Below are positions 1 through 64,000 of a stretch of DNA of 64,000 nt, piece by piece (within the stretch, counting starts at the first letter, position 1; each line of letters begins with the position of its first letter). This DNA is from Dacryopinax spathularia. Taxonomy: Eukaryota > Basidiomycota > Dacrymycetes > Dacrymycetales > Dacrymycetaceae. The DNA is taken from assembly GCA_037974965.1 (NCBI GenBank), contig JBBPFI010000004.1, forward strand, positions 434,001 through 498,000, given 5' to 3'. Made by a program: the position numbers and the translations under genes. The notes below the pieces were generated by a model. The model was not told the origin of the DNA. It worked only from the letters and a program-made list of their open reading frames with translations, and did not search any database.

Positions 1-1895
1 CAATTTACCCCTTTGGCGTCATCCAGATTCTTGCAGACAAAGCCAACTTCACAAAGGAGGCATTGTTCGCGCGGACATGTGGACGCAACATGCGATTGTG
101 CAACTTTGTGAATCGGTCGGGTAAAGAATAGAATCTGTAGCAACGGGTTGGTGTAGCAGTTCAAGATGTGCGTTTCTAGACCGCTGTATGGTGTGCGATT
201 ATAGCGCCTGTATCGTATTAGTCTCTTTCAACGGATGCGGCAATTCTGATGTACTGACTCGAAATCAAAGTCTTCCACCCCGAAATGCGAATATTCAATA
301 TCCACCTTCCTGTAGTGTTTCGGAATTTGATCGTCCTGTCCATCCGTTACTGGGGAAGAAGCCTAACGAAAGCACTTCAGGACGATTTCGGCCACGTCTG
401 TATTAACTCTACCTCAACAGCACCGCGCCTGGCCCTCTCGCTCTTGAATTTTGCTTGCTTTGCCTCTTCTTTCTTGGCGACAACGTTTCGGCGCCCTCGA
501 AGCTCACGGGGCAAAGCTGCCCAACCGACAAAGTCGACCACCTTCATAGACGACAGCACCTGCTGCGGTATCTTCGGGGGTGGGTAGCAGGGCTCAAGAC
601 CAGGAGCAAACGACGTAGTCCACCGTGACAAAAGCGGGGTCGTATAGTAGGGCATTCCAACCATATTCAGCGGGCTGGACCTGGTTTAGCAAAGACCACC
701 TTTGTAGAGTGGGGAACATGCGAACGTATTATCACTCCATTCAATCTCGGGCGGCTGTTCTGGCACATCTGGCACCTCACCCGGCATGCCGCTAGATCCG
801 TTGAACGGCACTCGTTCATCCTCCGCCGTGGAGGTAAGCAAGTGGACCAGACCTTCCGCATCACCGAATCCCACATAAGTGCCATTTGCCGAAATGGCAC
901 TACTTGTCAAGTATGATGTAATGTCGAGCTAGGAACACATTTCAATGGACTCAAGGTATGAGAGCAATAAACGTACCTGATGGAATTCGCCGCTATCGTT
1001 CTGATTGCTTATGTCAACACCATGAACCAGGCCTGTACTTGAAGCCACAAAGATCATAGTTGAGCGATTGGGATGGACGTTGATGAACGCAGGTGCAGAG
1101 AAAGGGACAGGAGACAACGGTCGCAGACTTCGCAGGTCGTACAATTTCACCAGAGGCTCCGGATACGGCCGTCCTTGCCTGCAGCCACGTAAGTTGGAGC
1201 GTCAAGCGCATATAGTGACCGCAATCGATACCTCATATTCAGGCCAACGGAGAATGTAAAGTTCCCGCTGACTTCGAGACATTGAACGGCGCCGTTATGT
1301 GCCTTGACCTCTGCCGTACTGTGCACAAGACCGCGAGCCTGACGAAGATCATAGGTGCGCAAGTAGCCGTCCGTAGCACCGGTCACCACGCTACCGCTGG
1401 ATGAAGACCGCATTTGGGTAATCGGTGCTGAGGTGGGAATCTGGCGCGATACGGTTCCAGTTGGAACGGAGAGTTCCTGGATAGCGCTCGCCGTCGCAAG
1501 CAGGACACCAGTCGACGACGTAGGGTGGTTGGCGAACGTTGATAAAGGCAATAGCGATCTGTACATTCGATAAGATACCAGTTATTTCAATATGTAGAAC
1601 AATAGGCGCGCCTGTAATACCATCGCGGAACGCCGCCCCGCGTCCTCCCACCTACTCCTGCACTGCAGATACTCCGGATCTCCCTGTCCGTGATGATGAT
1701 CCTCTGGACACCGGGCGGAGGCACTGGATGTCCAGCCACAGGATACCGAACGCTCGAGGGTGTAAGACCATTGTAAGCTGAGACGATGCCAGATGCTGAT
1801 CCAGACCATAACGTGTCCGAGAACGGGTCGAACGCCAGCGCCGACACGGGCTCAGGCGTGAAGGTCAACGGCGGGACCGTGTGGTACGCCGACAT
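1..1895 (-). CDS. PAN2: PAN2, catalytic subunit of the PAN poly(A)-nuclease (partial)
   Basis: Subunit of the cytoplasmic PAN2-PAN3 deadenylase that trims mRNA poly(A) tails. The ATG is at 1895 and the gene runs leftward off the window, so the C-terminal exonuclease domain is not present here. The first ~350 residues form the WD40-like region (for example TGATDGYLRTYDLR, then FVASSTGLVHGVD). The linker carries the PAN2-typical VGMPYYTTPLLSRW near 650. After further short introns come YRKVDIEYSHFGVEDFDF (near 310-260), then YNRTPYSGLETHIL and CLLCEVGF near the left edge, which belong to the pseudo-ubiquitin-hydrolase domain. Clear introns lie near 1160-1210, 915-975, 680-730 and 205-255. The join between exons 1 and 2 (about 1570-1630) does not resolve cleanly by eye. 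Shares a 201-bp divergent promoter with the monooxygenase. Confidence 0.85.
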
Positions 1896-2096
1896 TCCCG
1901 CCGTCCAAACCGAAGGGGTATTTCCACAAACGAGCCCTTGTCAACAAGTCGACAGTACGACCTTCAGGAGGCCATGGGCGATCAGTACCGAAGATGAGGG
2001 TCGATCGAGGTGATCGTCCAAGAGGTGGCGAGTGATGTCCCAGGCCCTCTTCCCTGGACCTCCGCGACGCGGTTTACCGCCTGCCTACTACACCCC

Positions 2097-4368
2097 ATGC
2101 CTCGCGTCGTGATCATCGGCGCCGGTCCCGCAGGACTAGTTACCTGCAAACATCTACTGGAGGCCAGCAACGAGACGTTTCCTCTTGAGCCTATCGTGCT
2201 GGAGCAGGAGGATGAGATAGGAGGAACATTCAAGTTAGTCCACCGTCCTCTCAGGCCGATCATCTCATGCGCGGACATTATTGAGCGGCGACCTTTCTCA
2301 GGTACAGGTCATACGAAGTTGGTCCCATAGATCAGTCCCAGGATTATCCCTAATCGCGACGTCATAGAATGCAAATCTTGTCTCCTCGAAGCAGTTGACC
2401 TGCTTCTCTGACTGGCGACTACCTCTGGATCATCCGGATCATCTAACCCTGGAGCAATATGTCGACTACCTGAAGTCCTACGCTGAGCACTTCAAGGTGC
2501 TTGAGCGCATTCAGACAGGTTGCCGTGTTGTCCATATCAGCAGGGGCCCGGATGGTAAGGGCCATAAGGTTGATTATACTCGGAAATCCGAGGATGGCGC
2601 CTGGAAAACGGAGACCGAAACTATCTTCGCCGACTACCTGGCCATATGCACCGGGTTGCACGTCATACCGTCTATTCCGTCAATACCTGGCATCGAGCAT
2701 GTGCAAGCGCAGAATGTGTCCTACGGAGAAAAAACTCCGAAGCCGGAGATATTTCACTCGAGCGAGTACAAGAAGCGCTCACAGCTGACGGGACGGCGTG
2801 TCATGATCCTAGGCTGTGGAGAGACTGGAATGGATCTTGCTTATGAGGTGAGCGACATGCCATACCCTACTGTATCACCTTGTATTCATCGCTTGCAGGC
2901 TGCCAAAGCGAAGGCAAAGCAAGTGGTTCTCTGTCACAGAGACGGATTCCTCTCGTTTCCCAAAGTCATAGTGAGTCCGGGACGTACCCTTCACCCGAAC
3001 TGTCCAGAGTTGAACGCCCGTCATCGGGACCCAGAACGACTTCACGGTAAGGACGTTTGCTCATGTGAATGGATACTTCTGATCTTCCCGCAGCTATTCG
3101 GAATGACCTTCAAGGGTAATCTGCCAATCGACGGGCTTATCACAAACTTGTTCGAAACCGCCTACGTACATCCTTGGATCGCACAACGTCGCATCCGCTG
3201 GCAGTAGGTCTATACACTTACACATCTAATCCGATTTCTAATGCGTAAGCAGTGTCAGCGACTTCGTGATCAAACGCGTCTTGTGGCTACTGACTGGTAC
3301 ACAAGCCGGGTGTAATCAGTGGGCCGGTGAACTCCCGCCAGAGCGATTGGGCCGTGCCTACGTCTTCCTCAACAAGGTGGGTCGACCCTTGGAAATGATA
3401 AGATCCTACTCATTAGTTCCTAGTCACACAAGGCCATGCCCTACATCAATCGTCCTTTCCGGCATCGCTCGCGGGTCATGCAGCTCATCTCTCACTACGA
3501 AGAAGACCCAGCAGATATGCCACCGAACACGGACTTCGTCGTAGACTTAGCTCCATTTCCATCCAAATTCCTTCCTTCCGGCCAAGCGGTATTCCCTATC
3601 AACTGGAGGAAGGAATCGAAGCGCATACAAACTGTCGAAGTCAAGCCGGATATGATAATTTACGCCACCGGGTATACCCAAAAGTTCGACTGGTTTGAGC
3701 CTGGTCAAGGGTATGCTGGTGTGGGTGAACAGGATGTTCGCGAAGTATTCAAAGCTGGAGATGAAAGCGTTGCATACATTGGCTTCGTACGACCTGGCGT
3801 CGGTAGGTGGAATCGGGTCCGTCTACCGAATTGATGTTCTTACTTCTTAAGGTGCTATACCACCCATTGCGGAGATGCAAGCAATGTTTTGGATTGCGAT
3901 TCTGACTGGAAAAGCGAAAGTACCGACAACTCCGGAACATTACCACCTGCTACAGTCGAAGACCGCTCGGATAAGATATGGTGTCGATCACGGCGCGGTA
4001 CGTACCTTGACAGCACGCAATGTGAAATTACTAACGTATTCTAGTACATGAGCCAACTCGCTCGCGATATCGGGGCCGCGCCGGACATTTTCGAACTCTA
4101 CCGCGTGCACGGCTGGCACGTTTTCTGGTCGTATGTCTTCGGAGCTGCCTTCGTGTCTTATTATCGGCTGTTGGGTCCTTTCCCGTCTGAAAAGGCACCA
4201 GAGATCGCCAAGACGGAACTGTGGGAAGCCATCCTACGCCGAGGTATAGGCGGGAACCTGTTCATGGGCCTCATCCCCATGGTCTTCTACGGTTTGGTCT
4301 CGGGCCTGGCCTGGTCCGTAGAATCAGCTTGGCGATTGCTACACTTCCAAACGCCGAGACTTCATTAG
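2097..4368 (+). CDS. Flavin-containing monooxygenase-like FAD oxidoreductase
   Basis: Probable FAD- and NADPH-dependent monooxygenase (dimethylaniline/FMO family); the substrate cannot be told from sequence. The start at 2097 puts the FAD dinucleotide motif GAGPAG at residues 8-13. The N-terminal GGTFKYRSYE block is rebuilt by splicing 2234-2301 and 2318-2367. Further on are an FMO-type block (EIFHSSEYK) and the NADPH-binding GCGETG. Later conserved blocks are DGLITNLFETAYVHPW, GTQAGCNQW and the IYATGYTQKFDWFEP block, with IGFVRPGVGAIPPIAEMQA after that. Other introns are at 2848-2898 and about 3207-3259, 3378-3432, 3803-3851 and 4000-4045. The join near 3046-3093 is uncertain because the obvious GT-AG pair breaks frame. 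The C-terminal ~100 residues include a hydrophobic stretch (near 4250-4310) that could anchor it to a membrane. Confidence 0.85.
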
Positions 4369-4643
4369 CCCTCCCATGCGATATCAACATTCCGAACTCC
4401 TGTATTCCCTGTTAGACACACATTGTAACAATCAGCTATCGTGTTTCCGATCGAGCTGGGTCGGCATCAGGGCGCGAAACCAAGACGCCGTCTCATGCAC
4501 GGGACCAATCGCGTGGCAGTGGGCTTCCTGTCCCTTGCACCCTTCGCCCTCCGTTCCCTGCCTCACCCACCGCATACACGCTGCATACTCTTATTTAACA
4601 CTCGCTGGTGGTATCACCTCTCGGGCCCGTGCAGACGGCGGCC

Positions 4644-7535
4644 ATGTCCGATCCAGAGCATCAGGAGCCGGCCAGGCCGGATGTTTCCGAAGCTCAGCAC
4701 GAAGATATCCCTGGGGGATTTGGCGAACCAACCGAAGAGTTAGCACCGGTTTCCGAACCTCAGCTTACGGTCGAGGGGCAGAACGTCCAAGATAATCCTG
4801 CAGATGCAAAGGAGGAGGAACCGAGGGCTGATGAATCGACCGCTGTGGACGCGGCGGTGCAGGTGGACGATGCTTCGCTGGCGCCTTCCGAGGCCAAGCA
4901 ACCCGAACTTGGCGATCCGGATGCGCCCCATCTGTTGGTCATCGAGTCCCTACGAGCTCAGACGACCGATCTTATCTCGCAAGTTACGCAGCTGAACGCC
5001 AAACTCGTCAAGTCCTACGATCGAGTGTCCGATCTGGAAGATGACCTGCACGTCACCAACCAGAATCTCCGGGCTGCGAAGCTCAAGATCACGGCGCTCG
5101 AGCTCGAGCGTACGGAGCATCTCTCTGCACTTAACACCGGTCTCCTGGTTGAGAAAGAGCATGTTACTCAAGAGCTCAAAAGCATGATGGAACGGGTGAC
5201 GGAGGAGGCGGCCCAGCGTGGTCAAGCTGAAAGCGCCAAGCAGGCGATCGAGAAGGACTTGGACGACCTGAGTGCCAGCTTGTTCTCTCAGGCGAACGCC
5301 ATGGTTGCGGAAGCTCGGGTCGACCGTGCTCGAGCTTCTCGACGTCTAGCGGAATGTGAAGAGGCGTTGAAGGGTGCTGAGGAGGTTGTGATGATGGTGC
5401 AAAAGCAGATGCAGGAGCTGCGGGAGGAGAAGGAGCGTAGTGATCGAGAGGTGGAGAGGATGAAGGAGTTGACTGGAAAGGGGAAATACGTGGAGAAGGA
5501 GAAGGAGATGATTGTTCTCCCTTTGCGGCTTATGAACTCGCATCTGCCGTACAAGGAGTTCATCGACTTTGTCAATCACCTACGCGGTATCCGGCCAACC
5601 ACTCAAACACCTCCGCCCATAAACACTCTCCTCACTCTTCCCTTCCTTGCACGGCTGATCACCGAGGATACGTGAGTCGCACTTGTCACGAACTGTAGTT
5701 GCGCACTGACATTCCGCAGAGACTCGACCGTGCGGTTCGATCTCGCTCCATCTCTCAATTGGCTAACGAGGCGATCCTTCACCACTGCTATTCAGCAGGG
5801 ACTCCTTCTCATCGAGCCGCTCCACACCTCCTCGCTCCAGATCGAATCTGCATCAATTCTGACGTTCTCATCTTCATCCGAAGTGCTTTGCGGCCTGTGT
5901 GGTTGCCCAGTATTTGGGCAGCCCCACCGAGCGCCCGGTGCTGCGGGAAGTCTGCCCATACAGGCTTCCGCTATCAAGACAAACCCAGCGGGCACAAATT
6001 CCACCTCTTCTTGGAGTACCTCTCGCTTCCTCAAATCAAACCCACTCGCAGCCTTGAACAATAACCGGTCCGGATCCACGCCTAATGCAGCATCATTGAC
6101 CACCCCTCCTCCAACTCCCCTCCCTGACGCCATCATCCACGTCTTCCGCCTATCAACCCCACCTTCTCAGAAACCTGCAAGCCCATACCCACTATGTCAG
6201 TCCGGCTGGTGCCTCGCCCGACTGCGAACGACATGCGAGTTGTGGGGCTTCGTGCGCCGAGGGGTCATCGACCATGTTTGGGAGGATGACACTCCGGCCA
6301 GCATTACAGCAACACCTCCGATTCCTCCACCAAGAAAACGTATGACCAGCAGAATGGGTTTCTGGGGCATGGGGAGCTCAGAACAAGTTGCCGCAACACC
6401 CATGGCCCCGTCTGCTTCCGCACCCGGTACAGGTGCCCCGCCTGGCAATGATGGCAAACCTCCTTTGCCACCTCGAAGACATTCGGAGACTCCGAGTACC
6501 CCAACCACTCCGCCTGTGAGGAGGAAGGTGCCGCCAATCCCGCACCCGGCGGTCGTCCAAACGCCTCCCACACCCGCAGCCACGCAGAACGGTGAGGCGG
6601 AGAAGCCTAGCACGACAGTCTTGGACAGCACTGCTGAGGCTGCATCCGCACCAACGTCCACCGATGAGCCGAGCGCTGAGACCCAGGAGGTAAAGGAGGT
6701 AGTTCCCGAAGGAGATGATGTGGTTGTGAAACTCGAGCCGCTGAAAGAAGCGACTGAGGAAAGTGCTGCACAGCCTCCGTCAGACGCCGCTGTGGCTGAG
6801 GAAGAGCACTCTGTCGAAGCCAAGGCAGCGGAACATTCATCTTCCGATGTCCCTCATGTCAACGGGGATCGCCCAGGTACGCCGCCTCAAAGCGCCGTCA
6901 CGGAAAGTCCTACTACTCCCATGACCGCGCCGCCGCCCATTCCGCGACGAGCTGCTGCGCGTAACCGTGGTACTCCTGGTACTCCGAGTGCTGTTACTCC
7001 AGGTGGCTCCCCTGCAAAACTGGCTTCGCCACTGCCCGCGTCCCCGACAAAGGAGACTGCTCCAGGAACGTCTTCAACCGAGGTCACCCCTCCACGAGTC
7101 ACATCCGATGCTGAAAATGATGATTTCCTTTCCGCACCGTCCTCGCCCAAGGAGAAGGCCACCGCCACCACAGGACCAGACGTCTCTCCTTTGGACAGCC
7201 CTTCTGCGGCGCCCAAAACCGAAGACGGGGCGCCTACCACCAACGGTCTCTCTGACCATATACCCGAGATCTCCACTGTTCCGCAAACCGTCGAAGAGAA
7301 AGCTCGAATCCCGCCTCCCATGCCTCCTCGCCGTCCCGCACCTCCAAAAATAGACGACATGCCTGCTCCCGTCCCCGCCCCGCCTGTCACCCTCTCAGAG
7401 GAAGTTGGATTCACCAGTGACGCGACGTGGGAAGAGAAGGCGTGGCGCGAGATTGTTCGTTTGAAAGAAGATATGTTCCTTGCCCGTATAGGGGCCGTTA
7501 GAGCTGATCCTGCGAGTGTTGTTGGTGCTTCGTAG
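4644..7535 (+). CDS. SEC2/Rabin-type Rab GTPase exchange factor
   Basis: Predicted GDP/GTP exchange factor for the exocytic Rab (Sec4/Rab8 class), acting on secretory vesicles. It has two exons split by a 48-nt intron (5672-5719), giving about 947 residues. Residues ~95-285 form a long heptad-rich coiled coil typical of the Sec2 domain (ESLRAQTTDLISQVTQ onward). A conserved block follows the intron (RFDLAPSLNWLTRR), and then a Cys-containing stretch (SGWCLARLRTTCELWGFVRR) that resembles the C-terminal region shared by Rabin8 and GRAB. The last ~400 residues are low-complexity Pro/Ser/Thr/Glu sequence with PPxxPPRRP repeats, probably disordered SH3-binding material. A start 36 nt upstream (4608) is in frame, but the 4644 ATG gives the usual MSD-type acidic N-terminus. 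A SEC2 name fits by domain order; orthology needs a search. Confidence 0.78.
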
Positions 7536-7819
7536 TGTCTTGTTTGTTCTCAATTTGCGCAGGTCGTGTCCCTTTGTAGCCCGTATCATACATATATCCA
7601 ATTTGCATGCTGTTTGATTCCTCTTAGTGATTGTTGCTCCCATGTATGGTCAGAAGAGGGTCACTTTCCTCGTTCACATCAGTGCGCGATTGAAAGCACG
7701 CTCCCCATTATCGCATCAAATTCCTATCCTAAAATGGAAAGCATATCGCCACAATCTCACGAAGAAACAACCTCGGTACTTTTCGTCGACCGTAGAAGGG
7801 TATGAGGCCAAAAAAGCAA
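7536..7819. other. Intergenic, SEC2-like 3' side and 5S terminator
   Basis: No supported protein gene. The stretch ends with the T-rich tail of the minus-strand 5S gene: read on that strand, the bases just after the 5S body contain a run of six T (7810-7815), a normal RNA polymerase III stop. Confidence 0.6.
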
Positions 7820-7937
7820 AACCACAGCACCCAGGATTCCCGCGTGGTCCCCCACCGTGGTACTAACCGGGCGGCACACTGGTTAACTGCGCAGATCGGA
7901 CGGGATGCGGTGCTTTCAGTGTCCTATGGCCGTGGAT
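7820..7937 (-). rRNA. 5S ribosomal RNA (copy 1)
   Basis: A 118-nt fungal 5S rRNA gene on the minus strand, starting atccacggccataggac at 7937 and ending gggtgctgtggtt at 7820. The internal control region (cgcagttaaccag ... gttagtaccacggtggggga) is intact, as expected for a gene read by polymerase III with TFIIIA. It is followed by a T-run terminator. By eye it is identical over its length to the second copy 22 kb away on the opposite strand. It stands alone between two protein genes rather than in an rDNA repeat. Confidence 0.95.
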
Positions 7938-8311
7938 ACCATGACAGCGTTGTGTACACATAAGTACTGTGGAATCGACTACCTTCCTCCGATCAAACTG
8001 GCACTCATTTGACGTATGGATTGATCTCTACCATAGTGTAAGGGTATGGAACGATGGTGATTCCAACCGCGCGAGTCGGCTGGTGGCAGAACCGCTCAGA
8101 AGACATGAGAATGTGGCTGAGTCAGCTGGATGACATCATCCGCTCGACCCTGAACCTGCGCCGACATTTCCCGTTCAGGCGACGTCGGCAGCTTACACCA
8201 TCCTTGCGCACTCCTTTCTCGTCTCATCCACTACACGACACTCGTTGTAAGCATTGTTGTTCCTGTTAACTTGAATTTCTTGTTGATCTTCTCTGTTGCA
8301 GCGCAACCAAA
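7938..8311 (+). promoter_or_regulatory. COX17 upstream region with a 5' UTR intron
   Basis: No separate gene is seen. A likely 5' UTR intron runs 8247-8301 (gtaagc ... ttgcag), ending 10 nt before the COX17 start codon, so transcription should begin upstream of 8247. The rest is the spacer between the 5S gene and COX17. Confidence 0.5.
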
Positions 8312-8588
8312 ATGTCGTCCTTGACAACTGCCAACACACCTAAGCCGGAGACGTCGCCCAAGCTGGTCAACCCGCTCAACCCGGAGGGGCTCAAGCCGTG
8401 CGTCCTACCTTGCTTACTTGCGTCTCGCAGATACTGAGAACCAAATCAGATGCTGCGCATGCCCCGAGACGAAGGCGGCACGGGATGCATGCTTCTTGAA
8501 CAACGACTCTAACGTTGCGACGGAGGTGTGCAAGAACCTCGTTCAGGCGCATATTGCTTGCATGCGGGGATATGGATTCAACATCTGA
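8312..8588 (+). CDS. COX17: Cox17, mitochondrial copper chaperone
   Basis: Small intermembrane-space copper carrier that hands copper to Sco1 and Cox11 for cytochrome c oxidase assembly. Two exons (8312-8397 and 8450-8588) code for 74 residues; the 52-nt intron splits the codon for the Pro before the first Cys pair. The protein carries KPCCACPETKAARDACF, with the copper-binding CC and the first CX9C-type spacing, followed by a second CX9C pair (VCKNLVQAHIACM) and the family ending GYGF. Size and cysteine pattern match the family fully. The N-terminal ~25 residues are an unstructured Ser/Thr/Pro leader. It converges on the kinase gene to its right. Confidence 0.95.
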
Positions 8589-8740
8589 GCGACGTCTTCC
8601 TCAGAGATACGAACGAGCGCGGAGAGAGGAGGTCTAGAGGATGTAGATGGACGCTCAAGGCGAAGACAATGTATCATACCTCGCATCCCCACTCAATGGA
8701 AGAAATCATCCATTCCTTCATGCTGTGTAAGGTACCGTGT

Positions 8741-9833
8741 TCATGACCCTTGTCCAGCGACAGAACCGCCAGCAATCTGCTCTACCTCCGCCCGTCTACC
8801 TTTCAAGAGTTGTAACAATGTCCGCAGCCCAAATATTACACCTTCGTCCGGTCCCTGACCTGGTGCAGGTCTCGTATGCGCGAAGTCGATCAGCCGGACG
8901 AGCCACGGTGCCCTGCCCGTCCCCTCAGGCTCGCTCTCCTCGTCCATATCCTCGTCCTCATCGTCTCCCTCCCCATCTTGTGGACCATCGGCGGCAGACT
9001 GCGCCTCCTCCATCCTCTTCAGCGCCTCCCTCAGCGCCTGCTCTTGCCCCTCATAGACGATCAGAACGCTTCCCCCAATCATACGGATCTCAGTCTTTTG
9101 CAGCACTTCAATCAGTTCTTCTATGTCTTCTTCGATCCCTCGAAGGACTTCTACTAGCAGGTCTGGTGGAAGACCAGAAGAGGTGGGAGATGTTGAGCAG
9201 GGGAAGAAAGTGCTGATTCCTGAAGGTAGCTGGTCGACCGTGAGCGCACGACCATACTTTTTCGGGTACACGCTGTATTCGCCTGTAGTACGGTCATATA
9301 CCTGGACAGAGTAAGTGCCATGAACGATCCCTTCAAAGGACGCAATGACATACATGAAAGCCGGTCAATCGTATGCCAGTTTCCCCGCTCGTTGTCTCCC
9401 TCGCTCGCTGCTCCATCCTCGTTCGCTTCTCCGGCGTAGCAGACTCATCATATAGCACCTTCCCCAGCTTCACATCCAACACATTCGCCTTAACAAAGTA
9501 CTGGCACAGGTTCTCCAATACCAAGCTCTCCGACCCCGTCGGTCCCACAGAAGGGGCAGGAACAAACGTCCCATTAGATCCGGCCATCCCCTCGAGCCGG
9601 AGTGTACCGTACAGCTGCGGAACCCATTCCCGTAGTTGAGCCAATGCTGGGTTCGAGTTTAGCGCCTCGTAGAATTCTCGCTCGGTCGGGAGGATCTTCT
9701 TGATTACGAAGGACCCGTCGGCGGTGAGCTCGAGTGTGCCAGGGTGGCCGCCCACTTGAAGCGGCACGGAGGATGGCCCAGCGGCGGGAGCATCAGATGA
9801 GTTTGTTGGTGGAGATACGAATTTGATGTTCAT
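8741..9833 (-). CDS. Inositol polyphosphate multikinase (IPMK/Arg82 family)
   Basis: Kinase that phosphorylates inositol tris- and tetrakisphosphates in the phosphate signalling pathway, usually nuclear. Exons are 9833-9354 and 9301-8741, joined across a 52-nt intron to read TGFHVYDRTTGEYSVYP; about 346 residues. The inositol-binding motif region is ANVLDVKLGK, where the family PxxxDxKxG has Ala in place of the leading Pro. Later come the ATP-site strand SVLIVYEG and the metal-binding LIDFAHTR. An acidic insert (DEDEDMDEESEPE) lies before the IDF motif, as in yeast Arg82. An upstream in-frame Met at 9950 would add 39 residues not typical of the family, so 9833 is preferred. The kinase is the IPMK branch rather than IP6K by its short length; a search would settle this. 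Confidence 0.85.
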
Positions 9834-10537
9834 AGCAGCCGTTATAGGCGCAAAGAAGTATTTCGAAGCGATCGTGTAAGCAAGAACGTGTGGAGCGGCG
9901 TAAAGCGTGATTGAGCGTAGCGTGCAGAATGGCGAGCAGCATGCCTTCACAAAAATGGCACGCCGTCGTCGTCAGGGTTGAGTCCTGGGCGCTTCTTTTT
10001 TCCTTGAACAATGACGTCCATCACCGAGACAACATACTCTGTGGCATACTCATACATGCAAAGCGCTTTGCCCGCTCTTATGCACGAGAAACGGCATGTG
10101 TTACATGTGAGGACGCAAGCTTGGAATAATGGCGCTTCGAGTTGAAACGCAGTTACACAGTCTGCTTCCTTCCTGCTCGGCGCTGATCTCAAGAAATTTC
10201 TGCTCTGGCGTCGTGTCCGCATGCCGCAAGACCGGATCTCTTCTACCTCTCTACTTATCGCACGCTCCATGTGATCGACACTTCATAATATGCTTCTCCC
10301 GTGATGGTCTGGTCTGGCTGCTACTGCGGGCGGCGCGCTCGCGTGACGCAGGCTTACTAGTGACGATCAGGCTGTCTCACGGGCGGCTACAAAGAACGCC
10401 CTCCAAATGCACTTCGACTCTGGTGGCTACAGGCTCATCCTAGCTGGGCATCGCAGTGTATAAATGCCCTCGAATTCTTGCGTATTCCTACCCATCACCA
10501 CATCCACTCATCTCTTCCTGTCCCCTTCCCGGGACGC
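9834..10537. other. Intergenic region upstream of the kinase and of the hairpin array
   Basis: No protein gene is supported. It should hold the kinase promoter (minus strand) and, at its right end, the TATA-containing promoter of the array. Small open frames here lack any recognisable motif. Confidence 0.5.
10459..10464 (+). promoter_or_regulatory. TATA box ahead of the hairpin array
   Basis: A perfect TATAAA lies ~75-80 nt upstream of the first repeat unit, followed by a pyrimidine-rich, CCATC/CACATCCACTC-type stretch resembling a fungal RNA polymerase II start region. It supports, but does not prove, transcription rightward through the array. Confidence 0.4.
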
Positions 10538-11132
10538 GGAGGACGGCTCAGCATTCCCACCATTCGCACTGCAGTCTGACCATGTTCCGGACGACACGTC
10601 TTTCTCAACGCTACTTCGGCATGGTCTCAGGGTGTAGGGTCAATGTGTGATTGCTGGGTTTGTCCTTCCGGTCTCTTTCTCGCTCTCCTGCCAATTGGCT
10701 TCTCATTGCCCCGCTGTTGGACTCTTCCCTCGCTCTGGACGTTGTTTATCTTGCCCTATTGGACGGAGCCGCATTCCCACCATTCGCACTGCAGTCTGAC
10801 CATGTTTCCAGTCGAGGTTTCTTTCGACCGCCTGACTCGACATGGTCTCAGGGTGTAGGGTCAATGTGTGATTGTGGCTCTCGTCCTTGCTGAGGTATCC
10901 TATCGTGCCGACCTACGCTCGAACTGCTGCTCCTGGACGCTCTATGCTGGTACTTCTTGCTTACTCGGTCTAAGGCTTGTCTATAGGCTTACAAGGCACT
11001 CAGTGGAGGATGGTCCAGCATTCCCACCATTCGCACTGCAGTCTGACCATGGTTTCAGCGGCGCCTGAAAAGGCGTCCTGCTGGCATGGTCTCAGGGTGT
11101 AGGGTCAATGTGTGATTGCGAAATTCGTCCTC
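10538..11132 (+). repeat. Three tandem hairpin units with conserved arms and variable cores (candidate structured ncRNA)
   Basis: Three units (10538-10668, 10761-10886, 11006-11132) start 223 and 245 bp apart. Each has an identical 33-bp left arm (starting CATTCCCACCATTCGCACTG; at 10552, 10772, 11019) and an identical 34-bp right arm (starting CATGGTCTCAGGGTGTAGGG; at 10620, 10841, 11085). Between them lies a 33-36 nt core that differs in all three. The arms can pair: CATTCCCACC with GGTgtaGGGtcAATG, and GACCATG with CATGGTC. Outside the arms, GGAGGAC/GTCCTTC (unit 1), GGACG/CGTCC (unit 2) and GAGGATG/CGTCCTC (unit 3) can close the base although the bases differ. The unit 3 core adds CAGCGGCGCC/GGCGTC..GCTG. 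The spacers are diverged and encode no known protein. The family is unknown; a polymerase II transcript carrying several hairpins is the simplest reading. Confidence 0.7.
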
Positions 11133-14100
11133 GTTCTTCCTGGTTGGCTTTCTTTGGCTCGCTTCTCGTACCCTTCTGGTCTATGTTCCTCCTGTTACTC
11201 TGGTCTCGTCTGTTGTTGGAGGAGTTGGCACTACAACCTGTTTGTCGCGGTTTCTTTGTTTTCCGGCCCTTCATCAACGCGACTAACGCGCCTAGTCTTC
11301 AGGAAGCCCGTACGGCCGAGCTTCTTGAGCTTTGCACTGCTTTTCACAACAGAGTCGACGGTGATGTCTTTCCATGCCAACAACGGTTTCCCGTCGGAAA
11401 CGCACCAGGAAGGATGCCTGTTTTGCGGAGCTAGGCAGTCTCGGTATGTTCTCACTCTTCACGTCCTTCTTTGGTAGCAAGCTGACAACGCTTGACCAGT
11501 GCTTTCACTTTTCCACCGTCAAGTATGTCGCAATTACGGCCACTTTCCACAACCGCTCGTACTACAAGGAACGATCGGACAGCCAGTGACAATAATCCTC
11601 ATACTCAGGCCACCACACATGTTGGAATTTCTATATCCGGAAACCGTCCTCCGACTCAAGGCATCATCGTACCTCAAGCCAACACAATCCGGGATCCCGA
11701 GCCCGAGACCAATCTTCTCGCCCGCTCCCTGAAGCTACAACATACCCCGTTTCATCCTCTCAGCTTTCCGACAGATTGGGGTACAGGGCAGAAACTTCGA
11801 TACATCCTGGCTACCAAACGAGCGCAATAATCGCCTTCAGCCACAGCTCATGCCGGCATCTCTTCATGAACGACTCATACCTCACCAACCACCGGTCCCG
11901 GAAAAACGTAAACTGTCGACCACGTTGCAACCTCCCCCGGCACAGGGTCTCAGGGTTTCGGTCAAACCCAATCAATATCTCCAGCAAGTCCGAACCGAAG
12001 CGTTCGAAGCTTCTTTGGCACAAGGCGTGCCTGCTCAGGGTCGGAAAGAATGCGGAACGGGGAAGTTTACTGGACGAGATAAGAATGAACGGAGATGGCC
12101 GGGTTTTGCGGGGTTTTGCGGGGTATGCGGGGTTGAGGCTCTTCCTGCATCGGGATCGATGGGCTTGCAGGCTTCCGCTGCAGCAGAAGCTGGGTGGGAA
12201 GCTGCTCCTCTTCCTTGGAGGCAGATGCGCCTAGGCTGCTTTCCGAGCTTGTCACTGCTTTGACAGCCGGCCGATCGAAATTCCGTTCGACAGCCGGCAG
12301 CCGACAGATGTCAACTCCTCCCGCTTCGCTTCATTCCTTCCATCCTCCCACACGCACCCAGAGAACCCCTAGGGGCCCAGTGCAGTAGTAAAGTTGTTCC
12401 GTAAGCGAGACCCCTCCCCCAGTTCTCCCATTATCGCGATGCATGCATGATCTGACAGATGCTCTAGAAACATCGGACATTCCCATTCTCACCATACGAC
12501 GGACGACGCCATCAACCCTCCCGGTAGAACTCCATGGTGGACGGCCGGCGTCCGCAGTCGCCGAACGCCTCGCCATGTGGATGCAAGTCACGCATGTCTG
12601 CCAATTCCAGCTCGACGTCAAACGAGAGTGGAGCTGCTGCTGAAGAGGCTGCATGGTCCGATTGACATTTGCGCTGAAAACGCCGGCATTGGCTATCCTT
12701 TGGCAGGAGCCTCATTGTAGGCTCGTGTTTCGTCTCGGCTCCGCGTCTGCCCCTGGAGTCGTTATCGGATCTGCCAGAAACGGTGAGCGACCGCAACGGT
12801 ATAAGCCGAGCGCACGGGCAGTACGCCATTCCACCGAGGATCGCTCAGCTTGTCAAGGGCTGACATCGCAGCATGACCCCGATTACGTGACGTTAAACCT
12901 CCGTCATTTTCACAGACGACCCAGCAATACATTGTCTTCCTCCCGACAATGCACTGCATTGCGCTCAATTCAATTCAATCTTTGCGATATCAATCATGAC
13001 AGAGCAGTCGGATCAGTCATGCAGTGGCTTATCTCTGAGGTGTACGGTATTCCAGATCTGACCAAGCGAACGGGTCTTAGGGGTCTGCAATACAAATTGA
13101 GACAGTGGGATACAATGCTATTGTCGAGAGTGGGAACTCGCCGAGAGGAACGGCAGGAGGAAGTTGGTGCGCTGCCAGGGTCTGGAGGAGACGCTGATTC
13201 AGACAATAATGGCTTTGGACCGCGCGGAACGGGCTGTTTTCTTGCTTGCAAGGATTCACGCTCTGCAGAGTAACTTAGAGGATGACCGCGGGGTATAGTG
13301 GGCTGCTGCAAGTGTCCTGCACTGGGTATTGGTAGGTCGTTTCGGCCGATTGAGAGAGCTTCGAGATTCAGAAAAACGTCGGATTTGGCGCAGCAGAGAT
13401 TGTCAGCCGTCCTGACAGCCTCTACGCTCGCTCACTCCGGGTGGTTATCGAGATCCCGCATGCCGATCGGCCACGTCCGAAAGAAGGTTCGTACGTACTT
13501 TCTTGTGGCGGAAGCAAGCCCCAGACCTGCAGACCTGCAGACCTCGCAGACTCAAGCAAGAACCAGGACCCAGGAGCAAGACCAATCAGATTAGGCCACC
13601 AAGCAGCCAGATGCAAGCCCGATCGGGCAGCTCGTCATCTCTTCCCGAACCCCGTCCAATCGCCCGCCCGCCGCTGTGAGAAGTCGAACAGGCAAAACAA
13701 TTTCGTGATCTTGTAAGTCGAAGCCAGAGATTTCGCAATCGGAAGCCGGGAAGCCCGGCTCCTTGCTGGCCAATCAAACCACTCGCTTAACCCCGGGTTA
13801 GGAGGTGAAGTGAAATTTAATTTTACCCCGCCTAGGATTGGGCGCTAGAACCGACCCAACAATTATGGGGATGGGAGGGGTCGGGTTTGGAAACCGGCAG
13901 GACCTGGGTGGTAAGACACTCAAAGCCCCAAACTAATCAGCCTGGGTGCGGGTGCGGTTGTGGGTGATGTGGGTGGCCAGACCGCTCGCTGAGTGTGGGG
14001 CTGGTTGGTTGGTTTAGCCTCTTGTTGGGTGAGACTCCAATCTTCTTGGTCTTGGGCTGGTAGAACTCTGGTTGTTCTGATCGTAGAGTTAGTAGCTGTT

Positions 14101-16366
14101 CTGGCGGTTGGCATGATTCGTTTTGAGTGCAACATGAGAGACTTGCGGTCGGGTGTCTGGTCATTTGGGTCACAGGACGCGGGGAAAGAAGCGACTCTTG
14201 GCGCCGGCCGTCGGAAGGCGTTCCTACAGGCAGGCAGTGGCAAAACAGCTCAGGACCGAAGGTTTTCTCATCTGCCCCAGACGGTGTCAGCGGGGCTTGA
14301 GGGTTAGGGGGCTGTGTAACGGGACCCCAGACCCCGGTCTCACTTCTGACATCATTCCATCTTCTCACGCACGTGTTCTGGTGCGCGGGGGGCCCAGAAC
14401 GACGGAGGCGCTTCGATTCGCTTGATAATTGGGCGGTCGGGGCGAAATCGACGATCTGCGCGGAATCGACCGGCCTCGAATGGGTTCGCGCATCGTCTGG
14501 TTGGCTCTCATCATCGTCTCATCCAGCGTCGTCGTTGGGCAATGCAATGCGCTGGCTACTGCAGTTGGGGAGATGTTGTACGGTTCTGCAATCAGCTCGA
14601 AGGAGGTGGGCTGAAGCCAGTCAGGAACCAGCGCATCACGGGGTCGAGACGGTCATGACGCGTAGGGGGGATCATAGCTGATGGATATGACGCGCGTTTT
14701 ACATCGGGCTGCTCAACCCGCGGAGGAAGGAACCGCGGCTCCGGACTCGACACGGGCGCAGAGCGGTCAGACCTGGCCCGTCCTGCTGCTTGGTGCCGAG
14801 CAATACATTGTTTGGGGAAGAAAAAATAGACTTCTGGACCGTTGTCTCACCGCCGCCCAGATGAGCGCTATCTGTGTCCATTATTATTTGGTGGAGGGAA
14901 GTTCGGCCGGTCGAATGCTGGCCCGGGGGTGCGGGTCGTACTCAGCTGGTGTTACGCGAACTTTTGCTTGAAGAGCGGAGGATTACAGCCGCTGTCAGAG
15001 GAGCGGGAACAAGATGAGGGAGATGGGGCAGCCAGCCCCGGGGGTTGTTGTGCCATCGCGCCCGCATCGCATCGCTCACACATCAGGATTTGGTGAAAAA
15101 TGATCCCGTTTGGGGAGGGGGTGTGGCTGGGACAGGCAGGCTCTTCCGATAAGCGCGTTGGGTGCGTGAAGGGGGTGGGTTGGGTTGCAAGTTTGATAGA
15201 TGTGGACTGATTGGGAGCGGACCTGGCGTTTGGTGGGGACAAGGTGGGAAATGTAAAACGGGGATTGGGCGGCAACCGAGTGCTCGGAATTAAGAAAGGA
15301 AGAGGAGGAAGTCGAAAGAAGGGAGAAGGGAGAAGGGAGACCGGCAGAAGACGTGGGATTGTGACCGATAGATTTCATACATTCCCTCTCTCCGACCAAT
15401 AATCGGCCAAAGCAACGTGAGACCGCCCTCGCTCAGCTCTCTCACACATAGCCCCCTCCCATCCTCCCCATCCCTCCCATCCTCTCCCTCCCTCCCTCTT
15501 ACCTTGCATCGCCCTCTCTCTTTTTTCTCATCCTTCCCTCCTCCTGCCTGCTGTAGCCTTAACTCTCCTCACTTTCTGCACTCTTTAACCTCGGCGCCTG
15601 GTCGCTTTAACCTCTGGCGCACCCTCAACCCCTTCCCATTCGATTGCTCCCGATCTGAGCAGCACTGTACGATCGAATCCCATCCATCCGCACAAATCGA
15701 CTCGCCCCCTCCTTCCACCGCGCAATACTGCAATCTCCCATCGCACCCGCCGTCCGTTGTGCTCGCTCACACCCGCTGCTGAGGAAGGACGACCATCATC
15801 AAACCTGACATTGCGCATCCTGCTCACCGCCGGGCACACCTCCCAGGCCGAGTGACCGCTCGTCATCCAAGGTGCGTACTCTCCCCCTCACCTTACTGGC
15901 CGTTGTATGCGCGCTTGTTTCTTTCTACCTCCCCCCTTTTTCATATTCTTCCCCACCCGATCTGTGCCTCCCCGCACTCGTGTTGTTCTGTTGTCATATC
16001 GCCTGCCCTCATCGGCGATGGCACGTTCGCCCACGCGGCATCTCTAGCGTGTTCTACCGTTTGGTTTTGGTGTGTACGGCGGGCGAGCTACCCAAGCCGT
16101 GGGTGCGTTGCGTGAGAGGGGCTGGCCCACCGTCGCTCTCCCCGCGTTACTCTTAAACAAAACTGCCATAACACTCCCCGCGCCGCTTGCGTCTTTTGCT
16201 CTTCCTCCGCTATGAACTCGTCCCTCTCTTTGCCGTAACAACCGCCTGCCTTTCCAGGCCATCTCTTCACTAACTCGCAGTACATCGACCTGCCAAACTA
16301 CTCCACACTCACATACACAACAACTGCCGCTCGTTATCTCCCCACATTCGTTCACCTCATCGTTCC
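11133..16366. other. Gene-poor stretch upstream of the PP1 subunit gene
   Basis: No coding region can be supported over ~5.2 kb. Open frames on both strands (the longest at 12653-13273 plus) show no family motif, no splice-consistent extension and mixed low-complexity composition. Visible items: a fragment like the right arm of the array at about 11944-11970; a short G-rich tandem (GCGGGGTTTT) at 12099-12136; a minor pair of ACCTGCAG repeats near 13530; an A/T-rich patch near 13815; and a strong pyrimidine tract at 15445-15560. The last ~900 bp probably hold the promoter and a 5' leader, possibly with an intron, for the gene starting at 16367. Confidence 0.5.
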
Positions 16367-19300
16367 ATGCCACTTCTTACCTCCCTTCCGGGCCTCTTCC
16401 CCTTCTCCTTTCGTTTCTTCCTTCCTGGGCTATACCCCGCTCCTTCAAAGAGCGAAAAGCCCTCTTCCACCCTCTCATCCTTCGCACCCGTTTCAAAAAT
16501 CTCCTCCTTTGCAGCACACGCGCTCACAAATCATGTCTCTCAGCATCACCTCGCCCAAGCCGCGGCAACTGGTCTGCTAAAGGAGAAGGCAGAGACACCG
16601 CCGCCAACGCCGACGCTCACCGTCCCCGTTCGTGCGCATCTCCGCCACACCCGTTCCGCCGACACCGTCTTCCACGGGACAGCGCCTGCGCAACCCGCCT
16701 CAGCGAACGCAGGTCCGGGTCGACAGCCCCTCCGCGCGATCACAAACACCAACAGCATGCCCTATGCGCTCCCCTCGCCCTCGCCCACCGTCGTGCTGAG
16801 TGTGCCGCAACCAACGAACGACATCCATTTGGGACAGTCGTTCGTCTTCCCGCTCCGCAACAGCCCGCCGAGACCGCTTCACCCGTCCGCGATGGCCAGT
16901 GAGAATGCAAGTAAGAAGGAGAGGCCGAGCGCGATCGTCTTGACAGAGAATAAGGAGAATAGTGGGCCGAGTAGAGCAACGGGGCCGATGCCCCTGATAC
17001 CCAGAACGGGATCTGCACAGCGGTTACGGCATAACCAAGGACAGCAACGCTCGTCTAGCGCGAGCAACGTACCTACAACAAATGCGCCTTCGCAGCCAGA
17101 GGCCTCGACTTCAGCAGCCGCGGCGGGCGACTCGTCTGGTTCATCGACAGCGACTCCTGCCAGCCGGAGAAGTACTCCGCCTGCACGGCATACACGCAAG
17201 CCTCCGATGGGAATCAACGTCTCCCGCGAGTTGACCGCTTCACCCCAGCAGCCATCGCCGCCGCCTTCCTCGCCCGTCAGCTCTAGAGCACCCGTGAACC
17301 TGCGGTTAGACCTGCATACACTGAAGCGGACATTATCAGAAGCGCAAGTTGTCGCCAGTCAACGGCATCATCATCAGCCTGCATCGATTCACCACCAGGT
17401 GCACCCGGCAAAGGCAACACACCAGCTTACCCCTTCCGGTTCGCTCGATATCCCAGCGCCGTCCAATACGCCATTCACGCCGCCAGCCCTCTCTCGCTCG
17501 GAGATAATGGTGCGGAAGAAGTCGGGTGAACTGGTCCGACCAGCAATCCGGACACCTGGTAGTCAGCCGCGGAAGATCACAAAGTCAGAGCCTACAACAC
17601 CGACGGGCCCCAAGTTCGTGCACTTCGACGCGCAGCTTGAGCATGTCAAGCTTTTCCTGGCTGAGCAGAAGCCCGCAGCGGTGTCGCGGGATGGGAGTCC
17701 GACTGAGACGAGCGAGGGCGAGCTGTCGAGCACGAATGAGTACCCGTTCCCGCTGGCGTATGCCTCGTCGGACGATGAGAAGATCCGCCGGGCGCTGCAG
17801 ATTAAGGTGCTGAACATGCCGCCTTTGCTCTTGCAGGACGTGGAGGGAGATGTGAGGCTCGAGACTGTTGCCCTGAGCGAAGACGCCCGCTCGCTGAACG
17901 GCACGGTTGTCGTGCGAAACCTTGCCTTCCAGAAATGGGTAGTCGTGCGGTTCACCCTCGACGACTGGCAAACCCGGAGCGAAGTCTCAGCGCGGTATCA
18001 GGAGAGCCTGCCCGGGAACGGCTTTGATCGGTTCGCATTCGCTATCCGGCTCGTCGATGTTCTGCCTAGGATTGAGGCGAAGACCATGCAGCTCGCTGTC
18101 CGATTCAGCATCGAAGGCCGGGAGATGTGGGACAACAACCGGGGTGCGAACTATAAGGTCGAGTTCAGCAAGCGGAAGCTGCTTACTCCTGCCGCTGCCG
18201 CCACCGCCGCGCAGGGTCACAAAGCCACGAAGAGCCTGCCTGCGAATGCGCCTAGCACCTCGACAGCGTCGACCTCCCAGCCAGAGAAGAGGACAGAATG
18301 GCCCGTCAAGAGCGCTGTCAGTGACCAGATGGCCGACCTGAGGCGCGAGCTGGAGAAGGTCGTCGCGGAGGAGATGAGCCCGCCTACGGTCGTGAAGCGG
18401 AGCGTGACGGTCACTTACCAGCCTGACAAGTCGTCGCCCAAGTCTGCCCCCGCCGCACTGCGGAAGGAAGGGTTCCCGGACTCTCCTCTGGGCAAGAGAT
18501 ACAGTTTTGGCGAGGCGCTGAATAATGATTGGTCTGGTCGGCCGTCGCCTTCTGGCCTGCAGCAGTCGACGATCCCCTTCCCTAGTGGCAGCCTGAGCGG
18601 ATACTCCAGCTCGGGCGCTATGAAGAGTCGCAAGACATCGCGTGAGACGTCGGCAGCCTCAAGCCCCGGTACAGTCCCCTTCCCGAGCATGTCAGCGCGC
18701 AACTCGCCACCACGGGTCACCTCGCCGCCAACGCATATACCCAACTTCTCGTCGCCTGTATCGGGTGACTTGCCTCGCTTGGCTCCTCGCGGCTCGCCAA
18801 GGGATGCACCGTACGGCGCCTTCGACGGGTCTGCTACGCCTCCCGAGCTTCGGCCGGACGGGATGCCCAACAAGGGCGGCAGACATCATCAGCGGTCGTA
18901 TTTCGACACCTGGCCCGGCTTTGGTACGACTTCCGTGCGGAAGACTCCGCCTGGTACGCCTGGCACACCGGGGAGGTTCAACTCGTACCCGCCGCTCTCG
19001 CCGCCTCTGGAAAATGTCCCCCGGCCTGCAGAGACGATCGTGCCTGCCGCACCCGTCGTACCATGGGCGAACCTCGTCCCGCTCCCGCCGAGCCCGCATG
19101 ACGACAGCACCGCTTCCTCCACACCGTCGATCGTCACCGAAGGTGATGGATCAAGCATGTCCCAGTCGCCGTCCTCCCCTCCCCCCGCAGGGTCCATCCT
19201 CCCCTCAATGATCATGTCAGAGTCGGACGACATCCCCAACTCTTATAACTACTTCTTGGATCGGTAAGGGTCCTTCCCCCACCCTATCGTCAGGTGACCG

Positions 19301-19564
19301 ATGCTCATACCTTCTTTGAATAGATTCTGCTTCTACACCGGGCCGGGCGAAGCCGTTCCGACTGGCGAAGTCGCACCGAGGCGAACCTTGTCGGCTGGAG
19401 ACATACCTTCCTCGTTCGCGTCCCCGAATCTGGATCGGTTTGTCTCGGCGTTCAGCCCGCCTCCGTCTGATCTGCCGACACCGTCGAAGGTTCACCTCAT
19501 GATCCCTTCCCCGCCGGCTCTTCCCTCTCCGGACTCGGAGACGCCAACCATGACGGCTGCATAA
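16367..19564 (+). CDS. CBM21-containing glycogen-targeting regulatory subunit of protein phosphatase 1 (GAC1-like)
   Basis: Predicted to bring PP1 to glycogen and so promote activation of glycogen synthase. A 2.9-kb first exon (to 19263) and a second exon (19324-19564) are joined across a 60-nt intron, which splits an Arg codon; about 1045 residues. The PP1-docking RVxF-type motif is KFVHFD at residues ~416-421. The CBM21 domain spans ~475-605, with the expected blocks LNGTVVVRNLAFQKWVVVRF, then DDWQT and NNRGANYKV. The rest is Ser/Pro/Thr-rich, basic and probably disordered, with many potential phosphorylation sites. The start is the first ATG of the long frame; a later Met at 16757 is also possible, so the first ~130 residues are less certain. 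Confidence 0.82.
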
Positions 19565-20160
19565 CACCAGACTCATGGCTGGCGCAGCAGGTTCAGCGGC
19601 GATCTCTGTCCTTGCCTATAGGTTTTTTCTTTATCAAGTTTTCCACTCTCCACCACATCCATCACAACAACTCCCTCTCCCGGCCCCGGGAACCCGCAAG
19701 CACTCACCTCACGTTTAATATCTGCTCCGGGCGCCACTGGTCTCGAAATCTGTATCATAGGAAAATCGGCACGCATCCATCATCGACAGACAACGTTCCT
19801 CCACATCGGAATCGCTTGACTTGGGATGGGCCATCTGCTCATGCGACTCGAAACTCTCTCAAACAACAATACCCCGTTGTATATGTGCTTTTCCTCGCTC
19901 ATCTCCCCGTTCCAGCTGTATCGAAAGACAGCCAAGAGCGCCCCTTGATTCCCCACCTCAGCTCATCTTCTTCCCTTTTGTTGTCTCCATCTAGCTAGCT
20001 GTTTTTCCGTTTTGCCAATCCTGTCCAACGCGATGTCTTACGTAGCTGATGACAATACATACGAACAGTCATAGGTAGCTACAATGCTATGGCCTGCATG
20101 AGAATACCGCTGCCGAACTCATTAAATTGCCTGTTATACAAAGTGTGAACACGAAAGAGA
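19565..20160. other. Intergenic between convergent genes
   Basis: Contains the 3' ends of the PP1 subunit gene and of PFS2. No gene or clear element is seen beyond A/T-richer 3' UTR-like sequence. Confidence 0.5.
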
Positions 20161-22138
20161 TCAGTTCCATCGACTGGGCCTATCTCGGCCTCTGCCTCTC
20201 CCTCGCCCTCCACCATCTCGGTATCCTTGATCTCTCCCACCGTAGCCACCGTCACGATTCTGATACCCACCTCCGTCTCTGTTGTATCCATCTCTGTTAT
20301 ACCCGTCTCTGTTATACCCATCTCTACCTCCATACCCGCCTTCCCTCCCATATCCACCTCGGCCACCATAGCCACCATCCCGAGGCGCAAAGTCAGGATT
20401 CACACGCATATCCTCCTGGCTCGGTAGCGGCGCCCGCTCAGACTTGACAGCCTCCATCGCCGCCTCCGCCCGACCTCCAAGACCAGGGATGAAGTCGTCC
20501 GCCCCACCAGCGGCAGCACCACCCCACGACGGTTGAGCGTTGGTCGCGTATGCACCGCCTGGGCCGTCTTGGTCGAACCCTCCGTTTTGGGTGCCCATCC
20601 CGCCTGCCAGCTGGTAGTTGAACCCAGGCACGAAATCGTCCTGCTCTTCCGTGCTCTCTTGCCCAGCGACGGGCGGCTTCTCGCCCATGACTGTCGTCTC
20701 CTCTCCTGGCCGATCGCGGCACCAGAACCGGGTGGTATGGTCGTTTGAGCCTGAGCAGAGGATATGCCCGAGTGGGTGCCACGCGAGCGTCCAGACGTTC
20801 GAGTCGTGCGCTTCGTCCAGTTGAGCAATGGGGTTCGGTGACTCGACGAGCCAGTGGTAGATGGCACCTTCGGAGCCGCCGGAGGCAAGCAGTTCGTGGT
20901 GGATCGGATGCCATGCTAGAGAACAGACTTCCTTTTTGTGACCCTTGAAGACCTGGATCTCTTTCATAACTCGGATGTCGAAGACGCGTATTGTCTGATC
21001 TCGAGATGCAGACGCAACCAGATCGCCGCTCGGGTTCCACAAGCAAGCCTGAACCGTGTTCTTATGTTGATGTCTGAAGCAGGGTTAGCGAGAATATAGC
21101 ATAGATCGAGCGTATTACGCACAGCGTGGACAGGCATGTTGCCGTTCTTGGATCCCAGAACTTGACCGAGTTGTCCTTGCTCCCAGAGACGATCAACCCC
21201 TTCGTTGGATGCCAATCCACACACTTCACATCCCACCCATGCCCCGTCAGTGCCCTCTCCTCCCTCATCTCTTCAAACGACCACAGCTTGATCACCGAGT
21301 CATCCGCACCCGTCGCGAACCTGCTGTCATCGGGGGAGAAACTGACACCACGGATGGCCTCGCGGTGACCTTGCCAGACTGCGAGATTGTTCATATTGTT
21401 CTGGAAATACTTGATGTTCCCGTTCGTATCGCTCGAGATGAGGTATGCGCCTGAATGGGCCCAGCTGAACGCTCGGACAGCCGTATCGTGCGCTTGCAGG
21501 ATCGTCTCGAAGTTAAAGGTCAGGCCGTTCCATAGGGTGAACTCGCCGGATTGCGAGCCAGTCAATAGTCGCCGGCCTTCTGGAGTCCACTGCAGAGAGT
21601 CAGCTGTTAGGCGCGCATGCGTTGGCCAGAGAACTCACGGCAACCACATTCACAGGACACCGTACTTTGTTCGTCGAAGTATGGACGAACTTCGTACATA
21701 CCGATGTGGTCGGGTTGTCTACATATACTTTGGGTGGTAAGAGCTGCAGACCTCCGTCAGCAGAGTTCGACCTCGTCCCACCAATGGCTCACATCAATGA
21801 TGTACGGTGGTGCCGGCCTAAGATGCGGCAAGTATCCCTCATTCGGCCTTACTTTTTTCAGCTGATTCATATTAGTCAACTTACGATCCAGCAGTACTTG
21901 CCCTAATAAAACGCACCAGCTTCATCTTAGACAGCCCGCCATTAAAGTCCACCGTCCGCCTCGGCTTGACCTTCCTAACCGCCCTCCCCTCAGCATTCAG
22001 CCTCTGTTGCGCGATCTCCTGCTCCCTCGCGAAAGTAGGGTCGACTGGTGGTGGTTTCGGCGGCTCAAGATAACGTTTTGGTTCCCAGTAATCTGCCTGC
22101 ACCCGATGGGGCGGGGCAAGGAGGATCGGGGTGGACAT
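20161..22138 (-). CDS. PFS2: PFS2/WDR33 family mRNA 3'-end processing factor
   Basis: WD40 scaffold of the cleavage and polyadenylation factor; its mammalian counterpart WDR33 reads the AAUAAA signal. The start at 22138 is followed by the family block [18 protein letters not shown] 37-nt intron then leads to [20 protein letters not shown] and, after another intron, [20 protein letters not shown] and [20 protein letters not shown]. The WD repeats run through [40 protein letters not shown] and the last repeats in the final exon. The C-terminus has three exact copies of the pentapeptide DGYNR and a Gly/Arg-rich tail ([15 protein letters not shown]), a likely RNA-contact region. Introns lie near 21883, 21770, 21620 and 21095. 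All family hallmarks are present. Confidence 0.93.
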
Positions 22139-22371
22139 CGTCGGTTTATGGAGGCTGGGAAATGAAGCGGCCAAGGCCCGAGATGGGACCCTTGTATCAG
22201 GAGAAAGAGAGGACAGCCACTGAAATGAGCGCCCATCTTGGACTGGGGGATATCGAAATGCCAAGAAACGATGCATTGGCACAACATACATACTAACACT
22301 ACACTAGTCTATGCACATCTGAATACCTGCCCAGAAATCACCGCCTCAGATACCAAACAGGGAGAGCAAGC

Positions 22372-23887
22372 TCAAGGCGACCCGGCCGGGCTCGCGGGCA
22401 CGTCCGCGAAAGTCGGCCGCCTGAACCCCTTAGGCCCGAACCACCGGCCGCGGACCATGTAGTTGAAGTAGACCAAGGGGAAGACATCTTTCTTCAGGTA
22501 GTAGAAGAGTCTGCGGGGTACGGCTTGGTCGACGTGCCACTTCGCGAACGTCTCCTTGGGCTTGGCGCCGTAGATGAATTCAGCTAGCATGAGCTCGCCG
22601 TACCCGGTAAGCAGCTTTATGGGAGGTCAGAGCATGTTGTGCAGTAGGCAGGGGAACTTACAGGGCAGGATGTGTATCCGTCATACCGTGCGCTGCCGAG
22701 CCTACCGGTCTCCACAACCTTGTAGAAGTTGTCGACGAGCACAGGTGTCTGAGCAGTGATCGCAGCCGCCGTCTTGCTAGTCGGCAAGCTGCTGCAATCG
22801 CCCAGAGACCAGACATTGCCGAACTTCTTGTGTTGCAGGGTGCAATAGTCCACATCGACCCATCCCGCACTATCGGCAATTGGCGAGCCCTTGATAAAGT
22901 CCAGCGGGCCCATCGGCGGTGTGGCGTGCAGCAGATTGTATTCCCTCTCCACGATCGATCCGTCGGGTTTCTTGAACTTTGCCACATGTGCCTGATGGTC
23001 GACCTCGACCAGGTTATGCTCGAACAGCCCTTCAATCCCACGCTCGATCCTCAGCTCGTTCAGCGCATCCGAGTACTTCTTCACGCTGAACATGCTCGGC
23101 ATGCCCGTGAGGAAGGAGACGTCCGATGTCGGGCCCCGGTTCGTCCGGCGCCATCGGTCCCACGCCATCCACATGATCTTCTGCGGTGCGCCGGCGCACT
23201 TGATCACCCCGGCTGGCTGAGTGAAAAGTGCCTTCCCACCGCGGAAAGCCTCGATATCGGCCCACGTCTTGTCGCACGTCTCGAAGCTGTAGATGCTGCT
23301 GACTCCACTCCCATTGTCCGCCAGGGCAGCAGAAAGACCCTTGATGTTGTCCCAGTTTATCTGGAGTCCAGCGGCGACGACCAAAGACTCGTACGTCACG
23401 CTCTCGCCCGAGGCGAGCGTGATGCTGTTGTTTTCAGGGGCGAAGGAGGCAACGTTCTGCGGGACGAGGGCGATATGGTCCGGAATGAGGTCAACCAGCC
23501 GCTTTCGAAGCTCGTTCTTCTGCTTGAGGCCGGCGCCGACGAGCGTCCATCCAGGTTGGTAGTGATGCCATTCTGCGGCCTATTCGTATGATGTGCTCAA
23601 TAACGCAAAGATCAGGGTTTGCCGAGAACTACGCACGTCAACGATGGCAATATCCCCATCCGCGAGCTTCTTAGACATCTTCTTGAACTTGTCATACAGC
23701 TGGTTAGCGACGTTCAGCCCCGCAGTCCCTGTCTCTTCCGTCAGCTCCATACCCTCTACAGCTACCTGATGTGCGCACCTCCACCGACGACCAGGATCTT
23801 ATGGTGGCCTTTTGCCTCTGCCGCATACCCGCGCACGAACTTGGGTAACTGAAGCACTGTCCTCCTCGCTGCCCAAGTAGAGTTCAT
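22372..23887 (-). CDS. Mitochondrial sulfide:quinone oxidoreductase (HMT2/SQRDL type)
   Basis: Inner-membrane flavoprotein that oxidises sulfide and passes electrons to ubiquinone. The start at 23887 gives a basic, Arg-rich mitochondrial leader (MNSTWAARRTVLQLP). It is followed by the FAD motif VVGGGTAGLNVANQ, rebuilt by removing an intron near 23728-23777. Other hallmarks are EWHHYQPGWTLVG, LVVAAGLQINW, the ALFTQPAGVIKCAGAPQKI block with a redox Cys, and NVWSLGDCSSLPTSKTAAA. After a last intron near 22611-22661 comes the C-terminal GYGELMLAEFIYGAKPKETF. The C-terminal amphipathic part matches the fungal/animal type II SQR group. Same strand as PFS2 but with its own promoter. Confidence 0.9.
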
Positions 23888-24159
23888 CCTTCCTCAAGCC
23901 TTTTCAAGAAGGAGAAAGACGGTGTAGGCGGAGAGTGGTGCGTGGGAGGGCGCTGTGAGTGCCATCATTTGCCCAACCGAACGAAGATGGAAAAAGTTGG
24001 ACGGATTGCGAATCACGTCATACATTTATGATGACTAAGCAGAAAGTCCCTGGATGCCCCTGCCCGGGCCATCACCAGCCTGAGCGCATTTCATCGACCA
24101 CAAACAGATTACATTCCAAGTCTTACATTGTTCGGGCATAAGAGTCAACAGTTGCAGAT
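23888..24159. other. Intergenic, SQR promoter side
   Basis: Short spacer between two minus-strand genes. It must contain the SQR promoter and the 3' UTR of the dioxygenase gene. No recognisable site stands out. Confidence 0.45.
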
Positions 24160-25427
24160 CTACACAGCGGAGACGAGTCTAGACAGGTTGGAAGGCGTCT
24201 CGAGCAGCTGGTTCCCGCACGGAACGAGGTGCGTCCGCTCGTACTCTCCCTCCGGACCGAGATGGACAGTGTTCGGCTTCGTACCGTGCTCCTTAGCATA
24301 CTGGACCAGCCTCTCGAGCTCCTCCTCCAGCTCCTGCTGCTGCAGCGGCAGCCTAGGAGCCTTGCAGAACTCTCTCTTCCCCTGGATCTGGAAATCGAAC
24401 TTGTCCTTCCCGAGCGCTTTGAGCGTCTTGAGCTCGACGAGGGAGAAGTCTTCCGCGTTGGAGCGGTTGAACTGGAAGGGCTCTTTAACCGACACGGGCG
24501 GGTTGGTGATCAGCCTCGGCTTCTGGATATGGTTCTTGCTCGCGCTGTGCAGCATCAATGGGTGGAGGAGGATAACATCCCCCTTCTTCCCCGTCAGCTC
24601 GACGAACTGCTCGCATTCGGGGATAAGGTCGGCGAACTTCTTCCCGCCGCCCGAGGCGGGCCAGGTACCCTCGGGATGCTCGGCCAGCCAGCGAGCGACC
24701 TTTTCCATCCCGTCGGGGGAGATGTAGGTCGCCCCGCCGTTGTGGTCTACGTCGGAGAAGAGGGGGATGACGAGAAGCGCTTGCTCCGGCGAGTCGAGGT
24801 AGTGTCGGAAGAAGTCGCCGTCGCTGAATACCATACCATCAGTCGAAGCCTCCTCTATCTGTCGCTGACTACTCACATGTGCCAGTTATCCAGCTCCTTA
24901 GGCTGCAAGAACTTCTCCTTCCACTCCTCCGCCCCAAGGTTCAAGATAATGCTATCAACTCATCAGCTCCCCCGCACCTCAACCAACAAGAGCGAAAGAA
25001 CACGCACTTGTCCCTCCATTTCGCGCTCGTCTCCGTGATCCTCTCCTCCCCTCCCAGCAAATCGCAGATCGCGTCCCACGCCTTCGGGGCCATCTCCCTC
25101 GCTTCGACCGCATGATGCCAAGCCATATGGATCCTATCTTTCTTCCAGGTTGACTTATCATTCGGGTCATACCCCAGTCGAGTCCAGACTGCAGAACCCC
25201 TCTTGTCAGCTACTTAGCTTCGCAGGAAGGGTAAGGAGGGGACGAACCGTCTTTGGTGAACTCGTCGGCGTATTCCGGCTTTAGTGCTTGGGGGATGACG
25301 ACGTATCCGTTCTGCATGAAGAATTCACGCATCTCCGCTGGTCGTACATCCACATGAGCCTAGGCGCATCATGCATGCAGAGAAGGGCAGACGTACGTGT
25401 GAGGACCTTAAACTCCTTCGGCGCCAT
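24160..25427 (-). CDS. Phytanoyl-CoA dioxygenase family protein
   Basis: Fe(II)/2-oxoglutarate-dependent oxygenase; the substrate is unknown and need not be phytanoyl-CoA. The ATG at 25427 begins MAPKEFKVL. Splicing several short introns gives AEMREFFMQNGYVVIPQAL (the usual N-terminal helix-strand of the fold), then KKDRIHMAWHHAVEAREMAPK and SIILNLGAEEWKEK. The iron-binding HxD motif is created by an intron: TGGCACAT joins CGACGGCGAC to read WHIDGDFFRHYLDSPEQALL. The distal His and the 2-oxoglutarate Arg lie in KKGDVILLHPLMLHSASKN and the following PRLITNPP. About 360 residues. The lone stop at 24160 fixes the end. Confidence 0.85.
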
Positions 25428-26244
25428 GTTTTCTAGTCTAGTTGGGCGGTATATGCGGACAGCAGCTTAGAGGGCGCGATTGGACAGTGTCAGAGGTGCA
25501 GAGCAGCCGTTCTGGACCTTGGCAGGTATTTAAACCAGGGCCAGAAGAGGAGGGGGATCACGTGCGTGCCCCTCGAGGTTGCAGTCCAGCCCGCCGGCGA
25601 AGTGGAGGCGGCGGGGGAGCGGCGATGGTCGGGAAGGGAAGGGAGGGGAAGGGGAGGGAAGAATGACCCAAAGCGGGGCATCGCCGAGAGCTGCGGGGAG
25701 GCGGGGGAGCGGGCCGTGTCGGATATGGCAAGAAACGTCGAGAGCGCAGTGAGGCACGAATACAGTTAGAGCCAGAAGAGGGGGGGAATGAGGAGCTCCG
25801 CGGGGTGGTCCACTCGGCGATGCGGAGTCGGAGTCGGAATATCGCTCAGACTGAGGGGTAAGGCGTGGTACTTCTTTTCCCACCCCCTTTGGATCAAGGC
25901 GTTTTGGAAAGAACGGAAATGGGATCGGCCGGTCGACTTTGCAATCTCTGGGCAATGCGACAAATCGGCCGGAGCATACCTATATGGGGAAAGTGAGTTG
26001 CCGGAGGTAGGGAGTGCCGGGCCGATAGGGCGCCGAGGGGTCCGTCGTTTACGCGGAAATGCGAAGGAAATGAGCGCGTCATAGAGCCATCTATAAGTTA
26101 ATGAAGTTTGGAAAATGGCGGTAAGGAGAACCAGCAGAAGATGATCAGAGGTGGAAGTATCAGATAGCCACCCGCGAAATCAATATTACCACTTTGCCGC
26201 TGAAAGACGAACTCGACAAAGAGGCAAAGCAACGGAAAAGCATT
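25428..26244. other. Intergenic with a polypurine tract
   Basis: No gene supported. It holds the promoter of the dioxygenase gene and the 3' end of NSA1. A G/A-rich tract at 25630-25662 (repeated GGGAA/GGGG) has four or more G-runs and could fold as a G-quadruplex on the plus strand; it would be the non-template strand for nothing identified here. Confidence 0.4.
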
Positions 26245-27789
26245 TCATGTCCTCACGCGTCTCTTCTTCCTCTCCCGCTCCTTATCACTCCCAACCTCCT
26301 CCATTCCCTCCCACACCTCCTCCCCAGCCTCCTCAGCTCCATCTCCATCGTCCTCTCCTCCTTCTCCCTCTTGTCCTGGGCCTTTTGAGCCAGGGTTAAC
26401 GCCGCCCCACCCGGCAAAAACGACAGCAGCGGGCACACTGGGCAGATACTCTGTGAGGAGCACTTCGCCCCGATGGTGTTGGTTCGTCTTTGGGTTCTCG
26501 GGTGGGGGAGGGGCGGTTGAGAGTCTGAAGAGTCGGTCGCGCCCTACCGAAGCTAGGAGCGGTGGTTCGGCCGATGCTGACGAGCTAGAAGAAGAAGGTA
26601 GAGGAATGGGTGCGAGGGATGTAAGGGCGGAGGTGAGGCCTTTGTACGTGTAGCTGCATCGGCCTGTGCGAGCATCGATCGCTGCCAGCGTCCCAGCCGC
26701 GTCCCCAACAAACACTTGACTAATCGACAATCCCGTCAGCCGAGCCTCACGAGGAGAAGTAGGAAACGAACGCACTTCTCCGCATAACCATTCTCCACCA
26801 CCCTCACTGGTCCCTTTAGGACGCCCTTCCAGTAAGCGACCGGTCTCCTCCCTCCCGCACGCGTGTCATACACTTTCACAGTCGAGTCTTCGTTACCCGT
26901 TAAGATTACCTGCTCGGACCGGTAAGCGAGAGCGGTGATCTGTATTGGTGGGCGAAGGTCAAGGGCGTCGTTCGGTTCCTAATACCCACTCAGCATCCAT
27001 AACACAATCCCGAGCGAGGGAAGGGAGCATACGTTTCTCGCTCTCCACAGTTCACCAGGAAACAGCGTCTCCTTCTTTCGTTTCTTCTTCCCCCCTTCCC
27101 CAATTGCTGCAGCTTCCGAAGGAGCAGAGGCAGAAGAAGGACCCGCAAAAGCCCGCTCGACGTCCCATACCGACAAGTTCACCTCGTCACCTCCATAGGC
27201 GAGTGTCTTGCCCGATGGAGAGAGACGGAGTTCTCGTAGACGGGTGGGGAGGTTGCCTAGCTTTGGTTGTGGGAGCTCTGAGAAATCCGAGGAGGAGGGG
27301 GAGGGGAGGGGCGTGAGACGGAGATGGCCGGAGGATGTGCAGGTGTATATCCCGCTAGTGCGCTCTCTCAGCTATAGTAGAAATGTTTTGTGAAAGCAGT
27401 AGGCGTACGTTTCTCGGAGGGCGAGTCCAACGAAATGCGCCGGCTTTCGGAGACGGCCTTCGGCCATTTCCAGTATCGAGGACAGCGACGTTTCCGCTGA
27501 TTCTGGGGATGAATCACGTAGTAGGGAAATGTTCCCATCAGTCCTGGCTACGGCGAGCTGCTTTCCGATCAGAGTAAGCCTCCGAGAACAATAAGACGAG
27601 ACTCACCAGATCCCCGTCATCCTGCCTCAAGAACGACATCTTCTGCACACCCGCCGAGCTGCCCACATCCGGTATCTCGAGCGTCCGAGCCACCGCAGCC
27701 CATTTGCCCTCATTCTTCGTACATATAACAGACTTTACGCGTCCTTGCTCGTCGCCCGTAAAGAATCTGAGCGATTTTGGATGGGCCAT
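26245..27789 (-). CDS. NSA1/WDR74 family ribosome biogenesis WD40 protein
   Basis: Nucleolar factor for 60S subunit maturation (Rix/Nsa1 particle). The N-terminus MAHPKSLRFFTGDEQGRVKS and the C-terminal repeat VFVGDAAGTLAAIDARTGRC followed by YKGLTSALTSLAP, LLASVGRDRLFRL and HRGEVLLTEYLPSVPAAVVF match the family. Several introns interrupt it (for example 27545-27604, 27345-27412, 26985-27035 and 26720-26775). The C-terminal tail is acidic then basic (ERKKRRVRT), typical of nucleolar proteins. Starts divergently, 198 bp from RMD5. Confidence 0.8.
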
Positions 27790-27987
27790 TGTGCTTGTTG
27801 TCGGGCGCTTGTTGCGGTTTGCAGGTCGCCAAAATTATGCCCTGGGCAGAAGAAGACCCTTACTCGGAGATGACGAACAAGAGGCTCGCTTCCGGTGAGT
27901 GTTCAGCTGGCTGTCGTGAGTGAGCCGGTGCTCCTCCTGTCGGGCAGCACGACCTATTCCCTTCCCTCCTCCTCCTCCTCCTTCGCG

Positions 27988-29456
27988 ATGGCTGCAATGG
28001 ACGAGCTGCTCAAAGAACTCGCAGCGCTCGAAGCGGCCACCTCGTTCTTCCCTTCCCCACCCTCAACCACCTTACTCAGCCCAGTCACGCCCACCACCCC
28101 AGGCAAGGGCAAATCGAAAGCCGTCTCCGTCTCCACTGCGCTCGATATCCTCCTGTCCCAGCTCGAACACGCGCGGGCGTCGATCGATGCGGGCGAGTTG
28201 CCGGAGTTTGTTAGTAAGAATGTGTTGAGAGAGGTGGAGGAGACGAGGAAGATGTTTGAGGAGAGGCAGAAGGAGGGCGTGAAGGCGTTTACGGAGTTTG
28301 GGAAGGCGGTCGATAAGGTCCGTCTGGCTCACCGCGCACCGTGTCATGCACACATTGACGTTGTATTATCTGGTCATAGGCACTACCAAACGGCCTTCCA
28401 TCCATGCCTCAGCTATTCACCTCCCCCTCGGCACGTACCGCCCTAGACCGAAGCATAACGACCCACCTCATCCGAACCGGCTCCTTCCCGCTCGCCGAAG
28501 TCCTCCAAACCGAGTCCGGCCTCGTCCTTCCGCCGTCGACAGGCTCGCACTTCCGCGCCTTACACTCCATCCTCTCTTCCCTCAATGCTGGCGACGTCGC
28601 CCCTGCTCTAGCGTGGGCGGAAGAGAACGCCGATTTCCTGCATGGGAGGAGCAGCCCGCTGAGGTTCAAGCTACATCGGCAGGCGTACCTCCGCCTGCTG
28701 ATGTCCTGTTCTACTCCTGCGGACGCTCGGGCGGCACTGGACTACGCACGCGCCAACCTCACACCACTCTACCCAGGCCAGCAGGCCGATATCCAGCTCC
28801 TGCTGAATGCAGTCTCCTACCTCCCGCTCTCGACACTCGAAGCCAGTCCCTACTCCGACCTGGTCCGCGATGCAAGGGAAGGGGCAAGCGAGCTAGGACC
28901 GATGTTTACGAGAGAATGGTGTGCGAGGATGGGGCTGCCGAACGAGCCGCCGTTGGAGGTGGTGGCGGATATTGGCGGTGGACCGGCGCTGAGTGTGTTG
29001 GAGACGAATAGGCGGAAGATGGCGAAGGCGAGGAATGAGTGGAGCAGCGTTAATGAGCTGCCGGTATGTCTGTCCTTCGAGCACCTCTTCCGCCGCTCTC
29101 CTACGCCGGCGTCCCTATTGCTACACTGTGATGGAGGGACAATGAACTGATGTCTATCGATGCAGGTCGAGCTCCCCGTCCCGATCCGACACAGATACCA
29201 CACCGTCGTCTGCTGCCCCGTAGTGCGCGAGCCCACAACAGACGAGAACCCACCCATGCTCCTCACGTGCGGACACGTCATCTCAAAGGAAGCGATCACG
29301 CGCTTGCAGAAGGGTGCTCAGTGCGTCACTTCCCACTTCCTCCCTTCCACTATTATTGGTTTAGGGCGCTTGTGCTGATATGGGTGCAGGAGAGTCAAGT
29401 GCCCGTATTGTCCGGTTGAGAGCACGATCAACCAGGCGCTTAGGCTGTACTTCTAG
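27988..29456 (+). CDS. RMD5/GID2 RING subunit of the GID/CTLH ubiquitin ligase
   Basis: E3 ligase subunit that, with Fyv10/Gid9, degrades gluconeogenic enzymes when glucose returns. The start at 27988 gives MAAMDELLKELAALE. A first intron (about 28317-28378) joins to ALPNGLPSMPQLFTS; LisH- and CTLH-like helices follow (RTGSFPLAEVLQTESG; FRALHSILSSLNAGDVAPAL). The CRA-like part carries ADIQLLLNAVSYLPLS. After an intron at ~29063-29165 comes the degenerate RING: CCPVVREPTTDENPPML, then TCGHVISKEAI. A final intron joins to VKCPYCPVE and the family C-terminus ALRLYF. The RING lacks one canonical zinc ligand, as in other Rmd5 proteins. An alternative upstream exon with ATG at 27870 and a donor at 27898 is possible. 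Confidence 0.85.
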
Positions 29457-29785
29457 TTTTTTGCCTTGTATCGTATCTGTATCATGTACCTTGTACAACA
29501 GCCGCCCCATTCGGTATGTAACGTTGCTTACCATTGGGCTTGCGCCGCACCAAGTCCAAACTCGGCATGGTACATGTTTTGTGGCGAGACGTCACCATCA
29601 GAAGATATCAGAAGATGTGATTGCTTCCGCGGACAATATTGCCACGTCCTCCTCGCCACAGAAATCGGCACGGTCGACTAAAAACGCGGCGACCGAAAGT
29701 GTACACGAGATGGACGGAAGATCGGTGCCCCTGTGTTGCAGCACTTCACGCAAGGGGACATATGATGCTAATGCGGACAGTTTGT
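29457..29785. other. Intergenic between RMD5 and the second 5S gene
   Basis: No gene seen. It contains the RMD5 3' end and the short upstream flank of the 5S gene, which is not similar to the flank of the first 5S copy. Confidence 0.5.
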
Positions 29786-29903
29786 ATCCACGGCCATAGG
29801 ACACTGAAAGCACCGCATCCCGTCCGATCTGCGCAGTTAACCAGTGTGCCGCCCGGTTAGTACCACGGTGGGGGACCACGCGGGAATCCTGGGTGCTGTG
29901 GTT
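29786..29903 (+). rRNA. 5S ribosomal RNA (copy 2)
   Basis: A second complete 118-nt 5S gene, from atccacggccataggac to gggtgctgtggtt, directly followed by a T-rich stretch (ttttgccttttg) that can stop polymerase III. Body sequence matches copy 1 base for base by eye, while flanking sequence does not, so the copy is dispersed and kept uniform rather than part of a recent large duplication. Confidence 0.95.
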
Positions 29904-30152
29904 TTGCCTTTTGTCCCTTCCCCACTCAACGTCAGTGAGTGGGAGAAGCGAAGCTCGTGGGAGTGGCAGATCGTGGCGATGGAGTTGCCTTATCAGATCT
30001 GGAGTTTGATGGGCCGTTAGGTACGTAAGCAACACAGCGCAGCATTCAGCGAAGATCGATACACTTCATTTCGCTATTATACTATACAGACAGAAGGATC
30101 TCTATAGCTGACAGATCATGACACGAAATACACGAGAACCACGACGTTCGAA

Positions 30153-31426
30153 CTAATCCATCCCCATCGAGTTCCTCAAAGCCTTCGCAATCTTGCTCTT
30201 CCACACATGCGCCTTCTCGAACCCATTCCTCCCCAAACTATAATCCTGCAGCGTCTGCATAATCTCCTCCTTGGTCGTCATCACGAACGGGCCGTACTGG
30301 AACACGCTCTGATTCAGCGGCTCGCCAGCGCAGAGGATCAGGCGGGTGTCGTCCGCTTCGGCTGTGAGGGCGACGCCGGTCTCGGCGGGGTTGGAGGAGA
30401 GGACGAGCGTGTGGTAGGGGTCGTACGCTTCTGAGGAGGGGGAGGGGGGGCCGACGCGCAGCTTGCCAGAGAGAATGTAGATGAACGCCGTCCATCCCTC
30501 CGGAATCTCCTGGAAAACACTTGCACCGCGCCGCTTCAGCTGGACGTCAAAGTACCAGCACCCTCCCAGGGGCTTGACAGGGGATTCGACCCCGTGCGAT
30601 TTCCCGGAAATGACGCGGATCTCGCTCGGTCCGTCTGGGCCTTCGGGGAAGGCAGAGGGGATGCCGGATTTCGAGAGCTCTTGATAGGTCGGTTTGGTCA
30701 TTTTGTGTTCTTTTGGGAGGTCGACCCAGAGCTGCAGGCCTTTGGGCGCGGGGTGACCAGGGCCGTGCACGGGCATCTCGGCGTGTGTCACTACGTAACG
30801 CTCTATCAGCACCAGGATTCATTATGATAGGAGAGGGGGATGGTACGCACCTCCTCGACCAGCGGTCATCCATTGCACCCCGCCAGCCTCGATCGTCCCG
30901 CTATGCCCCTCACTATCCTCATGCTGGCTCGCTCCCTGCAGCATATAGGTAATAGTCGCCTGACCGCGATGGGAGTGGTCCGCAAACCCCGTCCCGGGTG
31001 TAGAGAGGTCAAAATGATCTAGCCTGCACACCACACATATTGTCAGCATCTGCTTATCTCTAAAGGAGAAGGAGGGAAGAGGGAAGGAGGGACGTACATG
31101 AGGAAAGGAGAGAGGTTTCGCAGGGCGGGTGTGCCGATTGATCGACGGACGCGGGCACCGACGCCTTCGGATTGTTCGATCGCGAAGACCTTTTTGACGA
31201 CTGAGCGGGAGACGCTCGTAGCGGCAGCGGCAGCGGCGGCGGCGGTGGCCATAGTGTCGAGTTCTTTTGTGGGTTCTGGGTTGATGGAGGTGGAAGACGG
31301 GCGGTTCAGGTTCAGAGCGCTCAGAAGCGAAGTCGTGTAGGTAGTGATTGGAGGAGTCGGGAGGTAGTTATAGATCCAAACAGCGAGCAAAGCAGCAGCG
31401 ATAGTCGATCCGATCCAATAACGCAT
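30153..31426 (-). CDS. Pirin family protein with N-terminal membrane anchor
   Basis: Cupin-fold, iron-binding protein of the pirin family; members act as nuclear cofactors or quercetinase-like enzymes, and the role here is not clear. The start at 31426 gives a predicted transmembrane or signal-anchor segment (IGSTIAAALLAVWIYNY), then a Ser/Ala linker. The pirin core follows: GARVRRSIGTPALRNLSPF, and after an intron LDHFDLSTPGTGFADHSHRG, with the metal-binding His pair, and QWMTAGRG. A second intron (~30789-30846) joins to VTHAEMP. The last exon carries LQLWVDLPKEHKMTKPTYQE and the C-terminal cupin (SVFQYGPFVMTTKEEI). About 380 residues, longer than typical pirin because of the N-terminal extension. 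Confidence 0.87.
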
Positions 31427-31923
31427 ACACGCCCTCTTCCCGCCCTCCTTTCCTACTTATACTCACCGCCAAGCAGGTCGTAGGGGACGGGCAGTGTGCT
31501 AGAAAGCTCCTCCAGCCGCCTGAGCCCATTTACCGGCGCTATAACCGCGGGGCGTGCTCACATCAACCCTGGGAGGAGGGCGCCAAATCGGGCAGCTGGG
31601 GGATTAGGTAAGCGAGTGATGAGGTCATGTGGAGTGTGTCAGAGGCGCGTTAGGGGAAGGGAGTTCGCACGCGTTGTTTGTGGGTTTGGGAGCGGGTTTC
31701 TCGTCGCGTCGTCAGTGGGCTGATGGAAAACATGGAAAACAGGTGCTGAGTATATGTGTCTGCATATTATTACTGTTCTATCTGTAGTTGCGTGTATATC
31801 TGTACAGTGCCAGCTCAAGCCATCCTGTCCTCTCAACTCCGCTCGAACGAACACGCCCACAGCGCATCATACCAATACCGCTGAACAATACTTATTGTTC
31901 CCCACGGCGGCCAGCAAACCCGC
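31427..31923. other. Intergenic between pirin and the GH5 gene
   Basis: No gene supported. It carries the pirin promoter and the 3' end of the glycosidase gene, both on the minus strand. Confidence 0.5.
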
Positions 31924-34846
31924 CTAGTGCTTCAAAACCTTCTCCTTCAACCTATGCAAAACCCCACCCTTCCCTTCCCCGCTCCCCCGATCCCCGCCCT
32001 TCCTAACCCTAATCCAAACCTCGTCCCCCTCCCCCAACCCCCCCACGCCCAAATATCGCCACTTCATAACCTGCCCAACGACCTCCACTTCCCCACATGA
32101 GAGCTCGACGTCGATGTCAAGTCTCGCTGGTAAGGTCTTCCAGTTTGAGAGCCCGAGGGGTGGGTCGGGATCACATGCTCCCAGAAGGCGGAATCGGCGC
32201 CCTTGGCCGGAGAGACTGGGCTTGGCGTGTCCTGCGCCTGAGTCGGGGGGGAGAGGTTCTTCGTCCTTCGTTCTTTGTGTGTGGGGGGGAGGTTGGCAGT
32301 CTGACCATGCGCTCGCGTCTTCAAGCGCGTAATGGACGAAAGGGATGAAGATCTCCGTCGCTAGTTCTTCGCCTTTATTTCCCCCCGGCGGGCCAGCTTG
32401 CCCGTCGTTTGTATCGTGTGCATCGTGCAGCCCGTCTGCTTGGCCGGGGCCTTTACCGTCTTCCTGCGCTTGTTGGTTGTCCCGAGCCGTTGAGGGGGAC
32501 AGACAGCCAGCGTCGAGGCGGACGATATACTCAAACTCGGGCTTATCGAGCGAGAACCTCATCCGCTTGTAAACCCCCACAGTTGCGAGCGCATAAGGTC
32601 TACAGAACGCCCGTACCCCTCTGGCGCCGTTCGTCAATAGCTCGCACAGGCTTCTGGGCCGATAGCCGGGGGAGGAGAGGGGCTTGCTCTCCTCTTGCCC
32701 GTCAGCTTCTGACCCCTTCGGTGGAGGGACGTCAAACGAGCCAGGAGAGGAGCAGTCGTCGATGCTCCATAGCGAGAGGTCTTCCCCATTGAACCCGTCT
32801 CCCCATAAGTGCGAGTTGTCGGGGTTGTACGCCCAGAGCGTGTAGCCGAGGCCGTTCTCGCCGTCGCACGCGTTGAGGGAGGCGTCGAGCGCTTGTTCTT
32901 GTTTTGTGTAGTCGCCTTTTGAGGGGCCGCGGTATGAGGCTCCGTCGTTCATGTCGAATCTGACGTGTATGCGTTAGCATCCCATATACATATGCTCACA
33001 CCCTCGTAGTTTCCAAAAGAAGAAGGACGGGAAGCGGAAAGCGAGAATGCGGAAAGGAGGAAAGAAGAAAGAAAGAGATAGAGGTGAAGAAAGAAGACAG
33101 GTGTAGCAGACTCACGGAATCCCAATCTCCCCCACAACAGCAGGATACTCCGGCCCCCCCTTATCCTGACTACTCATCCCGCCCAGCGCATCCTCCCTCA
33201 GCTCCCAAATCTGCTCATGCAGCCCCCTCCTCACCCCTCCCATCCCGAGCTTAGTAGCCGCCAACACCCCCAGTTTTCCCCTCTCCAGCCCCACGGTGTG
33301 CGCATTCCAGATATGCCAGTTTTTGGAGAGCAAGGTGAGGCCGTCGTAGTAGTGCGGCGTGAGGCATGCTCGGCCTCGCATGTCGCGCTCGGACATTTGC
33401 GGAGGGGCGTGAAAGACGGCGGGGGCGACGAAGGATATTGTTTGCGGGTGGGAGCGCCGGATCCGGGCGGAGAACCGGCGGAAGTAAGGGAGCCAGAAAT
33501 CGGTGTCGAAGTCGGTTTTTTGGCCCGTGGCGGGGTTGTGCAGGAAATAGTCTGGCTTGAGGAGCTCGCCTGTTGAGGGGTCCCACACGCCGTGTTGCGC
33601 CCAGAGGCACTCTCCGAGCTTCCACTGCGGATCTCGCTGCCAGCCCCAGCGGGACTTGCCATCAGGCTCGGAAGAGGGGTCCAGCCAGGCTTTTTTGCCG
33701 TTCGGGTGAACGTCGATGGTCCCTTTTTGGTGGCAGCCGGTGGAGCCAAAGTCGTAGTTTGCTACGGTGAGGTTTTCGCCCATGCCGAGCTTGAACGCTT
33801 CGAGTGGAGTGGGGGTGGCGTATTTCTTGAAGGACTGGTTGGGGGGGATCACGGAGAGGTCTTCGATGCCGATGAATCCCGCTCCAGGTCTATCCCGACC
33901 GCAGAGTCAGCATCGAATACGCTGGAGCAGAGAGAGGAAGCAGCGAGTGGAAGGAAGAGGCAAGGCGGAGAGAGAGAGAAGTCACGCACTCATTCATCGA
34001 GTCCCACCCCAACACACACTCATCCAACAACTCCGGCGCCCTCTCAGCAATCGCATCCGCCAGCCTCCCAAACGCCTCACACCACGCCTCCTGCAACCAA
34101 TCCTGTACATTCTTCCCATCCACCCTCGCCCGGGGGGCATACACGTTCCCCGCAAAGAACAACGTAAACATCGTCCCCGCCGCCAGCCGGTTCCCGTTCG
34201 TCTGCCAGACCATCGCCGGGTATTTTTCTGGCTCGGGGTGGGCAGGGTCCGGGAACTCGCAGTGCAATACGGCGGCGTTCGTTTCGCTGAAGGACCGGGG
34301 GTCGAGCCCGGCGAGGTGGAACGTCCATAGTGGGGCGCCGGACCCGCCGGAGAAACGCGACCAGGCATCTTGGTGCGGGTCGATGTATACTCTGAAGCCG
34401 TAGGAGTGCAGTTTCTGGAGGACGCGGATGGTGTATTTTATAAAGTCGTCGTCGTATTTCCCTCTGCGCGTCCCAGCATCTTTGAGTAAGGGCGGTAGTG
34501 GGGCGAAGAAGGGGAGTGCTTACGGTCCAGCATGCTCCAACGCCTCCCAGACAACGATATACCTCACCAACCTAAACCCCCACCCTCTCAGCCTCGCAAG
34601 ATGCACATCAATCCCCCCACCCCCATCCACATCCTCATCATCGAGCGCCAAAGGCCTTCCCACGAAACTCGGACCTCCATTCTCCGCTTCTTCCCAGAAC
34701 CCCTGCAGTTGGTAGGACGGCTGAGAGGGCGGGAACTTGCTGGAGCCGGAGAGGTTTACGCCTCTGAGGATGAGGGTGCGGTTGGATGTGTCGAGGAAGG
34801 AATGGCGGGCTGTGTTGAGCAGCGAGGAGGACGGGTTGAGCGACAT
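31924..34846 (-). CDS. GH5 glycosidase of the EGCrP type (glucosylceramidase or sterylglucosidase)
   Basis: Glycoside hydrolase family 5 enzyme related to the Cryptococcus EGCrP proteins that clear glucosylceramide or sterylglucoside. The start at 34846 is followed by [17 protein letters not shown] and [19 protein letters not shown]. After a short intron come [19 protein letters not shown] and [18 protein letters not shown]. The acid/base Glu is in [15 protein letters not shown], rebuilt across an intron at ~33894-33987. The nucleophile Glu is in [11 protein letters not shown], where a ~155-nt intron (about 32960-33114) splits the motif. The last exon has [20 protein letters not shown] and a long C-terminal region with a Gly/Gln/Asp-rich insert. 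No signal peptide is seen, fitting a cytosolic or ER/vacuole-associated enzyme. Which of the two activities applies cannot be told by eye. Confidence 0.85.
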
Positions 34847-35540
34847 CCTCTCTCTCGACTACTGTACTGGCTGTGGGTGGGTGGTCGAGCGAGCAAAGGT
34901 CGGTTGTTAGACGCAAGTTAGGGATCGTAGTCCCCCGCCGGCATATGAACGACAGCCGCCGATGCATCGCTGAGTCGAAGAGAGTAAGGTTGGCCAATGT
35001 CGTCATCCCCCATCTCTCGATCCCTCCAAAGCACAGTCCGCGTCATGGGCAGACCGCCACACAACGCGCTCAAAATAAAGGGCGTCCCCAAACTCGATGC
35101 CGCGGCGAGAGGAGGAGATCGGGTCCCTATCTTTCGCCCCTAACATCCATCGCCAGGCACGGACTGATTGAGTAGCACGGCACGTGATATCCGGCGGCCT
35201 CTTGCCTTCTTCGGACGGAGGCGACGGGGTTCCGCGCTTCTGTTGCTTTCTTGTCGCTTCGGGGCTTCTGAATTTGAGCTGATTGGCTTCTTCCGTCTCA
35301 GCGGCTTGTGCACTTGGCCCGCCCTGCTTTTTCAGAGATTGTGTGTCGCGATCTGGCGCTCACAGGGGTCAGTATGATCTTGTCGGCAGCCGTCCTATGG
35401 GTCAAGGATGCGGAAAGACGATCGGATTGTTATGTATGTACTGTGTTGTCTGCCATTCTGGCACGGCCCCTCAACGCCCTTAACCTTCTCGAGCTCTCAA
35501 TGCCCGCTTTTGTTACTATTGTTTTCGCAGGCACAAGCGC
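34847..35540. other. Intergenic upstream of the GH5 gene
   Basis: Holds the GH5 promoter (minus strand) and the 3' UTR of the next minus-strand gene. No gene or motif is supported. Confidence 0.5.
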
Positions 35541-37561
35541 CTAATGACGTCCGTACGACGGCGGTCTGGCGCTACCTCTCGCTGCTGCTCCTCCTCCGCT
35601 GGACATCCCGCTGCCAGATGCGTGCGAATGTGCATGCGTGTGGCTATGGGAGTATGTATCTCTGCCGTCTCTAGCTGGCGATGCCCTCGACGCGCTCGTG
35701 CTGCCGGTGCTTGAAGACGGCGCAACCGGATACCCGGTGGTTGTATGCTGCACATTCTCACTACCACCACAAATCAGCCTCCCGTCCAAACCAAACCAAA
35801 ACTCTCGCAAACGACCAAAAGCAAGGACAGAGAGAGGAAGAAGGAAGGGGGACGTACATGGGGAACATAACGGCAATCGAGCTCCCCGCTCCGCCCGAGC
35901 TCTGTCTAGCCCTGTACGTCCCCTGCCTGCTGGGCGTAGCGGGCGGGGTGGACAGAGGTGAGTGGGAGCGGGTGAGATGGGGAGGTGGCGGTTCCTCGTC
36001 TGATGATTCTGGGGCTGCTGTGTCTGGAGGCGGGTAGGATGGCGCTGGCGGCTACTGGGAGCGTCAGCAACTGGCACGCGACTCGGGGTGGGGGAGTGCG
36101 GGGTGGGGGGAGGCGAGAAGGGGAATGCGGGACGTACCGATGGCCGAACAGCCTCCCTCATCACCCTATCCGCCCCGGGAGGACTAGCAGCCAACTCCGG
36201 CCCATCCTCCCCCGGGCCAAACAACCCCGTCGTCTGCGGACTACCCGACAACGACGACCTCGAAGTCCTCGCCCTATGTGTCGGTCTGAACCCTCCAGCA
36301 AGGGGGATCCCGACTGGAATCGCGGCCCCGCCTGTTGGGCCGGTAGGGAGGATCGTGTCGACTTGCGGTGAGGAGGTCGTGGGTGTTGGCGGGCCCGAAT
36401 GGGCGGGGGTCATGGACCCCGGTAGGACGGGGGCGGGGGCGCTGCTTATTTTGCCGAAGATTGCGTATCCTGCCAACCACACCGTCAGCATCAGTGTCTG
36501 AGGAGCTCAAGAAGGAAAGAGTGGGGAAGAGGACGTACGAGGCAACCCGGCGATATCCTCACATGTGTTCGGGTCGACATGCACTCCCAAGTACCTGCAC
36601 ACGCGGGGAAGAAGGTCAGCGTCAGTTCACGATCAGGCACGCATCTGAATATCAGCCCTGATAAGCCCCCTCCGTGCGGGGTTGGGGGAGATAAGGTGCA
36701 CGATACCAGATAGGGAGGTGTAGAAGAAGGGATGGGGAAGGAAGATGACGTACCGGAGGAAATCGACAAGCTGGCGTTTCGTGAATACCTTTCTGGTCGT
36801 CAGAGCTCGTGAACGAGGAGCCAAAAGGGAAGAGGGCGAACGATGCTAGTCTCGTCCCAATCCATACGGGCTATGTATCAACGGGGAAGCCCGATCATCG
36901 CCAATACACCACACGCGAGAAAGACAAACACGAGGAATGACATCAGCGTCTCTGTCTTTCTTCAACGAACAAAGGGAAAAGAATGCGCACCAATCCGACC
37001 GGCCCATTCGCTCTCGTGCGCTTGGTCGACTATCCCCGAGGGGGTGAACCGGCCCGCGGGGATGCGCCGGGGCGAAGTGGGGTTGTTCATCCCTCCGATT
37101 TGGGGGAGTTGAGGGGAGTGGTGCGGGTGCGGGTTGGCGGGCGTTGGCGTGGTAGTTGGGGTCGGGGCTGGAGGCGGCTGAGCTGGGATTGCGATGGGAT
37201 TGGCTGGAACGGCTGGCGGGATGGCTGCCTGAATTGCCTGAGGAGGAACGTGCGGGGTACCTACGGAAGGCGGGGCGGGCGTTGTTTGTGTGGGATGTGT
37301 GACGTGTGGGGCTGATGCGCTTGCCCGTGCGGTCGTTGATGTCGATGCGGGGTTAGGGGTAAGCGAAGCGCCTGCAGTTGCTTGAGGTAGTACGGTTCTT
37401 GCGCCCGTTCCGGCTGGTGCGGATAATGCTGCAGCGGGTACACTTGGTGTTGCTGACGTCTGCGGGGCTTGTCCTCCGGGTTGAGCAGGAGTTGCCCGCT
37501 GAGCGGGGCCAGGGCGGGAATTTGAGGCCATCGGCGGGTGGGCGGCGTGCTGGGAGAACAA
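35541..37561 (-). CDS. Uncharacterised low-complexity protein with a small conserved-looking core
   Basis: Function not recognised. The N-terminal ~190 residues are Pro/Ala/Thr/Ser-rich and disordered. Several short exons then give an ordered patch: AGRFTPSGIVDQAHESEWAG, RMDWDETSI, FTKRQLVDFLRYLGVHVD, NTCEDIAGLPRYAIFGKI. Introns lie at about 36875-36990, 36788-36845, 36600-36752 and 36467-36534. The following ~100 residues are again Pro/Ser/Thr-rich. An in-frame exon at 35860-36035 (SSDEEPPPPHLTRSHSPLST, ending SSIAVMFP) is joined across two introns to a His/Ser/Gly-rich C-terminus (HSHTHAHSHASGSG). The start may be 37561 or a Met 33 nt downstream. Consistent frames through at least six introns support a real gene. 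Confidence 0.6.
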
Positions 37562-38524
37562 GGCGCTGTGTGGGGTATGGATGCATACGCTGACGCCTGT
37601 GCATGCACGAGAAGGGCAGGCGCTTGCGTACTACTTTGCCGCCTACGCTCGACGACAATGGTCACCCTCACCCAGGACTGTCGGTAGTTGGCAACTGCTG
37701 TACCGCAAGTGCCGACCCGTACGACAGCCGACGTGCTGCAGACCGGTGGGCAGGTTCGACAGGAGCAATATGCCTGTCGACGAGCAGCAGGCAGCAGCAG
37801 CAGGAGCGGGCGAGGGGTTCACGCGGTGCACACGCTTATGAGGGCCACCATCTACCGCTCAACCCAATCAGTCACACTAACGCATGCGACCCGCACAGCA
37901 GGTCTCCCAAGCAGCCGGCAGCCTTTGTGCCCACGCACGTTAACGTAATGTACCCATTCGTGCGAGACCATAGCCCTTTTGCTGGGCGGCGGGATCATTG
38001 TCTGCAGCGGGTTAGGGGCTGCATCAATAGGGTTCTTGTTGACGTGTGCAGTGTGACTGACCGAGCGAAAGTGGATGTTAGGGCGGACAATGAGGCAGGA
38101 AGCGTTCGGAAGTAATGCAATCCGAGCGCCGAGGGTAGCACGGGAAGGTCAGGTGCCACGTCCATACAAAGCAGAAGGTCAGTAAACGCTCGTGCGATCA
38201 ACACCCTTCCTTTGTTCCGGGCTCGGCGCCGAGACACGTGCATCTCGGTCCGTGTCCACAAGGAGATGATCGGGAACAATAATATTAACCAAGATCATGT
38301 TCCGAGTTCAATGCATTAGTGGTCGTTATCTAGACGAGATGGGACGTGATGACGTTGCGTCGCTCTAGGGTGTGCCGTTGAAGTGCAGTCTACTAATCGT
38401 ACAAGTGCGTTCTGAGTCTTGCGATTGAATGCCGAGTGGTGTCCGTGCGAATTGGGGTCGAACAATCGACCGCCTCTAATGGGGCCAATAATACCCCGAA
38501 TCGGGAACCCAGGAGTTCGCGGAA
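37562..38524. other. Intergenic, no gene supported
   Basis: Probably promoter of the low-complexity gene and 3' flank of the transporter. A short CAG/CAGG-rich patch at 37785-37805 and overlapping plus-strand frames (37603-38115) show no family motif and no codon or splice support. Confidence 0.45.
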
Positions 38525-40913
38525 CTACCGAGCCTGCCGGTCGGCACCCGAATCCTCCCCATCCACAATCGTATCCTCCGTCATGACGCTCACGAGCGGA
38601 CTACCAGATTGGCGTACCGGCGCAGCCGGCTGCTCGGTCTGGGCAATCGGTTCTGGGGTATGTTGGGGAATGCCAGCGGGACCGGTCTTCTCGTTCTTCT
38701 CAGCTGTGTCAGGGGAAGCCGAAGCCTCCAAGTCCTTCTCTGACGGATCTTCGCGACCTGGTGCCTTCTTCGCGGATCCTCCTATGATGCCCATGCCACG
38801 TAGCGTGACCACGGCAACCGCGAGTGCTGGCAACTATCTCAGCACTTGCTCTCATCTCCGACCATACAACCGACTTACCAGCCATAGCGAACCCAAAGCT
38901 CGTCCACTGCGCACACCTCTGGCCGTACAGCTGCGCAGAAGGTGACGCGTTCGTCCCGTCGCTGTTGAGCACCACGCCCTCTCTGGCAGACTGCGACCGG
39001 ACAACCGTATCGTACACGATGGTCGTGATCGTCATCCCGAACGCAGTCCCGGTCTGAGTGACGGTATTGAAGATCCCGCCGGCCAAGCTCTGCTCGTGGC
39101 CATGCGCAATCTTGGCTCCGTAGAGAGTGGAGCTGGCGAAGATGCTGTTTCCGAGGTTAGAATGCGGGGGTTGAGTGAATTGGGGAGGGGTGACGTACAA
39201 GTCTGCGCCGAAGACGCTTACAACTGCTGCGGGGAAGCCGAATGCCCAGTACGGGCTGGAGACCTTGATGACCGCAAACAAGAGATTGGCAAGTCCCGTT
39301 CCGATGCAGCCAATAACTGCACGCTTGGTTAGCCGCGCCGGCAGTCGGTATTATGCACAAACGTACTGATGAGGAACTGGGCAGGTACATGACCCGAAAC
39401 CAAGGCAAAGACAACATTGACTGAAAACCCAGCCACGCTCATCGGCAAGAACCGGAGCATCGTCTGGATAGGCGGCAATCCAAGATAGTTCTGATAACTG
39501 CACCGAACCAGTCAACCATCCACTCCCTCCCTAACAAAACCAGGCGAGGACTTACTAAAGAGTGCCCCAGAACGAAAACGTCGAGAATGCCGACCAAGCG
39601 AGGAATCCGATGACTTGTACGGCTGCGAACCGGCCCCCTGCTCTTGCCCATAGCGAGAGGCGCATGAGCGGCGGTCTGTCGGTGTAGAACTCGACGTGAT
39701 ACTCCCAGACGATGAAGCCGGCTATCATGAGCAGTCCGATGACGAGGAGAGCGATGATATCTGCCGCTACCGTCAGTAGCTACCTCGACGCAAGAGAGAG
39801 GAAACCAGGCGCACAAGCAGTGTTCCATCCTTGGGGAGCGATCTCGCCTTGTCCAAGGCAGAAGGTGAACAGAACGAGGCCAAAGGTAATGAGCGTTGCC
39901 CCAATCCAATCTACCCGCCTGTCGTCGGCGAGAGGATGATCCGGTGGGCAAGTGAAGAATGCTCCGATGAGGGTGATAGCGCCAATGCCGGCCATGACGA
40001 AGAAGATTGCTCGCCATGATATCCTGCAGTCGCCGGATCAGTCCGAAGCCCTTCAACTAAGAGGTGCAGACGCACGGTGCATACTGCGTCAAGATCCCAC
40101 CCAGCACGTTCCCGAATGCAGATCCGATCGGTGCACCAGCAGAGAAAGTCGCGAACGCTACGCTCCTTGCCCTGCTCGGCGGGAACGTCTCCGCCAGTAT
40201 ACCCAAGCAAGCCGGGATGGTTGCTGCTGTACCCATACCCGCCAGAGCACGCATGACGATGATCGTTATTCCTTGCTGAGAGAAGCCGCATCCGAGGGAG
40301 AAGGCGACGAGCCATATTGTGCCTAGTAGGAAGACGTGCTTGCGCCCGAAGATGTCGGCGAGACGACCGAAGAGGAGGAGGAAGCATCCCTGCAAAGTAT
40401 TAGCTGATGATGCAAGCGCGAGCACTACGATGCTCACCGAGGTTAATGAATACGCCGTCATAAGCCATTGCAAACTGGCTGAAGTAACACCGTCAGCGTC
40501 CGCCGCGGACACGAAAATTGGCATAACGCACTCGTCGGGATACCCAGATCCTTTCCGATACTGGGTAAGGCTATAGACATCGAGCTTACACCGCAAATCT
40601 ACGATACGGTCAGTACCTCCTTGTTACCGGCAACGATGGGTACGAACGTTCAACAACATCGCAGTGGACGTGAACCCCACGATAGCGATCGACTTCCATG
40701 ACCGCAGACTCGGTACGTGATGCTACGGCATATATTAGCATTCGTGCCTGCAAAGAAGCGCATGAATACGCACGCTACCAAGGGTGATATCATCGTCCTA
40801 CATCACCTCGTCAACGTCCTTCCGTCTACGCGCAAAACCCAAGCCAGACGCACCTCCTCGACCTCGACCTTTGGTCTCCTCAGCTTCTCCTTGACATATT
40901 GTCGTAATCCCAT
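38525..40913 (-). CDS. MFS transporter, DHA2 (14-TMS drug:H+ antiporter) type
   Basis: Plasma-membrane multidrug or toxin exporter of the AZR1/ATR1-like DHA2 class; substrate unknown. The start at 40913 begins MGLRQYVKEKLRRP. Two small exons join to DDDITLGS and then HHVPSLRSWKSIAIVGFTS, the first membrane segment. The MFS signature between TM2 and TM3 is FGRLADIFGRKHVFLLG. The antiporter-type helix follows as AGMGTAATIPACLGILAETF and FSAGAPIGSAFGNVLGGIL. Later segments are WRAIFFVMAGIGAITLIGAF, GFIVWEYHVEF and the last helices near 39100-39250. The C-terminal tail is acidic and hydrophilic (EKDLEASASPDTAEK). Around ten short introns are needed; the best seen are at about 40037-40088, 39762-39820 and 40595-40650. 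Confidence 0.85.
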
Positions 40914-41632
40914 TCTCCTCTACCGTTCTGAGAGCAGCGGAGGTCGTCGTGCGCAAGAGAGGACAGTGCGGAGTAAACAGCGCCGTCGTCGCCCTTACAC
41001 TCTGAGAGGCATATTATACCGTTCCGGTTATTTTCGCCGACTCAATCGCTTAAATAAGCGCCGGCGTATCGGGCACTCGGAACCGGCCCATCGGAGCAAA
41101 AAGGGTCAATTGTCGACCCGAGGAGTCCGAGGATCTGTTGAACTGCGCGAGCGCTTGGGCGCGCGGAATGAGGCCGCCGCTGCGATTCGCTTGCCTTTTG
41201 AGGTCGCATCGCTCGTCATTTGATCACTATGACTCAACAATGACAGTTGGTTCATAGCATCAATGAACAGCTTGTTAGACCATCAACAGACGTGCAAGCG
41301 GGCCATCCATCAAAGATGGCAATAGCATGAGAACTGGTCTCTCACGGCCTCGACGGTCTGGTCGGCCGTCGCTCTTCGGCGTGATGAGTGTCTTCCTTCG
41401 ATCGTTTGGCACTGAATGCGACCCTACACTTGCAGCTTATAAACCTGATTTTGCGCGTGACTAATCTGATGACAACCTTTCTGCTGCGTCTATACAAAGC
41501 GCAAGTCTGGGCGACCCTAAATGAACGGCGAAAGCACCTCGCAGCGGCGGTTGCGTCCCCGCTTCGGAGTTAAGAAGCTTCTCCTACCAGGCGCCTATTT
41601 CTTAGTAGTCGGCGCATGTCTGCTGCACACCG
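40914..41632. other. Gene-poor flank left of the MITE
   Basis: No gene supported. It begins as the transporter promoter region and becomes A/T-richer toward the transposon. Open frames here overlap the transporter's 5' end on the other strand and show no motif. Confidence 0.5.
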
Positions 41633-41642
41633 TATGCCAGCC
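41633..41642. repeat. Left target-site duplication of the MITE
   Basis: TATGCCAGCC, repeated exactly at 42163-42172 on the other side of the element. Confidence 0.9.
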
Positions 41643-42162
41643 GAAGTTTTTGCTCCGATGCCCTTGCTCCTGAGTTTTATTGCTCGGATACCCTTACTTC
41701 CGTCTAATTTGCTCGGATGCCCTTGTGTCGCGCGTCGCAGCAACAATTTGGTGGTCAATTAATAGACAATAAGTTCATGAAAATGTTACAGTAACAGTTA
41801 TTATGAACCTCCTGCTCGCCAGACGCCTTTTGGGAAAGCTTGGACTCTCTTCTATTAATTGGCACATATCCAATCAATAAGACCTTAAATTTCTAGCTTA
41901 AGGTGTCCAAGTGCGTCAAAATTCCTAGGCAGAATGCAAAACAAACCTTCATGTTAATTAAAGCGCTTTGTATCTAAATATAAGAGCTTTATGGGCGCAG
42001 CTTCCCACTGTGCATTGTCATTATGCATCAAGACTTTATTGATTGACTACCATATTGTTAACAGGACGCGCGACACAAGGGTATTCGAGCAATTTAGACC
42101 GAAGTAAGTAAGGGTATCCGAGCAATATCGCTCGGGATGAGGGGCATCCGAGCAAAAACTTC
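41643..42162. mobile_element. Non-autonomous Mutator-type MITE, 520 bp
   Basis: The element starts GAAGTTTTTGCTC and ends GAGCAAAAACTTC, a perfect 13-bp inverted end. The inverted match continues, with some changes, for about 125 bp on each side (41643-41767 against 42037-42162). Inside each inverted repeat lie three copies of a ~16-bp motif (TTGCTCGGATGCCCTT and close variants), likely transposase-binding sites. The middle is A/T-rich and codes for nothing. The ends are bordered by the 10-bp direct repeat TATGCCAGCC. Long inverted repeats plus a 10-bp target duplication fit the Mutator (MULE) superfamily; the superfamily is inferred from structure, since no transposase is present. The target duplication is still perfect, but the two arms have diverged moderately. 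Confidence 0.9.
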
Positions 42163-42172
42163 TATGCCAGCC
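42163..42172. repeat. Right target-site duplication of the MITE
   Basis: TATGCCAGCC, identical to 41633-41642; marks the right edge of the insertion. Confidence 0.9.
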
Positions 42173-43820
42173 CCCCAACGATCCCCACAATGCAACTGCA
42201 TGGATGACATTCAAGCCATGGACGAGACTTGGGATAAGCTCGGCAGGTGCCATTAAAGTTCATCAACCGGATCACAACTCTGCTTACTCACACTTTGTTC
42301 CTGAGATTTAGACTAGAAGGCGGCGTCGGAAGCCAGAGGGGGATGCTCTCTCAGCGAGCCCAATGCCTCTCCCTTTATGCATTTCATCGTTGCACCATTC
42401 GCGCGTACAGCTTGCCCTCACCATTCGAGATCCAAAGGACCAAGTCGCTGCAGTTTGCTGACTGAACCTGATCTTTTGCCTTTCTCGTTACATTCCTCAC
42501 CGAAAGACCGGTATTGACCGGAATTGCGCGTGTTCTTTCCGGATTCCATCTCGCTACCGTTGATCTCTTCCTTCAAGCCTCAAAGGCTCAGGGGATAGTG
42601 AGGCGCCTACTATCCTTGTCGCATGGTGGAATCCGGATCATAGTGCTCGAAGATCATCCATCTCCGCGTCTAGTGACTGGACCACCCGTCAAAGGAGGTC
42701 GGCCGCGGACGCAGGTGGACAATACGTACCGTGATAAAAGACGTGCCGCATTCATGGCGACACAAGTAGCAACCGGCAGCAGCGACGAATGTGACATGGG
42801 CAACTTGGCCCAACCTGAGGGAGGTCGAGGTTGCAGTGCCTATTTTGTTGCTACCATCGGCGTCCATGGTTCGTGGTAGACGTTGAAAGCCGTACTGGGT
42901 CAGCTACTCATCCATTCTGAGGTCTTCAATGCTGCAGTCTGTCGGGCTCGTTTGTCGGCTCCTGGCAGCTAATGTCGCCAAAAGTAATCCTAGAGGGAGC
43001 GACCACCAGAGGCCAGGGAGCGTAGACCGCAAACGAAGTGTTGACCGTTGACCGTTGATGCGCGCTTGACAACACGCTAAATACGAGATCAGATGATAGC
43101 CTGGACCATGAGAAACCATACGTACAAGCCCCCCATCGGTTATCAGATATCGCCATCAGTGACGTCGTCCCATCCTTTGAAGTCGGACGACTCATCGTAC
43201 AACGGCTCGCAACATTGCCGTCACTCGGTGCCTTCGGCCGTAGGAACATGATATTTCCGACCCGCAGGATGGAAAGCTGGCCTAGCAGTGTGATAGGGTG
43301 CGGTGTTATCAACGCCGCCCAGCGCAGTTTGAGCCTCGTATGCCACCGCGATTCACCCGATATTTGCAGCTATGTCCGGTAGCTGAACCACCGGATCATC
43401 AGACATCGACAGCGGCGCGGGTGACCAGAATCACTGGTGAGACGACCTTCGAGCTAGGCTCTACCGTTGCGCAGTCGGATACTTTATCTAATCAGAGGGT
43501 GATCAGATGTCGCAGGCGCATGTAGACACGCACTACGAGGGATGAGCCGCCGGCAGCTGTCTCTGGAGAATGATGATGACGGTATGGCGTGCTAACGGGT
43601 TATTCCGTGGCTTTCGTCTGCTTCTGTTGTTCCTAATTTTGACTTTGTTCGGGCTGCGCGATCCGAGTCACCGAGGATTAATGTCCGTATAAGGCATAAG
43701 GGAACGGAGGTGGTCCTCCACTGAGTGAACGACGGTTGGACGCTGCGGGATGATGAACGTCCGAAGAGGACAGCTCGGTCCCTCATACCCGTTGTGGCGA
43801 CATCCTCCTCCTCGAAGCGC
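42173..43820. other. Gene-poor flank right of the MITE
   Basis: No gene supported. Frames at 42514-42879 (plus) and 42926-43312 (minus) have no recognisable motif. A small tandem GTTGACC occurs near 43035-43055. The last ~100 bp form the upstream part of the O-methyltransferase promoter. Confidence 0.45.
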
Positions 43821-43827
43821 TATAAAT
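43821..43827 (+). promoter_or_regulatory. TATA box of the O-methyltransferase gene
   Basis: TATAAAT, 94 nt upstream of the start codon at 43921, a normal distance for a basidiomycete promoter. The downstream leader is pyrimidine- and A-rich. Confidence 0.6.
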
Positions 43828-43920
43828 ACTGCCAGCGGTGCTCGTCGTCTGCCCTTATCCTCAGCACCTCCCCGAAGCACAAGTCTTCGTACTCTCCAAT
43901 ACTCCAGAGCAGCATCAACC

Positions 43921-44743
43921 ATGACCACCCCACACGTCCCACGCTTCGCCACGCGCCCTCCAACGACCCAAGCCGACTGGTCAAAGTCCGACCAGTACCA
44001 CAACTCCTTCCTGCTGCCGTACGACGAGCACCTCGAGTTCGCGCTCAAGAACACGGAGAAGAATGGGATTCCCGCTATTAACGTGTCGGCTTCGCAGGGC
44101 GCGTTTCTCAATCTGCTCGTTAAGACGCTGGGAGCGAAGAGGGTGCTTGAGGTTGGTACGCTCGGTGCGTACTCGTCGATCTGGATGGCGAAGGCTCTCC
44201 CGGAAGGAGGGGAGCTCATCTCGCTCGAGGTGAACCCGAAGCACGCCAAGGTACGTCTCCTTTCCTTCAACACCTCCTCATGCTAGCGACTGAGGTGGGA
44301 TCACACGCGCAGGTATCGACAGAGAACATCGCCCACGCCGGTCTATCCGACAAAGCCCGAGTCATCATCGGCCCCGCCCTGGACACAATCCCCACCCTCT
44401 CCCCCAACCCGCCGTTCGACCTCGTCTTCATCGACGCCGACAAAGACAACAACGGTCCCTACTTCACGCTCGCGCGCAAGCTCGTCCGTACTGGCGGGGT
44501 GATCATCGTCGATAATGTCGTCAGGAACGGAAGGGTTGCGGACGAGAATGAGAAGAGCACGGATGTGGAGGGCGTGAGGAAGCTGCTGAAGACGGTGCAG
44601 GAGGATAAGGGCGTTGATGCTACTACTATCGCTACTGGTGCGGCTTGCCTTTCCCCTTCCACTTGTTGTACACTGACACCTCTGTAGTGGGTGACAAGGG
44701 CTACGACGGCTTCATGTACATCTTTGTCCGTGAAGGCATCTGA
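43921..44743 (+). CDS. Caffeoyl-CoA-type O-methyltransferase (methyltransferase family 3)
   Basis: SAM-dependent class I methyltransferase of the caffeoyl-CoA/catechol O-methyltransferase family; likely methylates a small catechol or phenolic. Three exons (43921-44250, 44313-44637, 44688-44743) give about 236 residues, the usual family size. Motif I is VLEVGTLGAYSSIWMAKALP, followed by the acidic ribose-binding LISLEVN. The metal-binding block is FDLVFIDADKDNN with IIVDNVVRNGRV. The end DGFMYIFVREG matches the family (DGxxxxR). The start at 43921 lies 94 nt after a TATA box. An upstream in-frame Met at 43750 precedes that TATA box and is rejected. Confidence 0.9.
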
Positions 44744-45147
44744 ACGCACTGATCAAGTGGAATCTGGTATGGAAGGCAAGAGCTGTTGTATCAAGAGGCA
44801 TATGTTAAACGAGCAAATTAGGATTTAGGATCAGTACTAGGAGCGGTACCGGGCTAAACTGCTGAAGCGCGAGGCTAATGTTCTGTATAACTCTGTACGT
44901 CCTTGGAAGGACGTAGCGAGAGCACTTGGAATGTACTTGGAATATCATGTTATTAACATTCTTCCAAATTACGTTTTTCTGTCGGGCCTAACCGGGAAGA
45001 AGGGGAACGAAAGAGAGGGTGACTGCCAGTCCGTACATTGGCTAACCTGCTTTTGCAGCGTCTAGAAGGAAGAAGGGGAACAACAGCGAGAAACAAGGGT
45101 ATAACGAGGGTCCGGTCCCATCTGCGGGCTTGGTAGGCAGAGCTTAC
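44744..45147. other. Intergenic between convergent genes
   Basis: Shared 3' flank of the O-methyltransferase and cupredoxin genes, A/T-richer than its surroundings. Nothing else seen. Confidence 0.5.
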
Positions 45148-46788
45148 CTAGGCGAGCAGCGAGCCGATGACGACGGCTGCGACGGCGAGGAACCCGCCAG
45201 AGTAGGCAATGCGATGGGACGCACCGCTCGTCGTCATGGAGCCGTAGGCTCCGCTCGATGCACCAGCACTCGCAGAGGGCATAGCGGCGCTGCTGGAGCT
45301 GTCGCTGGAGGTGCCATTTGCGGCGTTGGCACTCGCCATCAAGACGGGCAGGTCCTGCGGGATGACGAGCGAGCCAGATGGGGAGTAAGCGCCCATGCCA
45401 GATTCGAGGCTTCCGTTGTTCGCTGCGTAGAACAGACGCGTGAACAGCGCGTTCTCGATGAAGCTCTGCATCTGCTCGGGCGGGACGTTGGAAGTGTCGA
45501 ACGAGTTGCCCCACGTGTACGCGCTCGTACCCATCGTCATGTTGTTCACCATCGAGACCATCGCTGCCATCGTCGGGCTTGCGGCGGCCTGGGCGAGGAT
45601 CTGAGACTCGAGGTTCGTGTCGATCGAGAAAGTCGAAGCGGGGTTGACGATACCGAACATGCCCTTCTCGCAGTGGCCGGGAACACCGCAGTAGTAGAAG
45701 ACTGGGTTGGTGTCGTTGATCACCTGGTTGAACACGAAGCTGGCGTTCTGCTGGCCGGAGGCGAAGGGGTTGTCGAGCGTCTTGTTGCACGGAGTGGCCT
45801 CGGACGACTTGGTCACTGTGTGCGGGCCGGCGCGCCACTGCCAGGAGATGGTGTCACCGACAGAGGCGTTGATGGCGAAGGGGATGTAGCGCAGGACGCC
45901 CTTGGTAGGCGCGACGATGACCGTGTGCGTGGTAGGGGTGCCATTGGAATTCCAGCTGTTGCCGCTGCTAGAGCTGCTGGAGCCCGAGCCGTATGAGGGA
46001 GGCTGAGTAGTCGAGGGAGGCGGCAGCATGTTCCATTGAGCCTGGCACTGAGAGACGCAGTTGTTGTAGTCGGTGCCCCAGTTGGAAGAGCCAGAGCCAT
46101 AAGAGCTGCTGGAAGAGCTGTAGCCGGAAGAGCCGGAGCCGGACGTGCTCCATGAAGTTGCAGTGGGGGCAGCCTCGACAGTCGTGCTGGTAGCTTCCCA
46201 GGTCGTTTGGGAGGTCGTCTGCCAGGAGTTGTCAGCAGAAGAAGTGGTCGTTTGCCAGGAGTTGTCGGCGGAGGACGTGATCCAGCTGTCCGAGCTTGTC
46301 TGCCACGAGTTGTCGGCAGTCGAGGTGGACGTCCAGGTGTCAACGGAGCTGCTCGAGTCCCAGTTGCCGTTCTGCTGGTTGCTGCCGTAGCCTGAACCAG
46401 AGCCAGAGCCCCAGCTGTTGGAGCCTTGGCCGTACTGTGAGCCGCTTTGGCTGCCTTGGCTCCAGTTGTTGGAGCCGTAGCCGCTCCCAGAGCTGCCGGA
46501 GCCGGAGCTATAGCCGGAGCCACTGCTGGGGTTCCAGTTCTGGTTGTTGTTGTAGTTCGAATTCGAGCCGTAGCCGCTTCCTTGACCGTAGTTGCCGTTG
46601 GAGTTCCAGGAAGAACCGGCGACTACGGGAGTGGGGCTAGCAGCAGTGGACTCGATCACACCGTTAGGCGCAGAGAAGGCAGGCTCATTCGTCGAAGAGT
46701 CACGCTTGTGCCTGTGCGAAGGTGCGGCCGATGTGACGGCGGAGAGGACGGCGATGGCAGTAAGGAGAGGGGTGGTGAGGATGACCAT
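45148..46788 (-). CDS. Secreted, probably GPI-anchored cupredoxin-domain protein
   Basis: Single-exon gene of 546 residues. A signal peptide (LLTAIAVLSAVTSAAP) is followed by a Ser/Gly/Tyr/Asn/Gln-rich region (~50-170), then imperfect repeats of a DNSWQTTSS-type motif and a Ser/Gly-rich linker. The cupredoxin domain is at ~305-420, with type-1 copper ligands visible as His in GPHTVTKS and the Cys-His-Met set in YYCGVPGHCEKGMFG. A helical part follows (AAASPTMAAMVSMVNN). A Ser/Ala-rich C-terminus ends in a hydrophobic tail (GGFLAVAAVVIGSLL), typical of GPI addition. Members of this fungal group sit in the cell wall and are thought to bind copper; the exact role is not known. The start at 46788 gives a textbook signal sequence. 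Confidence 0.87.
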   Translation of the reverse strand: MVILTTPLLTAIAVLSAVTSAAPSHRHKRDSSTNEPAFSAPNGVIESTAASPTPVVAGSSWNSNGNYGQGSGYGSNSNYNNNQNWNPSSGSGYSSGSGSSGSGYGSNNWSQGSQSGSQYGQGSNSWGSGSGSGYGSNQQNGNWDSSSSVDTWTSTSTADNSWQTSSDSWITSSADNSWQTTTSSADNSWQTTSQTTWEATSTTVEAAPTATSWSTSGSGSSGYSSSSSSYGSGSSNWGTDYNNCVSQCQAQWNMLPPPSTTQPPSYGSGSSSSSSGNSWNSNGTPTTHTVIVAPTKGVLRYIPFAINASVGDTISWQWRAGPHTVTKSSEATPCNKTLDNPFASGQQNASFVFNQVINDTNPVFYYCGVPGHCEKGMFGIVNPASTFSIDTNLESQILAQAAASPTMAAMVSMVNNMTMGTSAYTWGNSFDTSNVPPEQMQSFIENALFTRLFYAANNGSLESGMGAYSPSGSLVIPQDLPVLMASANAANGTSSDSSSSAAMPSASAGASSGAYGSMTTSGASHRIAYSGGFLAVAAVVIGSLLA

Positions 46789-47910
46789 CTTTGCTCAAGG
46801 ATCCTTCGTTCGAGGTTTGGTTGATGAAAGGGGTGACGGGTTGATGAATCAATCAAGAGACCTCGCAGAGGTAGTGAACTCTATCAAAGAGTCGATGTGC
46901 TAACAGTATGGTCAGCATTGGCCGCAAGAGTTGTACCGACAGCGCTTACGTGACGAGACTAGCTCGAGCGGGGAGTCGGGAGTCGAACGAAGGGTGGGGC
47001 GAGGAGCAGAGAAGGACCAGGCCTACCGACAACGAGCTCTCGTCTTGGCACCTTTTAAGCATCTGAGCGGCCTACCCAGATGCGGTAACCAAGGTCGGAG
47101 ACGCTCATGGTACGATGCCCCCATTTTTCGGTTCCCTTCGTCAACAGCAACTGTCCCGCGCCGCTCAGCATGGCGACTCATACCAACTGTGGGGAACGTT
47201 GACAAGGGTCCTCGAGCAAGCACAAGACGACGAGCGATCTTCTCTCTCAAGTAGACGAAGACTAGCGGTTGTTACGTATTCACACGGTAGCGACGCGAGA
47301 GACAGAGAGTTCCCGGCGGAGAGTAGCAAGAGTAACGAGCTCAGCATCAATCGAGTGCACGTGGGCCTGACAACCACGTCGCTTCTGACCATTTATGCCC
47401 AGAGATAGCGATGCACTAATCACCATTTTTGAGAATAATTCCAGTGAGCCAACTTCAAGAAAGATGGGGACATCAGCTTCGACAGAGACAGCAACAAGAT
47501 GAGAACGTCGAGAAGCAGCGGAAGCAATCTCCACACAATTCATCTTGTTCCTAGGCGACGAACCCTTGTCGTCCTTCTGCGTGCTTCTCATTCCAAGCGA
47601 AATCCGCTCATCGCCATGAAAACCGTGAACATCTGTCCATTAACAGCCTCGTACCAGAACATCTTATAAGATCATCTCCACGAGGGATAGTGATCGAGTG
47701 TATGACTCGTGATCGTCGTGCATGTGTTCGTTCGTCGCAACCCGTGTACAGATGTAAGCCAATCAAGGAAAAGGTCCCGGTAGCCGTCGACGCAACATCG
47801 AGAAACGACCTGCGCTTCCTCAGCCGCGACCATACAAATGCCCTTCCACAATGTCCAGAAATAGCCCTCACTTGGAATCAATCGAGAGGGTGGTCAGACT
47901 GTGTGGGATC
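46789..47910. other. Intergenic upstream of the cupredoxin gene
   Basis: About 1.1 kb with no supported gene. It likely contains the cupredoxin promoter and leader, and the 3' flank of the Mso1-like gene. The small frames on both strands have no family signature. Confidence 0.45.
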
Positions 47911-49328
47911 TCAGATCCGTCCAGTCTTCGGTCCGGCCGGAATTCGTCGCGACTTGGGCCTTGACGCTAACCCAGCTGACAACAATGGCCTCACCGTAGC
48001 AGTGTCCGACGGGTCCACCAGCGCCAGATTGCCCATGCGCTTCGCATCGCGTAGCTGACGCAACCTGTTCTGTGCACGAGTTGCAGGCGTAGGTGACGGT
48101 ACCTTGTCACTGTCCGCAGCAGGAGTTTGAGCATACGCCTCGTAGATATCCCGAAGGCTGGCCCCAGATGCAATGCTCGTTGCCGTTCCAGGCACGGCAG
48201 TGCCTGGGGTAGCCGTGCCTGTGCGGGGAGTCGGGAGCGGGCTGAGGTACTGCGAGCCGGCGCTGTGAAGAGGCGTATTGACATTGCGTTCTCTGATGTC
48301 GAATAACCAGGGCGGGAGGTCATTCTTGGAACGCGCTTTGTCGATGTAATACGTCTTTAGCACAGCAGTGAGATGAGTCTCGCCGCCGGGTGTATGCACT
48401 ATGAAGGTTCAGCTATATGCGCATATAGGTGCACGGTTGCGGCTTACGTTCATCGTCGTCCTCCTCAGCTCCGTAGAAGTTCCATTCCTTCGCCGTTAGT
48501 GCTGCAGTAGCTACCAGTCGCTCCCAGAGCGTCGGACCATACGTGGGCTGACGGGTCAGAGTCGCAGTCACTGTTCATGGTCAGAAGGGAAACCGAAGGC
48601 ATACGCAAGAACATACCAGGCACGGGCGGTACAGGCGGAATATCCTCCTGCTCATCCTCCTCCATGACAACCTTAGTCCGGCTCTTGGCGCTTCCCCTCA
48701 AAGATAGGCCGGAAGGCCTGTTCTTCAACCCTTTTCCAGTTTTATTCGATTTGACGGAGATGAACGACCGGCTATCGTCTGACGTCTCAGAGCCAGCGAT
48801 AGATCCTGCTCGACCCGATCGCTCGAAAAGTGAGCTGGAGCTGGATGTTGTGGTTTGCGAGGAAAGCGACGAGTTCGATCGTGCGTGGCTTAGAGAAGGA
48901 CGTCCATGGGACCGCGAGCGCCTTGCAACAGATAGTCGGTCACTGGTTTCGCCTGTCCGACCACGTGTGTATCCAGCTGGCAGAGCGGGTATGCCCGTCC
49001 CGCGAGCAGAAGGCATATTTGGCGAATCAAGCTGAGCCAGAATGGAGTGGTTGCTGTTCCTGTGCTGAGGGAAGTTTGGCCGGACAGCAGAGCGAGAAAC
49101 GCGCGGAGAAGAGGGAGATCCAGTGACTGGTGAGGCAGGGAAGCGGAAAGATGCGTTGATCGCGCTGGGCGATGCGGTGTGAACGACCAGCGCTGGGCGA
49201 CAGCCAGAGGCAGACCGATCGGTCAAAGACGAGACTGTACGCGGTGGACGTGGTACGTGAGCCTCTGCCGGTGAAGGGGGCAGCCCGTTGCCGGCGATAT
49301 CGTTCCGGTATCGTTGTAGTCTGTCCAT
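47911..49328 (-). CDS. Mso1-like protein (possible Sec1-binding domain)
   Basis: Three exons. Exon 1 (49328 to ~48625) encodes a Ser/Pro/Arg-rich disordered stretch ending in IPPVPPVP. After a ~45-nt intron comes TYGPTLWERLVATAALTAKE and WNFYGAEEDDDE; a second intron (~48397-48446) leads to TPGGETHLTAVLKTYYIDKA and NDLPPWLFDIRER. This WxxL ... acidic ... hLTxxLKxYYxxKAxxxxLPxWLF pattern resembles the Sec1-binding segment of Mso1 proteins, which link Sec1 to exocytic SNAREs. The C-terminal ~110 residues are Thr/Pro/Ala-rich with a basic end. The Mso1 match is from memory and moderate; the gene structure itself is well supported. Divergent from IRC3 with 429 bp between starts. Confidence 0.6.
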
Positions 49329-49757
49329 ATGATGGGAAAGACAGGGGCGTTGCCAGGTAAATTCCGCCGGTCGCGTAGAGGATGATATTGACAATGAACG
49401 AAGACACTGAGTGCTTGAAGTGAAGAGAGCGTTCGCTGCAGACCAGCTGGGCGACAACGAGTTGGTCGTTGACCAGAAAGGAACGATAGGGAGCTGACGG
49501 GACGAAGGAAAGTGACGAACGGGCGATGCGAGGACTGGGAGCGGACGGCGAGCACAGCGCTGGGCGGTGAGGCAAACGACGGCCACCTCCGCAATCACAG
49601 GCCGGATCTGGTTTCATGACACCGAAGACACAGCCACAACCGGGAACAATCGTCAGCCCAGGCGCCCCCTTTGTGTGACTGTGAAAGCGTCTTTGGTTTA
49701 CCACCTTTCATCACTTGGTCTTCCCATGCTTTGGCCAGATTGGAGACTTGGGCGTCT
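49329..49757. promoter_or_regulatory. Divergent promoter region, Mso1-like / IRC3
   Basis: Separates two genes transcribed away from each other. Open frames pass through it on the minus strand, but the Mso1-like reading has no support upstream of 49328. No TATA box or other clear site was found. Confidence 0.4.
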
Positions 49758-52365
49758 ATGCTAAGAGGCGGGTCTATCCTGGCGATGCGGTTACCTGGTT
49801 TTCATCTTCCTAGGACCTTGATTGCATCTGCTTATTGTCGACATCCTATCCCCAACTCGTGCGCCGGCGCTCGGCTTCTACACTGCGCGCGTCCGGCCTT
49901 TGCTCGTGCTGCGACAAAGAAGCGTGAGCTTCCTATCGTTGAAGCCCCTCAAGCCCCCCGTGCAGTTCAACTCCGGCCATATCAGGAAGAATGTATACAA
50001 GCATGCCTGGATGCCATAGCTAAGGGACATACCCGCATAGGCGTGTCCTCCCCGACTGGTAGCGGCAAGACCACGATCTTCTTGAATCTGATCTCTCGTC
50101 TACCTCCTCCCGAAGGTCGGCCGCATGCGAATGGCGCCCTTGTCATCGTCAACAGTGTGGAGCTTGTCCGGCAGACTGCGACGGTCGCGAAGGCTATGTT
50201 TCCGGATCTGGTCGTCGAGGTTGAACAATCACAGCATGTAGCATCTGGCGTTGCGGACATGTGAGCTTAATGACGTCTGGATGGCCTCTCGAGATTGACA
50301 ACGCGACTAGCACGGTGGCCACTTACCAGACGCTTCTGAGTCCGGAGAGGAGGGAGAAGTTCAACCCCTCCATGCTCAAGGCCGTGATTGTGGATGAAGC
50401 TCACCACGCCGCCGCACGATCCTACCTCGAGATTCTGTCATATTTCGATCCCGCTATTGCGCATACATCACCTCCTGAAGCGGACTCCAAAGAAGAAGGG
50501 TCGTCTCCGAACGTCCACGGTGACGAGGTGGAGCTGGATTCGAATTCTGCGGTCGAGTCCTCGAAACTGCCAATCATCGGCTTCTCCGCTACTTTTAGCA
50601 GACACGATGGGCTGGCACTTGGTCGGGTGTTTCAACAGATCGTCTATCATAGTGATTTCCTCCAGATGATCAAAGATGAATGGTGAGAATATAGACCTTC
50701 TCTCGTCATGCACGTGCTTGAATTTTAAGCACAGGCTATGCAATATCAAGTACACCACTGTTAAGGCAAGCCTGGACTTGAGCAGCGTGAAAGTGAGCAC
50801 GGTCACTGGCGATTTCTCCCCGAAAAGCCTCGCACAAGTCATCAACACCGACACCATCAACAAACTCGTTGTGCAGACATGGCTTGATCTCGCCAGTGCG
50901 TTGCTGAAGCGCATTTTGCGAGCAAATGAGCTGACGATGTCTAACAGGTACACGCCGATCGACTTTGATCTTCTGCGTTGACATTCAACACGTCGCAGAC
51001 CTTACACAAGCATTCCGGGCGCAAGGCGTGGACGCTCGTTTCATACACTCGAAGATGCCGGCTGCTGACCGGCGTGGAATTCTTAACGACTTCCGACAAG
51101 GCAAATTCCCCGTTCTGGTCAACTGTGCCATCCTCGTCGAGGGAGCGGACATGCCAAATACGGACTGCGTCATGCTTTGTCGCCCGACAAGGTCAAGGAA
51201 CGCATTTGCACAGATGATCGGAAGGGGCTTGCGTTTGAGCCCGCAGACTGGCAAGGAAGATTGCAAGATCATCGATTTCGTTGATAGCATCAGCCGCGTG
51301 AATGGACTGGTCAATTTACCCACTCTGTTCGGGCTCTACGCGGACCGGGAACTCAAAGGTCTGTCCAGCTTATCGCGGAGCTACGAGGCTCGATATCTGA
51401 CGGGTCACACAGATGCCTCTATTGAAGATCTCGAGCAAGCTGCTGCCGAGGAGGGAGAAGTGGAAGCTGACGATTCGGAGGGTGATGTTCCTGCGCCGAA
51501 GAATGTGACTTACACCGATTATGACAACCCGTTCGAATTGGTATCACACAACAAGCCGCGCTCAACAATCTGGAAGCTCAGTCCGTATGCGTGGGTATCA
51601 TGCGGCAATGACACGTATATCCTGGAATTGCTGGGGCAGGGGTATATCCAAGTCTGCCCTGCTGCCGCATACAACTTCGCAAAGGGTGAGGAGTCTCCAC
51701 GACGGTCGAAGGAACCACTCATTGTCAAGACATTGCGTGAAATGGCGGCGGAGAACAAAGGGTTTGTGGCCTTTTGGGTGCGAACAATTCCTGGAAGCAG
51801 GGAAAAGGGGGGACACGCGGTACGCCGACCGATGCCCATCATCACGGCGCCGGATCTCGAAGGAGCCATCAAAGGAGCCGACACCTATGTGCAGAGTCAC
51901 ATCCTCCGGGGTGTTCCACCTCATCTCTCGTAAGTCGTCCTCTCTCTCCTTGCGTGTTATGTACTGACGGCTGGACTGTAGACCCCTCCGACGGGCGGCA
52001 TCGTGGCGCAAGCAACTGGTCAGCGCCAGCCAACTCGGGTTCCTGACCAAGAGGCTCAAGGACTGCAAGAAGAATGTCCTATCGTTACAAGGCATTGATG
52101 AAAACACTGTTGAAAAGCTTGACAAGCAGGAGAAGGAGATGGGGAGCTACACCAAAGGGCAAGCAGCGGATATTATATGTCGTCTGAGGCACGGAGCGCA
52201 GGTGGGTGCTTTGTACGATACTTCGATAACATCGATTGACGAGTTTCATGAAAGCGTGCATGGGAGACGAAGCTCCGCGAGAAGACAGCTCGAGCAGTTC
52301 AGGCTGAGAAAAAAGCTCGTCGCAAATCACAGCACGTCGTCAAAGTTGGCCCGCTGCCAGCATAA
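49758..52365 (+). CDS. IRC3: IRC3-like mitochondrial DEAD/DEAH-box helicase
   Basis: Superfamily 2 branch-migration helicase involved in keeping mitochondrial DNA stable. A basic leader (residues 1-60) fits import; a start at 49788 is also possible. Helicase motifs in order: RPYQEECIQA (Q-like), SPTGSGKTTIF (Walker A), then after an intron (~50258-50308) TVATYQTLLS, VIVDEAHHAAARS (DEAH) and PIIGFSATFSR. After two more introns come STLIFCVDIQHVADL, FPVLVNCAILVEGADMP and FAQMIGRGLRLSPQTG (motif VI). The C-terminal region has an acidic stretch and ends basic (KTARAVQAEKKARRKSQ). The last introns are ~51931-51981 and ~52202-52252. Homology and motif order make the family firm. Confidence 0.88.
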
Positions 52366-52956
52366 ATGCCGCCACCTCCTTCAGCGACCTTGTCGGCAGC
52401 TGTTCCGAAGATTATCCGGCCAAGCTTGCAATCAAGCACGTTCTTGATGGCATCATGGATTGACGAGCATTGCCCGCCCGCCGTGCAATGCCGCCGTTTG
52501 GGGCGGGATTTGCCAGAATCGCTCTCTCGAAATGGTTGCGCGCATCACGCGCCGGCAAATGGAGGAACATCGGGCGTGTTCGGGCTAGGTCGGCGCCCCG
52601 TCACTGGAATGCACCTACGCCTCCTCCATCCTAGGGGACTTGATGCTAGCTCCCTGTAGCGAGCACTGCGCAACACAGTAGGTTGCAAAATAGGTAGATG
52701 GTCACAGATGGGTACTATCCCGGTTAATATACTTTAACAAGTACTGCATCCATCACGCAGCAGTGATCCCTACAGTACCTGCCGAGCCTTCCTTCCAGGG
52801 TCTTCTTCCCAATGTCGTAATGCCCTTTACAGCAATTGATTCCGACCGCTCCCAGCCGGTCCCGATGATATCGCTCACGTTCGTCGTCCATAAAAGTGCG
52901 CCCCCAAACAACGACTGCACAACGCCTTTTACTCTCTGCCCTACAACATATACACA
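52366..52956. promoter_or_regulatory. PGK1 promoter region
   Basis: About 590 bp between IRC3 and PGK1. The 3' half is C/T-rich with a CATAAAA TATA-like box at 52889-52895 and CT-rich leader leading to the ATG at 52957, as expected for a highly expressed glycolytic gene. No other gene seen. Confidence 0.5.
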
Positions 52957-54423
52957 ATGTCTCTCTCTAGCAAGCTTTCTATCACCGACCTCGACCTCAA
53001 GGGCAAGCGCGTCCTCATCAGGGTCGACTTCAATGTCCCTATGCAGGATGGCAAGGTCACGAATGATGCAGTGAGTTCGGCAAGTTTGACGAACGCATAC
53101 ATGTGTCTAAAAGGTGACGCAGCGTATCGTAGCCGCTCTGCCAACGATCAAGTATGCGCTTGATCAAGGTGAGCTGCACAGTGGCTCTCAGGTGGACCGA
53201 TGCTGACTGGCGAAAGGCGCACAATCCGTCATCTTGATGTCCCATCTGGGGCGTCCGGATGGCAAGGTCAATCCGAAGTACTCGCTCGAACCCGTCGCAC
53301 CAGTTGTCTCCAAGCTTTTGGGCAAGGAGGTCAAGTTCATTCCCTCCCTCGAACCCTCTCCGAAGGAACAGATCGCATCCGCACCCGCCGGCTCCGTCTT
53401 CCTGCTCGAGAACCTGCGGTTCCACATCGAGGAGGAGGGTTCAGTGAAGAATAAGGACGGAACGAAGACGAAGGCTTCCCCCGAAGCGGTGGACAAGTTC
53501 CGCTCTCAGCTCACCGAGCTCGGAGATGTCTACGTGAACGACGCGTTCGGTACCGCCCACCGTGCGCACTCGTCGATGGTTGGCGTCAAGCTCGACAAGC
53601 GTGCCGCCGGGTTCCTGATGAAGAAGGAGCTGGAATTCTTCGCAAAGGCACTCGAGAACCCTGAGAGGCCGTTCCTGGCGATTCTGGGAGGTGCGAAGGT
53701 GTCTGATAAGATCCAGCTGATCGAGAACATGCTTGACAAGGTGCGCTTCCTTTTTCTCTCTATCCGGTATACATAGCTAACTTTCTCTCGCAGGTCGACT
53801 CGCTCATCATCGGCGGTGGTATGGCCTTCACCTTCAAGAAGGTGCTGGATGGCGTCTCCATCGGCAACTCCCTCTTCGACAGGGATGGTGCCGAGAAGGT
53901 CGCCGCGCTGATGGAGAAGGCCAAGCAGCGCAATATCAAGGTCGTCTTCCCGGTCGACTACATCACCGGCGACAAGTTCGCCGAGGATGCCAAGGTGCGT
54001 CATTGCCCTTCCCCTCACAATGACGGAGTCATTCTGACAACTTGTTTGCAGACTGGCACCGCAACGGACGCAGAGGGTATCCCAGACGGCTGGCTCGGCA
54101 TGGATGTCGGCCCCAAGTCCCGCGAGCTCTTCCGCGAGACCGTCCTCCAGGCTAAGACCATCCTCTGGAACGGCCCGCCTGGCGTGTTCGAGTTCCCCGC
54201 ATTTGCAGAGGGTTCGAAGGCGCTCCTCGCTGCTACGATCGAGGCTGCAAAGAAGGGCACGACTGTCATTGTTGGCGGTGGTGATACCGCCACTGTCGTG
54301 GCCAAGTTCGGTGGTGAGGAGGAACTGACGAAGCACGGTCACGTTTCTACCGGTGGTGGAGCCAGCCTGGAGCTGTTGGAGGGCAAGACCCTTCCTGGTG
54401 TCGCTGCGCTCAGCGAGAAATGA
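52957..54423 (+). CDS. PGK1: Phosphoglycerate kinase
   Basis: Glycolytic enzyme transferring phosphate from 1,3-bisphosphoglycerate to ADP. Starts [20 protein letters not shown], continuing to the substrate-binding RVDFNVP. Introns at 53070-53113, ~53169-53217, ~53741-53793 and ~53995-54051 join to [19 protein letters not shown] and the [13 protein letters not shown] segment. The hinge and ADP site are intact: [20 protein letters not shown], then [11 protein letters not shown]. The C-terminus has [39 protein letters not shown] and [20 protein letters not shown]. About 417 residues, the standard length. Nothing is missing. Confidence 0.97.
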
Positions 54424-54733
54424 CTGAGATCCGCATTGTAACGAATAAAAACCCGCACGTTGTAGTTGTCTAATGGTTTTCACGATGCCGGTATTGCAGG
54501 CAATGTAGAGAAAGAAATCAAAATGAATATAGCGTTTGCTCATACTCTCAATAACGTGTGCGGTCAGGGCTTTGGTGGTCTCGCCAGACTGTTTCATTAA
54601 TGTGAATTAAACTGTGCCAGCGTAATTAGGTGGGATACAGAATCGTAAAGGGCCGTTGACAAGATTCGCAGAGGTCATTCATGCATAAACTTTATGCCAC
54701 CACGCCTTGGCTCACTTTGCTGCAGATCCGACG
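54424..54733. other. Intergenic between convergent PGK1 and aquaglyceroporin
   Basis: Shared 3' flanks; A/T-richer with an AATAAAA polyadenylation-like motif at 54444-54450 just downstream of the PGK1 stop. Confidence 0.5.
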
Positions 54734-55879
54734 TCAGATGATACCAAGTGGGATGAGCATGAAAACGTACATGCGGTCCTCCAGCAGACGGCGCTCCAAG
54801 AACCGGAAGCCATAGAAGCACAATCCGACGAAGACAGACGCGGAGAACGCGCCGAGCTGTCCGCCCCAGATCCAATACTGGTTCTTATAATCCCAGACTT
54901 CGCGGCCGTATCCCGCCATCCATGTCAGGAGGCGAGGACCAAGGTCGCGCGCCGGGTTCATCGAGAATGACGTGGTTGAGCCGAACGTGCATCCGATACC
55001 GAGGATCAGGAGAAAGAGTACTGGAAACACATAAGCATTCCGCACATTTACGTCTCTTGAATCGAGAGCATACCTAGGGGCACCGTAGGGAAGGCTGGAC
55101 GCGGCGTGAGTGTGACGATGTACAGCACGGCGAAGACGAGGGCACAAGTCGGGAAGAACTCGGCTAGCCAGCAGGAGAAAGACGGCGTGTCCATTGCAGG
55201 GTATGTTCCAAACAACCCAGCAGTGCGGGCAATAGTGTGGCCAGGGTCAAACAGGAAGATGTCGTGGCTATATGCGCATATTTATAACTCTGCTGCCAGG
55301 AAGGATCACGGGCTAGGACTCACTAATACACGCCATACGTAATGGCTGCTCCTAGCAGCCCGCCAAGCACCTGAGCGACGTAGTAGATCGGCAGCTTCCA
55401 CGCAGGCACTTGTCCTACAATGACGAGCATGAGGGTCACGGCAGGATTGAGGTGTCCACCTGAGAAACGAGCGGCGAAGGCGTTTCCAACAGCCAAGCCG
55501 ACACCCCAGCCAACAGGCACGGTAGAATACGACTAGATATCACGGGTGAGCCGCATATATGCGCCAAAAAAAGACAGGGACATACGTTGAATTGCCCGTT
55601 ATCGGCAACCACATATTGACAGTTCGCGCCTGTACCGAAACCCACGAAGAAGGCAGTCCCGAAGAGCTCAGCCATGATCTCCAGCGCGATGTGCGACTTG
55701 GGCCCAACGACGGGAGCCGGAATATCCTTCGGTTGGAGTGCGTCCGGAGTAAGCGGCTTCTCGACATGGGCACAGGTTCCGACGAGAGTCGGAGGCACGC
55801 TGTCTGTGCATGCAGAAGTCGACCGGGCATCATCGGACGTGGCTCCGGGGATGAGGGCTTGGGAAGCAAGAGAAGTCAT
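54734..55879 (-). CDS. Aquaglyceroporin, major intrinsic protein family
   Basis: Membrane channel for water and/or glycerol. The start at 55879 gives a ~75-residue hydrophilic N-terminus, then ALEIMAELFGTAFFVGFGTG (TM1). After an intron comes PVGWGVGLAVGNAFAARFSG with the first NPA box GGHLNPAVTL and the following helix IYYVAQVLGGLLGAAITYGV. Later exons carry CWLAEFFPTCALVFAVLYIV and VFPVLFLLILGIGCTFGS. The second NPA box is NPARDLGPR; the Asp after NPAR is typical of the glycerol-permeable branch. The protein ends with a hydrophobic helix and a short tail. Introns lie near 55535-55585, 55263-55322 and 55023-55072. Divergent from the AMP-binding gene. Confidence 0.9.
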
Positions 55880-56424
55880 GAATGGCTAGTGCGAAAGGGG
55901 GGACGGGTGAGGGAGGAAGGAGATTGAGGTGCCGCTGCCGAGCACCTGCAGAACGGCGCCGGTTAATATACGGCGCTCGTTGTCTCATAGTTGCCAGACA
56001 ACCGCTAACTTGTGTTGAACCAAACATGTCTTGAACTTTGTTGGATACAGTTGTTATTAATTGTTGCAGTTACAAGTAAGACGGAGACCATCAGAAACCG
56101 TACCCCGTAGAGCTTCTGTTGATTTCAGGAAGTGCATCGCCGAGGTCAGACAGGAGACAGCCATCTGAAACGATAGCAGCGGTGTCTCCAAAAGCCGCTC
56201 TGAGCTAACATCTTGCAGCAGTAGGATAATGATAGCGTTAATTTGGGATGATGTCCAAAGTGGGCTGTAATGTCGCAGCGGAAACTGGAGGAATGCGTAT
56301 GGAACATCGCCGAGCTTCACCCGCGCGTGATTCTTTGGTCCCGCTGTATTCAACCTGGGGAAACCCTTGCAGTCCCAGCTCCGAGCCCCTCAGCAGTCCG
56401 CTACATATTACTCGACGCACGACC
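55880..56424. promoter_or_regulatory. Divergent promoter region, aquaglyceroporin / AMP-binding protein
   Basis: 545 bp between two start codons. No clear TATA box or transcription-factor site was identified; an A/T-richer patch lies near 56040-56070. Confidence 0.35.
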
Positions 56425-58540
56425 ATGGACACCACCAACAGCACTACTATACCAGAGCCGCCAAAGCTGGAGATCGATTGGAACGCTCTGCTCAAATATG
56501 ATAGCTTGACTTATGTTCTCGTTGCGATCGTCGCGGTGCTCTTCGTCCTGTACCAGAATCAGCAGGCTCAGCCGCTTGCACATCCTTTGCTATTTGGGCG
56601 GCAGTCTGAGCTTAGCAAGTCGAGGAAGAAGGGAGAGTCTGCGGTGTATAGGAACTATGGGCTGGGGCATGGGACTCCGGTATGTCATGCAAGCATACTT
56701 GCTGGACATGGGCTGATAATGGTGCCCAGCTCGTTAACCGACCTAGGGCTGAGGTCAAGACTATCCTTGATCTCGTGCCTGAGAGTCAGGCGCTCAAGCG
56801 CAAGCTGTGGAAGGTTTCTGTTAGTGGACTCTAGCTCGAACATGCGTTCAAGTCTAACCACATTATCAGGTGACGAACGCTCAGATCAAGGCAACCGCTG
56901 CTGCCTTCGCAACCGGTCTGACCAAAGTCGCTGGTCTGATACCGAAGGAATCGAACGTGCTCTTCCTGTTGAATGACAGCATCGGTGCGCATATATTAAA
57001 TGCTTCGAATTGACAGACGCTAACGTGAATTCACGAAGACTTCCTGATCGCCGATCTCGCCTGCGCTCAGCTCTCCATCACCTCATTCACCACGTCTGAG
57101 ACCAGCCTCGTCGTCCCCATCCTGCAATGGCATATGCCAAGCGCAATCATCGTCTCCGCCTCGCAGCTCGACAACCTCCTAGAGCAAATCGCAGACGAGA
57201 AAGAATCCCAGCTCATCTGCGTCATTGTTGTCCCCGAAGAAGGCGTCAAGACGGACGTGACCGAGTCTGGCGTCAGGTCGGGAGTGAAGATCTTCCTCTG
57301 GGGAGAGATCGAAGATGCTGGCAAAGTGGCTGAGAAAGTTGCACCGGTGGAGATCGCGCCAGAGGACATCTTCTCCGTAAACTTCTTCAAGCTCGGTTCT
57401 GATGGGGTATGCGTGTGGCATGCGCTTATGGCTTCGTACTTGACTAATGCCGGCCGTAGAAACCGGTTGGCGCCCAGATTACGCACCAGAACTTGACTGC
57501 AGGCGTGACGGCTGTTATGAACCTCTTCCCATCGGGCAAGACGATCTCGGCGGCCGATACGGTTATTTCTGCCTTCTCTATGTCACACCCGTTCGGTCGC
57601 GCCGTGGCCTATGCTTCGATCTACAATGGTAGGGATCGCCGATACGAGCAGTCGGGTGTCTTCTGACGCCTTCCAAAGGTGCAGCCTTCGCTACCGTTCC
57701 GTCTACTGCATTGTACAAGGGGCCTCTCGATGGTGAGCATTATTGCCCATCTACAGGTGTACAGTGCTCGGACTCCACGAACAGCTTCCAAGGTCGGACT
57801 GGACGAGCTCCTGCACACCGTCGACCTTTACGACCTCCCTCCGCCCACAATAGTATTCATGACACCCCCCCATCTCACCTCCTGGGGCCAAGCGATCCTG
57901 AGCAATGTCGGCAACTTGTTCCTCCTGGGCTGGAGGCATAAGATCTCCCAGGCTAGTCAGGGTCACGTGAGCCGAGAGGGCTGGTTGGACAACTTCATCT
58001 TTGGCGGGGCGAGGAAGAAGGCTGGGAAGAAATTGGATGAGAAGTTGCGGCAGATTGTCATTGCTGGAGGTGAGCCTCGTCATCGCTTGCAAACTTGGCT
58101 GGGGCTTGTGGCTGATGCTGTTGCAGAACCGATCGCACCGCTCAGACTGCGGCCGTCCCGCTTGCTGCTTTCGGTGCCGGTGGTAAACACCTACATTCAC
58201 CCACTTGTATGCGGGCCCGTAGCAGCGACAAGTCCGTTCGACGTTCAGTTCTTCCGCACTCCAAGCGCGCACTACGGTGCCCCAACAGCTTCCCTTGAGC
58301 TGAAGCTGCAAGGCGTGGACGATGAAGCCGTCGAGCGGGGTGAAGACCCAGTAGGAGAGGTACGCTTCAATCCATCCATTACAGCGACATGTACTGAACA
58401 AAACTCAGATGCTGGTACGCGGCCCATCCATCCTAGTCGCGACGAGCGAGACCCGCCTAGGAGAGGACGGCTGGCTAAGGACAGGAGAGGCAGCGATGGT
58501 CCAGTCCAATGGGAGTATTCTGCTGATACCGCAAGAGTGA
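56425..58540 (+). CDS. Degenerate AMP-binding (acyl-CoA synthetase-like) membrane protein
   Basis: Related to long-chain acyl-CoA synthetases but probably not a normal enzyme. The start at 56425 is followed by an N-terminal membrane anchor (VLVAIVAVLFVLY) and PLLFGRQSELSKSRKKGESA. Eight or so short exons then carry the N-terminal AMP-binding subdomain (NVLFLLNDSI; CAQLSITSF; LVVPILQWHMPSAIIVSASQ). The family phosphate loop (normally TSGTTGxPKG) reads KLGSDGKPVGA. The YGxTE-like motif is not recognisable. The final motif is GWLRTGEAAM (Glu for Asp of the usual TGD), and the protein stops 14 residues later at 58540, so the C-terminal ~100-residue domain with the catalytic Lys is absent. Open frames and clean splice sites throughout argue against a decayed gene. 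Confidence 0.7.
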
Positions 58541-59045
58541 GTGAGGGCCATAGGCTCGCAATCAGGAAAACCGAGGAAGGGGTTCTGTGGAATGTTTGTA
58601 ACTACCCTCAAAATCCATTTGTTTTTGGCGTCCACAGGGCTGCATGGTTCTGGATCCCTTCCTGAAAAGAAGGGACGCTGTGCCAAGCGGGAAGTCAAAA
58701 CAACCCACGCGAAAGTGTTTCATTCCGAGCAGAAGGGCGCGACAGGGCGCGACAGCCTCAGACGAGGGAGAGGAGACGCGCCTTGCTTTTGTCACGTGTT
58801 GATTTGTTATCAGGGTGGCGTTGACAATCGGACGCGTGATCAGTTTCTCGCGCGCCGCAATCACAGCAGCGGACCCTCAGACCGCTGCGAACGGCTTAAA
58901 TCCCGTGGCACGGGATCGGTACCCCCCTCCTTCGCCCCTTCGTCCTCACCCACCACTTGCGCCCTCCTCCTTCTCCTCGTCGTCCTACACAGCGACCTCC
59001 ACATCCAAGTCAACTTTCAAACACCTTCATACATACTAGCCAACC
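58541..59045 (+). promoter_or_regulatory. Histone H1 promoter region
   Basis: About 500 bp between the AMP-binding gene and histone H1. The right half is C/T-rich (58920-59000), resembling a leader of a strongly expressed gene. No TATA box is obvious. Confidence 0.4.
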
Positions 59046-59875
59046 ATGTCTGCTACCAAGACCACCACTAAGAAGCCCGCCTCTAAGAAGGCTGCCCCTA
59101 CCCACCCGTCGTTCATCGACATGATCTCGGTGAGACCTGTCTCCTCCACCCATATGATAGCATACACTCACCATGTCCCCTCTATGTCAACAGGAGTGCA
59201 TCGCCCACGAGAAGGAGAGCGCCCGCACTGGTGTCTCCCGTCCCCAGATCAAGAAGTAAGCCTCCCTCGTTGTCATCGTCCCCTATCAGGGACCCCCTTA
59301 TCTCGTTGCTTATCCATCATCAAGGTACATCGAGACCAAGTACAAGCTCCCCTTGACCGCGGCCGTGAACACCCAGATCTCCAGGGCCCTCGAGCGGGGT
59401 ACGGAGACCGGCAAGTTCGTGATGCCCAAGGGTGAGCTCGCTGTCCGCTGGGGTGGCTGGTCGTTCGTTCTCTAAGACCCTTATCACAGGCTCGTCGGGC
59501 AAGGTCAAGCTCGCACCCAAGAAGTCCTCTGCCAACAAGGAGAACAAGAAGCCCAAGCCGGCGGCGACCAAGAAGCCCGCTGCTGCTAAGCCTGCTGCGA
59601 CCAAGGCTGCTAAGCCCGCAGCAGCGAAGAAGACGACCACTGCGAAGAAGCCTGCTGCTGCTAAGCCTGCTGCTGCCAAGAAGCCCACAACCAAGCCTGC
59701 TGCCGCGAAGAAGGCTGCTACCGGGACAACGAAGAAGGCACCAGCGAAGAAGCCCGCAGCGAAGAAGGCTGCTCCTAAGGCTGCACCGAAGAAGGTGAGC
59801 AAACATTTTTCCCAATTGTCGTCGGCCATCGCTCATCGCGCTCGCGTATAGGCTGCTGCACCTAAGAAGGCTTGA
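59046..59875 (+). CDS. Linker histone H1
   Basis: Binds linker DNA at the nucleosome entry/exit. Five exons: MSATKTTTKKPASKKAAPTH, PSFIDMIS, then ECIAHEKESARTGVSRPQIK, YIETKYKLPLTAAVNTQISR and GTETGKFVMPKGSSGKVKL, which form the winged-helix globular domain (H15, residues ~18-98). Introns are at 59130-59193, 59256-59324, about 59432-59489 and about 59793-59851. The C-terminal ~110 residues are made of KKPAAAK-type repeats, as expected for H1, and the last 7 codons (AAAPKKA) sit on a separate exon. A single globular domain and a basic tail are consistent with canonical H1; the symbol is left empty because naming varies. Confidence 0.93.
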
Positions 59876-60138
59876 TTCTGATCTCGTCTTGGGTTCTGCT
59901 ATCCTGTTCTTGCTTTAGCCTGTGCTCCCTCTTATTTTTACTGTTGTAATCTTACTATACCTAACTGCCGCCTCCCGTCTCCACCTTCCTTCGCCCTCAT
60001 TGTTTTGGTTGGTGTTGGGTGCCGGGATGCGTCACGTGAACAGCCCTATAGGACATGCCATAATATACAAATATGAACATGCCTTCATACATATCCCATT
60101 GTGTGCGTGCTCCAACGTAAATTTGCAGAACTTGGGCG

Positions 60139-61887
60139 TCAGAGAGGCGCGGGTTGCATGTGTGGAGCCTCTTCCTGCGGTTCGTCGTCAGAGTCTCCTA
60201 CAATTTCCAGCGCGACCTTCTCCAGCTCCTCGAGAGGCCAGCCAATGTCCGACTTGGCCATCTTCAGACTGGCCACCTCTTCACCAAGAGAAACCAGCGT
60301 CTCATCACTACGCAACACGTCAGTCAACCCCCCTCAGTACATAGAAAGAGAAACATGCATACCTAGCATGTATCTGCGTCCACCTAAGATAATCATCCAC
60401 CCAAACCCGCGCATAAGCCGCATACGGCCCCCCCGCATCCAACAGCCCCCTAGTCCACAAAAGCACCTTCACGACCCCCCTCCTACCCCCCTTAAGCACA
60501 CGCGCCACCTCCCTTCTCACACGCTCACACAGCTGCCAATTCCTATATAGCGGATAGGCCAGTGCTCGCCTATAGGAGCTGATGAGGGTGGAAAGGAGCG
60601 TGGAGGTGGATGGGAGGCTGTTGAGCGCTACGAAGGGCGGTGTGAGGACGGAGAGTGTCCATGCGGATTGGGAGGTCGGGTCGGAGAAGGTTGTTAGGGC
60701 GTCGTAGGCTGTTGAGAATATGAGAGGGAGGAGGGTGAGGTAGATGGTTCGGTTTAGGTCGGGTGTGAGGAGGTCTGTTTGTATGTCATTAGCATCAATG
60801 GCATCGTCAGCGGAAGTGGGAGATGTGGAAGGTAAGGGGGAGAGGGAGGGAGGGAGGGAGGGAGGGGGACGAACATTCTCGTTGTGGTAGCTGTAGGAGG
60901 ACTAGGTTCTCGGCGTCTGTGAAGGTGATGGGTTCTTGGAGGAGATCCGAGAACGCGGGTCCTTGAGCTAGGATCTCTTTGATCATCTCATCTTCCATGA
61001 AGTCCGCCCTACCCAATCATCAGCCATTCACTCCATCATTCTCAGCAGCAGCAGCAGCAATAGCAGCAGCAGCAGCAGCAGTAGGGAAAGGAGGAGGAGG
61101 GCGCACACATAATGCTCCGGATCCCATTTCTCCTCCTCATGTTCTCTCATCCGTTCCCACCTCTCCCGCTCACTGAGCTTCTCAGCCTCCTGGCCAAAGA
61201 TGTTCACTTCGTTTTCCGTATCTGTCACCCGGGTGAAGTAGCCGGAATGAAGGTTCAGGAATCCGTATGGATGGGTGAGGCGGGTCGAGATGAGTGGTTC
61301 GGTTGAAGGAGGGGGGAGGTGCCAGTTATGCTTTTCCGCTACGACCACACCAGACATCTCAGTATGTACATCCCAAAGGACTAGGAAGCAAGCGGGACGG
61401 ACCTTCAAGAGCGAGCTCACGTTCTTGCATCAACCACGCTTTTCTCTTAGCCTCCTCATCCGCCCCAGCATCATCAATAACTTCAATAACCGGTCTCCTC
61501 TCCTGCCTCTCCTCTCCCACTACAGGCGCCGCAGAGGCAGAAGTCCCAGGAGCCATCAACTTCCCCAACAAGTCCAGATCCTTGAACTCTTCTCCCTTGA
61601 CTACTTTGGAGAGCTTGACGGTCATATACCCCGTTGAGGGGTCGTAGATCGCTGAGGAGGCTTCATCTTCCACCACTGGGGAGGGGAAGTTGATACGGAG
61701 GAAGTAGGGGTTGACGTTTATGGTGAATGTGGTGCCTTCTACCAATATCGACACCTCGGTCGCCTGTGCCGCAGTCAACAACCTGTCTGACTCTAGTATT
61801 ATCCTGGACTTACTCGGATAGAAGGCACATATAGCGAGATAGTAACAGACTCATCATCCTGCTCACAAGTGAACCTCGGTGTGATCA
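60139..61887 (-). CDS. SHQ1: SHQ1, box H/ACA snoRNP assembly factor
   Basis: Chaperone of the pseudouridine synthase Cbf5/dyskerin before RNP assembly. The start at 61887 begins MITPRFTCEQDDESVTISLY with the CS domain continuing in the next exon (GTTFTINVNPYFLRINFPSP). The linker and the SHQ1-specific domain follow: THPYGFLNLHSGYFTRVTDT, FMEDEMIKEILAQGP, YPLYRNWQLCERVRREVARV and AYARVWVDDYLRW. The last exon ends acidic (EIVGDSDDEPQEEAP). About 500 residues. Intron near 61762-61812 joins ATEVSILVEG. The intron at ~60997-61110 carries a CTG microsatellite, and the one near 60780-60880 a G-run on the opposite strand. Divergent from TRP2, 240 bp apart. Confidence 0.88.
60835..60868 (+). repeat. 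G-run tract inside a SHQ1 intron
   Basis: Seven or more GGG(G) runs spaced by single A or GA on the plus strand (non-template for SHQ1 is the minus strand). It could form a G-quadruplex in DNA; in the SHQ1 pre-mRNA it would appear as a C-rich tract. Confidence 0.7.
61043..61081 (+). repeat. CAG/CTG microsatellite inside a SHQ1 intron
   Basis: About twelve CAG units with one CAA TAG interruption on the plus strand, read as CTG on the SHQ1 strand. It lies between the donor after DPEHY and the acceptor before ADFMEDEM, so it should be removed by splicing; if retained it would code for a run of leucines. Confidence 0.85.
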
Positions 61888-62127
61888 TTGCATTTCACAA
61901 GTATTGCAAGGGACCACCCATCGGACGAAGTGTGAAATTCCCAATAATTCAGGGTCCAACAATTTCGGCGATGCGTCGTCCCTCACCGAATCCGCCGAAA
62001 GGGAAGTCAGTCGCTTATTACTGTACACTTCGTTTCACTTCGGACGAGTCAGCTTCTTACTACTCTGGTCAACCTCAACATCAAATACCTGGGGTAACGA
62101 TTTCTCGACAAGAAGGGAGAAAGGTAG
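61888..62127. promoter_or_regulatory. Divergent promoter region, SHQ1 / TRP2, with a GAGTCA core
   Basis: 240 bp between two start codons. GAGTCA at 62046-62051 (TGACTC on the other strand) is a core of the Gcn4-type site that responds to amino-acid starvation, plausible next to TRP2. A second TGACTC core lies just inside the first TRP2 intron at 62177-62182. Confidence 0.4.
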
Positions 62128-64000
62128 ATGGATATCAACGTTAGTCCTGTCGAACGCTCTTGGTCGCGCGAGTGCATGACTCTGATCTTCCCCTGCGTAG
62201 TCGCTCACCCCCAACCCTACCCTCAAACGGGTGCAAGACGCCCTCATCGACCGTCATCTGGGCAACTGCATCCCCGTCTACCTCGAGCTCCCCGCCGACC
62301 TACTAACACCATGCATGGCCTACCTCCGCGTCGCAAAAGACGCCAGGTACTCGTTCTTGTTGGAGTCGGTCATTGCGGGGGAGAATGTTGCGCGGTATAG
62401 CTTTATTGGGGCTGGTATACTCGTTGCCCTTGGATTGGGGTTGTGAAGATTGATCGATGGTGGTAGATCCGTTAAGAGTTATCAAGACGGGCCCGGGCTT
62501 GGACTATGAAGGCGACCCCATCATCCCCTTACAAAAAGAACTGTCCATGTACAAATACGTCAAGATCCCCGAGATCCCCACCTTCACCGGTATGCCCCCC
62601 CTTCCCTCCCGGCCACCTCTCTCCTCAACCCGGATCTAACATCTTCGCCTTAGGTGGAGCGATCGGATACGTGTCATACGACTGCGTGCAGTACTTTGAG
62701 CCCAAAACAGCTCGCCCGCTGCGCGACCCATTGGGGATCCCAGAAGCGTTCTTCATGCTGTGCGACACCATAATCGTATTCGACCACCTCTACCAAAACA
62801 TCAAGGTCGTCTCGCACGTCTTTGCGCACGCTACCTCCCGCTCCGACTTGCCAATCCTATACGAGACCGCCGTGGCGAAATGTCGACGAGTGGCACGGAT
62901 GGTGCTGAGCCCTTATACGCCCACCGTTAAGCAGCCCCCGATCGTATTGGACCAAAAACCAGTCTCGAACGTCGGCAAAGAAGGGTACGAGCGATTCGTC
63001 ACCGAGCTCAAGAAGCACATAGTAGCGGGGGACATCATCCAAGCCGTCCCCTCGCAGCGCCTCGCAAAACCGACAACGCTCGCGCCGTTCAATGCCTATC
63101 GGCACTTGAGACAGGTCAACCCGAGTCCGTATATGTTTTTCTTGGATTGTGGGGATGTGCAGCTTGTTGGGGCGAGTCCGGAGACGCTGTGTAAGGTGTC
63201 GAGGAATAAGGTGGAGAATCATGCGATTGCGGGGACTGTGAGGAGGGGGAAGACGCCGAAAGGTGCGTGTCATTCCACCTCTCTCTCACTCATTACGCCC
63301 TCTCTGCTCCTATCATCATATTGCCTCTCTCGCGGAGGCACTGTGCTGATGCTGGAGTAGAGGATGAAGAACTCGGCGCGCAACTGCTCGCCTCGGAAAA
63401 GGACAGGGCAGAGCATATCATGCTCGTCGACCTTGCGCGGAACGACGTCAACAGAGTGTGCAAGCCCGAGACGGTCAAAGTCGAAGAGCTCATGAAGCTC
63501 AAGAGATACTCGCACGTCATCCATCTTAGCAGTACTGTTACAGGCGAGCTCAGACCAGGAAAAACGAGGTATGACACACATATACTGGTGAGTGAGTAAG
63601 GCAGATGAGCTGAATGGTGGGCGCGTGGCAGGTTCGACGCCTTCCGCTCCATCTTCCCCGCCGGCACGGTCTCCGGCGCCCCCAAAATCAAAGCCATCGA
63701 GCTCGTCTCCTCGCTCGAGCAAGAACGGCGCGGCGTCTACGCGGGCGCCGTGGGGCGATTCGACTTTGCGAGCGACGAGATGGACACGTGCATCGCCATA
63801 CGGACGATGACGTTCAAGGATGGGGTCGTGTACTTCCAGGCTGGGGGGGGGATCGTGTATGATAGTGTGGAGGAGGATGAGTGGGTGGAGACGCTTAATA
63901 AGCTGAGGGCGAATGTGAAGACTATTGAGGAGGCGGAGAGTGAGCGCTTTCCACATCCTATTGGCTTGCACGGGAGCTGACGAATGTGTGCAGAATATCA
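62128..64000 (+). CDS. TRP2: TRP2, anthranilate synthase component I (partial)
   Basis: Converts chorismate to anthranilate, the first tryptophan-specific step. The 5' end is complete but the gene runs off the window. A short first exon (ATG GAT ATC AAC) joins across an intron (62140-62198) to [20 protein letters not shown], followed by [20 protein letters not shown] and the LLES motif of the feedback (Trp) site ([10 protein letters not shown]). After further introns come [19 protein letters not shown], then [20 protein letters not shown] and the chorismate-binding core [36 protein letters not shown] and [16 protein letters not shown]. The last visible part is [30 protein letters not shown] and [14 protein letters not shown]. 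The final intron (63934-63993) is cut close to the edge. TGACTC cores upstream suggest general amino-acid control. Confidence 0.93.

Follow-up and report, generated by a model that had tools for sequence, protein, structure and literature searches.

Closest described systems

Tandem MIRNA genes of plants have long stems, and the identity between them covers about 21 nt. MIR159, MIR169 and MIR395 are plant examples in which tandem genes repeat a mature sequence (excerpt of PMC3481472). In fungi, many of the reported microRNA-like (milRNA) loci are poorly supported and under half of those reported met basic standards on re-analysis; well-supported loci usually have an inter-duplex length of <20 nt, and neither 'tandem' nor 'cluster' is used anywhere in the main text of the study concerned (PMC9757828). 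Nor does an arrangement like the one described below appear in the excerpts of two studies that screened fungi comparatively for structured RNAs (PMC5640933, PMC8216456), the second of which covers Ascomycota only. Among the titles and abstract openings retrieved in the literature search, none concerned the present locus and none was found on Dacryopinax, small RNA and Dicer.

The window analysed here is the whole 64,000-nt stretch at positions 434001–498000 of contig C4, in a genome of 29.2 Mb and 24 contigs, and it contains a trio of hairpins with identical arms. The host is taken to be a dacrymycete or close to one: the frame at 45148–46788 matches a protein of Dacryopinax primogenitus, a member of the Dacrymycetes, and the other named matches noted among the 120 listed of 530 are basidiomycetes. 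Like the plant MIR395, MIR169 and MIR159 genes, the trio consists of tandem hairpin copies with a common candidate mature sequence; unlike them, it lies in a fungus, and its identity extends over 34 nt in each of the two arms, compared with about 21 nt in the plant genes. Its hairpins share with fungal milRNA loci a position outside recognised genes, the lack of an Rfam match and a host with Argonaute-type and RNase III domains, but the well-supported fungal examples are short hairpins with usually <20 nt between the strands, against 48–51 nt here (excerpt of PMC9757828). The single-hairpin H-box RNAs of Ascomycota are likewise stand-alone intergenic hairpins with a conserved interior; the trio differs from them in having no H box or ACA and in belonging to a different phylum (excerpt of PMC8216456). 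An earlier note on this DNA knew of no described family with such a layout. This stands in so far as no Rfam family matches the hairpins, but the layout by itself is known from the plant MIR159, MIR169 and MIR395 genes (PMC3481472).

H/ACA snoRNAs (neither an H box, ANANNA, nor ACA follows any of the three hairpins within ~40 nt), C/D snoRNAs (no RTGATGA on the + strand in 10481–11300, where six CTGA are present) and hammerhead ribozymes (no CTGANGA core on the same strand and interval) were rejected as identities of the units.

With three copies, invariant arms and compensating stems, the trio carries internal evidence of selection. As a test of whether fungi have real microRNA genes it would be unusually clean, and it comes with one named partner to test, RAS.

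Three tandem units with invariant arms

The units occupy 10538..10669, 10758..10890 and 11005..11134 on the + strand, as delimited by folds of 10538–10668, 10758–10889 and 11005–11133 and by an alignment of the three over 133 columns. Each is built of a basal clamp, two identical arms and a variable tip. The 5' arm, GCATTCCCACCATTCGCACTGCAGTCTGACCATG, is exact over its 34 nt in all three units (10551..10584, 10771..10804 and 11018..11051, + strand), and so is the 34-nt 3' arm, CATGGTCTCAGGGTGTAGGGTCAATGTGTGATTG (10620..10653, 10841..10874 and 11085..11118, + strand), within which a 22-mer discussed below, common to a RAS intron, lies at 10628–10649, 10849–10870 and 11093–11114. The tips enclosed by the arms, also on the + strand, measure 35 nt (10585..10619), 36 nt (10805..10840) and 33 nt (11052..11084). 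The tandem trio with identical arms and variable tips that the earlier note had described is thus real; the arm lengths are 34 + 34 nt and not 33 + 34 as it gave them.

All 68 arm columns of the alignment are invariant (34/34 in each arm), in comparison to 19 of the 65 columns outside the arms (7/36 in the tip, 6/13 in the 5' base and 6/16 in the 3' base). The basal clamp, GGAyGG ... GTCCT, is conserved. Compared in pairs, the tips align no better than shuffled sequences (as-good fractions 0.07, 0.90 and 0.22; 500 shuffles). Whole spacers, with the outer stem flanks left in, align better than shuffled sequences (0.0, 0.032 and 0.024; 500 shuffles). When the outer stem flanks are removed, the alignment of the remaining spacer cores beyond shuffles is weak (48, 13 and 252 of 1000 shuffles as good). 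Because the spacers align beyond shuffles and their cores weakly so, the units have a common origin, with spacers that are far diverged but perhaps short of saturation.

Folding, compensatory changes and strand

On the + strand each unit folds into one long irregular hairpin of ~130 nt, so that the arms pair with each other as had been proposed. From the base, the clamp (GGAyGG/GTCCT) is followed by a variable lower stem, opened in unit 3 by an internal loop (4 and 5 bases), by an invariant mid-stem broken by interruptions every few pairs, and by the variable tip. The fold is more stable than shuffled sequence in every unit, a comparison on which the earlier note had staked its proposal (z = −3.79, −6.94 and −5.03 for units 1, 2 and 3; 0/200 shuffles as stable in each case). 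The corresponding values on the − strand are −1.61, −3.98 and −2.51 (12, 0 and 2 of 200 shuffles as stable). Units trimmed to 106–109 nt, with most of the basal stem gone, have z-scores of −1.83, −2.21 and −4.13 (11, 5 and 0 of 200).

In the three-row alignment, 93.5% of the 138 cells are paired, a value equalled by 1 of 500 shuffles. Six of the 46 pairs are altered on both sides (reached by 3/500 shuffles) and there are 14 further pair types (0/500). Sliding the partner by 1–3 columns brings pairing down to 32–50%. This control is biased towards the structure, which comes from the very rows being tested, and the pairing test rests on three sequences. The main helix is uninformative on compensation where its pairs never vary (31 of 42). 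The variable base and tip mostly keep pairing despite the sequence change, and the compensatory changes support the view that the structure has been under selection, as opposed to a recent plain duplication.

Exchanging flanks between units, as a test of co-adaptation, gave partial support only. With the outer stems treated as duplexes and the 5' flank fixed, unit 2 clearly prefers its own 3' flank (−18.1), unit 1 prefers its own by a margin of 0.2 (−12.6 versus −12.4 and −11.4), and in unit 3 a foreign flank does slightly better than its own (−10.5 for the own flank versus −10.7); once a closing loop is added, the own flank is best for unit 2 alone. For exchanged tip halves, the own half is best in units 2 and 3 and worst in unit 1 (−6.6 versus −7.1 and −12.0). 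The pair count in the alignment is the stronger support for co-adaptation.

The overall strand preference is for +. The consensus (alifold) energy is −49.0 on the + strand versus −33.1 on the − strand (z = −7.3 versus −4.7; 300 column shuffles), and G-U pairs fill 22 of 138 cells versus 10 of 135 across the three units. Among variable pairs alone, there are 10 G-U and 3 A-C in 45 cells on the + strand and 7 and 6 in 51 cells on the − strand. Since there are more G-U pairs and a better whole fold on +, these results point to a + strand RNA, the test being graded and not absolute. Taken alone, two of the tips fold better on the − strand (−9.4 versus −4.2 on + for tip 1; −10.3 versus −8.3 for tip 2). 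When an 820-nt stretch was folded as a whole, units 1 and 2 paired arm-to-arm internally, with 26 expected pairs each, the arms of unit 3 paired less fully (11 expected pairs), and none paired across units.

Searches for kin in the genome and in databases

A DNA search of the 29.2-Mb genome with unit 1 as query matched the three units only, and no fourth unit was found there by this search combined with arm patterns whose best candidates were scored. A MITE or other inverted-repeat transposon was rejected, as the genome search found no dispersed copies. A 26-mer of the 5' arm, with up to 3 mismatches allowed, found nothing in the genome beyond the three units. A 25-mer of the 3' arm found the three units and one further place, C7:1493962–1493986 on the − strand (reversed control, 0), where an uninterrupted block of 22 bases is identical and the 3 mismatches all fall outside it. 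A genome-wide search with the arms for further copies had been proposed from the outset; what it yielded, then, was not another unit but 22 nt of the 3' arm, in an intron of RAS. An 18-mer of the 3' arm with two mismatches gave, besides the units and RAS, 2 matches versus 1 for its reversed control, which is chance level. Other short arm patterns gave 5 matches versus 5 in the control, one 19-mer (2 mismatches) versus 0 and, for one pattern, none.

No Rfam family matched the hairpins at gathering score, which answers another check that had been suggested. Over 10300–11700 there were three weak matches far below cut-off, one of which overlaps a hairpin (8.9 bits versus a cut-off of 90). None of the seven open frames of at least 60 aa that overlap the hairpins matched Pfam at E 0.01; together with the overall + strand preference, this upholds the view that an RNA fits better than a coding repeat. 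No match was obtained by blastn of 10500–11300 against phages, and exact pieces of the arms were absent from viral_contigs and from prokaryote genome_contigs, in neither of which fungal chromosomes are expected.

A 22-nt match in an intron of RAS

The new fact to emerge is an exact match, in sense, to 22 nt of the 3' arm, located within a 137-nt intron of a RAS gene on C7; gene and match share one strand. Of the three frames scanned in this gene, two match Pfam Ras (E = 1.9e-24 and 6.2e-7) and the frame of the short first exon has no match; the exon ends joined around the intron match residues 15–65 of the GTPase KRas chain 6pq3_A (E = 3e-26). The intron (L007:1474–1610) begins with GTGCGT, ends with GCAG and splits the codon after ...DPTIE, a position that we take to be in the switch-I region. 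The match to the 25-mer (L007:1501–1525, equivalent to C7:1493962–1493986) is located so that the 22-mer sits towards the 3' end of the intron, and both flanks are unrelated to the hairpin units.

The intron folds no better than shuffled sequence (z = 0.11, 110/200 shuffles as good; z = −0.25 for the inner 105 nt) and therefore is not a fourth hairpin. The longest piece of the 5' arm in common with L011 is 10 nt, that is, the intron lacks the partner arm. A mirtron was considered, given that the intron holds the 22-mer and looks hairpin-like at −53.6 kcal/mol, but it was rejected on the same z of 0.11; the apparent hairpin arises because the intron is pyrimidine-rich and then purine-rich.

Comparison of the arms with both strands of the genome amounts to 4.0e9 comparisons, for which a 22-nt match is expected about 2e-4 times at random. 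As a control, the window without the units was compared with 24 other loci of the same genome, picked non-randomly (1.07e10 comparisons); shared 14-, 16-, 18-, 20- and 22-mers numbered 103, 7, 1, 0 and 0, versus random expectations of ~40, 2.5 and 0.16 for the first three. Because shared words in the control exceed random expectation, ~0.001 is a fair guess at the chance of the match after correction for the excess. A larger control, in which 29 sources totalling 187,463 letters were compared all against all with overlapping loci counted (~3.5e10 comparisons), contained one unlinked 19-nt match, between L024 and L047, one unlinked 18-nt match and none of at least 20 nt. With zero events of that length, low-rate copying of filler could still account for as much as a few tenths of an expected match to the arms, and comparisons of this kind can only bound the rate of filler DNA.

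The link to RAS is the most testable addition to the trio, and it may be an accident. That the match arose by chance, or as filler DNA from break repair, has perhaps one chance in a few of being right; it concerns the link alone and was weighed separately from the readings of the locus itself. The match is single, was found after looking and has unrelated flanks on both sides, shared words in the control exceed random expectation, and one 19-nt match joins the unlinked control loci L024 and L047. Against this, the expectation is 2e-4 at random and about 0.001 after the excess, and no unlinked match of at least 20 nt was seen in ~3.5e10 control comparisons, as compared with the 4.0e9 made for the arms.

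A microRNA-like reading

Four mutually exclusive readings of the locus were weighed. We tentatively put first, at somewhat under even chances, that the trio is a transcript with three hairpins that would be diced to one 22–23-nt microRNA-like RNA; a microRNA-like precursor, as the earlier note had suggested, is thus one of two leading readings, and the domains of Argonaute and RNase III type in the genome fit it. The locus would be an intergenic RNA gene, probably transcribed by Pol II from about 10.49 kb. A TATA box-like TATAAA at 10459..10464 (+ strand), upstream of a pyrimidine-rich stretch, is the only TATAWA on the + strand in 10301–11300 and may be the promoter of the triple-hairpin transcript. 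One transcript would carry the three long imperfect hairpins in series, and a Dicer-type RNase III would cut every hairpin to the same ~22–23-nt small RNA, its most likely source being the stretch around CAGGGUGUAGGGUCAAUGUGUG in the 3' arm. If the preceding U is included, this would be a 23-mer starting with U, of which the RAS-matching 22 nt form positions 2–23. Three copies would give a triple dose of one sequence, and the variable basal stems and tips would matter as structure only.

As for the machinery, a profile search of the genome found nine pieces of Piwi (PF02171) on contigs C16, C5, C2 and C1, seven of them above cut-off; these are unmodelled gene fragments, some of which read through stops. 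RNase III (PF00636) gave seven pieces on contigs C4, C15 and C7, of which six form three close pairs like those of Dicer; 8 of 14 control genomes, all of them bacterial, had matches to the family too, and it is not by itself proof of Dicer. The Piwi pieces and the paired RNase III pieces suggest a working RNAi set, and dicing in this host is therefore possible.

In several respects the units look as microRNA precursors should. A stable single-strand hairpin precursor is found in all three units (0/200 shuffles each), the Piwi pieces place an Argonaute-type protein in the host, and the Rfam, Pfam and copy searches gave no sign that the units coincide with a structural RNA, a coding sequence or a transposon. 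The 22 nt common to the arm and the RAS intron are a small-RNA length. The putative duplex, whose partner strand lies at 10556–10577 in unit 1, has 5 unpaired of 22 bases on each strand, where the mismatch limit of a microRNA duplex is about 5. Its strands are 50, 51 and 48 nt apart in units 1, 2 and 3, beyond the short distance that is typical, though not defining, of fungal loci (usually <20 nt; excerpt of PMC9757828).

Taken together, what favours the microRNA-like reading is the invariance of the arms (68/68 columns versus 19/65 elsewhere) while the variable parts keep pairing, the alifold and G-U preference for the + strand, Piwi and paired RNase III domains in the genome, the length of exactly 22 nt in common with the RAS intron, the lack of an Rfam or Pfam match at the hairpins, and the arm-to-arm pairing of units 1 and 2 within the 820-nt fold. 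Several observations speak against it. The invariance spans 34 nt on both arms, mismatches included, and so extends beyond a 22-nt product; each putative strand has 5 unpaired bases, with 48–51 nt between the two; tips 1 and 2 alone fold better on the − strand, and the arms of unit 3 pair less in the long transcript; other 18-mer matches to the 3' arm are at chance level (2 versus 1); RNase III domains alone do not show Dicer; and the RAS match is in the sense of RAS. As hairpin strand and RAS copy agree in sense, a small RNA could pair fully only with an RNA antisense to RAS, as yet hypothetical.

Were such an antisense RNA made, the intron, as the one near-perfect counterpart among the places found, would be the target; alternatively, it may be the place of origin or the destination of the arm sequence. 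The fuller proposal, a MIRNA-like fungal gene of plant-like design whose 22–23-nt RNA controls RAS expression or splicing, is distinctly doubtful; control would be exerted either directly at the RAS locus or through an antisense RNA made there. A small RNA from the 5' arm acting on the intron was also considered (pairing with the 22-mer at −19.4 kcal/mol) and is not favoured because this pairing, like that with its own 3' arm, is interrupted throughout.

Alternative readings

The other leading reading, which we regard as possible though on the unlikely side, is a multi-hairpin structural RNA in which a protein would read the irregular 34 + 34-nt helix by shape and sequence. Tips and bases would merely hold the helix, and three sites would give avidity, the RNA being a scaffold or sponge. 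Identity that covers both arms, including mismatched and bulged positions, beyond the need of a 22-nt product is what such recognition would leave, and a stem interrupted every few pairs and a conserved basal clamp are consistent with it. However, no known family was matched in Rfam, and the RAS intron has 22 nt of one arm with neither the partner arm nor a significant fold. A structural RNA thus accounts better than a microRNA-like precursor for the 34 + 34 invariant columns and worse for the single-armed match in RAS.

It is improbable that the units are old tandem duplicates of no strong function whose arms were kept alike by gene conversion or recent exchange. The tandem layout would suit this, as would the alignment of whole spacers beyond shuffles and, weakly, of two of the three pairs of spacer cores (48 and 13 of 1000). 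Conversion, however, would need to end exactly where each arm ends, at either side, and to pass over the tip in every unit, and the variable parts change in compensatory fashion.

Usual protein-binding sites are shorter than 22 exact bases. Least probable of all is a DNA element, with repeated binding sites or cruciform palindromes and a half-site in the RAS intron: the identity is visible as DNA, a protein might bind a shared 22-bp block within an intron, the − strand likewise beats its shuffles (alifold z = −4.7; units −1.61, −3.98 and −2.51) and tips 1 and 2 fold better on it, but the G-U counts (22/138 versus 10/135) and energies (−49.0 versus −33.1) favour RNA on one strand, and 22 exact bases exceed the usual length of a protein site.

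Genomic surroundings

To the left of the units and divergent from them lies an inositol polyphosphate kinase gene in two open frames (8741..9950, − strand, approximate ends; PF03770, E = 1.4e-15 and 2.2e-21). The next recognised gene downstream, with the frames between partly scanned, encodes a CBM21 domain (16367..19267, + strand; PF03370, E = 1.7e-29). Among the open frames scanned, the ~5 kb of 11300–16200 contain no recognised protein gene. Three frames in 11374–12231 have no Pfam match at E 0.01, and frames 12644–13270, 13940–14518 and 11850–12260 have none above cut-off, the second of these with one sub-cut-off match (18.9 versus 27 bits). The hairpin locus could also hold a small coding gene that escaped recognition, or a transcript that is spliced.

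Elsewhere in the window, the two Rfam matches at gathering score are both 5S rRNA genes, at 7819–7937 (−) and 29786–29904 (+), 22 kb apart and scoring 105.3 bits each. A short cysteine-rich frame at 8313–8588 (+), with a stop in straight translation that perhaps comes from an intron, resembles, by eye, a copper chaperone of the COX17 type. The serine/glycine-rich protein encoded at 45148–46788 (−) has weak, below-cut-off plastocyanin-like matches in Pfam and is 70% identical to a Dacryopinax primogenitus protein over 71% of its length.
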